This document shows, piece after piece, positions 1 through 64,000 of a DNA stretch of 64,000 nt (the stretch's first letter is position 1; every line of letters begins with the position of its first letter). This stretch comes from Tomocerus qinae (taxonomy: Eukaryota; Arthropoda; Collembola; Entomobryomorpha; Tomoceridae). The DNA is taken from positions 17,298,001 to 17,362,000 of the forward strand of contig CM034546.1 in assembly GCA_020055645.1 (NCBI GenBank), read 5' to 3'. Both the position numbers and the translations under genes were made by a program. The notes under the pieces were generated by a model. The model searched no databases. It had not been told where the DNA came from and was given only the letters and a program-made list of their open reading frames with translations.

Positions 1-2505
1 TCCGGTAATATTTTCAGTTGGTAAAAGGGAGTTTGTCTCCAGTGACTTTTCTAAGTGTCTCTTCATCCTGAAATATCAAGGAAAGTGATGTAATGATGAG
101 TTGCTAAATTTACGAATCACAACTTACCAATAAATGACAGTGAACAGAAGGAGGGCAATGAAGACGCAGAAGATACAGAAAACCATCCAAATGTCAATTG
201 CCATTGTATAACTCACGTCAGGAGATTCTTGCCTGAAAAACATTTTAAAATACGCTTTACTCTAGTTTTCATAATAAAATTAATTTCATAAGTTTTCAGA
301 GAAATTTTGAATTGATTTGAATTACTTTTCATAAATTCAGTTAGGATTGTAAAAATCGAAAGGTATATAAATATATTGATTTAATTTGAACCTTTTCACA
401 CATTTTTTTTGCAAAAGGGATGATTTACATTTGGCAATGCAGAATGAAAATAAAAATAATTTATAAAAATTAACATCAAAGCAGTTCCTATATTAAACTA
501 ATCGCTTCATTATTTTTAACGTCAGCAATTTCTCTTGCAACCTTGAGAAGTTAATTACATATAGCATAATTATGTTAAAATATACCTGACACTGGAGAAC
601 ATAGCTGTGAGAGTGAGAAGTGTCGTCATACTAATTCCTATTCGAGCTTCGACCATGTTAATTGGTAGTAGAAAACAAAGCCAAGTGATGAGTATTAGAA
701 GCACACTTGGCAGATATGTCTGTACAAGATGGTAGGTTAATTCTCTTCTAATCTTGATCGAAAACTTTAAAGCTGAGTACTTTCCACCTTTTAAAATGTC
801 AAAAACAAAATTACGAAAATCAAATCCGAATTCAAGTAATTAAATAAAATTTATTGACTAAAACGCTAACTTCGGAAACGATCGAATTGTTCGTAGATGT
901 AAAGTCCAACATCTTTTTGTTCCGGTGTTGGTCTAACGCCTTCAACAAGAACTCTAAAATTGGGATCATCCGGGTCATTCAAATACACAGACTCTTGCTT
1001 ATGTGCACCTCGGGCCCAATGCAAAGATAGATAGGATTGATTGTACGAGTCTATAAATAACAATGTACAGTTTTAGCAATTTATATCAGTTACAAATACT
1101 TATTTCGTGACCATATTAAGTTTAGTAATAAAATATGAATAAAATCGACTAAAATCATAAATAGTGAAATCTTGTTAAATACAAAGCGATGAATAGGTTT
1201 AATGCAAAAAGTCTAAAATATGTTTTTCTAATTTTCTTAACTTACAACTTCGAATATGAAAATCACAATCTTGAGTGTCAGCTGGGTAGTAGTAGAACTT
1301 CATCCCGCACCTCAGTTTCAAAGTGACCCTGAAATGAAATTAAAAACAAATTAGCGGCTATTTCTTTATTATATAATAAAATTATATAATAAAATATGGT
1401 ATAATATTATTCTGAGTTTAAGCCACCTTGAGGTATAAATAATATCTCCACTATCATTATCTTCATATTCTCCATTCTCTTCCCTGTAACCCAAAAACAA
1501 GAGAGTTACTAATTTTCCCAGAATAGACGTCTTGTCAACGGAAGCCATCTCATCTATAAAAAAATTCCATTTTAAAATTCTCCGTCAGACAATTCATCTG
1601 AATTACTTACCAATAAATAAATCCGGTACCCAGATCTGTTTTAAAGCCTCGGGAGCCAGAGTACGAGTTGTAATTACTTCGCCAGTCGCAGGGTCTTCAA
1701 AATTTAATTTTTCAAGATGTTTGTAAATCGCCCAATCAACCCAATGCACTCTAAAGTCTGTATCCAGTGTAATAATCTAGCAATATTAAAATGTTTATCA
1801 TAATGGTAATAGTGAAACTGCTGAGACTTAAGAGACAACATTGAAAATTAAAATATTTATGAAATGTAGAATACCCACCTCATTTTTTTCATCGATATCT
1901 AAAATGCTTCTGATGAACATGCTCACGTGAATTTCCACTTTTCCATAGACTTCTTCGCTTCCGTCGTAATAATTTGCCGGAATTCGTAGCTTGTTGTATT
2001 TATCGGGAAGAGGGAGAAAATTTTGTGGTGGGAGAGTAACATCCGACTCGTGCTCTCCATCTTCATCATCACTGGGCGTTGTGCTTGATGTATGATTTGC
2101 AGGTTTACTTGTTGAAGTATCGGATAATTCGGGAATTGCTTTCGTAGTTTCCTCTAGTTCTTTTAAAATATTGACCGTCGAAGTAGGTTCTTCTTCATTG
2201 GAGATCGTCGTAGATGCGTGATTACCAGATTTAGTCGAATTAACAGGTATTTCTGGTTTTGTAGTACCTTCTACCGTTTTTGAGTTAATTGATGATGTAG
2301 TAGACTTATCATCACTGGTTGTTGCTCTAAATGATTGATTTACAGCTCTAGTCTGACCAGCTGATATTTTTGGATTTGTTGCTGTAGTGTTCTCCACTGT
2401 TTTTGAAATATTAGAAATCGGTTCGGATTTCCCATAGGATAAAGGACACAAAAATAGGAGAATGTAGCTCCATAATTGAGTATATTTCAATATTGAATAT
2501 TTCAT
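1..2505 (-). CDS. Cys-loop ligand-gated ion channel subunit (anion-channel-like), partial at 3' end
   Basis: Pentameric receptor subunit of the plasma membrane. I read eight exons by GT-AG sites: 2505-1879, 1776-1611, 1553-1427, 1328-1246, 1050-871, 787-586, 232-128 and 67 to beyond the window start; phases join without a break. Exon 1 gives a signal peptide, then about 120 Ser/Thr-rich residues, then the start of the ligand-binding domain. Exon 4 carries the Cys-loop, two cysteines 13 residues apart with a central FYYYPAD. Exon 6 holds M1 and M2 (M2 contains TTLLTLTAM) and exon 7 holds M3. The M1-M2 link reads VEAR; an Ala-Arg pair there is usual in GABA/glutamate/pH-gated chloride channels and unlike nicotinic receptors, so anion selectivity is inferred. 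The M3-M4 loop begins in exon 8; M4 is outside. The exon 5 donor (GTTAGC) is weak. Ligand and exact subfamily cannot be told. Confidence 0.88.
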
Positions 2506-3915
2506 GGTAGCTCTTGTCTGTTTTAAAACATATTCAGAAGTATTGATTCAAAAGACATTGTACAAAACATCTAAATGCTTTGCTTGCATATTAAAATTAA
2601 TGCTGGGTGGACAGGAAGAACTGAAGTTATGGGGGCAGTAAAATAATTTATATGTAATTGCTTTAAACTAGATCCTGAATATTTATTAAATGATTTAAGA
2701 TCTTTATTCATTATGATTTTATGATACATTCTAAGCATAAATAAATTGATTCTGATTCTAATTCTACTGCTTGTCTATTAGCTCTCACCAACATTCTATA
2801 ATATATTGCCATAAATTTTCCATTGACAAATCTAGTGGTTTTTAACAATCATTTTCATTTCATAAATAGATGACTTGACTTGATAATTGACTCCAGAATC
2901 ATTTCTCGATAATGGGTTAAGAATATTTAGCTCCAGTATAGCATAAAATTCTCGTTCGGAATGTAGATTATCATAAATGGGTTTCTCTTCTCTGTTCAGT
3001 AATATAGCACTTGTTATACTAAAATTATATTATATTAGGTATATTATATATGAATATTATCGCGAAAATTGAAAACAATATTAACTGAAAGCAGACGCAG
3101 CACAATTACTTTGGGAATAATTCTAAAGTATATTTATTATAATTTCTGCATAATTTGTTCATTTAAACTTAATAACGACATACGTAACACACTGACGGTG
3201 TATACACGCTAATTTCCGCATTAATTGTTGCAGATTATCATACTTTAGTTACCATTAATACCATACGTGCCTTGACAGCCTTGGAGATTTCATTTCAGTT
3301 TTATTTCACATAGCTACATACTGCATACAGTCTCCGATATATTATTTTCCACAAAATCTAGCTAAAATGACAAAATATTTGATTCAAGGTTAAAATTTAA
3401 TTCTCTGACTTAGGGCACAGCACAATGCCAAATAGTATGTAAAGGCTTATAAAGGATTTAGCTTATACAACAATTAAATTTTCAATTAAAGGTTTTTTTT
3501 AACTAAGCCCGATGAGAGATTGAGATTATTACGTAGTGATCTAATGGTTTTAAAACTTCAACTGATTATCTTTTGCAATTGTGTCATAGTTTTCATTAAT
3601 ATTGGAAAATAGCAATACTTAAGTGGGGATATAAATGTCCACAGGCTATATAATATAACAATGCATTTTCTTGCACTATTCTTGGCAGAACCAATTCGAT
3701 ATGATACGTAATAAAAAGATTCAATGGGGCCTCGCGCGAATACTTCGCCCACGGCCTCGCAAAAGCTTGTGCCGGCCCTGCGTATCATTATTCTAATTTC
3801 TACAGTCATAAATTTAAAATGTTGAACATAGCTTGATCTTTGATTATTTCCTAGATTTCTCAGTCGACTTTTCCCTACTCTTCGTAATACAGTTCGGATT
3901 GTAAACTCGGAAAGT
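2506..3915. other. Intergenic region between divergent channel and VMO-I genes
   Basis: No supportable gene. The two flanking genes point away from each other, so both promoters should lie here. A GC-rich patch at about 3724-3780 ends in GCCGGCCCTG, resembling a hAT transposon terminus, but I found no partner end or target duplication. The longer minus-strand reading frames around 3558-4334 are shadows of the VMO-I exon. Confidence 0.5.
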
Positions 3916-4566
3916 ATGGGATTTTTACTAAAGCTATCCATAACTCTTTTACAAACACAAATATTAACTGTCTTTGTGAATTGTAGTATAATATCATCAC
4001 CAAGAGTAACCGATTGGGGTGACTGGGGAGAGTGGGAAAATTGTCCTCCCTCAACATACGCTGTTGGTTTCCAATTGAAAGTAGAATCGAAATTGGGGGA
4101 TGATGGCGACGATACTTCATTAAACGGAATTAAACTGTTTTGCAATACTAATCCCCATGCAGACAACAACTCCGACTCCCAAATTAGCAGCTCTATTGGT
4201 CCTTGGGGAGATTGGCAGTCCAAAATGAGATGTAACCAAAGCTTCCTCACCGGCTTCAGAATTCGCCTGGAAGCCTCTTGCGGTAGTAAATGTGATGATA
4301 CGGCGGCTAATAACATTGATGCGTTTTGTGACAAGGAACGTTGGAAATATGGACAGGGAAACGATTTGGGAAAGTGGAGTCAAAATCAACTCTGCCCTGG
4401 CTTAGAAAAAATTTGCGGTATAAGAACACAAGTTGAGAAACCTCAAGGAAGCGGTATGTCAGAATATTTATCATTTCTCCCAAAAAATTGTGACTGAAAC
4501 ATTTTTTAAATCATTTTAGGAGATGACACATCGTTGAATAACGTTGACTTCAAATGCTGTCCCTGA
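3916..4566 (+). CDS. Secreted vitelline membrane outer layer protein 1 (VMO-I) domain protein
   Basis: Two exons, 3916-4453 and 4520-4566, give a 194-residue protein. The intron starts GTATGT and ends TTTTAG, and the phase is kept. Without splicing the frame would stop at 4497 and lose the last VMO-I strand. The N-terminus is a hydrophobic signal peptide of about 23 residues. The body shows the internal repeats typical of the VMO-I beta-prism: WGDWGEWENCP, then GDDGDDTSLNGIKLFC; WGDWQSKMRC, then CDDTAANNIDAFC; and LGKWSQNQLCP, with the second exon supplying GDDTSLNNVDFKC. Each repeat pairs a Trp-rich start with a DDT-x-x-N-x-I/V-x-x-x-C end. VMO-I proteins are extracellular and best known from egg coats; the role here is unknown. 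An ATTAAA poly(A)-like signal lies at 4580. Confidence 0.87.
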
Positions 4567-5761
4567 ATTGTTCAATGTTATTAAAAGTGTCAATATTACC
4601 TTGCTAAGTAAGACACAGTTCAATACAGTTTACCAACATTTGACTTTTTCAGTGAATACGATTAGATAAATGTTAGATCTGTTTTCACGTGACGTACAAG
4701 TGATAAGTTACTAGCGGAGATTTTGGTTGGAAATTATTCATTGGGTTAGGTTTTTTTCAGCCGGTGCCATCGATTAAAAGTTTAGCCAGCTTAACTGGTG
4801 AGTATTATGGTTAGCGGAATAAGCCGAAGCGTGGCTAGTTGGCTTGGAGGTTAAATTAAGCGGTGGTCTATCAAAATGGAACTATACACTATTATAGGAT
4901 GGAAAAATTGGCGTAATTTTTTGGATTTTAGATAGTTTCAGCATTTCTGCCAATTTCAGTTTGCTCCGATTAAAACTGAACTCTGTTAAGACGGCACAAA
5001 ATTGGAACAGTAGAAACGCAAACGGGTAGGGTTTTTTAGTTGTTGCAGTTGAAGCACTGCGACCCATAATCTTTAGTTGGAGAGCGAAGAAGAAGAAATC
5101 CCTTGACGGGCGCAAAGGTGATACTAAATAAACCCTAACAAATGGGTGTACGGAAATATCAGAGTCTGAAAAGTAATAAAAATAAAATTATAACTATACT
5201 TATAATCAGTTAAAAAACAAATTTATTTATGCTTTTAAGAAGAGAAAAGATGTTGCAATTTTATTTCTTGAAACGTTATGCTATTTCTGTAAAACTGCTT
5301 TTCATATCAGTACCAAAAAACCACTTTTTCATATTACCACTATAGAATATATTACAGCAATTGTTGTTGTCATATTTAGCATAAACCGAGAATGCTTCTT
5401 GGAAAATTGTTTTTAATGTCGTGGAATTTTGGCGCTTGTCAGGATCCATATGCTAGCATAAGTGCATTAAATAGTATACATTGTAATGTTAAAAAACAAC
5501 AAACTTTTACAAAATAAGTTCATAAAATACATCTTTTTAATTTCTAATCTACAATAAGGTTAAGTAGTAAAATCGAGGGGCAAATCGGCTGTCAAGAACA
5601 GGACCTGGCCATTTTTCTTCCTTAAATGTATTTTGGTCTTACAAGTTGCTTGCATGTTGAAACCGATGGAAACTTTTCGATTAATATATTCATCAGATAG
5701 CTATTTACGTCGACTGTCTGTTATACCGTGATTGTAATCATTATGCTTTAAGTCTTCGTTA
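4567..5761. other. Intergenic region
   Basis: AT-rich, with no open frame that looks coding. The minus-strand frame at 4882-5115 has no domain or splice support. Nothing else identified. Confidence 0.45.
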
Positions 5762-6104
5762 GGGAATACAATGCTGTTGTTAGAGAAGTCGCTTTGAATT
5801 ATTTATTTGTTTGCTTTAGACTACTGACAATTGTGGCAATATACGGAAGTCCCCAATGTTCTTGAATTCAATGTCTATAAATAGTACTTCTGACTAGGCC
5901 AGCTTCTATGCAATGTAGTGCCTGAAAGAGCAGCAATTCCGTATTGGTTAAGTAATACAAATCCGTTGCTAAATAAGAGTCGTTGAATTATTTATTGGCT
6001 TGTATGACACTTGTGGCCTAACGTAAAGAAACTTCATGAAGGTTTTAGAAGTTTTATTGGTGTCTAGGCCAGCTTCTACAATGCAGATGTCTGAAAGAGC
6101 AGCA
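5762..6104 (+). repeat. Tandem duplication of about 170 bp upstream of the intact IR gene
   Basis: Two diverged direct copies, about 5762-5936 and 5937-6104. Both run through a segment with TTGAATTATTTATT, then ACTTGTGGC or AATTGTGGC, and both end with a block reading TAGGCCAGCTTCTA followed by CTGAAAGAGCAGC. The second copy ends 73 bp before the IR start codon, so the duplicated block probably lies in its promoter or 5' UTR. Confidence 0.65.
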
Positions 6105-6177
6105 AAATAGTTCCATATTTTAAACTTTGCGATAGAGAATATAACTTTTAGTTCATACTATTGATAGTCTCACAAAA

Positions 6178-8559
6178 ATGAAGTCTTTTTTTCTACTTGT
6201 TCTTTTTTTCGTTAAATCATTCTTTGGATGGAAACTAAAAGACGTCGTGGACCTTGAAAAATATTGCTACATCCATATAGTTTTGCTGCCAAAATCTTTG
6301 CATAGTCCATCGGTAACAGAAGAGCCATTAGTAAATGACTTACAAGACATCGATATTCCTTTGGCGATTACAAAGCTAAAATTTAATGAGGAAGAAAAAG
6401 AGTGCAACTTAAAACTAATAAATTCGATGGTAGTAGAAATTAGAGATCGGTGCAAGAGAAAGTTTAGTAGAAATGATACATTGAAAGTGGCAATGCCGCA
6501 TCGATTTGGTCGATTTGTTTGTGTGGTGCATATTACATTCAATTTGGATCCTATGTATAATCCGGACACAATGTTGATTGATTATATAAGCCACGGATCT
6601 AACAATGGAAGAGATGAAAATGAAAACATTATTGTGACGAAGAGATACAACATGGCGGAACATTCTGCTGTATACATGATGGTGACTAAAGATAATTTAT
6701 TGTTAGCAAAGTCATATGCTAATGTTTGGTTTTACCAATATTTTCGAAGGATGACATGGTTTATTCTTTCGCTGACAAATGAAGACGATTCTGTGAATTT
6801 AATCTGGCCACAAACTAATCAGAATCACGTTGAGTCATTTTCTCTATTCACAATTTGTTCCCATAAACATTGCCTAGATCAACCATTTCGTGACAAACTG
6901 ATAAAATACATGATTGAGAAAAGCGGATTTCTAAATACATTTGTGAATATAGCCGGTGAGGCATACGACTACTCTGAACAATATCAATCCTACAAAGCAT
7001 ACTGTGGACCACCACTTCATAAAGCTTATTTCACAAATACTGTCTTTGGCAATAATGAACTTCCTCTTATGATTCTTTCCATTATTTTTGAAAGATATCA
7101 AAATTCCACATTAGCTATGAACAGTCGAGAACGGGTTTGTTATGGAAAGACAAACAAACTTTCGTTTTATATGCAATTGAGTTATAAAACCAATATTGAT
7201 CATGATCCTTATTTAACAATGATGCCTACCATGGAGGAATCCTACAATTTCATTTCCTGTGTCGTTTTGGAAGATGAGAGTCTCTCCTTCTATGGATATA
7301 TTAAACCCTTCGAACCTTATGCTTGGCTCGGCTTGATTGTTACAGTTTCTGTTGCAGTTGCTTTCGTCCATGGAGTAGTGTATTGGAAGAAAGAGGAAAG
7401 TATTCCATTTCTAATGATTTGTTATGCATATATCTTGGAAGTCAGTTATTCGCTGTCAGCCAAAGCAGATAAAACACTCTGGCTCAAGTTGGTCATTTGT
7501 CCGTTGTTGCTCATGTTGATTGTGTTGACCAACGGATACAAGGGTATTGTCATCACGGACTTAGTGGAGCCACGCCCGGTGAAACAAATTGAATCTATTG
7601 AACAACTGGCAAACCTCCCTAATATAAATGTTATTTCGACGACGAAACATGGTCACGACTTTGATCCTTTTCATGTCCCTTTAATCACATTAATTATTAC
7701 GCTACAGACATATTACCGTAACTGCTTGCGCATGAAAAACCTTGGCACATTTCCTTTCAACTTAACTTATTGCGAAGAAAAACTTCGAAAATATGAAAAT
7801 TTTTCCACCGATTTTGAATATGATGTCAAAGATCAAAAAATATTAGAAAATTCCTTTCAGAACTTTGACGCAGAGCTACTTGATCGTCATTTTGGGTTTA
7901 GAATGACTTTTAACATAAATGGATTTCTAAATGTCAAAACGAAACAAATGTTAATGAAAATTAGGGAAATGGTCCGATTTCTTCCAGGATTTCCTTATGC
8001 AATGACTCCTCACAGTTGGATTGCAAAATGCAACAATTCTGTTCTAATTATTCAGAGTTCCATTCTCCACCGACTTTTGAACGACTCCTACTGGAATCCT
8101 CAGATTGGCGGAGTTCAACCGATTAAAAAGTTATACCGTGGAAAGGAAGAAGATGCAATTCTATTGACTTCTCTTTATACGGCATTTTTATCTGGAAATG
8201 TTCCAATGCTAACTCCATTCCTAAGGCGTAATTTATTTGTTTTATGTCACTCAGGACTTTTTGATAAATGGTTGGAATATTACAAGAGATGGAATTTCAC
8301 AGAATGCAAAACTTGCTGGTTGAGGGATCCACCGAGGGCTTTGACATTTTACAACTCAAATATAGGGACGATCTTTTTTATATTTTTATCATTGGGATTA
8401 ATATACAGTACTGCCTTTACGTGGGAAAATCGGGTGTCTCTGAAGAAAACTTTCGTAGAAATTGTTTTTATTTTATTGAAATCCGCAAAAAATTTAAAAG
8501 CAAAATTTTTGTATTTATTTTATAATTTTTCTCGTCAACAGTGTCCTACGTCATTATAA
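6178..8559 (+). CDS. Divergent ionotropic receptor (IR), intact, intronless
   Basis: Arthropod IRs are variant ionotropic glutamate receptors that act as chemosensory cation channels. This 793-residue frame has a signal peptide at residues 1-17, a long divergent S1 half, M1 at about 382-404 (AWLGLIVTVSVAVAFVHG), a pore segment and M2 at about 409-457 ending LTNGYKG, the post-M2 motif ITDLVEPRPV, an S2 half to about 725 with GLFDKWLEYYKRW before M3, and M3 at about 729-750. The length fits a divergent IR. The start at 6178 is the first ATG and is followed at once by the signal sequence. An AATAAA lies at 8805. From position 6722 onward it is unit 1 of the tandem array; the first 181 codons exist only here. 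It lacks the transposon and frameshift of the other units and is the only copy likely to be functional. The ligand is unknown. Confidence 0.9.
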   Translation: MKSFFLLVLFFVKSFFGWKLKDVVDLEKYCYIHIVLLPKSLHSPSVTEEPLVNDLQDIDIPLAITKLKFNEEEKECNLKLINSMVVEIRDRCKRKFSRNDTLKVAMPHRFGRFVCVVHITFNLDPMYNPDTMLIDYISHGSNNGRDENENIIVTKRYNMAEHSAVYMMVTKDNLLLAKSYANVWFYQYFRRMTWFILSLTNEDDSVNLIWPQTNQNHVESFSLFTICSHKHCLDQPFRDKLIKYMIEKSGFLNTFVNIAGEAYDYSEQYQSYKAYCGPPLHKAYFTNTVFGNNELPLMILSIIFERYQNSTLAMNSRERVCYGKTNKLSFYMQLSYKTNIDHDPYLTMMPTMEESYNFISCVVLEDESLSFYGYIKPFEPYAWLGLIVTVSVAVAFVHGVVYWKKEESIPFLMICYAYILEVSYSLSAKADKTLWLKLVICPLLLMLIVLTNGYKGIVITDLVEPRPVKQIESIEQLANLPNINVISTTKHGHDFDPFHVPLITLIITLQTYYRNCLRMKNLGTFPFNLTYCEEKLRKYENFSTDFEYDVKDQKILENSFQNFDAELLDRHFGFRMTFNINGFLNVKTKQMLMKIREMVRFLPGFPYAMTPHSWIAKCNNSVLIIQSSILHRLLNDSYWNPQIGGVQPIKKLYRGKEEDAILLTSLYTAFLSGNVPMLTPFLRRNLFVLCHSGLFDKWLEYYKRWNFTECKTCWLRDPPRALTFYNSNIGTIFFIFLSLGLIYSTAFTWENRVSLKKTFVEIVFILLKSAKNLKAKFLYLFYNFSRQQCPTSL

Positions 8560-9958
8560 GAGATGCCCGATTCCATTGAAAATTTTGCTGTGTGAAATTA
8601 GTGGTACAAATTTTGAAGTTGAGATTGCAATATTTAGACGGCGGGATTAAATTATACTCCACCTAAGTCTCTGCATTTTTGTCATGGAATACTATAAGAG
8701 TGAATGGCTTTAAATGTAATTAGGAATATCAGCAGTGATTAGCGACAATACAAGTTTGGACATGAAATATAAAGTCCTTTATACTTCTAACTTTTTGGTA
8801 TTTTAATAAACCGTAACAAACAGATTAAACAGATTAGTACAGATTATTTAGACTTCCTAAAATATAAGTTTTAAAACTTTATTTTCTATGAAATATTTCC
8901 AATTAGCCCCTTAATTATTGAAATTAATCCTATTTATTTGATTGTACACCGAAAGTTATAAAAATGTTACTAAAACCAAGGTTGCATTTGGTTTCCCCCA
9001 TTTAAAATTGATATGAATGTGCCAATTTAATTGCAATTAATTTCTCAATCGGCAAGGGTTGTTAGTTGGTTGGATCTTGGATCCCACTCTAATAGATGAA
9101 CACTTATCAATTTGTAACAACAATGGTCATCTGCTAAGCTATTTTAACTTTGGCACCAAATTTTATTCAAAATTTAAACACGAAATTTAAATGAAACTAT
9201 TTTTACCATTTATACCACTTACCACCACATTTTAGGTAGTGGTATTTAACGTTACATACCATTAAAAACCACTTACCAGTGGTAAGCGGTAAATGGTATT
9301 TTGTACACTGTCAATAATGCCATACAGTCCTCTGGCAATATAGCCTCAGCAGTTCTCATGAAGATGACCAATATAGTTAGTTCTTTGGAAAAGGATTAAG
9401 GTGTGGATTAGCTCATCACTACCACCAATTGTGTTATGAGTGTTAAATTTCATGAAAGATTTTCGAACGTTGGGCAGCTCATAATATTGATTAAAATGAG
9501 AAAAATTTCAATCTTTATGCGAATGATTGTCAAAACTGCAAAGTATCCTAAGAATTGTATTTAACATTTTGTAGACATTTTGTAGTGCGTTGAACTAAAA
9601 CACGAATAAATAAAAATGTGTAATAACAAAAGAGTATAATTTTTTCACCTAATTGTAAATGAGCGGAAAGCGGTATGAACTAATTATAAGAAACATTGAG
9701 ATAGTTATGCAATCGTTGTTATTCATATTATCGAGATAATACTAAGGCAAAAAAGTAAACTTAAGTATTGCTACGAATTTTCTAGCTACAATGACTGATG
9801 TTGAGAAAACATCCAACTTTATCAGTAATCGTAAGTAAATGATAACAAGGTTTTTAATTTATTACAAAAATGAATATAATTACAATCTTAGTCCAAAACA
9901 TAAAAAATTATAATAGATTTGGGACAGAGTTTTTTAGGCTTCTTCTTTTACAAAATAT
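8560..9958 (+). repeat. Spacer of the IR tandem unit (3' flank)
   Basis: Noncoding 3' flank of the IR, repeated at 12862-14258, 17160-18555, 21454-22850, 25754-27154, 30058-31452 and 34356-35750. It holds an AATAAA just past the gene, an inverted relative of a TGGTAAGTGG-rich repeat (about 9055-9310, minus), and a possible orphan first exon at 9791-9830 (ATG, 40 nt, followed by GTAAGT) with no partner exon found. Its far end probably derives from the 3' UTR of the neighbouring knottin gene, because an AATAAA on the minus strand lies at 35651-35656. Confidence 0.7.
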
Positions 9959-12861
9959 TATGTTTGGTTTTACCAATATTTTCGAAGGGTAACGTGGTTT
10001 ATTCTTTCGCTGACAAATGAAGACGATTCTGTGAATTTAATCTGGCCACAAACTACCGTATTAATCGATTTAGTTCCCCATATCGCAATAATTCCCCAGT
10101 TGAGGAACTAAATGAATAAATTTGGGAAAATATGACTCTCCAAATGTTTAGTTCCCCATATCGAAATAGTTCCCCATCCTAAAATCCTAAATTAAAGGCA
10201 TAAGAACCATAATATTATTATAAAATTCAAATCAGTGAATCTGCACTTAGCCAGTGCATATGTACCCAATCAGTGCATTTGTGCCAACCAGTGTACAAAA
10301 CACCATTTACCACTTATGATTGGTAAGTAGTTTTTAATGGTATTTAATGTTATTACCACCACCTAAACATTGGTGGTAAATAATATAATTGGTAAGAAAT
10401 GGTAAAAAATGGTTTTATATAAATTTCGTACAGAGTTTTGAATAAAATTCCACCCTAACACCGTTGCAGCTGACGATTGTTGTCCTAAATTGATTGCACA
10501 ACTTAATAAGTGTTAATAAATCCATTACCAATTTATGGAATAATTAATTTTAATTAAATGAGTACTTTTTCTAATTAAATGAAAGTTGGCTGTATAACAA
10601 GCGAATAATGTCGTTTAAACGACTGTTTCACTACTTCAGTGAACATTCGAATATAAATCTTAATTACTTATATTTTAGAGAAAATAGAGCATGAAAACCT
10701 ACTTTAATGCGTCGTTTGTGTATCACTATAACTTATCATTTTTACCATTAAATGCATTTTTACCACTGTGATGGTAAAAAAGGCTAAAAAAGTGGTAAAG
10801 TTTGTAAAGTAGAATGATGATGATGACGAAGAAATGGATATTGATTTAACCGAACCTATGGATGTATCTCTATCATTTGACGACGACGTTGAAATCTTAA
10901 TTCCAAAATTTCAACTAATATCATTCACTATATTTGCAATTTAATTCTGCATTGCAATAATACAAAAATTTGACAGAAATTTTTTATTTTGCCATTCGAA
11001 ATATAGTTCCCCATATCATAATAATTCCCCATGTGGGGAACTATAAGAATATTTTTGAGGAAAAAATGGTCTCCAAATGGGAGTTCCCCTGGGGAACTAA
11101 ATCGATTAATACGGTAATCAGAATGACGTTGAGTCGTTTTCTCTATTCACAATTTGTTCCCATAAACATTGCCTAGATCAACCATTTCGTGACAAACTGA
11201 TAAAATACATGGTTGAGAAAAGCGGATTTCTAAATACATTTGTGAATATAGCCGGTGGGAGGCATACGAATACTCTGAACAATATCAATCCTACAAAGCA
11301 TACTGTGGACCACCACTTCATAAAGCTTATTTCACAAATACTGTCTTTGTCAATAATGGACTTCCTCTTACGCGATTCTTTTCATTATTTTTGAAAGATA
11401 TCAAAATTCCACATTAGCTATGAACAGTCGAGAAGAGGTTTGTTATGGAAAGACAAGCAAAGTTTCGTTTTATATGCAATTGAGTTATAAAACCAATATT
11501 GATCATGATCCTTATTTAACAATGATGCCTACCATGGAGGAATCCTACAATTTCATTTCTTGTGTCGTTTTGGAAGATGAGAGTCTCTCCTTCTATGGAT
11601 ATATTAAACCCTTTGAACCTTATGCTTGGCTCGGCTTGATTGTTACAGTTTCTGTTGCAGTTGCTTTCGTCCATGGAGTAGTGTATTGGAAGAAAGAGGA
11701 AAGTATTCCATTTCTAATGATTTGTTATGCATATATCTTGGAAGTCAGTTATTCGCTCTCAGCCAAAGCAGATAAAACACTCTGGCTCAAGTTGGTCATT
11801 GGTCCGTTGTTGCTCATGTTCATCGTATTGACCAACGGATACAAAGGAATTGTCATCACGGATTTAGTTGAGCCACGCCCAGTCAAACAAATTGAATCTA
11901 TTGAACAACTGGCAAATCTCCGTGATATAAATGTTATTTCGACGACGAAACATGGTCACGACTTTGATCCTTTTCATGTCTCTTTAATCACATTAATTAT
12001 TACGCTACAGACATATTACCGTAACTGCTTGCGCATGAAAAACCTGGGCACATTTCCTTTCAACTTAACTTATTGCGAAGAAAAACTTCGAAAATATGAA
12101 AATTTTTCCACCGATTTTGAATATGATGTCAAAGATCAAAAAATATTAGAAAATTCCTTTCAGAACTTTGACGCAGAGCTACTTGATCGTCATTTTGGGT
12201 TTAGAATGACTTTTAACATAAATGGATTTCTAAATGCCAAAACGAAACAAATGTTAATGAAAATTAGGGAAATGGTTCGATTTCCTCCAGGATTTCCTTA
12301 TGCAATGACTCCTCACAGTTGGATTGCAAAATGCAACAATTCTGTTCTAATTATTCAGAGTTCCATTCTCCACCGACTTTTGAACGACTCCTACTGGAAT
12401 CCTCAGATTGGCGGAGTTCAACCGATTAAAAAGTTATACCGTGGAAAGGAAGAAGATGCAATTCTATTGACTTCTCTTTATACGGCATTTTTATCTGGAA
12501 ATGTTCCAATGCTAACTCCATTCCTAAGGCGTAATTTATTTGTTTTATGTCACTCAGGACTTTTTGATAAATGGTTGGAATATTACAAGAGATGGAATTT
12601 CACAGAATGCAAAACTTGCTGGTTGAGGGATCCACCGAGGGCTTTGACATTTTACAACTCAAATATAGGGACGATCTTTTATATTTTTATCATTGGGATT
12701 AATATACAGTACTGCCTTAACGTGGGAAAATCGGGTGTCTCTGAAGAAAACTTTCGTAGAAATTGTTTTTATTTTATTGAAATCCGCAAAAAAATTTAAA
12801 AGCAAAATTTTTGTATTTATTTTATAATTTTTCTCGTCAACAGTGTCCTACGTCATTATAA
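9959..12861 (+). pseudogene. IR pseudogene, array unit 2
   Basis: Copy of the intact IR from codon 182 onward. The first 544 coding bases are absent. A 1,059-bp transposon interrupts it at 10056-11114. A +2 insertion near 11370 (CTTACGCGATTC for CTTATGATTC) shifts the frame, and an ATG at 11420 reopens the frame through M1, M2 and S2. Unit-specific lesions are two extra G's near 11257 and a missing T near 12678, which replaces M3 with an unrelated tail. Confidence 0.9.
10056..11114. mobile_element. Non-autonomous DNA transposon with TA target duplication, unit 2 copy
   Basis: A 24-25 bp perfect terminal inverted repeat starts CCGTATTAATCGATTTAGTT and runs into CCCC. TA flanks both ends, and the empty site is the TA at 6816-6817 of the intact gene. 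TA duplication fits the Tc1/mariner-like superfamily, but no transposase is seen. Subterminal repeats read AGTTCCCCATATC. Inside lies a diverged TGGTAAGTGG-rich repeat (10289-10545) and an acidic coding-like stretch (10813-10944). Confidence 0.9.
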
Positions 12862-14258
12862 GAGATGCCCGATTCCATTGAAAATTTTGCTGTGTGAAAT
12901 TAGTGGTACAAATTTTGAAGTTGAGATTGCAATATTTAGACGGCGGGATTAAATTATACTCCACCTAAGTCTCTGCATTTTTGTCATGGAATACTATAAG
13001 AGTGAATGGCTTTAAATGTAATTAGGAATATCAGCAGTGATTAGCGACAATACAAGTTTGGACATGAAATATAAAGTCCTTTATACTTCTAACTTTTGGT
13101 ATTTTAATAAACCGTAACAAACAGATTAAACAGATTAGTACAGATTATTTAGACTTCCTAAAATATAAGTTTTAAAACTTTATTTTCTATGAAATATTTC
13201 CAATTAGCCCCTTAATTATTGAAATTAATCCTATTTATTTGATTGTACACCGAAAGTTATAAAAATGTTACTAAAAACCAAGGTTGCATTTGGTTTCCCC
13301 ATTTAAAATTGATATGAATGTGCCAATTTAATTGCAATTAATTTCTCAATCGGCAAGGGTTGTTAGTTGGTTGGATCTTGGATCCCACTCTAATAGATGA
13401 ACACTTATCAATTTGTAACAACAATGGTCATCTGCTAAGCTATTTTAACTTTGGCACCAAATTTTATTCAAAATTTAAACACGAAATTTAAATGAAACTA
13501 TTTTTACCATTTATACCACTTACCACCACATTTTAGGTAGTGGTATTTAACGTTACATACCATTAAAAACCACTTACCAGTGGTAAGCGGTAAATGGTAT
13601 TTTGTACACTGTCAATAATGCCATACAGTCCTCTGGCAATATAGCCTCAGCAGTTCTCATGAAGATGACCAATATAGTTAGTTCTTTGGAAAAGGATTAA
13701 GGTGTGGATTAGCTCATCACTACCACCAATTGTGTTATGAGTGTTAAATTTCATGAAAGATTTTCGAACGTTGGGCAGCTCATAATATTGATTAAAATGA
13801 GAAAAATTTCAATCTTTATGCGAATGATTGTCAAAACTGCAAAGTATCCTAAGAATTGTATTTAACATTTTGTAGACATTTTGTAGTGCGTTGAACTAAA
13901 ACACGAATAAATAAAAATGTGTAATAACAAAAGAGTATAATTTTTTCACCTAATTGTAAATGAGCGGAAAGCGGTATGAACTAATTATAAGAAACATTGA
14001 GATAGTTATGCAATCGTTGTTATTCATATTATCGAGATAATACTAAGGCAAAAAAGTAAACTTAAGTATTGCTACGAATTTTCTAGCTACAATGACTGAT
14101 GTTGAGAAAACATCCAACTTTATCAGTAATCGTAAGTAAATGATAACAAGGTTTTTAATTTATTACAAAAATGAATATAATTACAATCTTAGTCCAAAAC
14201 ATAAAAAATTATAATAGATTTGGGACAGAGTTTTTAGGCTTCTTCTTTTACAAAATAT

Positions 14259-17159
14259 TATGTTTGGTTTTACCAATATTTTCGAAGGGTAACGTGGTTT
14301 ATTCTTTCGCTGACAAATGAAGACGATTCTGTGAATTTAATCTGGCCACAAACTACCGTATTAATCGATTTAGTTCCCCATATCGCAATAATTCCCCAGT
14401 TGAGGAACTAAATGAATAAATTTGGGAAAATATGACTCTCCAAATGTTTAGTTCCCCATATCGAAATAGTTCCCCATCCTAAAATCCTAAATTAAAGGCA
14501 TAAGAACCATAATATTATTATAAAATTCAAATCAGTGAATCTGCACTTAGCCAGTGCATATGTACCCAATCAGTGCATTTGTGCCAACCAGTGTACAAAA
14601 CACCATTTACCACTTATGATTGGTAAGTAGTTTTTAATGGTATTTAATGTTATTACCACCACCTAAACATTGGTGGTAAATAATATAATTGGTAAGAAAT
14701 GGTAAAAAATGGTTTTATATAAATTTCGTACAGAGTTTTGAATAAAATTCCACCCTAACACCGTTGCAGCTGACGATTGTTGTCCTAAATTGATTGCACA
14801 ACTTAATAAGTGTTAATAAATCCATTACCAATTTATGGAATAATTAATTTTAATTAAATGAGTACTTTTTCTAATTAAATGAAAGTTGGCTGTATAACAA
14901 GCGAATAATGTCGTTTAAACGACTGTTTCACTACTTCAGTGAACATTCGAATATAAATCTTAATTACTTATATTTTAGAGAAAATAGAGCATGAAAACCT
15001 ACTTTAATGCGTCGTTTGTGTATCACTATAACTTATCATTTTTACCATTAAATGCATTTTTACCACTGTGATGGTAAAAAAGGCTAAAAAGTGGTAAAGT
15101 TTGTAAAGTAGAATGATGATGATGACGAAGAAATGGATATTGATTTAACCGAACCTATGGATGTATCTCTATCATTTGACGACGACGTTGAAATCTTAAT
15201 TCCAAAATTTCAACTAATATCATTCACTATATTTGCAATTTAATTCTGCATTGCAATAATACAAAAATTTGACAGAAATTTTTTATTTTGCCATTCGAAA
15301 TATAGTTCCCCATATCATAATAATTCCCCATGTGGGGAACTATAAGAATATTTTTGAGGAAAAAATGGTCTCCAAATGGGAGTTCCCCTGGGGAACTAAA
15401 TCGATTAATACGGTAATCAGAATGACGTTGAGTCGTTTTCTCTATTCACAATTTGTTCCCATAAACATTGCCTAGATCAACCATTTCGTGACAAACTGAT
15501 AAAATACATGGTTGAGAAAAGCGGATTTCTAAATACATTTGTGAATATAGCCGGTGAGGCATACGAATACTCTGAACAATATCAATCCTACAAAGCATAC
15601 TGTGGACCACCACTTCATAAAGCTTATTTCACAAATACTGTCTTTGTCAATAATGGACTTCCTCTTACGCGATTCTTTTCATTATTTTTGAAAGATATCA
15701 AAATTCCACATTAGCTATGAACAGTCGAGAAGAGGTTTGTTATGGAAAGACAAGCAAAGTTTCGTTTTATATGCAATTGAGTTATAAAACCAATATTGAT
15801 CATGATCCTTATTTAACAATGATGCCTACCATGGAGGAATCCTACAATTTCATTTCTTGTGTCGTTTTGGAAGATGAGAGTCTCTCCTTCTATGGATATA
15901 TTAAACCCTTTGAACCTTATGCTTGGCTCGGCTTGATTGTTACAGTTTCTGTTGCAGTTGCTTTCGTCCATGGAGTAGTGTATTGGAAGAAAGAGGAAAG
16001 TATTCCATTTCTAATGATTTGTTATGCATATATCTTGGAAGTCAGTTATTCGCTCTCAGCCAAAGCAGATAAAACACTCTGGCTCAAGTTGGTCATTGGT
16101 CCGTTGTTGCTCATGTTCATCGTATTGACCAACGGATACAAAGGAATTGTCATCACGGATTTAGTTGAGCCACGCCCAGTCAAACAAATTGAATCTATTG
16201 AACAACTGGCAAATCTCCGTGATATAAATGTTATTTCGACGACGAAACATGGTCACGACTTTGATCCTTTTCATGTCTCTTTAATCACATTAATTATTAC
16301 GCTACAGACATATTACCGTAACTGCTTGCGCATGAAAAACCTGGGCACATTTCCTTTCAACTTAACTTATTGCGAAGAAAAACTTCGAAAATATGAAAAT
16401 TTTTCCACCGATTTTGAATATGATGTCAAAGATCAAAAAATATTAGAAAATTCCTTTCAGAACTTTGACGCAGAGCTACTTGATCGTCATTTTGGGTTTA
16501 GAATGACTTTTAACATAAATGGATTTCTAAATGCCAAAACGAAACAAATGTTAATGAAAATTAGGGAAATGGTTCGATTTCCTCCAGGATTTCCTTATGC
16601 AATGACTCCTCACAGTTGGATTGCAAAATGCAACAATTCTGTTCTAATTATTCAGAGTTCCATTCTCCACCGACTTTTGAACGACTCCTACTGGAATCCT
16701 CAGATTGGCGGAGTTCAACCGATTAAAAAGTTATACCGTGGAAAGGAAGAAGATGCAATTCTATTGACTTCTCTTTATACGGCATTTTTATCTGGAAATG
16801 TTCCAATGCTAACTCCATTCCTAAGGCGTAATTTATTTGTTTTATGTCACTCAGGACTTTTTGATAAATGGTTGGAATATTACAAGAGATGGAATTTCAC
16901 AGAATGCAAAACTTGCTGGTTGAGGGATCCACCGAGGGCTTTGACATTTTACAACTCAAATATAGGGACGATCTTTTTTATATTTTTATCATTGGGATTA
17001 ATATACAGTACTGCCTTTACGTGGGAAAATCGGGTGTCTCTGAAGAAAACTTTCGTAGAAATTGTTTTTATTTTATTGAAATCCGCAAAAAATTTAAAAG
17101 CAAAATTTTTGTATTTATTTTATAATTTTTCTCGTCAACAGTGTCCTACGTCATTATAA
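14259..17159 (+). pseudogene. IR pseudogene, array unit 3
   Basis: Same inherited lesions as unit 2: no 5' coding part, transposon insertion and the +2 shift near 15668. It has no extra break after the internal ATG at 15717, from which a 480-residue frame runs through M1, M2, S2 and M3 to the natural stop. Such a product would lack the signal peptide and most of S1, so ligand binding is not expected. It is the least damaged of the six broken copies. Confidence 0.9.
14356..15413. mobile_element. TA-flanked non-autonomous DNA transposon, unit 3 copy
   Basis: Same ends, insertion point and TA flanks as the element in unit 2. It was copied by array amplification, not by new transposition. Confidence 0.9.
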
Positions 17160-18555
17160 GAGATGCCCGATTCCATTGAAAATTTTGCTGTGTGAAATTA
17201 GTGGTACAAATTTTGAAGTTGAGATTGCAATATTTAGACGGCGGGATTAAATTATACTCCACCTAAGTCTCTGCATTTTTGTCATGGAATACTATAAGAG
17301 TGAATGGCTTTAAATGTAATTAGGAATATCAGCAGTGATTAGCGACAATACAAGTTTGGACATGAAATATAAAGTCCTTTATACTTCTAACTTTTGGTAT
17401 TTTAATAAACCGTAACAAACAGATTAAACAGATTAGTACAGATTATTTAGACTTCCTAAAATATAAGTTTTAAAACTTTATTTTCTATGAAATATTTCCA
17501 ATTAGCCCCTTAATTATTGAAATTAATCCTATTTATTTGATTGTACACCGAAAGTTATAAAAATGTTACTAAAACCAAGGTTGCATTTGGTTTCCCCATT
17601 TAAAATTGATATGAATGTGCCAATTTAATTGCAATTAATTTCTCAATCGGCAAGGGTTGTTAGTTGGTTGGATCTTGGATCCCACTCTAATAGATGAACA
17701 CTTATCAATTTGTAACAACAATGGTCATCTGCTAAGCTATTTTAACTTTGGCACCAAATTTTATTCAAAATTTAAACACGAAATTTAAATGAAACTATTT
17801 TTACCATTTATACCACTTACCACCACATTTTAGGTAGTGGTATTTAACGTTACATACCATTAAAAACCACTTACCAGTGGTAAGCGGTAAATGGTATTTT
17901 GTACACTGTCAATAATGCCATACAGTCCTCTGGCAATATAGCCTCAGCAGTTCTCATGAAGATGACCAATATAGTTAGTTCTTTGGAAAAGGATTAAGGT
18001 GTGGATTAGCTCATCACTACCACCAATTGTGTTATGAGTGTTAAATTTCATGAAAGATTTTCGAACGTTGGGCAGCTCATAATATTGATTAAAATGAGAA
18101 AAATTTCAATCTTTATGCGAATGATTGTCAAAACTGCAAAGTATCCTAAGAATTGTATTTAACATTTTGTAGACATTTTGTAGTGCGTTGAACTAAAACA
18201 CGAATAAATAAAAATGTGTAATAACAAAAGAGTATAATTTTTTCACCTAATTGTAAATGAGCGGAAAGCGGTATGAACTAATTATAAGAAACATTGAGAT
18301 AGTTATGCAATCGTTGTTATTCATATTATCGAGATAATACTAAGGCAAAAAAGTAAACTTAAGTATTGCTACGAATTTTCTAGCTACAATGACTGATGTT
18401 GAGAAAACATCCAACTTTATCAGTAATCGTAAGTAAATGATAACAAGGTTTTTAATTTATTACAAAAATGAATATAATTACAATCTTAGTCCAAAACATA
18501 AAAAATTATAATAGATTTGGGACAGAGTTTTTAGGCTTCTTCTTTTACAAAATAT

Positions 18556-21453
18556 TATGTTTGGTTTTACCAATATTTTCGAAGGGTAACGTGGTTTATT
18601 CTTTCGCTGACAAATGAAGACGATTCTGTGAATTTAATCTGGCCACAAACTACCGTATTAATCGATTTAGTTCCCCATATCGCAATAATTCCCCAGTTGA
18701 GGAACTAAATGAATAAATTTGGGAAAATATGACTCTCCAAATGTTTAGTTCCCCATATCGAAATAGTTCCCCATCCTAAAATCCTAAATTAAAGGCATAA
18801 GAACCATAATATTATTATAAAATTCAAATCAGTGAATCTGCACTTAGCCAGTGCATATGTACCCAATCAGTGCATTTGTGCCAACCAGTGTACAAAACAC
18901 CATTTACCACTTATGATTGGTAAGTAGTTTTTAATGGTATTTAATGTTATTACCACCACCTAAACATTGGTGGTAAATAATATAATTGGTAAGAAATGGT
19001 AAAAAATGGTTTTATATAAATTTCGTACAGAGTTTTGAATAAAATTCCACCCTAACACCGTTGCAGCTGACGATTGTTGTCCTAAATTGATTGCACAACT
19101 TAATAAGTGTTAATAAATCCATTACCAATTTATGGAATAATTAATTTTAATTAAATGAGTACTTTTTCTAATTAAATGAAAGTTGGCTGTATAACAAGCG
19201 AATAATGTCGTTTAAACGACTGTTTCACTACTTCAGTGAACATTCGAATATAAATCTTAATTACTTATATTTTAGAGAAAATAGAGCATGAAAACCTACT
19301 TTAATGCGTCGTTTGTGTATCACTATAACTTATCATTTTTACCATTAAATGCATTTTTACCACTGTGATGGTAAAAAAGGCTAAAAAGTGGTAAAGTTTG
19401 TAAAGTAGAATGATGATGATGACGAAGAAATGGATATTGATTTAACCGAACCTATGGATGTATCTCTATCATTTGACGACGACGTTGAAATCTTAATTCC
19501 AAAATTTCAACTAATATCATTCACTATATTTGCAATTTAATTCTGCATTGCAATAATACAAAAATTTGACAGAAATTTTTTATTTTGCCATTCGAAATAT
19601 AGTTCCCCATATCATAATAATTCCCCATGTGGGGAACTATAAGAATATTTTGAGGAAAAAATGGTCTCCAAATGGGAGTTCCCCTGGGGAACTAAATCGA
19701 TTAATACGGTAATCAGAATGACGTTGAGTCGTTTTCTCTATTCACAATTTGTTCCCATAAACATTGCCTAGATCAACCATTTCGTGACAAACTGATAAAA
19801 TACATGGTTGAGAAAAGCGGATTTCTAAATACATTTGTGAATATAGCCGGTGAGGCATACGAATACTCTGAACAATATCAATCCTACAAAGCATACTGTG
19901 GACCACCACTTCATAAAGCTTATTTCACAAATACTGTCTTTGTCAATAATGGACTTCCTCTTACGCGATTCTTTTCATTATTTTTGAAAGATATCAAAAT
20001 TCCACATTAGCTATGAACAGTCGAGAAGAGGTTTGTTATGGAAAGACAAGCAAAGTTTCGTTTTATATGCAATTGAGTTATAAAACCAATATTGATCATG
20101 ATCCTTATTTAACAATGATGCCTACCATGGAGGAATCCTACAATTTCATTTCTTGTGTCGTTTTGGAAGATGAGAGTCTCTCCTTCTATGGATATATTAA
20201 ACCCTTTGAACCTTATGCTTGGCTCGGCTTGATTGTTACAGTTTCTGTTGCAGTTGCTTTCGTCCATGGAGTAGTGTATTGGAAGAAAGAGGAAAGTATT
20301 CCATTTCTAATGATTTGTTATGCATATATCTTGGAAGTCAGTTATTCGCTCTCAGCCAAAGCAGATAAAACACTCTGGCTCAAGTTGGTCATTGGTCCGT
20401 TGTTGCTCATGTTCATCGTATTGACCAACGGATACAAAGGAATTGTCATCACGGATTTAGTTGAGCCACGCCCAGTCAAACAAATTGAATCTATTGAACA
20501 ACTGGCAAATCTCCGTGATATAAATGTTATTTCGACGACGAAACATGGTCACGACTTTGATCCTTTTCATGTCTCTTTAATCACATTAATTATTACGCTA
20601 CAGACATATTACCGTAACTGCTTGCGCATGAAAAACCTGGGCACATTTCCTTTCAACTTAACTTATTGCGAAGAAAAACTTCGAAAATATGAAAATTTTT
20701 CCACCGATTTTGAATATGATGTCAAAGATCAAAAAATATTAGAAAATTCCTTTCAGAACTTTGACGCAGAGCTACTTGATCGTCATTTTGGGTTTAGAAT
20801 GACTTTTAACATAAATGGATTTCTAAATGCCAAAACGAAACAAATGTTAATGAAAATTAGGAAATGGTTCGATTTCCTCCAGGATTTCCTTATGCAATGA
20901 CTCCTCACAGTTGGATTGCAAAATGCAACAATTCTGTTCTAATTATTCAGAGTTCCATTCTCCACCGACTTTTGAACGACTCCTACTGGAATCCTCAGAT
21001 TGGCGGAGTTCAACCGATTAAAAGTTATACCGTGGAAAGGAAGAAGATGCAATTCTATTGACTTCTCTTTATACGGCATTTTTATCTGGAAATGTTCCAA
21101 TGCTAACTCCATTCCTAAGGCGTAATTTATTTGTTTTATGTCACTCAGGACTTTTTGATAAATGGTTGGAATATTACAAGAGATGGAATTTCACAGAATG
21201 CAAAACTTGCTGGTTGAGGGATCCACCGAGGGCTTTGACATTTTACAACTCAAATATAGGGACGATCTTTTTTATATTTTTATCATTGGGATTAATATAC
21301 AGTACTGCCTTTACGTGGGAAAATCGGGTGTCTCTGAAGAAAACTTTCGTAGAAATTGTTTTTATTTTATTGAAATCCGCAAAAAATTTAAAAGCAAAAT
21401 TTTTGTATTTATTTTATAATTTTTCTCGTCAACAGTGTCCTACGTCATTATAA
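18556..21453 (+). pseudogene. IR pseudogene, array unit 4
   Basis: Carries the inherited 5' loss, transposon and +2 shift. Two extra single-base losses break the S2 half: one G near 20861 (GGGAAATGG to GGAAATGG) and one A near 21021. Both are in homopolymers and could be consensus errors, but the inherited lesions alone disable the copy. Confidence 0.88.
18653..19709. mobile_element. TA-flanked non-autonomous DNA transposon, unit 4 copy
   Basis: Identical insertion site and termini to the unit 2 element; single-base homopolymer differences only. Confidence 0.9.
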
Positions 21454-22850
21454 GAGATGCCCGATTCCATTGAAAATTTTGCTGTGTGAAATTAGTGGTA
21501 CAAATTTTGAAGTTGAGATTGCAATATTTAGACGGCGGGATTAAATTATACTCCACCTAAGTCTCTGCATTTTTGTCATGGAATACTATAAGAGTGAATG
21601 GCTTTAAATGTAATTAGGAATATCAGCAGTGATTAGCGACAATACAAGTTTGGACATGAAATATAAAGTCCTTTATACTTCTAACTTTTGGTATTTTTAA
21701 TAAACCGTAACAAACAGATTAAACAGATTAGTACAGATTATTTAGACTTCCTAAAATATAAGTTTTAAAACTTTATTTTCTATGAAATATTTCAATTAGC
21801 CCCTTAATTATTGAAATTAATCCTATTTATTTGATTGTACACCGAAAGTTATAAAAATGTTACTAAAACCAAGGTTGCATTTGGTTTCCCCCATTTTAAA
21901 ATTGATATGAATGTGCCAATTTAATTGCAATTAATTTCTCAATCGGCAAGGGTTGTTAGTTGGTTGGATCTTGGATCCCACTCTAATAGATGAACACTTA
22001 TCAATTTGTAACAACAATGGTCATCTGCTAAGCTATTTTAACTTTGGCACCAAATTTTATTCAAAATTTAAACACGAAATTTAAATGAAACTATTTTTAC
22101 CATTTATACCACTTACCACCACATTTTAGGTAGTGGTATTTAACGTTACATACCATTAAAACCACTTACCAGTGGTAAGCGGTAAATGGTATTTTGTACA
22201 CTGTCAATAATGCCATACAGTCCTCTGGCAATATAGCCTCAGCAGTTCTCATGAAGATGACCAATATAGTTAGTTCTTTGGAAAAGGATTAAGGTGTGGA
22301 TTAGCTCATCACTACCACCAATTGTGTTATGAGTGTTAAATTTCATGAAAGATTTTCGAACGTTGGGCAGCTCATAATATTGATTAAAATGAGAAAAATT
22401 TCAATCTTTATGCGAATGATTGTCAAAACTGCAAAGTATCCTAAGAATTGTATTTAACATTTTGTAGACATTTTGTAGTGCGTTGAACTAAAACACGAAT
22501 AAATAAAAATGTGTAATAACAAAAGAGTATAATTTTTTCACCTAATTGTAAATGAGCGGAAAGCGGTATGAACTAATTATAAGAAACATTGAGATAGTTA
22601 TGCAATCGTTGTTATTCATATTATCGAGATAATACTAAGGCAAAAAAGTAAACTTAAGTATTGCTACGAATTTTCTAGCTACAATGACTGATGTTGAGAA
22701 AACATCCAACTTTATCAGTAATCGTAAGTAAATGATAACAAGGTTTTTAATTTATTACAAAAATGAATATAATTACAATCTTAGTCCAAAACATAAAAAA
22801 TTATAATAGATTTGGGACAGAGTTTTTAGGCTTCTTCTTTTACAAAATAT

Positions 22851-25753
22851 TATGTTTGGTTTTACCAATATTTTCGAAGGGTAACGTGGTTTATTCTTTC
22901 GCTGACAAATGAAGACGATTCTGTGAATTTAATCTGGCCACAAACTACCGTATTAATCGATTTAGTTCCCCATATCGCAATAATTCCCCAGTTGAGGAAC
23001 TAAATGAATAAATTTGGGAAAATATGACTCTCCAAATGTTTAGTTCCCCATATCGAAATAGTTCCCCATCCTAAAATCCTAAATTAAAGGCATAAGAACC
23101 ATAATATTATTATAAAATTCAAATCAGTGAATCTGCACTTAGCCAGTGCATATGTACCCAATCAGTGCATTTGTGCCAACCAGTGTACAAAACACCATTT
23201 ACCACTTATGATTGGTAAGTAGTTTTTAATGGTATTTAATGTTATTACCACCACCTAAACATTGGTGGTAAATAATATAATTGGTAAGAAATGGTAAAAA
23301 ATGGTTTTATATAAATTTCGTACAGAGTTTTGAATAAAATTCCACCCTAACACCGTTGCAGCTGACGATTGTTGTCCTAAATTGATTGCACAACTTAATA
23401 AGTGTTAATAAATCCATTACCAATTTATGGAATAATTAATTTTAATTAAATGAGTACTTTTTCTAATTAAATGAAAGTTGGCTGTATAACAAGCGAATAA
23501 TGTCGTTTAAACGACTGTTTCACTACTTCAGTGAACATTCGAATATAAATCTTAATTACTTATATTTTAGAGAAAATAGAGCATGAAAACCTACTTTAAT
23601 GCGTCGTTTGTGTATCACTATAACTTATCATTTTTACCATTAAATGCATTTTTACCACTGTGATGGTAAAAAAGGCTAAAAAGTGGTAAAGTTTGTAAAG
23701 TAGAATGATGATGATGACGAAGAAATGGATATTGATTTAACCGAACCTATGGATGTATCTCTATCATTTGACGACGACGTTGAAATCTTAATTCCAAAAT
23801 TTCAACTAATATCATTCACTATATTTGCAATTTAATTCTGCATTGCAATAATACAAAAATTTGACAGAAATTTTTTATTTTGCCATTCGAAATATAGTTC
23901 CCCATATCATAATAATTCCCCATGTGGGGAACTATAAGAATATTTTTGAGGAAAAAATGGTCTCCAAATGGGAGTTCCCCTGGGGAACTAAATCGATTAA
24001 TACGGTAATCAGAATGACGTTGAGTCGTTTTCTCTATTCACAATTTGTTCCCATAAACATTGCCTAGATCAACCATTTCGTGACAAACTGATAAAATACA
24101 TGGTTGAGAAAAGCGGATTTCTAAATACATTTGTGAATATAGCCGGTGAGGCATACGAATACTCTGAACAATATCAATCCTACAAAGCATACTGTGGACC
24201 ACCACTTCATAAAGCTTATTTCACAAATACTGTCTTTGTCAATAATGGACTTCCTCTTACGCGATTCTTTTCATTATTTTTGAAAGATATCAAAATTCCA
24301 CATTAGCTATGAACAGTCGAGAAGAGGTTTGTTATGGAAAGACAAGCAAAGTTTCGTTTTATATGCAATTGAGTTATAAAACCAATATTGATCATGATCC
24401 TTATTTAACAATGATGCCTACCATGGAGGAATCCTACAATTTCATTTCTTGTGTCGTTTTGGAAGATGAGAGTCTCTCCTTCTATGGATATATTAAACCC
24501 TTTGAACCTTATGCTTGGCTCGGCTTGATTGTTACAGTTTCTGTTGCAGTTGCTTTCGTCCATGGAGTAGTGTATTGGAAGAAAGAGGAAAGTATTCCAT
24601 TTCTAATGATTTGTTATGCATATATCTTGGAAGTCAGTTATTCGCTCTCAGCCAAAGCAGATAAAACACTCTGGCTCAAGTTGGTCATTGGTCCGTTGTT
24701 GCTCATGTTCATCGTATTGACCAACGGATACAAAGGAATTGTCATCACGGATTTAGTTGAGCCACGCCCAGTCAAACAAATTGAATCTATTGAACAACTG
24801 GCAAATCTCCGTGATATAAATGTTATTTCGACGACGAAACATGGTCACGACTTTGATCCTTTTCATGTCTCTTTAATCACATTAATTATTACGCTACAGA
24901 CATATTACCGTAACTGCTTGCGCATGAAAAACCTGGGCACATTTCCTTTCAACTTAACTTATTGCGAAGAAAAACTTCGAAAATATGAAAATTTTTCCAC
25001 CGATTTTTTTTGAATATGATGTCAAAGATCAAAAAATATTAGAAAATTCCTTTCAGAACTTTGACGCAGAGCTACTTGATCGTCATTTTGGGTTTAGAAT
25101 GACTTTAACATAAATGGATTTCTAAATGCCAAAACGAAACAAATGTTAATGAAAATTAGGAAATGGTCCGATTTCTTCCAGGATTTCCTTATGCAATGAC
25201 TCCTCACAGTTGGATTGCAAAATGCAACAATTCTGTTCTAATTATTCAGAGTTCCATTCTCCACCGACTTTTGAACGACTCCTACTGGAATCCTCAGATT
25301 GGCGGAGTTCAACCGATTAACAAGTTATACCGTGGAAAGGAAGAAGATGCAATTCTATTGACTTCTCTTTATACGGCATTTTTATCTGGAAATGTTCCAA
25401 TGCTAACTCCATTCCTAAGGCGTAATTTATTTGTTTTATGTCACTCAGGACTTTTTGATAAATGGTTGGAATATTACAAGAGATGGAATTTCACAGAATG
25501 CAAAACTTGCTGGTTGAGGGATCCACCGAGGGCTTTGACATTTTACAACTCAAATATAGGGACGATCTTTTTTATATTTTTATCATTGGGATTAATATAC
25601 AGTACTGCCTTTACGTGGGAAAATCGGGTGTCTCTGAAGAAAACTTTCGTAGAAATTGTTTTTATTTTATTGAAATCCGCAAAAAATTTAAAAGCAAAAT
25701 TTTTGTATTTATTTTATAATTTTTCTCGTCAACAGTGTCCTACGTCATTATAA
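22851..25753 (+). pseudogene. IR pseudogene, array unit 5
   Basis: Inherited lesions as in unit 2. Further breaks are a run of extra T's near 25006-25010, a lost T near 25105 and a lost G near 25160. At about 25165-25180 it carries the bases of the intact gene (GGTCCGATTTCTTCC) where other broken units read GGTTCGATTTCCTCC, which suggests a conversion patch. Confidence 0.88.
22948..24005. mobile_element. TA-flanked non-autonomous DNA transposon, unit 5 copy
   Basis: Same element and same insertion site as in unit 2. Confidence 0.9.
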
Positions 25754-27154
25754 GAGATGCCCGATTCCATTGAAAATTTTGCTGTGTGAAATTAGTGGTA
25801 CAAATTTTGAAGTTGAGATTGCAATATTTAGACGGCGGGATTAAATTATACTCCACCTAAGTCTCTGCATTTTTGTCATGGAATACTATAAGAGTGAATG
25901 GCTTTAAATGTAATTAGGAATATCAGCAGTGATTAGCGACAATACAAGTTTGGACATGAAATATAAAGTCCTTTATACTTCTAACTTTTGGTATTTTAAT
26001 AAACCGTAACAAACAGATTAAACAGATTAGTACAGATTATTTAGACTTCCTAAAATATAAGTTTTAAAACTTTATTTTCTATGAAATATTTCCAATTAGC
26101 CCCTTAATTATTGAAATTAATCCTATTTATTTGATTGTACACCGAAAGTTATAAAAATGTTACTAAAACCAAGGTTGCATTTGGTTTCCCCCATTTAAAA
26201 TTGATATGAATGTGCCAATTTAATTGCAATTAATTTCTCAATCGGCAAGGGTTGTTAGTTGGTTGGATCTTGGATCCCACTCTAATAGATGAACACTTAT
26301 CAATTTGTAACAACAATGGTCATCTGCTAAGCTATTTTAACTTTGGCACCAAATTTTATTCAAAATTTAAACACGAAATTTAAATGAAACTATTTTTACC
26401 ATTTATACCACTTACCACCACATTTTAGGTAGTGGTATTTAACGTTACATACCATTAAAAACCACTTACCAGTGGTAAGCGGTAAATGGTATTTTGTACA
26501 CTGTCAATAATGCCATACAGTCCTCTGGCAATATAGCCTCAGCAGTTCTCATGAAGATGACCAATATAGTTAGTTCTTTGGAAAAGGATTAAGGTGTGGA
26601 TTAGCTCATCACTACCACCAATTGTGTTATGAGTGTTAAATTTCATGAAAGATTTTCGAACGTTGGGCAGCTCATAATATTGATTAAAATGAGAAAAATT
26701 TCAATCTTTATGCGAATGATTGTCAAAACTGCAAAGTATCCTAAGAATTGTATTTAACATTTTGTAGACATTTTGTAGTGCGTTGAACTAAAACACGAAT
26801 AAATAAAAATGTGTAATAACAAAAGAGTATAATTTTTTCACCTAATTGTAAATGAGCGGAAAGCGGTATGAACTAATTATAAGAAACATTGAGATAGTTA
26901 TGCAATCGTTGTTATTCATATTATCGAGTTAATACGAAGGCAAAAAAAGAAGTAAACTTAAGTATTGCTACGAATTTTCTAGCTACAATGACTGATGTTG
27001 AGAAAACATCCAACTTTATCAGTAATCGTAAGTAAATGATAACAAGGTTTTTAATTTATTACAAAAATGAATATAATTACAATCTTAGTCCAAAACATAA
27101 AAAATTATAATAGATTTGGGACAGAGTTTTTAGGCTTCTTCTTTTACAAAATAT

Positions 27155-30057
27155 TATGTTTGGTTTTACCAATATTTTCGAAGGGTAACGTGGTTTATTC
27201 TTTCGCTGACAAATGAAGACGATTCTGTGAATTTAATCTGGCCACAAACTACCGTATTAATCGATTTAGTTCCCCATATCGCAATAATTCCCCAGTTGAG
27301 GAACTAAATGAATAAATTTGGGAAAATATGACTCTCCAAATGTTTAGTTCCCCATATCGAAATAGTTCCCCATCCTAAAATCCTAAATTAAAGGCATAAG
27401 AACCATAATATTATTATAAAATTCAAATCAGTGAATCTGCACTTAGCCAGTGCATATGTACCCAATCAGTGCATTTGTGCCAACCAGTGTACAAAACACC
27501 ATTTACCACTTATGATTGGTAAGTAGTTTTTAATGGTATTTAATGTTATTACCACCACCTAAACATTGGTGGTAAATAATATAATTGGTAAGAAATGGTA
27601 AAAAATGGTTTTATATAAATTTCGTACAGAGTTTTGAATAAAATTCCACCCTAACACCGTTGCAGCTGACGATTGTTGTCCTAAATTGATTGCACAACTT
27701 AATAAGTGTTAATAAATCCATTACCAATTTATGGAATAATTAATTTTAATTAAATGAGTACTTTTTCTAATTAAATGAAAGTTGGCTGTATAACAAGCGA
27801 ATAATGTCGTTTAAACGACTGTTTCACTACTTCAGTGAACATTCGAATATAAATCTTAATTACTTATATTTTAGAGAAAATAGAGCATGAAAACCTACTT
27901 TAATGCGTCGTTTGTGTATCACTATAACTTATCATTTTTACCATTAAATGCATTTTTACCACTGTGATGGTAAAAAAGGCTAAAAAGTGGTAAAGTTTGT
28001 AAAGTAGAATGATGATGATGACGAAGAAATGGATATTGATTTAACCGAACCTATGGATGTATCTCTATCATTTGACGACGACGTTGAAATCTTAATTCCA
28101 AAATTTCAACTAATATCATTCACTATATTTGCAATTTAATTCTGCATTGCAATAATACAAAAAATTTGACAGAAATTTTTTATTTTGCCATTCGAAATAT
28201 AGTTCCCCATATCATAATAATTCCCCATGTGGGGAACTATAAGAATATTTTTGAGGAAAAAATGGTCTCCAAATGGGAGTTCCCCTGGGGAACTAAATCG
28301 ATTAATACGGTAATCAGAATGACGTTGAGTCGTTTTCTCTATTCACAATTTGTTCCCATAAACATTGCCTAGATCAACCATTTCGTGACAAACTGATAAA
28401 AATACATGGTTGAGAAAAAGCGGATTTCTAAATACATTTGTGAATATAGCCGGTGAGGCATACGAATACTCTGAACAATATCAATCCTACAAAGCATACT
28501 GTGGACCACCACTTCATAAAGCTTATTTCACAAATACTGTCTTTGTCAATAATGGACTTCCTCTTACGCGATTCTTTTCATTATTTTTGAAAGATATCAA
28601 AATTCCACATTAGCTATGAACAGTCGAGAAGAGGTTTGTTATGGAAAGACAAGCAAAGTTTCGTTTTATATGCAATTGAGTTATAAAACCAATATTGATC
28701 ATGATCCTTATTTAACAATGATGCCTACCATGGAGGAATCCTACAATTTCATTTCTTGTGTCGTTTTGGAAGATGAGAGTCTCTCCTTCTATGGATATAT
28801 TAAACCCTTTGAACCTTATGCTTGGCTCGGCTTGATTGTTACAGTTTCTGTTGCAGTTGCTTTCGTCCATGGAGTAGTGTATTGGAAGAAAGAGGAAAGT
28901 ATTCCATTTCTAATGATTTGTTATGCATATATCTTGGAAGTCAGTTATTCGCTCTCAGCCAAAGCAGATAAAACACTCTGGCTCAAGTTGGTCATTGGTC
29001 CGTTGTTGCTCATGTTCATCGTATTGACCAACGGATACAAAGGAATTGTCATCACGGATTTAGTTGAGCCACGCCCAGTCAAACAAATTGAATCTATTGA
29101 ACAACTGGCAAATCTCCGTGATATAAATGTTATTTCGACGACGAAACATGGTCACGACTTTGATCCTTTTCATGTCTCTTTAATCACATTAATTATTACG
29201 CTACAGACATATTACCGTAACTGCTTGCGCATGAAAAACCTGGGCACATTTCCTTTCAACTTAACTTATTGCGAAGAAAAACTTCGAAAATATGAAAATT
29301 TTTCCACCGATTTTGAATATGATGTCAAAGATCAAAAAATATTAGAAAATTCCTTTCAGAACTTTGACGCAGAGCTACTTGATCGTCATTTTGGGTTTAG
29401 AATGACTTTTAACATAAATGGATTTCTAAATGCCAAAACGAAACAAATGTTAATGAAAATTAGGGAAATGGTTCGATTTCCTCCAGGATTTCCTTATGCA
29501 ATGACTCCTCACAGTTGGATTGCAAAATGCAACAATTCTGTTCTAATTATTCAGAGTTCCATTCTCCACCGACTTTTGAACGACTCCTACTGGAATCCTC
29601 AGATTGGCGGAGTTCAACCGATTAAAAAGTTATACCGTGGAAAGGAAGAAGATGCAATTCTATTGACTTCTCTTTATACGGCATTTTTATCTGGAAATGT
29701 TCCAATGCTAACTCCATTCCTAAGGCGTAATTTATTTGTTTTATGTCACTCAGGACTTTTTGATAAATGGTTGGAATATTACAAGAGATGGAATTTCACA
29801 GAATGCAAAACTTGCTGGTTGAGGGATCCTCCGAGGGCTTTGACATTTTATAACTCAAATATAGGGACGATCTTTTTATATTTTTATCATTGGGATTAAT
29901 ATACAGCACTGCCTTTATGTGGGAAAATCGGGTGTCTCTGAAGAAAACTTTCGTAGAAATTAATTTTATTTTATTGAAATCCGCAAAAAATTTAAAAGCG
30001 AAATTTTTGTATTTATTTTATAATTTTTCTCGTCAACAATGTCCTACGTCATCATAA
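27155..30057 (+). pseudogene. IR pseudogene, array unit 6
   Basis: Inherited lesions as in unit 2, plus one missing T near 29876 that truncates the product just as M3 begins. From about 29830 into the spacer near 30570 this unit carries many substitutions not seen in the others (for example GGATCCTCCG for GGATCCACCG and AAATTAATTTT for AAATTGTTTTT). That makes it a mosaic with a more distant copy. Confidence 0.88.
27252..28310. mobile_element. TA-flanked non-autonomous DNA transposon, unit 6 copy
   Basis: Same element and same insertion site as in unit 2. Confidence 0.9.
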
Positions 30058-31452
30058 GAGATGCCCGATTCCATTGAAAATTTTGCTGTGTGAAATTAGT
30101 GGTACAAATTTTGAAGTTGAGATTGCAATACTTAGACGGCGGGATTAAATTATGCTCCACCTAAATCTGCATTTTTGTCATGGAATACTATAAGAGTGAA
30201 TGGCTTTAAATGTAATTAGGAATATCAGCAGTGATTAGCGACAATACAAGTTTGGACATGAAATATAAAGTCCTTTATACTTCTAACTTTTGGTATTTTA
30301 ATAAACCGTAACAAACAGATTAAACAGATTAGTACAGATTATTTAGACTTCCTAAAATATAAGTTTTAAAACTTTATTTTCTATGAAATATTTCCAATTA
30401 GCCCCTTAATTATTGAAATTAATCCTATTTATTTGATTGTACACCGAAAGTTATAAAAATGTTACTAAAACCAAGGTTGCTATGGTTTCGCCCATTTAAA
30501 ATTGATATGAATGTGCCAATTTAATTGCAGTTAATTTTTCAATCGGCAAGGGTTGTTAGTTGGTTGGATCTTTGGATCCCACTCTAATAGATGAACACTT
30601 ATCAATTTGTAACAACAATGGTCATCTGCTAAGCTATTTTAACTTTGGCACCAAATTTTATTCAAAATTTAAACACGAAATTTAAATGAAACTATTTTTA
30701 CCATTTATACCACTTACCACCACATTTTAGGTAGTGGTATTTAACGTTACATACCATTAAAAACCACTTACCAGTGGTAAGCGGTAAATGGTATTTTGTA
30801 CACTGTCAATAATGCCATACAGTCCTCTGGCAATATAGCCTCAGCAGTTCTCATGAAGATGACCAATATAGTTAGTTCTTTGGAAAAGGATTAAGGTGTG
30901 GATTAGCTCATCACTACCACCAATTGTGTTATGAGTGTTAAATTTCATGAAAGATTTTCGAACGTTGGGCAGCTCATAATATTGATTAAAATGAGAAAAA
31001 TTTCAATCTTTATGCGAATGATTGTCAAAACTGCAAAGTATCCTAAGAATTGTATTTAACATTTTGTAGACATTTTGTAGTGCGTTGAACTAAAACACGA
31101 ATAAATAAAAATGTGTAATAACAAAAGAGTATAATTTTTTCACCTAATTGTAAATGAGCGGAAAGCGGTATGAACTAATTATAAGAAACATTGAGATAGT
31201 TATGCAATCGTTGTTATTCATATTATCGAGATAATACTAAGGCAAAAAAGTAAACTTAAGTATTGCTACGAATTTTCTAGCTACAATGACTGATGTTGAG
31301 AAAACATCCAACTTTATCAGTAATCGTAAGTAAATGATAACAAGGTTTTTAATTTATTACAAAAATGAATATAATTACAATCTTAGTCCAAAACATAAAA
31401 AATTATAATAGATTTGGGACAGAGTTTTTAGGCTTCTTCTTTTACAAAATAT

Positions 31453-34355
31453 TATGTTTGGTTTTACCAATATTTTCGAAGGGTAACGTGGTTTATTCTT
31501 TCGCTGACAAATGAAGACGATTCTGTGAATTTAATCTGGCCACAAACTACCGTATTAATCGATTTAGTTCCCCATATCGCAATAATTCCCCAGTTGAGGA
31601 ACTAAATGAATAAATTTGGGAAAATATGACTCTCCAAATGTTTAGTTCCCCATATCGAAATAGTTCCCCATCCTAAAATCCTAAATTAAAGGCATAAGAA
31701 CCATAATATTATTATAAAATTCAAATCAGTGAATCTGCACTTAGCCAGTGCATATGTACCCAATCAGTGCATTTGTGCCAACCAGTGTACAAAACACCAT
31801 TTACCACTTATGATTGGTAAGTAGTTTTTAATGGTATTTAATGTTATTACCACCACCTAAACATTGGTGGTAAATAATATAATTGGTAAGAAATGGTAAA
31901 AAATGGTTTTATATAAATTTCGTACAGAGTTTTGAATAAAATTCCACCCTAACACCGTTGCAGCTGACGATTGTTGTCCTAAATTGATTGCACAACTTAA
32001 TAAGTGTTAATAAATCCATTACCAATTTATGGAGATAATTAATTTTAATTAAATGAGTACTTTTCTAATTAAATGAAAGTTGGCTGTATAACAAGCGAAT
32101 AATGTCGTTTTTAAACGACTGTTTCACTACTTCAGTGAACATTCGAATATAAATCTTAATTACTTATATTTTAGAGAAAATAGAGCATGAAAACCTACTT
32201 TAATGCGTCGTTTGTGTATCACTATAACTTATCATTTTTACCATTAAATGCATTTTTACCACTGTGATGGTAAAAAAGGCTAAAAAGTGGTAAAGTTTGT
32301 AAAGTAGAATGATGATGATGACGAAGAAATGGATATTGATTTAACCGAACCTATGGATGTATCTCTATCATTTGACGACGACGTTGAAATCTTAATTCCA
32401 AAATTTCAACTAATATCATTCACTATATTTGCAATTTAATTCTGCATTGCAATAATACAAAAATTTGACAGAAATTTTTTATTTTGCCATTCGAAATATA
32501 GTTCCCATATCATAATAATTCCCCATGTGGGGAACTATAAAGAATATTTTTGAGGAAAAAATGGTCTCCAAATGGGAGTTCCCCTGGGGAACTAAATCGA
32601 TTAATACGGTAATCAGAATGACGTTGAGTCGTTTTCTCTATTCACAATTTGTTCCCATAAACATTGCCTAGATCAACCATTTCGTGACAAACTGATAAAA
32701 TACATGGTTGAGAAAAGCGGATTTCTAAATACATTTGTGAATATAGCCGGTGAGGCATACGAATACTCTGAACAATATCAATCCTACAAAGCATACTGTG
32801 GACCACCACTTCATAAAGCTTATTTCACAAATACTGTCTTTGTCAATAATGGACTTCCTCTTACGCGATTCTTTTCATTATTTTTGAAAGATATCAAAAT
32901 TCCACATTAGCTATGAACAGTCGAGAAGAGGTTTGTTATGGAAAGACAAGCAAAGTTTCGTTTTATATGCAATTGAGTTATAAAACCAATATTGATCATG
33001 ATCCTTATTTAACAATGATGCCTACCATGGAGGAATCCTACAATTTCATTTCTTGTGTCGTTTTGGAAGATGAGAGTCTCTCCTTCTATGGATATATTAA
33101 ACCCTTTGAACCTTATGCTTGGCTCGGCTTGATTGTTACAGTTTCTGTTGCAGTTGCTTTCGTCCATGGAGTAGTGTATTGGAAGAAAGAGGAAAGTATT
33201 CCATTTCTAATGATTTGTTATGCATATATCTTGGAAGTCAGTTATTCGCTCTCAGCCAAAGCAGATAAAACACTCTGGCTCAAGTTGGTCATTGGTCCGT
33301 TGTTGCTCATGTTCATCGTATTGACCAACGGATACAAAGGAATTGTCATCACGGATTTAGTTGAGCCACGCCCAGTCAAACAAATTGAATCTATTGAACA
33401 ACTGGCAAATCTCCGTGATATAAATGTTATTTCGACGACGAAACATGGTCACGACTTTGATCCTTTTCATGTCTCTTTAATCACATTAATTATTACGCTA
33501 CAGACATATTACCGTAACTGCTTGCGCATGAAAAACCTGGGCACATTTCCTTTCAACTTAACTTATTGCGAAGAAAAACTTCGAAAATATGAAAATTTTT
33601 CCACCGATTTTGAATATGATGTCAAAGATCAAAAAATATTAGAAAATTCCTTTCAGAACTTTGACGCAGAGCTACTTGATCGTCATTTTGGGTTTAGAAT
33701 GACTTTTAACATAAATGGATTTCTAAATGCCAAAACGAAACAAATGTTAATGAAAAATTAGGGAAATGGTTCGATTTCCTCCAGGATTTCCTTATGCAAT
33801 GACTCCTCACAGTTGGATTGCAAAATGCAACAATTCTGTTCTAATTATTCAGAGTTCCATTCTCCACCGACTTTTGAACGACTCCTACTGGAATCCTCAG
33901 ATTGGCGGAGTTCAACCGATTAAAAAGTTATACCGTGGAAAGGAAGAAGATGCAATTCTATTGACTTCTCTTTATACGGCATTTTTATCTGGAAATGTTC
34001 CAATGCTAACTCCATTCCTAAGGCGTAATTTATTTGTTTTATGTCACTCAGGACTTTTTGATAAATGGTTGGAATATTACAAGAGATGGAATTTCACAGA
34101 ATGCAAAACTTGCTGGTTGAGGGATCCACCGAGGGCTTTGACATTTTACAACTCAAATATAGGGACGATCTTTTTTATATTTTTATCATTGGGATTAATA
34201 TACAGTACTGCCTTTACGTGGGAAAATCGGGTGTCTCTGAAGAAAACTTTCGTAGAAATTGTTTTTATTTTATTGAAATCCGCAAAAAATTTAAAAGCAA
34301 AATTTTTGTATTTATTTTATAATTTTCTCGTCAACAGTGTCCTACGTCATCATAA
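31453..34355 (+). pseudogene. IR pseudogene, array unit 7 (last)
   Basis: Inherited lesions as in unit 2. An extra A near 33757 stops the frame before the S2 end, and a lost T near 34325 shifts the C-terminus. The spacer of this unit is diverged near 35420-35570, as expected at an array edge that escapes homogenisation. Confidence 0.88.
31550..32609. mobile_element. TA-flanked non-autonomous DNA transposon, unit 7 copy
   Basis: Same element and same insertion site as in unit 2. Confidence 0.9.
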
Positions 34356-35773
34356 GAGATGCCCGATTCCATTGAAAATTTTGCTGTGTGAAATTAGTGG
34401 TACAAATTTTGAAGTTGAGATTGCAATATTTAGACGGCGGGATTAAATTATACTCCACCTAAGTCTCTGCATTTTTGTCATGGAATACTATAAGAGTGAA
34501 TGGCTTTAAATGTAATTAGGAATATCAGCAGTGATTAGCGACAATACAAGTTTGGACATGAAATATAAAGTCCTTTATACTTCTAACTTTTGGTATTTTA
34601 ATAAACCGTAACAAACAGATTAAACAGATTAGTACAGATTATTTAGACTTCCTAAAATATAAGTTTTAAAACTTTATTTTCTATGAAATATTTCCAATTA
34701 GCCCCTTTAATTATTGAAATTAATCCTATTTATTTGATTGTACACCGAAAGTTATAAAAATGTTACTAAAACCAAGGTTGCATTTGGTTTCCCCCATTTA
34801 AAATTGATATGAATGTGCCAATTTAATTGCAATTAATTTCTCAATCGGCAAGGGTTGTTAGTTGGTTGGATCTTGGATCCCACTCTAATAGATGAACACT
34901 TATCAATTTGTAACAACAATGGTCATCTGCTAAGCTATTTTAACTTTGGCACCAAATTTTATTCAAAATTTAAAACACGAAATTTAAATGAAACTATTTT
35001 TACCATTTATACCACTTACCACCACATTTTAGGTAGTGGTATTTAACGTTACATACCATTAAAAACCACTTACCAGTGGTAAGCGGTAAATGGTATTTTG
35101 TACACTGTCAATAATGCCATACAGTCCTCTGGCAATATAGCCTCAGCAGTTCTCATGAAGATGACCAATATAGTTAGTTCTTTGGAAAAGGATTAAGGTG
35201 TGGATTAGCTCATCACTACCACCAATTGTGTTATGAGTGTTAAATTTCATGAAAGATTTTCGAACGTTGGGCAGCTCATAATATTGATTAAAATGAGAAA
35301 AATTTCAATCTTTATGCGAATGATTGTCAAAACTGCAAAGTATCCTAAGAATTGTATTTAACATTTTGTAGACATTTTGTAGTGCGTTGAACTAAAACAC
35401 GAATAAATAAAAATGTGTAATAATAAAAGAGTATAATTTTTTCACCTAATTGTAAATGAGCGGAAAGCGGTATGAACTAATTATAAGAAACATTGAGATA
35501 GTTATGCAATTGTTATTCATATTATCCAGTTAATACGAAGGCCAAATGTAAACTTAAATATTGCTACGAATTTTCTAGCTACAATGACTGATGTTGAGAA
35601 AACATCCAACTTTATCAGTAATCGTAAGTAAATGATAACAAGGTTTTTAATTTATTACAAAAATGAATATAATTACAATCTTAGTCCAAAACATAAAAAA
35701 TTATAATAGATTTGGGACAGAGTTTTTAGGCTTCTTCTTTTACAAAATATCGATATGATATGGTGTTGCTTCA

Positions 35774-36255
35774 TCAATTTTTAAAGAACATATTAATCAT
35801 TCTTCTTTTGCCTTCAAATCTGTAGCATTTTTGTTGGATTTTGTTGCACATATAATCTTGACAACAATGATTGCTCTTCTGACACCATTCACCAATTACT
35901 GAACACTAAATAAGACAAAAAAATGATACATCTCATAATCTCAGGATGCACCGTAGTCGATCTTATCTTAGCTTAGAAGGCCATATTGGAAAAATAATTT
36001 GAGAGATTTAATTTTTCTATTTCGGTTGGTAAAAAACCTAATTTTCCTAGCTATAAAAATACAAATTGATATTTTATTGAGATAATACTATTGGGGCGTT
36101 CTATACTATTTACGGGTCGAACGAACGTTACATTTTACCAAAAATAATTCAGAATTAGCAGATATAATTTGTGCACTTACTTGTTCTGCCGGAGAAACGC
36201 AAACGGCCAGTACCAATATGAAAACCGCAAAGCTTAAAGGGCAATTGAACTTCAT
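35774..36255 (-). CDS. Small secreted six-cysteine knottin-like (ICK) peptide, two exons
   Basis: Exon 1 is 36255-36181 (25 codons): a start, a classic hydrophobic signal peptide, and then CAA followed by a GTAAGT donor. Exon 2 is 35905-35774 (43 codons plus TGA) after a TTATTTAG acceptor. Both joints are phase 0, giving 68 residues. The mature part shows C-x6-C-x5-CC-x4-C-x6-C, the inhibitor-cystine-knot pattern, followed by a basic tail. ICK peptides are disulfide-stabilised secreted proteins found as channel modulators, antimicrobials or structural units; I cannot tell which applies. The same C-x6-C-x5-CC-x4-C spacing recurs in the poly-knottin proteins at 49772 and 55880, so all may share an origin. 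A minus-strand AATAAA at 35651-35656 would place its 3' UTR in the array edge. Confidence 0.75.
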
Positions 36256-37055
36256 GTTTTAGGAATTATTTCAGTTTTAAATGTTCAGATATTTTCTCAA
36301 ATTATTCTCGGTTTATGTCAGTTTGGTAAAATAGAAATAACAATTGTGAACTTTTGGACAGAACTTTTTTGAGTGCCGGAACGAGACTGAAATAAGGTTA
36401 ACATTATGATGTATTTATATACAGCAGCTAGTACACATTTTAAAACAACAAAAGTACCTGATAAAAATGAGTGTGGATTATATGGCTCACATACAGAAAG
36501 ATATTCTACCAGGGAGATAGAATGTTTACGCAAGTGTTTCTTCAAAAGGGTTAATCTTTTTGGATTTCTTCCGAGAATTTACCTGGAAGTGTTTTTCTAT
36601 AGACAAGGGATATTATTCTTTGACTCATATATAATGACGGAAAAATATTCAAGGAAACCGAACAAAAAACTATACAAGATAAAAACCTTTGTACTTGTTA
36701 CATAGTATATAATATATTAGTCATTTTTAAGGACATTGATTAACATAGGTGAAGGCACAAAAAAGGCACAAAATGCCTTAGAAGTTTCTTAGAAGTATTT
36801 ACCTTAAGTGTAAAAAAGATCTGAACGTATGTACTTATCTATTTTTCTAATAACAGGGATTAGTCACAATTGTAGACAAATGCAAATGAAAGAAAGGGAT
36901 GGATTTTAAAAATACATTCTCATTTCTTATGGTAATCAGGAACAGTCTTATTGATTGTTTAGCGATAATTTATGTTCTGAGTTATTGTGTGTATAAGTTT
37001 ATTTAAACTTTTTTCAACGTTACATTTATATTAATCATTTCAACCTCTCAATACA
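36256..37055 (+). repeat. Decayed 5' flank of the poly-knottin family
   Basis: No gene. Blocks here recur, diverged, near 44220-44480, 44780-45120, 44505-44760, 48760-48980 and 49375-49770. Examples are TTCTTCAAAAGGGTT, AATATTC followed by GAAACCGAAC, and GGATGGATTTTAAAAA followed by ACATTC. The plus-strand frame at 36406-36705 is part of this repeat and is not a gene. Confidence 0.6.
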
Positions 37056-37069
37056 ATGGCTCCATTACG
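37056..37069 (+). pseudogene. Orphan first exon of a poly-knottin gene
   Basis: ATGGCTCCATTACG followed by GTAAGA. It matches the 14-nt first exon at 49772 in length, phase, upstream context (ATTAATCATTTCAA, then CTCAATACA) and donor. A foldback transposon sits 52 bp into the intron. Intron-like homology resumes near 38160-38290, but no cysteine-coding exon follows; an inverted IR pseudogene lies there instead. Confidence 0.65.
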
Positions 37070-37121
37070 GTAAGATTTTAATTGTATCTATTGTTTTGAC
37101 ACAACGTATTCTTTGCTTAAT

Positions 37122-38083
37122 GGATGCTATTTAATGGGACATTGAAGTAATTTAAAATGTCCCTGAATAATAATTTAAACGGTCATTTTTGAAGGTGTCC
37201 CTGCGAATAATTTAGAAAGCCCCTAAACAAAAATTTAAAATGTTCCTAATGTAAATGGTTGGGTTTTTAATATCTCTACTTTAAAAATATTTTTAAAACG
37301 TTAGATTCATTCCGCTTTCATCCGCTTTCATCCGGATTCCTCCGGATTCATCCGGATTCATCCGCTTTCATCCGGATTCATCCGCTTTCATTCGGATTCA
37401 TCCGCTTTCATTCGGATTCATCCGCTTTCATCCGGATTCATCCGTTTTCATCCGCTTTCATCCGGATTCATCCGTTTTCATCCGCTTTCATCCGGATTCA
37501 TCCGTTTTCATCCGGATTCATCCGTTTTCATCCGGATTCATCCGCTTTCATCCGGATTCACCCGCTTTCATCCGGATTCATCTGCTTTCATCCGGATTTA
37601 TCCGGTTTTCGCAAAAATAATCTTAACGTCTCAACAATGACCCCCAGCACAGTTAATAAATTTAAAGTATCGATCCTTTTCGTTGAAATTGTCTTTTGCA
37701 CATTCTAAACCTTTCGAAAATTAGGTAGCAAGAAATAACTAAAAAGTTTGGGAAAGAAACTCCCAACATACTTTTATAAATTAAACTTGAATCCGGATGA
37801 ATCCGGATGAAAGCGGATGAGTCCGGATGAATTCGGATGAATCCTCTGCTCTGAAAGCCCTGCCGTTTTACAGAAACGAAAACGGACTCACTTTGGGAAT
37901 CTAACGTTTTAAAAATATTTTTAAAGTAGAGATATCAAAAACCCAACCATTTACATTAGGGACATTTTAAATTTTTGTTTAGTGACTTTCTAAATTATTT
38001 GCAGGGACACCTTCAAAAATGACCGTTTAAATTATTATTCAGGGACATTTTAAATTATTTCAGTTACCCATTAAATATATTCC
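37122..38083. mobile_element. Foldback / MULE-like element with internal 10-bp minisatellite
   Basis: Inverted arms of about 180 bp. The left arm starts GGATGCTATTTAATGGG; the right arm ends CCCATTAAATATATTCC. Direct repeats TTTGCTTAAT flank both ends (37112-37121 and 38084-38093). Long arms with a 9-10 bp target duplication are typical of Foldback or Mutator-like elements. No transposase is visible. Confidence 0.85.
37305..37606. repeat. Minisatellite of alternating TTCATCCGCT / TTCATCCGGA units
   Basis: About 30 tandem 10-mers, alternating so that a 20-bp higher-order unit appears, with TTCATTCGGA and TTCATCCGTT variants. A short inverted counterpart (units of GGATGAATCC / GGATGAAAGC) lies at about 37790-37851 on the other side of the foldback element's centre. 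Confidence 0.9.
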
Positions 38084-38093
38084 TTTGCTTAAT

Positions 38094-38632
38094 TAAACCC
38101 TTTGACGCGCCGTTACATATTCACAGTTGAAAACGGAATTCCTAATTTAATTAAATAATTTGTAGATTAAAAGCGTATGTTTAAAGAGTTGCCAAGGAAA
38201 AGACTGAATTAAGATAGAAAAATGTCTGATTTTAATTCCACGGAAAATAAACAATACAACTGTCTTGTAAAATGGGATCTACATATTATATTACATAGGC
38301 ATCACTCATATTATAATTCCCCCTACCATTGCCCAACACAATATAAGCATTAAACTCGCCATTTAAGTATAACATAAAACTCTCTTTACACTAAATTAGG
38401 TTCACATCTTTCAAATCCAAATTTAGAAGGTATAATTTTTTATTCAATATTTTTTATTCAAATTCTTCAGTGTAATATGTGAAAAGTCGGCTAGTAGTTT
38501 TCCCTTTGCAAAAAAGACATTTATTTGCATTATCTCAAAACTCTTATGTTAACAAAAGACATTTAAGGATTACCGTATAATTGAATATTGGTTAGGAAAT
38601 AAAAATTGAAGATGAAGCAATTCGAGTATGTT
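38094..38632. other. Intergenic / decayed intron
   Basis: 38160-38290 resembles the poly-knottin intron near 49860-49900 and 42180-42280 (shared AAGAAAAGAC or AGGAAAAGAC blocks). Nothing coding is seen. Confidence 0.4.
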
Positions 38633-40974
38633 TTAATTGCAACGGGGAAATACCAAAATTTTTCGAATTTTGACTCCTGAACGCTTTTGTCGCCACCAGC
38701 AAAATATTGTTTTAATCTTACAGAAATCTACGTTGGAAATGAAATCGGCAATGTTATGAAGCAAAACAAATTTACCTTCCCAAAATAATGCGAAGAAGGC
38801 TAAAATGAAACCAGCAATAGAAATAGCAAAAATGGTAAAAATATTTGAATTATGAAAGGTCAATGGACGTGGCTCGTCCGGTCCCTATCAAAGCAATAAC
38901 TACATTGAGTGAAGTTAAAGTGATTGAAGACATCCATCAATTTTGCGTAGATACCGGATTCCACCGTATATATAGTATAAATTGTTTTTTAAATATTTCT
39001 TAATCAGAGTGTGCCTACTGTTACACCAAAAGTAATAGTATTGTTATCTGGAAACCCAATGTACAACGTTCGCTTTAGGTCGATTCCCTTGTTAATATCC
39101 CAATGAGATTCGTTTAAAATTCCATGAATACGGCTTTGCCTATCAATAAAGACTGACATATTACATTGAGAAATCCAATACTGAGATGACAATTGTGGAG
39201 ACACCGGAGGAAAGCGAAGTTAATTCATAAATGATTTTAAATTATGACCTAATAAGGCGGGGAAGATTTGTGTGTTACGATAGACGGTAAAAGGAAATTG
39301 AAATAGGCTTTAGAAATCCAAAGCTGATTTCACAGTTTCGAGAGACACGTCTTCAAATATGAGATCATGTGGAATGAAATATATTCCTTTCCTATGGATT
39401 TTTCGGCATTTTCTATAATTCTCTTCCTGTGTGAATTTATAAATTATAATTTATATTTCACTTGTGATAAAACAAAGCCTGGGACTGTAAGTTAATTGAC
39501 ATTAACCATGGCTCGTATGGATACTGGTCATTGAGTGGACTGGTATCGTCTAAAGCAGCAATTTCTTTAAAAGACTCGATTCGTCGTACATCTCTCGGTT
39601 CAGTTAAATCCGTGATGATGATGCCTGCATAGCCATAAGTGATAACGATGAACATCAGTAGATATAGACCCAGAACAATTTTGAACCAGAAATACTTTTC
39701 TATTATTTTTGGGTACCCGCAATTGTTGCATACTGTATAAGCACAGCAAGTGAAGATGAATTGGTGGATTTGGTTGTGCTTTAAATAAAAAGTGAGTTGG
39801 AAGAAGAATGTCACAAGGAATATTGTAGTCAGAATTGCAATCCATGCAGAAGGTTGAAATGGGCGAATGTAGCCGTAGAACGAAAGACTCTCATCCTCCA
39901 GAACCACGCAGGATATATAATTGTAACTGTCTGAGTTAGTTTCAATGCAAAAGTTTTTACTACTGTATGCATTCATGTCGTTCATTGAACTTTCGTATTG
40001 TATGTTTAAAAACAATACTTCATAACCGCATTCCTGAGCATCTGAAGTCATTGTTGAATTGGCTAGATTGTTTCAGACAATCGAAGTTAAAACTAGGGAT
40101 ACTTCGATATTGCCTCCACTGAAAGCAGATGAAAAGTATTCGTTCTTTAATATGGGACCACAATAGTGAATTTTAGAGGTCTCAGAAACAAAAATTTCTA
40201 CAAAACGATATTTAAAAAATCTCAACGAAACATCTTCTTGGCTCTTCTTTAAAAGTTTTCTGTCAGTATTGAATCTCTCTGACATATTGTATAATAAAAC
40301 CAAACTGTCCATGAATTTATTTGATCCCGATGTATCTTTATTTATAACTTTCTCTTGACATTCTCCATACAAATAGTAAATATTCTGTTATCTTCTTCAG
40401 CCAATGAATGTACAAACAAATGTTTCTCAGGTCCATAGAATTCTTTTTCAATGTTAGTCAAAAATTTAGTTTGATTTTTTCGGCTACCCAGAATTTCTTT
40501 TTGAACGAGAAAGTGTATAATATGATCATCTTCAATATTTTGGTCTGATCGTTGTAGCATATTTTCACCATGGATAGATAAGGCTTTTTGAATTCAACCA
40601 GATGATGATATGTGAATTGAAGTCCTACGTATTGAGTTACATATTTTCCCAATGCCACGTCGATCATATTTCTTGAATTCAAATCAACCGGAATATGCAC
40701 TATACATATGAATCTGTTATATATATGGCGAATGAATTGTCTGCGGATAATCGCACAACTGTAATGACGTCATAATTTCCCAATAAATAGTTGATTCCAT
40801 TTCCTTCTTTCTCACATTTCTATGCAGGGAAGTTAAATTTTTCTTCATTATATCAACATTAGTTGTGGAATAAGGCATTTGCATATCATGCAGATCTCTA
40901 AAAATCTTTGTAGTTTGTGGTGAATACGGTTTGTATAATATTATGTTGATGTAGCAATCCGTTTCTATTCCCAT
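38633..40974 (-). pseudogene. Ionotropic receptor pseudogene, relative of the 6178 gene
   Basis: Homology to the intact IR runs through the whole region but in at least six separate frames: 40974-40717 (N-terminal part), 40700-40458, 40560-40342, 40372-40073 (matches the KAYCGPPL region as IHYCGPIL), 40051-39458 (M1, pore, M2, ITDLTEP), 39204-39004 (S2) and 38863-38633 (M3 and tail). The segments do not join at GT-AG sites, so this is a decayed gene, not exons. M1/M2 features are clear: YAWLGLIV is replaced by SAWIAILT, and TNGYKG by TYGYAG. The block ISCVVLEDESLSFYGYI is identical to the intact gene at protein level but differs at silent sites. Confidence 0.82.
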
Positions 40975-41329
40975 TATGTTATTTACTTTAGTAAAATAAT
41001 TGCAATATTTGGTTCTTTCCGAATTGTTGTCATCGTGGAATGTAATCTCGAAATATTTCTGCAGCTTTTATTATTCAATGCTCAATTATACAGTAAGTAA
41101 TGTCTACGGAAGAAGTAATATTCCTTTCTCTTGCTTTGCAAAGTGTAGAATATTAGCTAGTAACTCTTATAATATGCTATTTTTAAGTATTTGGCTTTCG
41201 TTGGATAGAGGCCATCATATTCATTTACACTAGTTGACATTGCAGAGGGTAGCATTTTAATTGTGGATAAATTAGTTAATTACTACATGACACAAATGTC
41301 TATTGGAGCGCGCTTGGTTAAATAATTTC
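40975..41329. other. Intergenic region
   Basis: No supportable gene. The plus-strand frame at 41000-41233 overlaps the IR pseudogene's 5' flank and has no features. Confidence 0.4.
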
Positions 41330-42290
41330 CAATATACAAACTCTTGGGAAATTATATATTATGTAAGAATTTTAAACCCAACCACGTCATACGTAATTGC
41401 GAAAAGTAGGTCTGACCTCTAAATCATTGTGTATGAAAATTTTCATTTAAATTAATACTATACTCAATCATGGCCAAATAGATAAATAAATTCCCAAAAT
41501 TTATTGCAAAAAGTCCTGGAATCACCTACCATGGAATAAACATTAAAAAGAAGGGCATTGGATGACGCGTGTACTAAGAAACATGGGCTATGAAAACTAA
41601 ATTATTTAAAGGTAGAACCCGATATTGATTTGATACCAACAATTAAAAGCTATTTTTATCATTTTTTCTCTTCTATTCTATATACATATTCCCAAATGCA
41701 AGATGACCCAAAAATACTATTTAATTTCAGTAACTGGGTTTTTTATATTATTTTTTCTTGTCCTTCCAGCGGTCATATGCTAAATCTCATATGCAAAACT
41801 ATTACAATGTTTAAGAAATGAAAACATCTACCATGGTACATACATACTGAACGAAGACATTGTACGATGCATGTAAAGTAGAAGACATTAGTTTTCTAAA
41901 TAAAATAATGGCTCGCGGTTAGATTTTACATTTATTGTTTTTAAAAAACCTATTATTTGTTTATTTAAGATGCATTTAAAAATACCGTTTTCACCGCATA
42001 AACAGTTTTAATAGGATTGCCGAATTCAATGATATAAGTTGCATTGAATTGGTTTATCATTAGGTCAAATATCTGAATGGTTGAAGTCCACATTGAACAA
42101 TTTGGCTTTTAATGTAACAACAGTATGAGCCTGCCATTTCGTAGGTGTTTTAGGCGTATTATAATTGTTGGATCTACATGAAAATGAGTTGGCGAAGAAA
42201 AGACTGGAATAAACTAGAAAAATATTTGATTCTAATTTGGCTGAAAACTGACAAAACAAATTGCTTGTAAAATGGAACGTACATAACCTT
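41330..42290 (+). repeat. Decayed duplicate segment (copy A), with orphan first exon remnant
   Basis: 41330-41660 and 41840-41900 align in order with 45825-47345 and 47615-47700 (copy B), for example AAATTATTTAAAGGTAGAACC and ATTGATTTGATACCAAC. Copy A lacks the two transposons that split copy B. At 41908 ATGGCTCGCG followed by GTTAGA is a damaged version of the 14-nt first exon at 49772, with four bases lost. Confidence 0.65.
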
Positions 42291-43363
42291 CCCTCACCGT
42301 CTCCCCAACCCCCACTACAGCCGGCTGTAGTGGTGGTGGGTCTGCGTTGGGGGCAGCCCGACGCAGACTAGACATCAAGAAGACCTATATCTTCTAGTGA
42401 ATCTTTTTGCAAACCGTGATACAATGTAAATTGATTGAGATAAAACTGATGTCTTGAAAAAAGTTTAACATTTAAAGAAATTCCACCTACTTTCTAAATA
42501 CTCGAATAAATTTTTGATAAAGCAGTCTTTTTGCATTTTTCCTACTTTGATGCATAGTTATTTGCCCCATTTACCAAAACTTTACACATAAACAATTACA
42601 AAAAAGGAAACCACCAAAAATTTACTGATTTTTTAAAGGCGGTACTTCTCTTGCTTTTTTTGTAAAAATGGAGTTGCTTTTTTGCTCTCTGACACATGAC
42701 TACGATAATATTATAATCATAATATTTATTGACTTATTTTGACAAGTAACAGTATCAAATAATGCTAACATATTACCTAAGACTTAATATTTCGTGCTCA
42801 TTATTGGTAAATAATTATCATTAGAAAGCATTTTATGTTTTCATTATTTGTCATTTTTGAACACCATATTTCAATTTTCCTTTCTTAAGCTTCACCAAGG
42901 AGAAATTGACTATGGTCCCTTCTCATTTACAAAAAATTTGGTATTTATTGAGAGTTATGGTCAAAGTAAGTAAGAACGAGCAATACTTAACGTCGTCTAA
43001 TGTTTTCAATATATTGTAAAATAATTTTGATTATGTAAATTGCAGATGTCTTTAGACCAAAATCACAATTCAATTAATTGAATATAGTAAATAGATTACA
43101 AATATGGCTTCTTGCTGGTGGGCAAACCAGGATCTGCTTTCGAGGACCTAACCTGACCTAATTAAAACAATGACATTGATAATTTACGATTTTCCCTCTG
43201 CCTTACTCGCGAGCCGCAAATTTATATTTAAGGATATCGCCTATCAACTTATAATAATGTCACCAGCTGTAGATCACGTATTGAGATTAATTTCATCGGT
43301 AAACAGTTATTATATACAAAAGTTTGATGCCTAAGCGTGTTCAAATGTAAAGCAAAATCACAG
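42291..43363. other. Intergenic region with a short GC-rich palindrome
   Basis: CACTACAGCCGGCTGTAGTG at about 42313-42332 is a perfect palindrome, followed by an imperfect inverted GTCTGCGT / ACGCAGAC pair. The rest is AT-rich with no gene seen. Confidence 0.5.
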
Positions 43364-43368
43364 TACTG

Positions 43369-43702
43369 CACAGTGTTGCAGCAAGCTGCCTCAAACGGGC
43401 GTCAGGAAAAGAGGGGGCTGAGCTTAACTTTGAATGTTCCTATACTACTAATGCTAAATATGCGATTTTAAAATCGCTATATCTAACGCTACGAACGCAG
43501 CCGGCCCTTATAATTAATACGTATTCCTAATTCGAATGTAACGGTTCGAATGATGTATATGTCAATGCTCTCTGTCGATAGTGTCTATATTAAAAATGAA
43601 TTCGAAAAATTAGAATAGGATTTTCAATGTAAAATTCAAACGGAAAAGAGAGCGAACTCAGCTTTTAGACGCCCGTTTGAGGCAGCTTGCTGCAACACTG
43701 TG
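43369..43702. mobile_element. Transib-like non-autonomous transposon (CACAGTG ends, 5-bp target duplication)
   Basis: 334 bp with perfect inverted repeats of about 35 bp starting CACAGTGTTGCAGCAAGCTG. TACTG flanks both sides (43364-43368 and 43703-43707). A diverged duplicate of the flanks, inverted at about 47400-47460, reads straight through with a single TACTG, so it is an empty site. A CACWRTG-type heptamer start and 5-bp duplications are hallmarks of Transib and RAG-family transposons. No transposase is present. Confidence 0.82.
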
Positions 43703-43859
43703 TACTGGTAGTGTAGTCAACATAAAACGAAACGGAGATTGATATGTTCCAGGAAGTGTGTAAAGACTGGACGGATCAAAATTTTGGTTTTCATTTTACA
43801 TATATCCTAGGCATTTTGCTGATGTCCGCTCTGTACAAAATTTTCTGTAACAGATATAA

Positions 43860-45540
43860 CGTACTATACAAGAATACCGACCGAATTCCTTCCACATGTC
43901 CCACTATACGTTTATCCAATAGTAATGATGCTTCTTCGATACTGTAAATAATTCTTTACTCAATGCATCATTCACACAAAAATTAAAAAATGATTTGTAA
44001 ACTGTAAAGAACGCTGGGTTCGTAATAAACACCGGTAGTAAAGTTATGCTAAGAAGAAGCTAGACTCCGGATCTTTAATAAACACCGGGTCGTAAATAAA
44101 GCTTTAATAAAAGCCGGTTTGAAAGTGCAGAGTTAAAAGCGAAGAAGTAGTTTATAAAATTGAGTGGTTTAATAAATGGCATTTACAGAAATATATTAAA
44201 ATAGAAAGAAGGAATGTTTGACAAATCTTTCTTCAAAAAGATCTTTTTATTTTGAGAATTTGCTTGGAAATATTACTTTATAGACAAAAGATTTTTTTGA
44301 TTCATTCTGGCCGAACAATATTCCATGAAACCGAAAGAAATTGAACCAGATACAAAAGATATTCATACCGGTGCTTTATTAAGTTGAAAGTGTATAATTT
44401 TCTAAGTTTTATGGAGGTTTGAGAACATTGAGCTAATCTAGGAATCTATAGATTAGCTATTCCTAGATTCCTTGTATATCTAGGAACATTTAACGCGGAC
44501 ATTTTATGTACATTCATGAGTGATGGATACACCTCAGAAAAGTTTAGCAAATACCTCCGGTATAAATATATCTCACAACTAAAAAGGATTTCTTAGCAGT
44601 CTATAGTTATCTTAACTCTGGAATACAGCTGAATGCAGGTACTTATTTATTTGTCTAATCGTGGGGATTATTTGCCAGTGTAGACAAAGGCAAATGAAAG
44701 AAAGGGATGGATTTTAAAAACACATTTTTATTTTGCGATACTAAACAACACAAAGTACCTATATAAAATTGTGGCGGAATATATAGCATTTACAGAAAAA
44801 TATTATAGAAAAAAGGAAAGCTCATCCAAGTTTTCTTCAAAAGGGTTTATCCTTTTATTGTTTCTTCAGAGAAATTACCTGGAAATGTTTCTTTATCATC
44901 AAAGGATTTATTTTTTGATTCATGCTAACTGAAAATTATTCCAGGGAACTAAACAAAACTGAATCAGATACAAAACATTCGTACGAACAGTTGGTTTAGT
45001 AAATTAGAAGTGTATAATTGTTAAAGAGTCTCTGATTCTTAAGTAAGTTTGAAGACATTGAGCTAATCTGTTATATTTGGGAATCTGCTCAACGCATAGT
45101 AATATGTTTTTGATTTTCAGAATCTACGTCGATTTTTATCTAAAATGAGAATGAAAGCCCGATTTTTAAAGTTTAGTAATATACCTCTGGTATAAATATA
45201 TTTCACAACTAAAATAGAGTTCTTATAGTAGTTTATATTTATTTTAATAGGAAAAAAGGGCTCTATGCATGCTTTTATATCTGTTTGTATTGCATTGGTG
45301 ACTACACTACACTGTAGTGTAGAAAAATACATCGAAGGAAAGGGATACCTTCTAAAATAACCTTCTTATTTCTCATAGCACTCTGCAATGTAGTCTCAGC
45401 GATTGTAAAGCAATAATTTAAGTTCTATGAGTTATTGTGTGTATCATTTTATTTCGGCTTTTCAACAGCACTTTTACACTCCCATTAATCACTAAATACT
45501 CTAAATACAATACCCCCATTCATAGATGTAAACATCCCAT
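43860..45540 (+). repeat. Decayed duplicated 5' flanks of the poly-knottin family
   Basis: 43860-44035 aligns with 48296-48720 (GTACTATACAAGAATACCGAC, then ACTGTAAATAATTCTT). 44220-44480 and 44820-45110 repeat the same upstream block. Near 45483-45520 the sequence resembles the promoter and start of the 14-nt exon but reads ATA where the ATG would be. No gene is supported. Confidence 0.6.
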
Positions 45541-45730
45541 CCTTTTTACCCAACATCCCCATATCCCATCCACCATCCCATCCGGATGTTTGGATGGGCT
45601 GGGAGGGAAGGAGACAATTTCTTGGATGTTGATGTTGATGATAGGCTGGATGAGATGGTTTAGCTTATTTGGATGTTGGTGATGGGCTGGGTGGGATGGG
45701 TTTGGTTGTCACATCCTTTGGAGTGGATCG
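45541..45730. repeat. Low-complexity CATCC/GGATG repeats
   Basis: Imperfect short repeats: CATCCCATCC-type units followed by their complement GGATGGGCTGG / GGATGTTGATG, so the region can fold on itself. Confidence 0.6.
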
Positions 45731-45914
45731 GATGTGCTTAGGACATACAAAATGCGACGATACTTTCCAAGAAGCTTATTTTTAGAACTAAAGGGTTTGA
45801 AATAACCGACCGCAATGTAATTAATTTTCAATTTACAAACTCTTGTGAAGTCTATACGAATTTTAAACTCAATTACGAAAAGTATTTCTGATCTTTATAA
45901 TTGTGAATAAAATT

Positions 45915-46957
45915 TATATGTTAACGGCAATAAGTAAATTCAGGCATTAAGCTTAATGCCTAGGCAATAAGCTTAATGCCTAAAAATGCCCGGCATTAAG
46001 CTTAATGCCTAGTCTTTAAGCTTAATGCCTTGGCTTTAAGCTTAATGCCTGAATTTTACACGGCATTAAGCTTTATGCCTGGTCTTATTGCCTGATTTGA
46101 TTGGAAATCAATGTAAATAGAAAAAATTTAAGTCTTATATACACATTCGATGTGTATTTATGTAAAATGTAAATGTACACGGTTAGGGTTAGTCATTTAA
46201 ACAATATGGGATATTTAAATGTATTTTAATTTCATAAATTTTATTAATTAATGCTCAATGTTACCACCTCCTCCAATCGGATTTCCCAATAGAGTTGCAT
46301 TGGAGATGCTAGGATTTCTGATCTAAATGTGAAGAAATGACTCCACGAGATAACAATAGAATTAGGACACAGGCAAATCTATAAGTTTATAGTTTATTTA
46401 AATGAAATATGATCGATCCGATTTACTCTAAAATACTGAGGTAAATTATAATATTAGTGACGTGGTAGTGGTGATTACGTGGGTAGCGTTGAGCTAATGA
46501 TGATGGCACTCCTCATAAGTCATTGGCCAGCCCTGAGTATGGATAAATAAAGATGACAATTTTTGACGATTGATATTTTTCCTTTGGAGACACTTTAAAT
46601 CACGCATTTACCAGACCTAGCATTTTTGTAAAATTTATGAAATTAAAATACATTTAAATATCCCATATTGTTTTAAATGACTAACCCTAACCGTGTACAT
46701 TTACATTTTACATAAATACACATTGACTGTGTATATTAGACTTAAATTTCTTCTATTTACATTGATTTCCAATCAAATCAGGCAATAAGACCAGGCATTA
46801 AGCTTAATGCCGTGTAAAATTCAGGCATTAAGCTTAAAGCCTAGGCATTAAGCTTAAAGACTAGGCATTAAGCTTAATGCCGGGCATTTTTAGGCATTAA
46901 GCTTATTGCCTAGGCATTAAGCTTAATGCCTGAATTTACTTATTGCCGTTAACATAT
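45915..46957. mobile_element. Long-inverted-repeat element with arms made of a 20-bp palindrome array
   Basis: Inverted arms of about 325 bp (45915-46245 and 46630-46957), nearly identical, starting TATATGTTAACGGCAATAAG. Each arm contains five to six copies of the palindrome AGGCATTAAGCTTAATGCCT or one-base variants. It interrupts duplicate copy B; copy A near 41445-41460 is unbroken. The flanks are TA-rich, so the exact ends and target duplication (possibly TA) are uncertain. No coding sequence. Confidence 0.85.
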
Positions 46958-46995
46958 ATATGTCAATATAATGTTCATTTGGTAACTAATACCAT

Positions 46996-47169
46996 CAGGC
47001 ACGTATCCAGAAATTTGGTCAAGGGGGGCGCAAGCAAAAATAATGTGAAACATAAGACATATTCGCGCGAAGCGCGAAAAATTTTTGCCATTTTTAGAAA
47101 AAATCCTCTCTTTTTCTCAGATGTAGGGGGGTGCTGCGCCCCCTCGCCCCCCTACAGGATACGTGCTTG
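46996..47169. mobile_element. hAT-type MITE, 174 bp
   Basis: Ends CAGGCACGTATCC and GGATACGTGCTTG form a 13-15 bp inverted repeat. Perfect 8-bp target duplication AATACCAT at 46988-46995 and 47170-47177. The paralogous segment near 41463-41490 lacks it. The GC-rich inner part has GGGGGTGC / GCGCCCCC arms. Confidence 0.88.
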
Positions 47170-47177
47170 AATACCAT

Positions 47178-48295
47178 AGTCAACCAATAGACAAATAAAT
47201 AAATTTCCTATTTTGTAAAAAGACCTGGAACCATTAACCATGGAATAAACATGGAAAATAATGGCATTGGAAGGTGAATGTACAATGAGACATCAGAATT
47301 AAGATTTAAATTATTTAAAAGTAGAACCTGAAATCGATTTGATACCAACTATCTCAACTATACTTAACTATAAGCTTCTACTATATAAACGTATCGCTTT
47401 GTAATGACTAGACTACCAGTACTGATTTTGCTTTACATTTCATCACGCTTAGTAATCAAAAATTAGTCTACTAAATAGTCAACGGTGTATTGATGAAATT
47501 CCTAGCAATAGATGCGCAGTAGCTAGAAATTTACTTATATCAACATTTTTCTAGCACACTGTACTGTGCTAGGTCAGCAGCTAGTATTTTATATGGCAAC
47601 ATTCCTAAATGCTAAATGAATCAGAAATACGACATTGTACGATGCGTTTATTAGAAGACATTGGTTTAGCTTCTGGGATTTAAATAATTATTTAAAGACC
47701 AAGGAGAAATCGATTCGATATACACTGTCACCATGTCAATTTAATTTACACTGTGTGGATTATTTTTCCTTTTCTAAACTTCCCTATTTACTGCAATGCC
47801 GTAAGCATAATTCTCAATTTAGCAAAACCTTATCTTGGTGATGGAGAACACAATTCTTGAGAATCTTTAGGAGGAGAATTTCTTGAAGGGTGAGAGTGCA
47901 AAATGTCAAAGATGAGCCTACTTTAGATGAGGGTGAAATAAGACTAGGTTGGCCAGCAAAGTGTAACTCTAGAATCAATTTATTTACAAGGAGAGTGATA
48001 GTGTTTCAGAGGACAGCAGAATTGCAAGTGTCATAATTCACTCTTAAAGGTGTAGGGAAGTAGGGTTACTTATAACAAAGGGATGACACATTTTAACTTT
48101 CATTCAACGAGTTTTATCAACCCAAAGTCTCATACATTCAAATTTCCATGCAGCTTCAAAAGAATAAATATGCAGTTAATTCTCTAGGAGTCATACATAC
48201 TTATAGACTCATATATTTTCAGAATTTCAGCCCAAAAGTTCAATACATCTAGGTCAGGCCCGTTAAACCGAGGCACTACGTTAAACCGCACCGTA
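47178..48295. repeat. Duplicate segment copy B (right part) and intergenic DNA
   Basis: 47178-47345 and 47615-47700 match copy A (41460-41660, 41840-41900). 47400-47460 is an inverted duplicate of the Transib-element flank (empty site). From 47700 to 48295 nothing recognisable was seen. Confidence 0.55.
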
Positions 48296-48415
48296 GTACT
48301 ATACAAGAATACCGACAGAATTTTACAAACATGTCTCAATATTCGTTTATCTAATTGTAAAGATACTTCCTTAGTACTGTAAATAATTCTTCCCCTAATT
48401 CATCCTTAACACACA

Positions 48416-48536
48416 AAGTGACGACATGCTCCAGAAAACTGGTTTCCCCCAACCAGTTCTCCGACTAGACATAGGGAGAAAGTGGTTGGAAAGAACTGTT
48501 TGGGAGAAACCAGTTTTCTGTAGCATGTCGTCACCT
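48416..48536. mobile_element. Short hairpin MITE
   Basis: About 120 bp and almost entirely an inverted repeat: GTGACGACATGCT, CAGAAAACTGGTTTC and the complements. The nearby block ACTGTAAATAATTCTT occurs on both sides (48376 and 48612), so flank sequence is also duplicated. The superfamily is unclear. Confidence 0.6.
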
Positions 48537-48559
48537 TGCCACTGAGAGACGTAGACATA

Positions 48560-49771
48560 TGGGACCAATCAAGGCATCTTAAAAAATTAGAAAAATTTAA
48601 ATTTAAAAATTACTGTAAATAATTCTTCACCTATTTCATCCTCCACACTAAAATTTTAAAATGATTTGTAAATCTGTAATAAACTCCGTGTTCATAAAAC
48701 AACTTCTTTAATAAATGCCGGTTTGAAGGTGTAGAGTTCAAATATCTATTGTTTCTTCTGAGAATTTAGTTGAGACTGAAAAATATTCCATGAAACCGAA
48801 CAAAATTGAACCAGATATAAAAGATATTCGTATTAACCTACTAACAGTTGCTTTAGTAAGTTAGAAGTGTGTAATTGTTAAAGAGTCTCTGATTCTTAAG
48901 GTAGTTAGAGGAAATTGAGCTAATATGTTATATCTGGGAATCGGCTCAACATTTAGTAAAAGATTTTTCATTTTCAGAATTTATGCCGATTTTAACTAAC
49001 ATCCGGTTTTTTTTGAAACAAACATTTTATTAGGCATCGAAATATTAAGAAAAATTATTCTGAAAAAATATTTAATATGTTGATTTTGATTAGGGAAATG
49101 CATTTGGATTTTTTGTTCATGTTTGTAAGAATGAACTCAAAATTAGGTCAGAATATTTCTATTCACTTTTTATGACATTAGTAACAATTATACGTGTTTA
49201 CAAAACTCCGGAATCATTTTATTTTTCTGAATTTTTAAGACCAATTTAAATAATGTTTATTAAAAGATTTAAAAGGTATTAAAAATATTTCACCCAGGAA
49301 CTACGTTTAAAATTTTCTAGTGAGAATGTCAGTCTTGCACTTGTTAAATAATATATTATTTAAGTCATTTTTGTACATTGTTGAGTGAAGTATACACCTC
49401 CGAAAAGTTTAGCCGTATATGTCCAGTATGTGTCACAGCTAAAAAGGGTTTCTTAGCGGTCTATATTTATCTTAAAACTTAAAAAGAGCTGACCGCATGG
49501 AGTTATCTATTTTTCTAATCACAGGGATTACTCACAAGTGCGTGTAGACATATGTAAATGAAAGAAAAGGATGGATTTTAAAAACACATTCTTATTTCTT
49601 ATGACATACTGTAATGTAGTATCTGTGATTGTAAAATGCTGTGATATATACTCTTCTACGATTTATTGTACGTTTTACGTTTAATTTCAATAAACGTTTT
49701 ATTTCAAAAATTTTTCAACGTCATCTATACTCTACACTCATACATATTAATCATTTCAAGATCTCAATACA
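48560..49771 (+). promoter_or_regulatory. 5' flank of the poly-knottin gene (repeated block)
   Basis: Contains the most complete version of the upstream block found at 36.3-37.05 kb, 44.2-45.1 kb, 53.33-53.46 kb and 55.61-55.72 kb, including a segment with AGTATACACCTCCGAAAAGTTTAG and GTCTATATTTATCTTAA. It probably includes the promoter. No clear TATA box position was fixed. Confidence 0.45.
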
Positions 49772-51470
49772 ATGGCTCGTTTGCGGTAAGATCTTATATT
49801 TATTGTTTTTTTGAAAATTGTATAATTGTTGTATCTGCATAAAAGACAATCATTATTAAATGATTATATTTAAAGTATACATTTAAAGGCAAGGAAAAGA
49901 CAGGATGAAGGTAATATTTTTCTAGTTTTTCAAATAATTCAAATAATCTTTATAAATTCTGAAAAATGTACTCACATAATAACCTGTATGATATGTTTAA
50001 TGTATAATATCAAATTCTGTCGTTAACAGATATCCTTGTCTGCTTCTATGCACTGTATCAATGGCTATTACTAACGGAATAATGGAAGAGCTAATAAGCG
50101 AAAATAACAACCCGCCAAATGTTGAAACTAAACATTCACCGTCAGCCGAGGTTAAACATATATCAATCAAATCAGAAAACACCAATGTCCAAATATCTGC
50201 ACTAGAAGATATAAAAACCGAAGTAAATGCTAAAACGGAAAATTTGGCCGTCGTTGAGAACTCTGATACCCCGGGGAAATATCCCACTTCTTCTTCCAGT
50301 TTGACTTCAAAATCTCCTCCAGTTCATTCTACTGGTTGGGCACCACATTTTCCATCAACTTCAGGTTGGACATTAAATTCTTGCAAATACAACCCTGATT
50401 GCAGAGCGACGGACAATAACTGCTGTAAATGCAATCAAGATTCTGCAAAATGCTGTTCCAACTACTTTACCAGCACCAACGAAGGTTTCTGCCATAAGAA
50501 CAGTTGTAAGCCTTGCAAATCTCCAGGCAGTTACTGCGCTAGTTCAAACCAATGCTGTAATAGTCAAAATCCCGACAGCCAGAATATAATAACTTGCATC
50601 AATAACGTTTGCTGCGTGACTCCAAATTCAGCCGGCTGTGTCAAAGACGCTGATTGCTGCCAGCCCCTAGATGCCTTTTCAGGCTATCAATGTGTTAATA
50701 ACCAATGCAAACCTTGCAAGAATAATCAACAAAGCTGTACTTCTGATTCGGATTGTTGTGGACAGAACTCTTGTGGTTATACCCTAAGTATAGACGGTGA
50801 CTACAATCGATACGGCATTTGCTGTGTCCCGCCTGCAGCTGAGTGCCGGGTGGGAGTTGACATTTGCTGTGACTCTTCAAAATGTTCGGGAGGAACCCGG
50901 ACGAATAAGCGGTACACTTGCATCCAGAATCGCTCGAGTAAGTTATCCGACAATTCTTCGACTACAGATTCTCAAAGAGTGGATAGTAGTGGCTTGGACG
51001 GAAGAGGCGAGTGGGATAGCCAAAGCCAGAATAAAGGTGGATTGGGAAACAGCGGAGGATGGACATTCGACCCAATTGAAAAAGTTCCTCAGATTTACAT
51101 CCTAGGAACTTGCAAGGAATGCGTAAAAATTGGTTCTTGTAGCATTAGTACCGACTGTTGTCCTGGCTTCATGTGTCGACAGGAAAGATGCACTGCTGTA
51201 CCGGATGAATTGTGCGACACGTGTATAACTGTAGATGGCCCATGTAGTAGTCCTGAGGACTGTTGTGACGATAGTCCATACTGTTCTGACGGAATATGCG
51301 CTATATGCAGTGGTATCTATAATATGTGTCAAGTTACGTCGGATTGTTGTAGTGGCCTATTTTGTGGCGGGATATTTTGTATAGCCTGCGGTGTACAAAA
51401 TGACCCATGTGAAACAAGTTTCAGTTGTTGCGAACAATTATCTTGTAATGGTACTAATTGCGTTAACTAA
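49772..51470 (+). CDS. Secreted poly-knottin (multi-module cysteine-rich) protein
   Basis: Exon 1 is only 14 nt (49772-49785, ATGGCTCGTTTGCG then GTAAGA); exon 2 is 50030-51470 after TTAACAG. The joined frame gives 484 residues and creates a signal peptide that the internal ATG at 50061 would lack; this decides the start. Residues about 20-115 are acidic and Ser/Thr/Pro-rich. Then follow cysteine modules, a Ser/Gly-rich linker of about 60 residues, and four further modules. The last modules fit C-x5/6-C-x5-CC-x4/5-C-x4-C, the cystine-knot spacing. Secretion is likely; a coating, silk-like or defence role is possible but unproven. No enzyme motif is seen. AATAAA lies at 51607. The gene at 55880 is its paralog, and orphan exons at 37056 and 41908 are dead ones. 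Confidence 0.85.
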
Positions 51471-53329
51471 TTGTATGAATTGTTAATTCGATTAAATGCT
51501 TTGAATTTTATACTCCAGGAATATGATTGTACCCGAAAATGAACAACTTCCTAACTGGCATACGCCTTTGGCCATCAACTAATTTTGTTAAAACCCTTTT
51601 TTCTGCAATAAATTGGCATAAATTAAAACAAGAATTGACTTAGTAACTGTGTGCATTAAATATATAAAATTGTGTCTTGTAGTATCAATAAAAATAATTA
51701 ATTCAGCCACAAAAGTAATTACAATTCAAGCAAATCGTAACTTATTCGCTACGTTATATATCCCAACCAAATATCTCATTTTTGTTGTGGATGATTTGAA
51801 TAAAATTTTAATTTCATATAGTAGATTTTCTTTGTTCTTCCTGTTTCTAAATTGAAGCTTAAGAGTTCTCTATTTTTTCTCTACAGATGGTCCTCCTTCC
51901 TGGACATCTTAGAGTAAAGTAAAAGTATTACAATTATATAGGCCATCACTGCATCACTATGCACAAGCATTGCTTTTGAATTTCAGAAGATTACATTTTC
52001 GTCTATTTTCTACTAACTAGTGGCCCCCGTAGCATGACTCAATTTCGAAAGGTATGCACTAATCATTCGTATTGGACTTACAAATATTTTTTTGTTTTAA
52101 AATTACAAACATTTATTTCTTCCTGCTTTTCACCCTATAACACATAGTTACAAAAATAGATATATAGGCAGGTAAAATTGTCCTGTCCAAAACGGTGGTT
52201 ATAGAATTGATTTGAAAAAGGGGAATTTGTGCATTTTGAAATTGAGTTTACCCTTCAATACGTAGATGCAAAGGCAGGAAATTCAATAATTTGAATATTG
52301 TGGTTATAATAGAGATGATGATAATTTTATAGTTGCTATAATAAAATTCTTCTCATCATTTTCTCAGAATATATATTGAGGGTTTTTGGAAGTATTGGGA
52401 GTAGGGATTGAGGGAAATCAGGGAGTGTAATATAACTGCTAGAAGTATTTAGGGCATAGCGCTATTAGGATGGTATAAGACTATAATATTATGCAGTATA
52501 AAGGAAACATTACTTTTTATGTCAATAATAAAAGGATTTTTAATTTGTGCCAAGGCCCTTTCCCATTCAGCTGGAAACCCTTATATCTAATTAATTTAAA
52601 AAAATCATTAAACCAAATCAAAAACAGTAAAAATTAGTTGATTTGAAAAACTAACTTTCAAAGCTCACATGTTATATCGTATTAAATCAAAGACAACGGC
52701 AACCAGAAACTCGCACTGATAAAACAAAGACATATTACATTATATTTTTTTAAACCGCCAACATTATAATTTTGTATATTTACAAATTAAGATTTCCTTT
52801 TATAGAATTTAATTCGCATTCAGAATAAGAAAAATATTTAATTAGCTTAATTTCAAGTTAGAATTTTTCCGACTTGAACTATGTTTTACTACATCAAATT
52901 TAAATATGCTTATGTTTTAAGAGTAAGGTTTTTTATTTTATTTTAATGGGAATTTCGTTTAAATCTATATTTGTTTATTAGCTTTCGGCAAGGTAAAATG
53001 TACTGACAATTTACATTTAAATTTTGTAGCTATTTTCATTTATTTGGCTTTGGCTTAATCTGCCACATAATTATTTGTTATAATTTCTAATTATAACACA
53101 CGGAGTGTAGGCACTCGCATAATTGTTGTAAATAGAGTCTTTCAAAACGTACATATGGACAAACCATTGTAATTTTTGTGTATTACTGTTGAGCCTATTT
53201 TGTCACTTGAAAGCTGAGCTTGAACTTTTTGGCTGCTCTAAACCTAGCACTGTCGGTTCACATCGCAAAGCAACTCCTTCTTTTCAAACATAACATTTTT
53301 CAAGTCCGACCAAATCAAAATACGGGCGC
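51471..53329. other. Intergenic region
   Basis: Apart from the AATAAA at 51607, I see no gene or clear repeat. The AT-rich short frames (51649-51855, 53220-53417) have no domain, signal or splice support. Confidence 0.45.
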
Positions 53330-53470
53330 CCTAGTGTGTGCATTGATGAGTAAAGTATACACGTTCACGTTTAGCAATTACTTCGAGTATGTGTCACAAC
53401 TAAAAAGGATTTCTTAGGAGTCTATATTTATGGATGGATATTAAAAACACATTCATTCATTTTCATTGCT
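53330..53470 (+). repeat. Fragment of the poly-knottin 5' flank repeat
   Basis: Shares GTATGTGTCACA followed by AAAAAGG and TTTCTTAG, then GTCTATATTTAT and TTAAAAACACATTC, with 49420-49600. No first exon follows. Confidence 0.55.
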
Positions 53471-54481
53471 CTAAAACAAGTTTGGTCCATGTTCAAAAGC
53501 AAAAACTGAAATATAACTTTGTCCATGAAGTTGATCCAACCGTACATATAAATAAATCTTGGGGGTGCTAATTTTTTAAAGTATATATTAATTAAATAAA
53601 GTATGCTTTTATCATTACTAGTTTATTTGATGTCATTTGATAAGCATAAGTAATTTACATCGTTTTTGAAAATTAATGCGCACAAAACTTAAAAAATGAT
53701 TGTTACTGATTTTAATAAAACTTATGGATTTTTTCACGGCAAATTTTTGTAGCATTTTTTTCAACAGCATCTATTGGGTAACAATGATAATCCATTGAAT
53801 CTGTCATCACTTATTCATTATCTTAGATCTACGTAGGTGTTTTAAACAAAAAAGTTCATTTCAACTAGTGATGTAGTCGTAGTCTGTTATTATTCGTTAT
53901 ATAAGTATAGTGAGACGCACGGTCACATTGAAGGAGAAGACTCGAAAAAATTGCGATAATTTACTAAGTATTACATTTCCGAACCGTTTCCCATTGGCAT
54001 AAGTTATGATCAGTTAACATTATCAATATTTAATAAATCCCTGCTTTAAATGAGAAGTGGGTCAGTTTAAGCTCGCCTGAATATAGCAGCTTATAGATTC
54101 GGACTGTCCGTCCGTCTGTTTACACGATAACTTTTGAAGACATGGATGGATTTCAACTAAACTTAGCATTTGTGAAAAAGTATATTCAAAATGGGCCACA
54201 TTTGTCAATGGGTTTCCAAGTTTCCATACGATACTGCAAGCTCATGTCGTCTTCAATTTAATAGTCAAACAAACATTTGGTCATCCAAAAGTTATATTAC
54301 GTTTCCTCCAAATTGATAGCATCATAGTATAAAATATTTCATTCCACTTCTATATACTGAAATTGCAATTTCATAGTTAAATAAGAAAAACAAGAAATAG
54401 CCTACTTTAAGACCAAAATATATATTGAATTTTTGTTCAGTTTATAGTCAGATAATAATTATATGCGCAGGCTATGCAGGG
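53471..54481. other. Intergenic region
   Basis: No gene. A motif at about 54105-54170 with CTGTCCGTCCGTCTGTTTAC followed by ACGATAACTTTTGAAG resembles a phrase common in arthropod intergenic DNA; its nature is unknown to me. Confidence 0.35.
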
Positions 54482-55362
54482 CCTAACATTGGTTATTTCA
54501 ACTTCAAGTTATATAAAATGGTTATTATTAAACAAGTTATTAAATATTTAGGAAATAAATTCAAATAAATATTATCTAACAAGAAATTTAGATTCCTTTA
54601 TTCACATTCAGCAAAGTATATTATGCCATCATGAGTTTTTGATTTCCATTTTAAGGTTAATAATTTTATGAATTTTAGAATGAATGTGTAACAGCATATA
54701 TTTATGGTACAATGATTTTCTTCCAACAGTCACGTAATATCTAGGAATTGACCAAGGGGAGGCACACCAAAATAGGTTGATAAAATTATGGCATATTCTC
54801 AGACATACATATTTGAAGAATTTTTACCTTAACCATTTACAGCACTTCTTAAATAATCGTTTCCCATTCCTTATCCATAGGTAACCAGTGCTAACATTAA
54901 AAATTGTCTAACATTGGTTATTTCAACTTCAAGTTATATAAAATGGTTATTATTAAACAAGTTATTAAATATTTAGGAAATAAATTCAAATAAATATTAT
55001 CTAGCAAGAAATTTAGATTCCTTTATTCACATTCAGCAAAGTATATGCCATTATGCGTTTTTGGAGCTTTGAATTTTGTAGTTTGTGTTATATTTCCTTT
55101 TTAAGGTAAATAAATTTACGAATTTTAAAATGAATGTGTAACAACATATATTTAGGGTACACTGTTTTTCTTCCAACAGGCACGTAATATCTAGGAATTG
55201 ACCAAGGGCAGGCACCCCAAAATAGGTTGATAAAATTATGACATATTCTCAGACATACATATTTGAAGAATTTTTACCTTAACCATTTACAGCACTTCTT
55301 AAATAATCGTTTCCCATTCCTTATCCATAGGTAATTAGTAACTAGTGCTAACATTAAAAATG
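54482..55362 (+). repeat. Direct tandem duplication, about 430 bp per copy
   Basis: Copies 54482-54907 and 54908-55362 start CTAACATTGGTTATTTCAAC and end at GTGCTAACATTAAAAAT. They differ by substitutions and small indels (the second has an extra block near 55055-55090). Noncoding. Confidence 0.85.
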
Positions 55363-55879
55363 CATATATTATACCCTTGGTTATACCGGAGAAAATATGC
55401 ATAGAGTTATTTTTGGTTTGTAAGCCTTCCAGATTGGGCGGTTCGGTTTCCTAGGAAATGTATGAAGGAACTACTATACTAAGGTATGCTAGATTTAGGG
55501 ATTGGCTACCTAATTACCACTTTGTTCACAACTTCACGTTATATTCAATATACAACCCTTTCATCTGCATGGTGGACTTGATAAATATAGGTATCTTTTT
55601 ATTAAATAAGTATTTTAGTCACCTTCCAGCTATTCTCACCTAAAAAGGAATTACTGAGTTGTTCGTAGTTTATATTTATCTTAAGTGTACAAAAATGAAC
55701 TGAATACATTTAAATACATGCAATGTAGAAAGGCTACGCTTATCGCATGTTGAAATAAACTGAATTATATTACGTCCCAAACAGTTTCTGCTATCATTAC
55801 GCATTTGTCTCCAATGTCACTTACACCAAGTTCTGTGTTCTCCAACTAAACAACTTCAAAGTAACTTGCTCTCTGAGAA
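55363..55879 (+). promoter_or_regulatory. 5' flank of the second poly-knottin gene
   Basis: 55630-55720 carries a diverged version of the family's upstream block (ACCTAAAAAGG, TAGTTTATATTTATCTTAAG). No other feature is seen. Confidence 0.4.
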
Positions 55880-56868
55880 ATGGCACTACTATGGCGGTAA
55901 GCTGTTATTTTTATTGGTTTAACCGATTTATTGCTTATTTTATTATTTATTTTACTGATTTATTTAAAAATTAAAAACGAAATAAATTACTACATTGTTT
56001 TCAAAAGTGTGACATTATCTTTTCAATTGAAATTTTTGAAAACAATGTATTAAAAATTACAAAGAATTTTTTTACACGTTTTTTGTTAATTTTTTTCAAT
56101 GTGCAATGTGATTTTTATCGCGAATACATAAAGTTATAGTTCGATGATTAAATTAGACCAATCTTTGAATTTTTTTGACATATTATCAAGTAGGACTTAT
56201 GACTGGTCTCGCAGCAATACGTAACTAAGACAAGTCTTTAAAATTTCTTGATAGACAGATCGGTATCAAAAGTTTGGAGCAAAGTTTGTAGTGTACAATA
56301 CTCTTTCTCTGTAATAAAATTATAAGCCAAAAAGTTATGTTGTCGCTTAACCATAGCAATTATTTAAGTTTACCGAGTCAAAAATATATTTCAATTTATA
56401 TAATAATGTGAGCTATTTGCCACGGACTTACAAAAGGTGTGCCAATTAATTTGCATGACACACACTTTCGACAATGACTTTTGTTCGATGTTTTGGCATT
56501 TAGTTTGACTTTCTATGGTGCGTTGTGACTTATATAATTAAGTTGTATGGAAATATTGAATATGTATGGGGACAGTTTTATATAAATATATATCGGAAAC
56601 CGATTTCTGATTTTATATAGAAATAAGACCCAGAGAAAACTGTCATAGCAATGCAGAAAGCAGAGATTGTTAGAGAAGTGAAGGAAAGTCAATGCTCTAA
56701 GCTCTGACGTTATCTCCTAAGAAGTACAAGTAACAAGTTACATGTTTCACTTATAATTGCTGATATTTTATACCTACACTAATCACTCATATTGACCCTA
56801 AATGATAATTATCTACATTGCATTAAAAATCAAAAGTGCAGTGTATTATCATGTACCACTAATCACTT

Positions 56869-57672
56869 CTGTCCGAATAATCTTTTGAGTCGCAAAATTG
56901 CAGTTCTATTGTTCTAATTCGCTCACGGGATTGGTTAAAATTTTTCAAAACTACACATTTTATTGGTTATTTCCATGACGAGAATTCTGTAGGTGACAAC
57001 TATTTTTTGGAAAGGGATGCATTTCATATTAATTGAGCAGACAATGAAGTATTTTGTAAACTAAATCACACTTTGCTTTTTATTATATTGTAATCACTAG
57101 TTCATTTAGCAGCTGATTACAAAAATTTACAACTATGTGGCTAAACTTGGGGCAACGGGGGAGGGGGCAACGGAGGCAACAGGGGCAATTGAGGCAACGA
57201 CATGTCGCTGCCTAAATCTAGCCTAATAAACAGCTTATTGTGATTTCGTTTACAAAATACTTACAAGCCCCTTGAAGATCCTACAGAAGCATCAGCAACT
57301 AGTGAAAAAGACACTTATAAAGTAAACATGTAATGTTTCTAATCAATAATTAATAATTAGTATAGCAAATAAGATACAGAATCATAGAAATAACAATAGT
57401 TGTAAATTTTTGTAATCAGCTGCTAAATGAACTAGTGATTACAACATAATAAAATGCAAAGTGTGATTTAGTTTACAAAATACTTCATTGTCTGCTCAAT
57501 GGAACAATATAATATGAAATGCATCCCTTTCCAAAAAATAGTTGTCACCTACAGAATTCTCGCCATGGAAATAACCAATAAAATGTGTAGTTTTGAAAAA
57601 TTTTAACCTATCCCGTGAGCGAATTAGAACAATAGAACTGCAATTTTGCGAATCAAAAGATTATTCGGACAG
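56869..57672. mobile_element. Foldback element, about 804 bp, in the large intron
   Basis: Arms of about 255-300 bp, 56869-57135 and 57397-57672, start CTGTCCGAATAATCTTTTGA. The loop holds a G-rich CAACGGGGG / GGCAACGG stretch at 57150-57200. No target duplication was found. Confidence 0.8.
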
Positions 57673-58096
57673 TAATGTTGTTACTAACGTTTATAAAAAA
57701 TTAACTTACCGTACACATATTCAATTATCCCATACAAATTCATAAACCGCCATACAAAGTCATACTATGCAGTTTTAGTTTTAGCTCTCCCATACAAAAG
57801 TCATGCGTGCCATACATTTTTCTATTTTCCCATAAAAAACTATAAATTTAAATTTTCCTCGTAATTTTTGTAAAATCATATTTGATTTTTTAATTGTCTA
57901 TGATAATTCGGTTGTTTAAAATCAACATTAAAATTGTATTGTAAATATAAAAATAATTAACAATGTTAGTTCTTTGGAAAACGACAAAGTGACTATACTG
58001 TAAATATAAATGGAAATATAAGTAAATGTAACCAGGAAAACGTTTTCCATGCTTTAACTCTTTGACATTAGTAACCTAATTAAGTAAATACATTCT

Positions 58097-58804
58097 GGGT
58101 GCGCTCAACCACTTTCTGTTAAAGTCTGTTATAGCCGTTATACGCGTTAAAAGTTGTTATTTGTGTTAAAATAACAGAAGTGTTAAAGACAGTTAACGCA
58201 TGACGTCATTTTTCCTATCCTTTTCCACTGTTATACTATAACAACATTTAACCACCTCCGAGGGCATGTTTTTTTCATAACAGAATCGTTATACCTGAAT
58301 CCTGATACCGGAACAAGCGCAAATGTATAAAGATATCTATCTAATTGTCAATTAATACTTGAATTACTTTCCAACTTGGAGAGTTTAAATTTTGTATCTC
58401 CAAAACGAAAATTAATGAAGAAAATTGAATTATCAATCAATTCTCTTACAAATTCAGCAACAATCTGGTGCTCAGGAAGATAATTTTTTAGAAAATCAAT
58501 TTAATTTACAACATATAAACATAGGTCACAGTTCTTGCCAAAATTATGTTAATAATCATTCCTTCGTATCATATCTTTTCAATCAGTTTTTTACGCAGCG
58601 ATCTTCGTACCATTTTGAGCTTTACATTAACTCCTAAAAGTAAAAAAGTTTACAAGTTCTCTGCAAATATTAACGTTGGCGGTACTGTTACAACAATTTT
58701 TCAGACTTGAGTAAAAGGGGTCCTCAACATCATAGTTGTTAAACTGTTAATTGCTTAAATTTTAACGAAAGTTAACATTTAACACAAGGTCGTTGAGCGT
58801 ACCC
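58097..58804. mobile_element. Inverted-repeat transposon, 708 bp, with 3-bp TCT flanks
   Basis: Ends GGGTGCGCTCAACCAC and GTCGTTGAGCGTACCC are inverted, followed inward by TGTTAA-rich sequence on both sides. TCT flanks each end (58094-58096 and 58805-58807). A 3-bp duplication and GGG start would fit PIF/Harbinger, but a TNN-type target other than TWA makes this tentative. No transposase. Confidence 0.7.
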
Positions 58805-60426
58805 TCTATTATTTTACCAAAAACTGTGCACATTATGGTTCCCTTCACTGAGGAGAGCTTCTGTCAGGGTTTGCCGAAATTTTCTCATTGCTACCAACCT
58901 TGGGGTAAAATAAATTTCTTCTTCCAAGTTAATTGTTTGTATTAGTAAGCAAGCTGTTTAAAATTAGCTGTTTGAATTTGCTTGTAAAGGTCATAAGTCA
59001 TGAGAGGAACCATTAAATGGCTACATTTCACAACATCTCAAATAATTTATGTCTACTGCAAGAGAGGATTACAGGGATTAATATACACGCATCCAACTTC
59101 ATATGATCGGCGATCCGATTCGAACCGTGTCACCATCATTCAAAATTTTAAGCTATCCGATACGATCCTAGTCAGCAGGTTGAAATATAATATTATATTG
59201 ACAGTTGTTTGTGCAACCTCTACCTTACTTCGACCAGCGATTTGGGAAAATGTAATTGATTCTATCCGAGCCAGAGATATTGCAAATCTCAATCGAACCG
59301 AACTCAAATATTTTTTTTATTCAATACATGATTTACAGCATCAAACTGTGAACTGCGACCGACTAAGTAGCTTTAATGTCATTTTGTCATAAGAATTCGA
59401 ATAAGGTATTTAATGTAAATGCCGCGCCACTTTTAATTTTTAATGCAATTAAAATTTTCCATTGCAATTGTTTACATCGATGTATTTTATTTTGGATACT
59501 CTTATAATACTGGACAAATTGGGGACTTGGGGATGCAGTCTGTTAGAGATATAGGTTAATGGAGAGTATCTGCCTATCTTAGGGCTTATGACTGGTCTCG
59601 TAGCAATACGTACCTAACTAAGACAAGAGTTAATAAATATTATTAATATAATAGTAACTAAGACAAGAGTATTAATAAAGAGTTTATACAAAAGATAATC
59701 AAGTCTTTCTGATCATCTAAAAACTTGTTCAGGGATCCTATCCGAACCGAGTCGCTGCCATTCAAAAATTTCAGCTATCCGAACCGAGTCGCTGGCAATC
59801 AAAAATTTTCAGCGATCCAATCCGATTCGATCCAGAGCAAATACAAATTATAATCGATCCGATCCTCCAAAACAATTTTAGCGATCCAAACCGATCTGAT
59901 CCGACCCAACAAAAAAATTTTTACCGATCTGATCCGAGCTGCTAAAAAAATTCTAAAAATTCTATTTTAAAATTTAAGCGATCCGAACCGAACCAGTTTT
60001 CTGGTTAGGATCAGGTTCATATCGGATCGCTAAAACATTGAACCTTTCCGGGTCGCCGATCGTTAAGTTGCATTTGTTAATGTATCCATCAAAAACAGAG
60101 GGTATAGGGTCTTTTTCACGAGTCCCGACAGTCAAACTAAAATCCAGCAGTTGTATAAGGAACCCTCTGGTTTTTGATGATTCTATCTATGTCTATAAAA
60201 TCAGTTACATTTACATTTGGACGTACACACTGACACACTTTGAAGTAGGCCTTATTCTTAATTCGTTATGTGGATTATCTCCTAATTACTCCAGCGGCTT
60301 AAAAATAATGTGTGGGGTAGAGACAAAAGGAAATCCCCAAGCACTTTCAGTCCAAAAATTTTGAATATGCATAGAATTGGAATTTTTGGGATAAATTATT
60401 AATAAAGACAAAACTATGTTTGGAGT
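58805..60426. repeat. Intron sequence with degenerate GATCCGA-type repeats
   Basis: 59700-60060 and 59105-59175 hold many degenerate copies of CTATCCGAACCGAGTCGCT / GCGATCCGATCC. 59585-59680 repeats ACTAAGACAAGAGT twice and matches 56190-56240 (TATGACTGGTCTCG, then AGCAATACGTA). The plus-strand frames at 59000-59392 and 60038-60364 run through these repeats and are not supported as genes. Confidence 0.55.
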
Positions 60427-61869
60427 AAATACTTAAGAGACTACGCAGGCTGGGAACAAAATGTCACAGCCAAAGTTGTTACTTTTAGATTCTAATCTAC
60501 TTAGTGATATGAAAAGAAAATCAATTTCAGGATTTTTTTGAAAACCCGCGCCTTTTTACAAGTCATGGCGGTTTTCCTCCATATGTCGTTCATCTATGAT
60601 TCATTTCTAAATTACTTGACCAATTTTCATGAAAATCGGTTAACAGTAGGTTTATGAAAAAGTATCGTATTTTCCGAACTAATTCACCCTGTTCAAAATA
60701 GTTGACCCCCTCCGGGTCAACTATTATATTTTTACGTTTACAAGTGCCTCTTCTAAATATTATTGACCCTCCTCGAAAATAATTGAGCCCCCCCCTATTT
60801 TATATAGTAGTTGGAGATGATGTGACATACTCATACTAGCTGTATGCATGTAGTTGAGTATTTGAATGGAAAATGTGATGAATTGGAAATTATGATTTAC
60901 TTATAATTATTATTAGGTAATGGTAATCAAGGACGTATTTAGGGGGGGTGCTAGGGTGCTTAAGCACCCCCTAAATTTTCCAAAAACACACTAGATAATT
61001 CTCAAAAATTGATGAAAAGTAGTTTTATACATAAGAAAAATCTGCTCGTATATTTAAGCACCCCCTTAATTTGATTTCTAGATACGCCCTTGATGGTAAT
61101 ATGCAATCGTTGCAGCTTAGCTTAAGTCAAGATATAATCATTTTAGTGAAAATGTCCCCCACAGTAGGTCGATCTAAACTACCCCTAAACGCCCAATAAA
61201 ATACAATTTTCTCATTCGGGATAAATCAGATAAGCGATTATACAATACAATTTAGAGAACTAAACGGTATTTACATAAAGTAGCAGCAACATAATTCAAT
61301 TTATTTCGCAAAGTCTAGACTTCGAGAACCAAATTAAAGAAGGCAAATCCATTTTTGTCTAAGAGAGTACAACTGCCAAAATTCCGTTTTTCAAACGACT
61401 AATGACAATAACGAACTTCTTATAACTGAATATATTGTTAATATCTTTTAGTTTACTTATATTTTCTACATTTGACCTATGCCCTTCCGATTTATTTAAA
61501 AAAGTTAAGTGAAAAAAGAGTAAAGAAATATATTTGTAGCACTCGCAACTTGAAAAAATAATTGACCCTTCTTCGTTTTAGTTGACCCCAACAGGGGTCA
61601 ACTATTAATTTTTCGTATGAATGGCATGCTTGAAACAATGGTTGACCCTGGTCAATTAATTCGGAAACTACAGTAGTTTATAAATGATAAATGAATCATA
61701 GTTGAACGAAAAAGGCGAAAACGCCATAACTTAAAGACGGTGGGTTTTCAAAAAAATCCTGCAAAATTGGTTTTTTCATATCACCTAAGTAAATTAGAAT
61801 CTGAAAAGCTCAACAACTTTGGCTGTGACATTTTGTTCCCAGCCTGCGTGATCTCTTTTATGTATTTAC
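60427..61869. mobile_element. Long-inverted-repeat element, about 1.4 kb, with nested elements
   Basis: The left arm near 60437 reads CAGGCTGGGAACAAAATGTC and then ACAGCCAAAGTTGTT; the exact complement sits at about 61810-61846. Diverged arms extend about 170-200 bp. A second inverted pair inside (near 60676 CCGAACTAATTCACC and 61648-61668 GGTCAATTAATTCGG, with TTGACCC blocks) suggests a nested element. The outer ends are uncertain (GAGTAAATAC is shared at both sides). Confidence 0.7.
60928..61092. mobile_element. hAT-type MITE, 165 bp
   Basis: Ends CAAGGACGTATTTAG and CTAGATACGCCCTTG are inverted, with a GGGGGTGCT / AGCACCCCC hairpin inside. Perfect 8-bp target duplication ATGGTAAT at 60920-60927 and 61093-61100. 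Same general type as the MITE at 46996. Confidence 0.85.
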
Positions 61870-63599
61870 TCTTTGTTATTATTGGAATTTTCTTCACTTA
61901 TGAAATTATGAGTTTAAATACCATTGAATATTTATTTATAGATGTCTTTTTGTGCTTCTGCTACGGTTGACGGCTGCAAGAAGTGAAAAATTAGTAGAAA
62001 ACCTTACAGATGAAAATCAATTCAAACCGGTAATAGCTCGAATTGAATTTCCAATATCAAATGTTAGAAATGACGCAAACATGGTTGCGGCTAAAAATCG
62101 GGAGATTTTAGGGGATGAAAATACAGAAATAAATCCCGAAAAGGAACATTCTGAGGTAGCAAAGAATTCTGAAACCCCTGATGAAGCTGTGAAAACATCT
62201 TTGACCGTTTCTGTTAACCAGCACCTTGTTATTTCTCTTGGGTGGCCATCAAATTCTAATGCACCGCTTTCCGTCAGCGTGAAACCGAATTCTCCTTCTA
62301 CATCTGGAAATAAACCGAATCCCAGCACAGTTTGGACGCCGGCTCAATTCACCTTCGGTTGGAATTCAAAACCTTGTAAATACAACACTAATTGCATTAC
62401 TCCAGATTGCTGTAAAATGCAACCATGATTACCTCAAAATGCTGCATTCAAACGATATTCCCCGTACCGATGAAGGTTTCTGTCAAAATGACAGGTGCAG
62501 AGCATCTGCAAATCTCTGGCAGTTATTGCGCCAGTTCAACAAACCAATGTTGTAACAGCCGTAATCCAAATATTAGGAGATTGATTACGACTTGCATGAA
62601 CAAGAAGTTTGCTGCGTTGTTCCACGTTCCGTGGGTTGTGTCAATGATGCCGATTGCTGTCAGCTTCACTTGATATCATTTTAGGCTTCTCAGTGTGTTA
62701 ATAAATATTGTAAACCTTGCAAAAAAATCAACAAACCTGTACTACTTGAATCTCGGAGTGTTGTGGGTCTAAACTCTTGTGGAAACACACTAACCAACAG
62801 TGATATGGATGACTACGATCGATATGGCATCTGCTGCTTGCCCCCAAAAAGCTGATTGTCAGGTTGGGAAAAGGACATTTGCTGTGATTCGTGGAAGTGT
62901 GAGCAACAATCCCAAAAGAAATTCGATAATAAAACGCTTCGCATGCATTAGAAATCTATCAACGAAAATATTCAGTTATGCTTTGACAGGACAATCAGAT
63001 TACGTAAACAAAGCTTCCATTTTTGGAACTTGCACAGAGTGCACTGAAAATTCTCCATGCGTAACTAGTGAAGACTGTTGTAGTGGCTACATGTGTCAAC
63101 TAGGAAAATGCTCTGATGTTCCAAATAATTCATGTAACAATTGTATAACTGAGGGTAACTCATGTACTGCTAAATCGACATGTTGTACCAACCTCATGTG
63201 TGTAGACGCAGCATGTTGCACAACATCCGGTAGCGCCTGCACTTCAAATTCTACATGTTGTGGTACCAGCACTTGTATTGGAAATATTTGCTCTCCATGT
63301 TTAAATCGACGTGGTACATGTACTGATAACACAAACTGCTGTGATGGTCTCACATGTATTGAAGGGGAATGTTGCAAACAAATCGGTAATTCATGCACAT
63401 TATCTTCGGAATGTTGTGGCTCCAACACATGTAATGGTGGTGTTTGCTCCCCTTGTTTAACACAACGTGGTACATGTACTGATAATTCAAACTGCTGTGA
63501 TGGTCTCGCTTGTGTTGAAGGAGAATGCTGCAAGCAAAACAGCAGTAAATCCTGCACATTATCTTCGGAATGTTGTGGCCCCAATACATGTGTAATAAT

Positions 63600-64000
63600 G
63601 GTGTTTGCCTCATGTGCCCCTGCAAAATGCTGTGTGTACAACTTCTGCAAACTGCTGTAGTGGTCTGTCATGTGGACGGAGGAATATGTTGTAATAATCA
63701 ACTGCAATGGCTGCACAACAAATACGAAATGTTGTGGCACCAGCACCTGTGACATAATGTGGTGTTTGCTCATGTGCCCCTCAAAATGCTGTGTGTACAA
63801 CTTCTGCAAACTGCTGTAGTGGTCTGTCATGTGACGGAGGAATATGTTGTACACCAACTGGTAATGGCTGCACAACAAATACGAAATGCTGTGGCACCAG
63901 CACCTGTACTAGCTATGTTTACTCCTGTGCCCCTCAAAATGCCGTGTGTACAACTTCTGCAAACTGCTGTAGTGGTCTGTCAAAAGACGGAGGAATATGT
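63600..64000 (+). repeat. Tandem cysteine-module repeats of about 159 bp at the window end
   Basis: GTGCCCCTCAAAATGC-type starts recur at 63614, 63774 and 63927 (spacing 160 and 153), each followed by TGTACAACTTCTGCAAACTG. 159 bp is 53 codons, about two cysteine modules. The array is cut by the window edge. Confidence 0.8.

Follow-up and report, generated by a model that had tools for sequence, protein, structure and literature searches.

What kind of mobile element has left a short, gene-less insertion with perfectly inverted ends bearing the heptamer CACAGTG, and how did it come by two identical ends? The question arises at positions 43369-43702 of the window, as we call the whole analysed stretch of 64,000 nt (C1:17298001-17362000), where a 334-bp element is bounded by terminal inverted repeats of 35 nt each, located at 43369-43403 (plus strand) and 43668-43702 (minus strand). 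The two arms are 100% complementary and carry the tips CACAGTG (5') and CACTGTG (3'), and when the letters of the element were shuffled 20,000 times, no arm longer than 6 bp arose at the ends, versus 35 bp in the real sequence. Between the arms lies a body at 43404-43667 (plus strand), and the element is non-coding, its longest stop-free frame having 53 codons. The 5-bp sequence TACTG is duplicated on both sides (43364-43368 and 43703-43707, plus strand). The CACAGTG ends, the perfect inverted repeats of about 35 bp and the two TACTG copies had all been described in the initial annotation, and they were confirmed. That annotation also assigned the element, by inference, to the Transib/RAG lineage; the Transib group has a relative in the enzyme behind antibody-gene rearrangement.

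The flanks show directly that TACTG arose by insertion. Left (43323-43363) and right (43708-43719) of the element, on the plus strand, lies one and the same dispersed repeat, interrupted by the insertion, and an uninserted copy of it is found at 47405-47460 on the minus strand with a single TACTG at 47417-47421. Compared with the joined flanks, 51 of the 56 ungapped columns of this empty site are equal, the alignment running across the junction with one TACTG, and a wider alignment of the site scored 98, whereas none of 281 other window positions compared exceeded 31. The filled site has two extra bases directly left of TACTG (CACAG versus CAG). The query with the empty site yielded 40 scored matches, the site itself included, from 177 first-look candidates, and the other 39 have 85-94% identity over 75-99 bp; with so many matches at this level the flank is therefore a dispersed repeat and not just a local duplicate. 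Fourteen of the 39 (L120-L133) were fetched and read: the insertion point is read through without the element in all of them, making 15 uninserted copies together with the one at 47.4 kb, and three of the 14 have TACTA where the others have TACTG. Of the earlier description of an empty site at 47400-47460, the read-through with a single TACTG stood, whereas its origin from a purely local inverted duplicate gave way to the dispersed repeat in view of the 40 scored matches and 14 uninserted copies. The repeat, as seen at window positions 47390-47480 and in L120-L133, has a conserved core around AATGTAAAGCAAAATCAGTACTGGTAGTCTAGTC.

The window holds several further repeats. A tandem array with a unit of about 4.3 kb occupies 6145-34446 (frame starts at 11357, 15654, 19950, 24246, 28553 and 32850); its unit contains an open frame of receptor-like type that is interrupted in some of the repeats, and the 804-aa frame at 6145 has the same sequence. 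Judged by eye, the frame looks like an ionotropic-receptor gene, and Pfam returned no match for the two frames of the array that were tested. At 37317-37608, 14.6 copies of a 20-bp minisatellite unit (TTCATCCGCTTTCATCCGGA) lie inside a 145-aa repetitive open frame, for which Pfam likewise gave no match. Two arrays built from a palindromic unit of 20 bp (AGGCATTAAGCTTAATGCCT), with a higher period of 69 bp, are present at 45942-46086 and 46787-46931, their starts 845 bp apart. Two long open frames rich in cysteine, in which CC motifs recur, are present at 50001-51470 and 62794-63660, the first of them without a Pfam match.

The genome (334 Mb, 115 contigs) was screened for relatives of the element. 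BLAST gave 148 candidates, the best 40 of which were scored, and a 35-bp pattern from the body, allowing for up to three mismatches, was located at 72 places genome-wide and at none in the control. With a length of about 330 bp, no coding capacity and many copies (the 72 body-pattern places), the family has the features of a MITE. We examined 74 copies, namely the 40 BLAST copies and 34 body-pattern places outside those 40, for flank repeats of 2-11 bp, with copy ends allowed to shift by up to 3 bp to reach CAC/GTG. An exact duplication was present in 42 of the 74 and its length, the longest repeat in each of these copies, was 5 bp every time; the other 32 had no exact duplication, and no other length occurred. 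The length over all copies, which had been proposed as a check on the lineage, is thus uniform among the exact duplications. When flanks were mispaired between copies, the longest match was 5 bp in 44 of 5,402 pairings. Thirty-seven of the 42 calls rest on the best reference alone, and for the remaining five (L010, L012, L110, L111 and L117) the ends were set with a second-choice reference, chosen because the repeat appeared with it. L110 and L111 have common flanks and count as one insertion, and the left flank of L014 is the same as that of L010. Three of the copies without exact repeat (L024, L069 and L086) have flanking 5-mers agreeing at four of five bases. Over 34 duplications the commonest letters at positions 1 to 5 were C (21), A (18), G (15), T (24) and G (28), that is, a target preference near CANTG. 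Transib elements prefer CASTG, to which the duplications found here are close.

The tips of the family resemble the CACWRTG ends of Transib, being kept in their first three bases and loosely beyond: CAC is found at 42/42 5' tips and 41/42 3' tips of the copies with a duplication, where ends could be shifted by up to 3 bp to CAC/GTG, and the commonest 3' tip is CACTATC (18 of 42). Two of the 42 copies, the window copy and L028, have CACAGTG at both tips. Apart from the window copy, the two ends of a copy have little in common beyond the tip. At the 5' end we distinguished the types 5T and 5G, and at the 3' end the types 3A, 3B, 3B2 and 3C. Among the 42 copies with a duplication, 17 pair 5T with 3A, 20 pair 5G with 3B, 3B2 or 3C and three are unclassified at one end, a matching of ends that owes much to common descent and does not represent 37 independent events; L009 (5T+3B) and the window copy (5T+5T) account for one copy each. 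All classified copies other than the window copy have unlike 5' and 3' ends. The 3' arm of the window copy is an inverted copy of its own 5' end, of the 5T type, and stands in place of the usual 3' end of the family; such a 5' type at the 3' end was seen in this copy alone among the 74, in 24 of which the 3' end is unclassifiable. A genome-wide search for the like-ended junction at up to three mismatches gave one match, besides the element's own 5' end at three mismatches, and no like-ended copies beyond the window copy. On these comparisons the strict, perfect inverted repeat appears to be peculiar to the window copy.

The sequence of the window copy suggests how this may have come about. Its positions 46-290 are 95-96% identical to the 5G copies L011, L012, L013 and L016 (90.6% to L018, also 5G) and 88-89% identical to the 5T copies L022, L025 and L028, while its first 45 bp are closest to L009 (97.8%), followed by the 5T copy L028 (95.6%). 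Over the first 300 positions the window copy and L009 differ at three, and they diverge directly after GACG, a microhomology that forms the start of the 3' arm (43668-43671) and sits at the switch in the inverted 5' end as well as in the ordinary 3' end. In the simplest history, a 5G element would have acquired a 5T end, giving a hybrid like L009 (5T/3B), and in such a hybrid an inverted copy of the 5' end would have taken the place of the 3' end, probably when repair of a break switched template at GACG. The element would then most likely have transposed in its like-ended form and inserted at TACTG. Of this history we are less sure than of the assignment to Transib discussed below.

The main competing account, which we consider unlikely but worth weighing, is that an ordinary or hybrid copy inserted and its 3' end was converted in place later, so that the like-ended form never transposed. 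It would agree with the presence of this form here only, as found in the genome search at up to three mismatches, and because the former tip (as in L009) and its replacement both have GTG, switching back right at the tip could have occurred. However, since the right-hand TACTG is intact, the converted tract would need to end within these last 3 bp, sparing the duplication, and a longer tract would have brought in CAGTA, the left flank in inverted form. The single like-ended junction fits a cut-and-paste element that is gone from its donor site, and it also fits a change in place.

Transposases of the relevant class are encoded in the same genome. The Pfam RAG1 model pointed to five places, all under its cut-off, one of which falls inside an open frame of 623 aa (L030). 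In phmmer comparisons L030 matched HzTransib (6pqn) with an E-value of 2.6e-77, ProtoRAG (6b40) with 1.7e-9 and RAG1 (3jbw) with 7e-4. A genome search with the L030 transposase gave 56 matches from 54 candidates. The 782-aa open frame L048, for which Pfam gave no match and PDB sequence matches were used in its place, matched HzTransib 6pqn with an E-value of 4.4e-79. The catalytic residues of HzTransib are listed as D126, D225 and E436 in PMC6941560, and L030 and L048 both show D, D and E in alignment with them (PDB chain positions 109, 208 and 419, taken as offset by 17). Both are relatives; the transposase fragment of a third element, L037, spans the E part only. L030 is without 68-69 bp that are present in three close relatives, and its open frame therefore does not mean an intact protein. 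Three transposase frames of 782, 774 and 766 aa (C1:61062884-61064620, which is L048, C1:44603194-44604927 and C1:126718105-126719868) have no internal stops in their matched parts, and a simple tip scan found no element ends for them. In five of 16 merged transposase-bearing stretches we detected a tip pair alike at at least 9 of 16 bases together with an exact 5-bp duplication (AGTGG; TATTG, which is CAATA on the other strand; CAGGG; CAACG; CATGG), in a scan that demanded 5 bp and was therefore blind to other duplication lengths; the remaining 11 had no tip pairs or weak ones only.

One of these transposases is tied to the MITE family through the ends of its element. Within L037 (2,066 bp, duplication CAATA) lie 280 aa of a Transib transposase, its C-terminal half (E-value 2.2e-42 versus HzTransib 6pqn). 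The 5' tip of L037, CACTGTGTAGCATCAAGCTGCC, agrees with that of the L025-type copy, CACTGTGTTGCAGCAAGCTGCC, at 20 of 22 positions, and the comparison extends to 190 subterminal columns at 72.6% and to the 3' end at 85.7% over 21 columns. The first 22 bp of the 5' arm of the window copy agree with the 5' end of L037 at 19 positions (86%), with that of L065 at 91% and with that of L067 at 95%, and element positions 88-242 are 70% identical (70.3% over 155 columns) to the 3' subterminal part of L037. A query with part of L037 gave 64 matches, the best 40 of 74 candidates being scored, and led to L064-L067. Both ends of L037 are carried by L064 (1,097 bp, duplication CAGTG), and the 5' end of L067 (duplication CCTTG) is identical to that of the L025 type over all 22 positions; L064 and L067 are short non-autonomous relatives and L065 yielded a 5' end only. 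The other 5' type, AGGAGGAAAGCTG, is borne by L066, a decayed copy, and by a stretch at C1:84552434. An element bearing a transposase and sharing the body at high identity was not found: the link to L037 stands at about 70-73%, and among the 72 body-pattern places none comes within 53 kb of the 29 transposase places that were compared. Judging by the ends and subterminal sequence in common, the MITE family descends from Transib elements of this group. A transposase-encoding relative, for which the initial annotation had suggested a search, was thus found in the same genome by way of the ends and subterminal sequence of L037.

The proposed lineage is upheld by the 42 duplications, all of 5 bp, and by the Transib transposases in related elements, and we narrow it to Transib because L030 matches HzTransib far better than ProtoRAG or RAG1. 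The window element is almost certainly a non-autonomous (MITE-type) Transib transposon. Derivation from a RAG-like transposon (RAG1L-RAG2L, ProtoRAG-type) would account for the CAC tips and 5-bp duplications, which PMC7204232 gives as common to both groups, the 5-bp duplication holding for RAG as well as Transib transposition. Yet the transposases of L030, L048 and L037 match HzTransib much better than ProtoRAG or RAG1, and we regard a RAG-like origin as very improbable; as a candidate it was set aside on the L030 similarity. A search of the genome for RAG2 (PF03089) gave no match, and the controls of the same search were silent too.

Membership in the hAT superfamily, with CAGTG..CACTG as a hAT-like core and a true duplication of 8 bp, is an extremely improbable reading. 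CAGTG-like tips do occur in hAT elements, but all 42 exact duplications are of 5 bp and not 8, on which count this assignment was rejected, and an element with related ends (L037) bears a Transib transposase fragment. That the inverted repeats and the duplication are a product of chance or a simple palindrome has a vanishingly small probability, contradicted as it is by 35-bp perfect arms, the empty sites and a family whose copies elsewhere carry duplications of their own.

The gene-less window element, as a Transib MITE, would have depended for its movement on an enzyme supplied in trans, a Transib transposase belonging to the RAG1-like DDE class. If it acts as HzTransib and RAG do, this enzyme would nick at CAC, with hairpins forming on the flanks, and the element would be excised blunt-ended; both its 3' ends would then be joined to the target at positions 5 bp apart, hence a 5-bp duplication. 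The window element would have landed in this way at TACTG in a copy of the dispersed repeat. More tentatively, and with less than even confidence, we propose that the ends of this Transib family are exchangeable modules: a 5G/3B element may have taken the 5T end of another lineage (as in L009), then a second 5T end by inverted template switching, and transposed like-ended. If this is true, the Transib system here needs no pairing of unlike ends, and a MITE can, by swapping ends, come to respond to a different transposase. The locus offers a MITE family tied to Transib transposases of the same genome via duplications, ends and common sequence, with many empty sites. The window copy would be a natural like-ended Transib substrate, and together with its near-identical, unlike-ended sister L009 it is well suited to asking whether a RAG1-related transposase discriminates between the ends that it pairs, a question that underlies the origin of the 12/23 rule.

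With the V(D)J recombination signal sequence (RSS) the window copy has the CACAGTG tip in common, whereas the tip of the MITE family varies beyond CAC. The RSS carries a nonamer, with the consensus ACAAAAACC, at a spacer of 12 or 23 bp, but no 9-mer with at least six matches to it was found at spacers of 10-25 bp at either end of the element. An RSS with a nonamer was consequently dropped, and the canonical RSS heptamer of the initial annotation, accurate for the tips of the window copy, was overdrawn, with two of 42 copies having CACAGTG at both tips. The N in names such as Transib N1 stands for non-autonomous. Small elements of this kind include Transib N1, N2 and N3 of Anopheles gambiae, named in a figure legend of PMC8355894, and the Transib MITEs of Helicoverpa, described in PMC9033116 with lengths of 83-386 bp in H. 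armigera and 75-564 bp in H. zea and with 5-bp duplications; 5-bp duplicates are called typical of Transibs in PMC4411706. HzTransib of Helicoverpa zea has a 5-bp duplication like the window element, and its transposase is homologous to those of L030 and L048 with the D, D and E aligned; it is, however, an element of 3,518 bp with a gene (both from PMC1852546), while the window element is gene-less. By description, the window element is like the Helicoverpa MITEs in being short, with inverted repeats and a 5-bp duplication. Transib MITEs have been described before, from moths, and the window copy is an ordinary member of this known group apart from what sets it against the small elements of both Helicoverpa and Anopheles gambiae, its two like ends.
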